NCBI GenBank assembly: GCA_003517915.1
Contig: DOZQ01000266.1
Location: 12,344-18,377, forward strand
Direction: 5' to 3'
Source of the DNA: Oscillospiraceae bacterium
Lineage (GTDB): Bacteria > Bacillota > Clostridia > Oscillospirales > Acutalibacteraceae
DNA: 6,034 bases
Below, one piece after another: positions 1 through 6,034 of this stretch. How positions within the stretch are numbered: the first letter of the stretch is position 1; every line of letters begins with the position of its first letter. A program made the translations under genes and the position numbers. A model generated the notes under the pieces. That model was not told where the DNA came from. It ran no database searches and was given only the letters and a program-made list of their open reading frames with translations.

Positions 1-184
1 ATCCCAGCATGATGATCAGCATATCAAGCACACTCAGTTTCCGCCGCCGCCCGCCTTTTTTGCGCATTTCCTCATATGCACCTTCCAATATGGCAAGCAT
101 AGCGTCAAAGGTCGCTTTGTGTACGCCTAACAGTACTTGATATTTTTCTTCAGCAAGAGTTGCTATCCTTTTTTTGTTATCCAT
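1..184 (-). CDS. IS5-family-like transposase, N-terminal part (runs off left edge)
   Basis: The minus-strand frame from ATG at 184 stays open for 61 codons to the window edge. It begins MDNKKRIATLAEEKYQ and continues with LLGVHKATFDAML, then a basic GGRRRKL stretch, then LSVLDMLIIMLG. This matches the N-terminal helix-turn-helix region that precedes the DDE catalytic domain in IS5-type transposases (the HTH_Tnp_4 plus DDE_Tnp_4 arrangement). It would bind the element's ends and cut and join DNA. No catalytic residue lies inside the window, so intactness is unknown; many such elements make the full enzyme by frameshifting between two frames. There is no ribosome site before the ATG, which lies only 6 bases after a consensus -10 box. 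The frame stays open upstream for 13 further codons before a stop, with no ATG, GTG or TTG in that stretch, so ATG 184 is the best start. Confidence 0.75.
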   Translation of the reverse strand, partial: MDNKKRIATLAEEKYQVLLGVHKATFDAMLAILEGAYEEMRKKGGRRRKLSVLDMLIIMLG

Positions 185-190
185 ATCTGG

Positions 191-219
191 ATTATATCGG
201 ATTTTTTCATATTTAGCAA
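191..219 (-). promoter_or_regulatory. Transposase promoter, probably giving a leaderless mRNA
   Basis: On the minus strand TTGCTA (214-219) is followed by a 17-base spacer and a perfect TATAAT (191-196). Transcription should begin at or within a base or two of the ATG at 184, so the message would have little or no 5' leader and no Shine-Dalgarno site. That fits the low expression usual for transposases. Box match and spacing are seen directly; the start point is inferred. Confidence 0.6.
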
Positions 220-278
220 GGTTTTAGGACAAGTCTACTATATACAATTATAGAGTAACATTGCTTAATTTACAAGAA

Positions 279-470
279 TCAACTACCCAACCTGTCAAAG
301 AACGCGGAGTCAATCTGGTTATATTCGTTGACTACAAGCGCGACTTCGTTTTGCGCTTTGGGCGAGCGGCTTCCTTCGCCTACAAGATCGTACAGAGACA
401 AAATCAGCTCCTCATTGTCCGTGACCTCCTGCCAGTACAGCTTTTTACTTTCGGTTGATGATGTCCGTAT
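279..470 (-). pseudogene. C-terminal coding remnant of an unidentified protein
   Basis: A minus-strand frame, open from just after a TAG (471-473) to a TGA at 279-281, gives 63 residues of convincing protein composition, with segments LYWQEVTDNEELILSLYDL and NEVALVVNEYNQIDSAFFDR. It has no start codon with a ribosome site, so it looks like the tail of a longer gene that lost its front or suffered a frameshift. Immediately upstream a different frame ends in RIDTDIINRK at a TAA just where this frame becomes protein-like, which would suit a one-base indel. I do not recognise the family. The remnant ends about 40 bases before the insertion sequence, so that element did not remove its C-terminus. 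It could instead be a chance open frame, though the mirrored plus-strand frame looks much less like protein. Confidence 0.4.
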
Positions 471-581
471 CTATGCGAATATTCAAAAGGCTATTTTGTG
501 AGAAGGGTAACCCTCTTATGAATATTTCATGGGTTTGTTTGTGGTTCTGCCATCGGAAATAATTTTTGTGCTGCAAAAACC

Positions 582-618
582 AATAAAATGACGCTCGTAC
601 GGTGCATTACGAGCGTCA
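582..618 (-). terminator. Rho-independent terminator reading leftward
   Basis: A perfect 11-bp stem, TGACGCTCGTA (589-599) with TACGAGCGTCA (608-618), encloses an 8-base loop. On the minus strand the stem is followed by TTTTATTGGTTTTT, a fair U-tract; on the plus strand the stem is followed by GACAAAAACAG, without a U-run. It therefore stops leftward transcription. No minus-strand gene is visible just upstream of it (619-840), so it may be left over from a lost gene or insulate the divergent region. Confidence 0.65.
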
Positions 619-719
619 GACAAAAACAGTTATATTTTTTAATTTATGGATTTGATGTCACATTAAGACTAAATGCAAGCTCTTTTTGCGTAGCATTTGT
701 CAATTATAAACACTTTTTT

Positions 720-744
720 GAAGGTTCGAGTCCTTCAACCCGGA
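720..744 (+). other. tRNA 3'-end fragment (T-arm plus acceptor strand), probable attachment-site scar
   Basis: GAAGG (720-724), TTCGAGT (725-731) and CCTTC (732-736) form an exact tRNA T-arm: a 5-bp stem with a 7-base loop fitting TTCRANY. AACCCGG (737-743) and A (744) sit where the 3' acceptor strand and discriminator base belong. The expected 5' partner CCGGGTT and the D- and anticodon arms are absent upstream, where the sequence is a run of T and AT-rich. CCA is not encoded (CTG follows). Integrative elements that use tRNA genes leave such 3'-end copies at one junction. Which tRNA is uncertain. A chance match is possible but the fit is good over 17 consecutive T-arm bases. Confidence 0.45.
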
Positions 745-762
745 CTGTGACAGACATCTGCC

Positions 763-772
763 TCGATATCGA
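763..772. repeat. Perfect 10-base palindrome TCGATATCGA
   Basis: The palindrome lies about 115 bases before the Fic start codon. It contains TATCGA, as do the arms of the inverted repeat at the end of the Fic gene (1977-1997). It could be an operator or recombinase site, but nothing beyond the symmetry supports that. Confidence 0.2.
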
Positions 773-843
773 TTACATATTTTGATATTTATAGCTTTGC
801 TTTAATATAGATGGAATATCTCATATCATATTTCGATGCTTCA

Positions 844-852
844 TGGTATACT
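844..852 (+). promoter_or_regulatory. Extended -10 promoter of the Fic-recombinase operon
   Basis: TGGTATACT fits the extended -10 form TGN-TATAAT with one mismatch. The expected start is near 859, giving a leader of about 29 bases before the ATG at 888. The -35 position (824-829, TATCAT) is weak, as often with extended -10 promoters. An alternative is TTGATA (782-787) with TATAGA (806-811) at 18-base spacing. The extended box overlaps an in-frame ATG at 843, which argues against that codon as the start. Confidence 0.4.
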
Positions 853-877
853 TGAATAAAGATTTCATTTTCTATTC

Positions 878-881
878 GAGG
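878..881 (+). promoter_or_regulatory. Ribosome binding site that fixes the Fic start at 888
   Basis: GAGG lies 6 bases before ATG 888. The upstream in-frame ATG at 843 has no purine-rich site before it and overlaps the predicted promoter. The protein is therefore taken as 375 residues, not 390. Confidence 0.6.
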
Positions 882-887
882 TGCCGA

Positions 888-2015
888 ATGTCTGTGTATA
901 CAGGGGAATACTTCAAGCATGTCAGTGACGACGCTCTCCGCGCTGTCTATTATACCTTTACGCCCAAACCATTGACCGGCGGCGACCACTATTCTATTGA
1001 TGAAGAATTGTGTGCCTTGCTTGTTGAGACGCATAGAGCTTTAGGTGTTCTTGAAGGCATGTCTATGTATATCGCAGACAACGAGATCATCCGAGAGCTG
1101 ATGTTGCTGCAAGAATGCCATTATTCCCGCCAAATTGATTATGAGGATTCTGATCTTCATTCCTTGCTGAAAGCCCGAGGGAACGGCAGGGATTTTAGCG
1201 CTATTAAAAACATGATGAACGCCTATCGACAGTCTGTTGAATTTCCGGTTGCTATCGGCGCCTTATCTGCCGTTTGCCGCACCGCCTTACACGGCGCAGA
1301 ATCAACGGAGGATGTCGATATCCGAAGCAATCCCATCTTTATTACAAAGGCGGTTACAAATCTTCGGCAGTATAATCCGACAGCGCCTAAAGATATTCGT
1401 CCATCCCTGATCGACATCGCTCAATATTGGAAACAGGATAATTCAGATGTTTTGGTCAAGGCAGCATTGGCGCATTATCAGTTTGAAATGATTCATCCTT
1501 TTGACTGCTATAACGGGATTGTGGGACGCATACTGATATCAAAAGCTCTGTTGAGTAGTCATCTTAACGCAAGCCACTTCCTCTGCCCCTCGCTGTCTTT
1601 GTACAATGCGAAGAATGACTATTTTGGTATCCTTGCATCAACACAGAGAAGCGGCGGATATTTGCTTTGGATCAAATTTTTTATCCGATCCATACTCGAT
1701 GCGGCAAAACGAGCAAGCGGGCAAATTCAAGACTATCAGCGCATAACACAGTATGATAAAGAAAAAATCCGAGCGCATAAGGCGTCCACCGAGAATACGC
1801 TATTGCTCTACGATTATTTTAAGGAATATCTGGTGTCCGGAATCCCTCGTCCCGCTGAGGTATTGCACCTGACCCACGCTACTGTGTCAAATGCGATTAA
1901 ACTGTTACAAGAGTCAGGGATTCTAAGGCAAAGTTCCATCGGCTCACGCAACCGGACTTTTATGTATTCAGAACTGATCGATATTCTTTCTATCGATACC
2001 GAATCAAGATACTGA
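888..2015 (+). CDS. Fic-fold protein with degenerate active site and C-terminal winged helix
   Basis: Fic enzymes usually move AMP (or a related group) from ATP to a protein hydroxyl. Here residues 1-110 resemble the Fic N-terminal domain (IDEELCALLVETHRALGVLEG at about 37-57), residues 111-270 the Fic core, and residues 300-375 a winged-helix DNA-binding tail (PRPAEVLHLTHATVSNAIKLL). The active-site motif, normally HPFx(D/E)GNGRxGR, reads HPFDCYNGIVGR at 203-214: His203, Asn209 and Arg214 remain, but the metal-binding acid is Cys207 (an Asp sits one place earlier), Gly is Tyr208 and the first Arg is Ile211. The N-terminal inhibitory motif, usually (S/T)xxxE(G/N), reads SRQIDY at 80-85, with Asp and Tyr replacing Glu and Gly. 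Both halves of the normal on/off pair are thus altered, suggesting changed chemistry or a non-catalytic, perhaps regulatory, protein. It is cotranscribed with the recombinase 17 bases downstream. Length (375) is normal for this Fic class. Fold certain; activity unknown. Confidence 0.85.
   Translation: MSVYTGEYFKHVSDDALRAVYYTFTPKPLTGGDHYSIDEELCALLVETHRALGVLEGMSMYIADNEIIRELMLLQECHYSRQIDYEDSDLHSLLKARGNGRDFSAIKNMMNAYRQSVEFPVAIGALSAVCRTALHGAESTEDVDIRSNPIFITKAVTNLRQYNPTAPKDIRPSLIDIAQYWKQDNSDVLVKAALAHYQFEMIHPFDCYNGIVGRILISKALLSSHLNASHFLCPSLSLYNAKNDYFGILASTQRSGGYLLWIKFFIRSILDAAKRASGQIQDYQRITQYDKEKIRAHKASTENTLLLYDYFKEYLVSGIPRPAEVLHLTHATVSNAIKLLQESGILRQSSIGSRNRTFMYSELIDILSIDTESRY
1977..1997. repeat. 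Inverted repeat at the 3' end of the Fic gene
   Basis: ATCGATA (1977-1983) and TATCGAT (1991-1997) form a 7-bp stem with a 7-base loop, inside the Fic C-terminus and 35 bases before the recombinase start. It may be an RNA hairpin affecting recombinase translation, or a protein-binding site. There is no U-run, so it is not a terminator. Chance is possible. Confidence 0.25.
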
Positions 2016-2020
2016 TAACA

Positions 2021-2026
2021 GAGGAG
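2021..2026 (+). promoter_or_regulatory. Ribosome binding site supporting a GTG start
   Basis: GAGGAG lies 6 bases before GTG 2033 and within the 17-base gap after the Fic stop. It decides the start of the recombinase, which has no ATG near its N-terminus. Confidence 0.65.
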
Positions 2027-2032
2027 ATATAG

Positions 2033-3595
2033 GTGGCACGTAAAAGCCGAAAACAAAATGATCGTGGCGTGCCCGTAGACGGAAGCAACTCTGCTGTTGC
2101 GTTTGCCGCCGGTTATGTACGCTTGTCTGTAACAGATCGAGACCACAAGGGCAACTCTATTGAAACCCAAAAGCATATGATACAGCGTTACATTGATGAA
2201 CATTCGGAACTTAGGCTTTACGAAATGTATGTAGATGATGGAATATCGGGTTCAACCTTAGAGCGGCCAGCCTTTTCAAGAATGATAAAGGACGCGGAAT
2301 CCGGACGTTTCCGATATATCATAGTAAAAGACGCATCGAGATTTTCGAGAAACGTGATAGACACGGGATACTATGTTGAGCAATATTTACCGTCTATCGG
2401 TATTGGGTTTATCTCCATCGGTGACGAATATGATTCCACCAAGAATCCGAACGGTATATCTTTTATTTTTCGGAATGTCGTTAATGAAGCGTATTCAATC
2501 GACACCCGAAAAAAGATAACGACTGTATTACGTCACCTTATGCGGGAAGGCAGCTATATTGGCGGCAGACCGCCATTTGGATATTTGAAATCCCTGGGAC
2601 AAAGACACCAACTGGTTGTGGATGAACCTGCCGCTCAAACTGTACGTCGCATTTTTCAAATGGCGGCGAATGGTGAAACGGTATCTTCAATAGTCCGGTC
2701 GTTGAATAAGGATAAGGTTATGACGCCAAGCCAACACCGGTTTAGACAAGGGATGATTCGAGACGTTGGTTTGGTCAGCAACATATGGCGAAGGGGAACA
2801 ATATCCAAAATTCTTTCCGATGAAGTTTATCTGGGAAACATGGTGCAAGGCAAGACAAAAGTCCTGAATCATCGGCAGCACAGAATTCCCTCTGTTGCGT
2901 GGATACGGGCAGAGAATACACATCGGCCGATCATCACCAGAGAGCTTTATGATGCCGCTCAGAGTGGACGCCGCATCCTAGATTGCTGCGATGACAAGAA
3001 GCCGCACAATGTTTATTCCCCCAATCTATTCAGAGGGAAAATATTCTGCGCTTGCTGCGGCGGCAGAATGGATCGGAAGCAGAACCATGACAGCTATGCC
3101 TATCGTTGCACGGCGCATTATGGAGTATCTGATAAAGACTGCGGTGTGCACATTGGTGAAGATCATCTTATGAAGATGGTATCCGATTCATTTATCCGTT
3201 ACGCTAAAGAATTACCAGAAGAACCGCCCGCGCCGTTAGACAAACGGGCTGTTCAGTCCGAGCTGGCAAGATTGCAGATAGAGATGTCTTCTTTTGATGA
3301 TACTACCAAAGAACTGTACGAAAATCGTATGGATGGTAACATTGCCAAGCAAGAATACGATAAGCTCAGAAAAGCGAATCAACAAGCGCAGACCCTGCAT
3401 ATGCAGCGGATGGCTGAATTGTCACGGCAGCAAACGGAGCAAAGGATTGTAGAAGCTGAGTGGCTGGAACTGAAAAACACATTGCATGGATTTCAAAAGT
3501 CGCTACTGCTAACACAAGAACTCATTGATAAATGGATCGAGCGAGTTGGGGTTGGGGCAGGCGATCAGATCTATGTTGAATTTGTAGTGCTTTGA
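2033..3595 (+). CDS. Large serine recombinase (site-specific integrase/excisionase)
   Basis: It cuts and rejoins DNA at attachment sites through a covalent phosphoserine link, in the manner of phage integrases and Tn4451 TnpX. Domains in order: resolvase catalytic domain at about 24-165 with nucleophile Ser32 in AGYVRLS, then DDGISGSTLERPAF and KDASRFSRN carrying the conserved arginines; recombinase DNA-binding domain at about 175-315 with GGRPPFGYL and ISKILSDEVYLGNMVQGK; zinc ribbon at about 333-375 with Cys339, Cys342, Cys359 and Cys370; then a Glu/Gln/Lys-rich coiled coil at about 403-495, as used by this class to control direction. Length of 520 is in the usual range and all key residues seem present, so it is probably active. 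GTG start, ribosome site at 2021-2026. It shares an operon with the Fic gene. Its attachment sites are not evident; the tRNA fragment upstream is more typical of tyrosine integrases. It could drive element movement or a local DNA inversion. Confidence 0.92.
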   Translation: MARKSRKQNDRGVPVDGSNSAVAFAAGYVRLSVTDRDHKGNSIETQKHMIQRYIDEHSELRLYEMYVDDGISGSTLERPAFSRMIKDAESGRFRYIIVKDASRFSRNVIDTGYYVEQYLPSIGIGFISIGDEYDSTKNPNGISFIFRNVVNEAYSIDTRKKITTVLRHLMREGSYIGGRPPFGYLKSLGQRHQLVVDEPAAQTVRRIFQMAANGETVSSIVRSLNKDKVMTPSQHRFRQGMIRDVGLVSNIWRRGTISKILSDEVYLGNMVQGKTKVLNHRQHRIPSVAWIRAENTHRPIITRELYDAAQSGRRILDCCDDKKPHNVYSPNLFRGKIFCACCGGRMDRKQNHDSYAYRCTAHYGVSDKDCGVHIGEDHLMKMVSDSFIRYAKELPEEPPAPLDKRAVQSELARLQIEMSSFDDTTKELYENRMDGNIAKQEYDKLRKANQQAQTLHMQRMAELSRQQTEQRIVEAEWLELKNTLHGFQKSLLLTQELIDKWIERVGVGAGDQIYVEFVVL

Positions 3596-3617
3596 GATAC
3601 TACGATGCTTAGAGACA

Positions 3618-3626
3618 TGATATAAT
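3618..3626 (+). promoter_or_regulatory. Extended -10 promoter of the MG-protein/QueC-TIR operon
   Basis: TGATATAAT matches TGN-TATAAT perfectly. Transcription is expected near 3633, about 30 bases before the ATG at 3663, which leaves room for the ribosome site. The -35 region (3598-3603) is poor; TTGAGA at 3592-3597 is too far (23 bases). The box shows the downstream pair can be expressed apart from the recombinase gene, which ends 22 bases earlier. Confidence 0.55.
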
Positions 3627-3646
3627 AAATAACACGAATCTAACTT

Positions 3647-3655
3647 GGGAGGAGG
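3647..3655 (+). promoter_or_regulatory. Strong ribosome binding site that fixes a Met-Gly N-terminus
   Basis: GGGAGGAGG ends 7 bases before ATG 3663, ideal spacing. An in-frame TTG at 3645 would overlap this site, and the next ATG (3672) is 16 bases away. The protein therefore begins Met-Gly-His-Met, which matters for the proposed N-terminal modification. Confidence 0.8.
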
Positions 3656-3662
3656 TCGTAAT

Positions 3663-4442
3663 ATGGGGCATATGCGGATAGGCTTTTTACCAAGAAGCAA
3701 ACAGTGGAACGAAATTGTCAATCAACTATCACTGTTTGGCGGAGATCCAACTGACGTACACCGGATTGCCGAGGCAACACTGTCAGCCATTCAAAATAAT
3801 TACAAGAAACTACCAGATGATGAGTCTATAATCAAGGCTGTGAGATTCCTTGCGATTCTTTCTTATTCTGCAAATCAAAGCGATCAGGAAAACTTCCTCA
3901 ACAAGAATGGTTATTCTGTAGATAGTGGTATGACGTTGTTTTCAATTCTATCGAGTGCGCAACAGTATATCAGTACAGAAACCGGATCGCTTGAAGTTAA
4001 TAAAATGGCACGCGATGCTGCAATGAAAGCAGTTATGGTTTATCATGACGCTCACAAAAGTAATCAAACAACGCTGTTCAGTGACGAAACAGAAAATACC
4101 TGGCGTTCTACTGGAACTGGTGCGGCATTTTGCGAGCTTGCGCGGACGTTTGTTGCAGAGTTTACCGACCGACAGCTTCGCTACTGTATAGAGCGCGAGG
4201 CTCCAAGAGTAATTAATGACCTCGGATTATTGAGATCGTTTAGTGAAACCTTATCCTCACAATCGACGGCAATATCAAATCATGCACTTGACACATCGAA
4301 ACTTATGCAATCTTGGGCGGCCGGTTGGTACAATAATAATTCAATATCCTCACTTCCATCAGATGTACAAGTGCGTCAATTCGTGGATTTCTCTTTCCGA
4401 AAAATGAGAGAGGAATTCAGGAGGGAGGTTGACGGTCAATGA
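3663..4442 (+). CDS. Uncharacterised MG-starting partner of a QueC-like/TIR protein
   Basis: The 259-residue product begins MGHMRIGFLPRSKQWNEIV. It has no signal peptide, membrane segment or catalytic motif I can see and reads as mostly helical and cytoplasmic: helices at about 28-50, 53-70, 112-130, 153-180 and 235-255, with a low-complexity loop at 133-152. Aromatic and basic patches ELARTFVAEFTDRQLRYCIE (158-177) and SWAAGWYNN (217-225) are the most motif-like parts; I have a weak memory of similar proteins beginning MG-x-MR, unnamed, but cannot verify it. Its stop overlaps the start of the QueC-TIR gene (ATGA), so the two are translationally coupled and probably partners in near-equal amounts. 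Methionine removal before Gly2 would expose a glycine, the kind of N-terminus reported for the target of QueC-like enzymes in type IV CBASS. QatB, which accompanies QatC, also starts MG as I recall, but I see no convincing wider similarity. The role as modified sensor or adaptor is inference. Confidence 0.8.
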   Translation: MGHMRIGFLPRSKQWNEIVNQLSLFGGDPTDVHRIAEATLSAIQNNYKKLPDDESIIKAVRFLAILSYSANQSDQENFLNKNGYSVDSGMTLFSILSSAQQYISTETGSLEVNKMARDAAMKAVMVYHDAHKSNQTTLFSDETENTWRSTGTGAAFCELARTFVAEFTDRQLRYCIEREAPRVINDLGLLRSFSETLSSQSTAISNHALDTSKLMQSWAAGWYNNNSISSLPSDVQVRQFVDFSFRKMREEFRREVDGQ

Positions 4443-6034
4443 CTGAATCAACTTCCAAAGTAGTAAATGTCACCTGCGGAGAACTTTGCGCGACTCGTGA
4501 TTGTTCATCTACAGATATTAATCTATTGCACAGAAATTTCAACGGCGTAAGCGCAAATGTTTCATTTGGGTATGAACAGTTTGTGAAAGACCCGGATAAA
4601 ATCCCTCAACGCATGCTCGATTTACTGCAAATTGCTTCATATGTTTTTTGTGCAGATCGAATGGCGAGTCGAGGTTCAAGAGAAAGCATAACAAATTCTG
4701 GGTGGGCAAGAACATTCAATGTAAAAATCCCCGTTCGCGACATCTCCTTTTGGGATACAGTGCGCGTGAAGAAGGCTTTGAACGATGTATTATCGTTTAT
4801 GACTGGTGACAGACGTTATGATTTTACGTTCGTCAAAGAGCAAAACTATAACCTGACCGACACAGTTTTTCAGCTCTCATTGTTTAACGAAGCTGAAAGT
4901 GAATTGATAAATGCTAAAGACGCCGATGTGATGTTGTTTTCCGGCGGACTCGATTCATTGGCTGGCGCAATTGAGCGTTTGAATGAAAATCCTACTCGAA
5001 AACTATGCCTTGTTAGCCACAAATCGAACAATACGTCTATAAGCATTCAGAACAAACTTGCTGAAAGTCTTGACCACGCATATGGCAACCGTATAATCAA
5101 GTACGGATTTGAATGCCGTAATAAGGACATGAAGACAAAAGAGGAAACTCAGCGTACTAGAATGTTTCTATTTTCAGCAATAGCATTTGCCATCTGTGAC
5201 AGGCTTCATAAAAATGAATTGTTCATTTATGAAAATGGTGTAACAAGCATTAATCTTCCCATACAAGCCGATACAGTCAATGCTCGCGCGAGCAGGACAA
5301 CACATCCTAAAACCATTGGATTACTCGAGCAGTTCTACAGATTGCTTAACCCGAGATTCGCAATTGTGACACCCTACAGAGACAATACGAAAGCAGAAAT
5401 CATTGAGAAGTTCCGCACTTATCGAGCGGAAAGTTTTCTGCCAAGTTCGGTGTCTTGCAGTTCTACAAGAAGTAAACCACAAGGTACTCCACATTGCGGA
5501 ACCTGCTCACAGTGTATTGATCGAAAATTCGCTATGTATGCAGTTGGACTTGATGAAGAAGATGACAGCTATGAAGCCGATTTTATATTGGATGAGAACA
5601 GTAATGAACTGCGCAATCGTCTTCTCAATATGCTGATGTTTGCAAACAGAATAAAAAATTCGACACCTTTTGAATTATGGAAGCATTCTCCGACGGATTT
5701 TTTCGATATTGTTTCATACTGGCAGGGGGACAATCCAGATGAAAAAATGGAAAAAGTAAGCATGTTACTGAATCGTTTCGCGGATTCTGTTTGGACAGCG
5801 TCAAAATTAATGTTAAGCAAAAACTATTCGCATGAAAAGGTTATCAAACCCAACTCTCTTCTCAGAATCTTAACGAGTCAAGAATATTTTGATTTGCCCC
5901 AAAGCGACACAATAACAGCACGAACGCGTGACTCAGTTTTTATAAGCTATGCACATGAGGACGAGGCATATATTGCTGAACTAAAGCCGTTTCTTAGAGT
6001 GCTGGAACGTGACTACAATATTTCATATTGGTAC
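4439..6034 (+). CDS. QueC-like PP-loop enzyme fused to a TIR domain (runs off right edge)
   Basis: The frame from ATG 4439 is open for 532 codons to the edge. Residues 1-160 form an N-terminal region I cannot assign. Residues 161-370 are QueC-like: the ATP-binding PP-loop SGGLDS at 168-173 (VMLFSGGLDSLAGA) and a zinc site of Cys340, Cys353, Cys356 and Cys359 in the QueC pattern C-x(n)-C-x2-C-x2-C, with QRTRMFLFSAIAFAI between them. QueC makes 7-cyano-7-deazaguanine from carboxydeazaguanine, ATP and ammonia. Here the extra domains and lack of queuosine genes point to the defence branch typified by QatC and Cap9. Residues 371-495 are a helical linker. From 498 the start of a TIR domain appears, SVFISYAHEDEAYIAELKPF then ERDYNISYWY; its catalytic Glu, if present, lies past the edge. 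TIR domains of immune systems often destroy NAD or make signals from it. Ribosome site GGAGG (4424-4428) is 10 bases before the ATG, inside the preceding gene, with a 4-base overlap. PP-loop and zinc ligands are intact, so the QueC part is probably active. Confidence 0.88.
   Translation, partial: MTESTSKVVNVTCGELCATRDCSSTDINLLHRNFNGVSANVSFGYEQFVKDPDKIPQRMLDLLQIASYVFCADRMASRGSRESITNSGWARTFNVKIPVRDISFWDTVRVKKALNDVLSFMTGDRRYDFTFVKEQNYNLTDTVFQLSLFNEAESELINAKDADVMLFSGGLDSLAGAIERLNENPTRKLCLVSHKSNNTSISIQNKLAESLDHAYGNRIIKYGFECRNKDMKTKEETQRTRMFLFSAIAFAICDRLHKNELFIYENGVTSINLPIQADTVNARASRTTHPKTIGLLEQFYRLLNPRFAIVTPYRDNTKAEIIEKFRTYRAESFLPSSVSCSSTRSKPQGTPHCGTCSQCIDRKFAMYAVGLDEEDDSYEADFILDENSNELRNRLLNMLMFANRIKNSTPFELWKHSPTDFFDIVSYWQGDNPDEKMEKVSMLLNRFADSVWTASKLMLSKNYSHEKVIKPNSLLRILTSQEYFDLPQSDTITARTRDSVFISYAHEDEAYIAELKPFLRVLERDYNISYWY

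Follow-up and report, generated by a model that had tools for sequence, protein, structure and literature searches.

We found a two-gene cassette that, on sequence evidence from the cassette and its relatives, is real, is conserved and represents a variation on QatBC that carries its own TIR domain. Gene 1 encodes a partner protein beginning Met-Gly-His, and gene 2 a QatC-type enzyme that runs into the TIR. Judged by comparison of relatives, the TIR is one among several interchangeable C-terminal domains of a larger family, the others being predicted nuclease, protease or DNA-binding domains. The cassette is probably related to the Qat phage-defence system, of which it would be a reduced form, and on balance we favour, with some reserve, the reading that this compact Qat-type cassette with its QatC-TIR fusion works as a phage-triggered suicide switch.

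Structure of the locus

The cassette was read from a window of 6,034 nucleotides (bases 12,344-18,377 of contig C280), the end of which is also the end of the contig (18,377 nt). The features are as follows.

3648..3655, + strand: Shine-Dalgarno-like GGAGGAGG ahead of gene 1, by direct sequence reading
3663..4442, + strand: gene 1 (259 aa, Met-Gly-His start), probably a partner of QatB-like fold
3663..3707, + strand: gene 1 N-terminal tail MGHxRxxxLPxxxxW, residues 1-15, from conservation among partners
4439..4442, + strand: ATGA overlap of 4 nt between gene 1 stop and gene 2 start, from the sequence
4439..6034, + strand: gene 2, QatC-type and TIR fusion, 532 codons, open to the last base, 3′ end missing
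4916..5557, + strand: QueC-type ATP-pyrophosphatase core, about residues 160-373, from the VIA match of the relative P0002 to 3bl5
4940-4957, + strand: SGGLDS in gene 2
5291-5308, + strand: SRTTHP in gene 2
within 5447-5515, + strand: zinc cysteines in gene 2
5558..5878, + strand: QatC-type C-terminal helical extension, about residues 374-480; the QatC equivalent is part of the QatB-binding surface
5927..6034, + strand: TIR start, 36 residues, RDSVFISYAHED...YNISYWY, from the TIR fold in P0002 residues 496-643
5927-5962, + strand: RDSVFISYAHED, opening the TIR domain

The gene 1 protein begins MGHMRIGFLPRSKQW. The sequence-only reading had proposed an ATGA-overlapping gene pair with its own promoter. 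The overlap was confirmed at 4439-4442. The promoter found no support, as sigma-70-like matches were not above shuffled sequence (4 sites in the scanned region, 2.5 ± 1.6 in shuffles); one such site, matching 9/12, was found just upstream on the + strand.

A QatC-type enzyme running into a TIR domain

Gene 2 matched the QatC model in PADLOC (E 8.8e-56) and Pfam QueC (27.4 bits, above the cut-off). Against the NCBIfam QatC model NF041925 it scored 212.4 bits, below the cut-off of 280; eight fusions ranged from 186 to 228 bits, and the true QatC of Larkinella punicea (locus L037) scored 460. Canonical QueC was rejected as the identity of gene 2 (TIGR00364, 15.4 bits, cut-off 150.3). In architecture the protein is a QueC enzyme of the QatC type, extended at both the N and the C terminus. 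The PP-loop SGGLDS and the QueC zinc cysteines pointed out earlier are both kept, and the PP-loop, SRTTHP and zinc motifs of the QueC core are invariant in 48 aligned fusions.

Only the first 21 positions of Pfam TIR_2 were covered by gene 2 (13.1 bits, cut-off 28). The TIR of the window copy is interrupted by the end of the assembly and not by a stop codon. A truncated TIR had been raised as a concern; the frame contains no stop, and full-length relatives complete the domain. Among 5.8 billion proteins searched, 7,999 were scored and 4,366 of these matched; the analysis covered the best 120 of the 4,366. The nearest among the matches listed, P0002 (643 aa), is 85% identical over all 532 residues, relative to which gene 2 lacks about 111 codons. 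Residues 160-373 of P0002 matched the QueC structure 3bl5 (VIA) and its TIR scored 48 bits against Pfam, and the predicted folds of this relative support the proposed fusion of a QatC/QueC-type enzyme to a TIR.

Pfam TIR_2 was found in 13 proteins among the matches listed; 11 of these have 638-649 residues, and P0010 and P0014 are shorter at the N terminus. Together with the Poribacteria loci L011 and L012, these 13 make up a complete-TIR set of 15 relatives, in which the invariant TIR residues include F501, Y504, D508, W531, D533, G539, S561, F564, S567 and E574. We take E574 of P0002 to be at the position of the catalytic glutamate of other TIR NADases, and regard it as a candidate. In the window copy the contig stops before the equivalent position.

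The Met-Gly-His partner

Gene 1 had been described as an unknown helical protein. It is indeed predicted to be helical, but it is not wholly unknown, since its modelled fold is likely QatB-like. This assignment comes from VIA re-alignment, a single aligner, in which QatB was the top match to the model. Foldseek alone gave 0 matches at E 0.001 or better, and QatB was absent from its best 50 matches. At the sequence level, gene 1 had no match in the PDB up to E 1 and no Pfam match above the cut-off, and its family had no homology by hhalign to six QatB proteins. Residues 1-5 are modelled with pLDDT below 50.

The sequence-only reading had singled out the Met-Gly start, and the homologues bear out its significance. 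We obtained 232 homologues among 1,697 candidates. In the best 120 of the 232, 108 start with MG, and nine of the other 12 carry GH no more than 25 residues from the annotated start; P0135, P0143 and P0211 have no GH near it. At the genome loci, G2, H3, R5, P10 and a Trp at 14-17 are present in 37/37 readable partners. In viral contigs (n=70) the tail motif varies more, with GH in 69, R5 in 65, P10 in 66 and the Trp in 39. An alignment of 65 partners, reaching down to 22% identity, has the invariant columns M1, G2, H3, R5, P10, W15, Y174, W222 and K247, M1 and G2 being partly due to selection because only MG-start partners were chosen. Counted anywhere in the frame, [M/V/L]GH occurs in 106/114 partners at loci. 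Six of the eight lacking it are cut at a contig edge, L130 has no start motif and L066 has MGN; this viral partner (L066:4108-4935) is the sole clear exception among readable starts at loci.

Gene 1 and its relatives thus start with MGH, whereas 6/6 QatB start with MGTS and lack sequence homology to gene 1; Gly2 is common to both. Such extreme N-terminal conservation is unusual in proteins and fits the need of a modified N terminus. By analogy with the QatB tail as given in excerpts of PMC13279940, we infer that the gene 1 tail, once its Met is removed, would reach into the QatC active site. Gene 1 would then be both substrate and regulator.

The pair in other genomes and in viral contigs

The sequence-only reading had asked for a conserved pair across unrelated genomes, and this is what was found. 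A GTDB genome scan with the fusion alignment gave 77 pattern matches and, from these, 39 loci in Bacillota, Bacteroidota, Ignavibacteriota, Poribacteria, Planctomycetota, Chloroflexota and others; a genome-contig scan with a single protein as query gave 62 pattern matches and no relative. From IMG/VR, 80 of 120 loci were kept. By the partner profile, a partner adjoins the QatC-like gene at 38/39 genome loci and 76/80 viral loci. As for the loci without a partner match, the frame is open at a contig edge in L077, L089 and L091, and L040 has just 217 bases ahead of the frame. L127 was scored partnerless by a 400-base rule and has a 268-codon frame, a size that suits a partner, at 2632-3435. Partner and QatC distances were correlated over 81 non-redundant loci (Spearman 0.82), with 0/999 permutations as high.

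Several TIR-type fusions and partners have longest contigs of equal size (P0008/P0131, 6,923; P0009/P0135, 5,842; P0013/P0137, 18,180; P0014/P0128, 7,613), which suggests that they are located together. Among 148 genomes of the host and its relatives, a full match was present in the host alone, and one other genome had a weak match at model positions 458-575. The pair is thus rare in the lineage and has probably moved in. A nuclease-type pair lies on a Leptospira noguchii plasmid (L044:4219-6863), directly after an annotated IS982 transposase.

An exchangeable C-terminal domain

The segment after about residue 490 differs among relatives. Clustering of 236 tails gave 126 of DpnII/MboI type, 16 TIR (window included), five trypsin-like, two mainly viral classes of 50 and 27, and 12 in smaller groups, counts that reflect the search design and not natural frequencies. 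Pfam matches above the cut-off were obtained for TIR_2 (L011, L012, P0002, P0007, P0012), DpnII-MboI (L003, L016, L020, L022; L041 below) and Trypsin_2 (L006, L008). A strict D...ExK pattern occurs in 113/160 fusions. The trypsin-like tails have GxSGG and DYAL in 5/5 and the His pattern in 4/5. Short tails occupy the effector position in the Ignavibacteriota loci L015, L018, L019, L025 and L028, with no Pfam domain in L015, L018, L025 and L028.

The two near-exclusively viral classes account for 49 and 27 of the 80 viral loci, and the first is winged-helix- or HTH-like by Pfam matches below the cut-off. These 76 viral relatives (within L052-L131; for example L060:3879-5777 and L111:5827-7980), with winged-helix-like or helical tails, mostly have an MGH partner. 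In viral-contig members the QatB-QatC switch may drive DNA binding.

In a quick tree of 56 QatC cores, which used 13 of the 120 listed proteins and from which L035, L040 and L010 had been left out beforehand, TIR members fell into two separate clades, and a single-clade constraint on TIR was rejected (AU p 7e-54). Two gains of TIR would be the simplest reading of these sequences; the counts fit gain or loss. L014, the 3′ end of which is cut, was treated as 'other' in the tree and grouped with the nucleases in the tail clustering; L014, L019 and L036 are all cut, so that the number of changes given for 'other' is a maximum.

Relation to known systems

The cassette differs from qatABCD in the fusion of a TIR onto the QatC part and in its surroundings. 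With profiles that recover the reference operons they were built from, qatA and qatD were found within the examined flanks at only one of the 39 genome loci; at 22/39 the sequence extends 2.5 kb or more ahead of the pair and 1 kb or more beyond it. At that locus (L037, 7052-14744) a nuclease-type pair stands directly before a complete, separate qatABCD operon; the pair and qatABCD coexist there. In Larkinella sp. C7, some 100 bases past the pair, 70 codons resemble QatA (L022:9827-10036) and may be what is left of a former qat operon. In the window contig there is no QatA ahead of gene 1, and the contig stops short of the region following gene 2, in which a qatD would be expected. The host genome, 80% complete, yielded no KAP NTPase.

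According to excerpts of PMC13279940, QatBC alone protects against some phages, and qat defence requires both QatB and QatC, Gly2 of QatB and the QatC active site. QatA and QatD accompany only about a third of the QatC cluster in excerpts of PMC13329287, as would be expected if many further QatC systems exist. No effector fusion is named in those excerpts, and the word TIR is absent from the excerpts of both papers. In the literature searched, with bioRxiv outside its scope, we found no description of a QatC-TIR or QatC-effector fusion. In PADLOC (2023) and NCBIfam (2026), the two-gene family is unnamed beyond the QatC match, which is sub-threshold in NCBIfam.

The arrangement resembles Cap9 and the CD-NTase of type IV CBASS, a QueC-type enzyme beside an N-terminal-glycine partner (excerpts of PMC11996544 and PMC13279940). 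Unlike that system, gene 1 is no recognisable CD-NTase (no Pfam match above the cut-off), and in gene 2 the Tyr/Asp of the pocket for 7-carboxy-7-deazaguanine (CDG) are replaced and QatC-type extensions are present. As distinct from SPARTA (TIR-APAZ and short Argonaute), there is no Argonaute match, and the proposed sensing part is QatB-QatC.

Substrate of the QatC part

The sequence-only reading had inferred that a deazaguanine precursor is processed. We considered a CDG version, in which the QatC part would conjugate CDG to Gly2, exactly as Cap9 does, with the TIR as output. The QueC fold, PP-loop and zinc site are retained and Gly2 is conserved in the gene 1 family, all of which speaks for this version. 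The substrate itself has become doubtful. According to excerpts of PMC13279940, QatC has Thr where QueC and Cap9 carry the CDG-reading Tyr/Asp. In 160 proteins of the family, the residue before RTTHP is S in 156 and T in one, with no match in three; in 130 loci, counting the qatABCD references and the window locus in three copies, the motif is T-R-T in 84 and S-R-T in 42, with no match in four. We infer from the sequences that these (Ser/Thr)...Thr positions would be equivalent to T278/T280 of QatC, and the replacement speaks against CDG.

The distribution of the pathway genes bears on both sides. Pair-bearing genomes have QueD in 31/39, QueE-like matches in 24/39 and canonical QueC in 14/39, as CDG conjugation would have it, but eight of the 39 are without QueD and in 0/8 of these was there a QueE match; many of the genomes are MAGs, incomplete assemblies and salvage limit inference from such counts, the genome of L034 was left out, and TIGR03365 gave matches above its own cut-off in 0/39 and 0/40 genomes and in 1/14 controls. 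In the host, the best match to canonical QueC was only 19.7 bits, QueE had no match, and a divergent QueD-like protein (L132:386-799) scored 43 bits (cut-off 89). QueD occurs in just 5/40 genomes of the host family, the weak host match included; the other four are those with the four best QueE-like matches. Taken together, CDG is an unlikely substrate of the window pair, and the CDG version as a whole is unlikely.

Proposed mechanism and alternatives

In the favoured suicide-switch reading, methionine aminopeptidase would expose Gly2 of gene 1, and the flexible tail would enter the QatC active site, where the PP-loop enzyme, with ATP, would join a small acid to the N-terminal amine (acylation). 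This modification would put the QatB-QatC complex into a phage-responsive state. On a phage cue, the TIR domains would associate and degrade NAD+, and the infected cell would die of NAD+ loss before phage release. On the side of sequence and comparison, this proposal builds on the conservation of the pair, on the PP-loop and zinc motifs and Gly2, on relatives in which the TIR is complete or the C-terminal domain is exchanged, and on the scarcity of qatA/qatD in the flanks examined; models add the predicted QatB-like, QatC and TIR folds.

We also considered a toxin-antitoxin-like guard, in which gene 1 restrains the QatC-TIR protein by binding it, until a phage causes gene 1 to be lost or modified and the TIR is freed. 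Overlapping genes with the partner first, their strong co-occurrence and the toxic-type TIR, nuclease and protease domains of many members agree with it, but a plain antitoxin needs neither a conserved G-H N terminus nor a kept ATP-pyrophosphatase site, and qat defence needs both proteins and the QatC active site (excerpts of PMC13279940); we regard a guard as quite improbable. The TIR might instead signal or act as a scaffold, producing a nucleotide messenger or filaments and not depleting NAD+. However, no messenger-reading partner is present upstream in the window, the downstream side being beyond the contig end, and the same slot in relatives holds executioner nuclease- and protease-type domains, which makes this very unlikely. 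Most improbable in our judgement is that the pair is a regulatory module of mobile elements whose fused domain binds or cleaves DNA for element control. It would account for the 76/80 viral loci whose tails, in classes of 49 and 27, lack toxic motifs and for the serine recombinase just upstream in the window, but not for the TIR, nuclease and protease domains and the defence genes among neighbours.

A natural effector fusion suggests that the QatBC core controls an effector. Fusions of QatC to TIR, nuclease-type or protease-type domains, with a partner resembling QatB and mostly lacking linked QatA/QatD, likewise suggest that the core is a switch. Whether QatB-QatC is a general plug-in immune switch, a single N-terminally modified sensor module with varied outputs fused at one point (TIR in two clades, DpnII/MboI-type nuclease, trypsin-like protease, winged-helix-like DNA binding) and a chemistry other than deazaguanine conjugation, we put tentatively at close to even. 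If this is true, the fused outputs reveal that the job of the QatBC core is to switch an effector on. In excerpts of PMC13279940, what QatC attaches to QatB and how phages are stopped are open questions. Our analysis predicts a family of two-gene systems, and the fusions offer simple readouts (NAD loss, DNA cleavage, proteolysis) that would serve the study of a reaction that resisted reconstitution in that work.

Genomic neighbourhood

A defence-island setting had also been proposed. Defence-type genes do occur among the neighbours, but as presence and not enrichment, the scan having covered 125/173 ORFs, hand-picked mostly by length. Among the matches listed were restriction-modification of types I and IIG, hits to models of the DISARM, BREX and Dpd types, AbiEii, and a DUF1848 protein from a defence-RT model. 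Phage integrases and resolvases were also among them.

In the window, a large serine recombinase (2033-3595; resolvase, recombinase and zinc-ribbon domains) ends 67 bases before gene 1 and may be what mobilised the element on which the pair arrived. A Fic-domain protein (843-2015), of SoFic type by PADLOC and with a weak MarR-like C-terminal match, lies 17 bases before the recombinase. Minus-strand frames at window 2-184 and at L002:3746-4138, separated by unknown bases in the scaffold, are transposase-like by eye.
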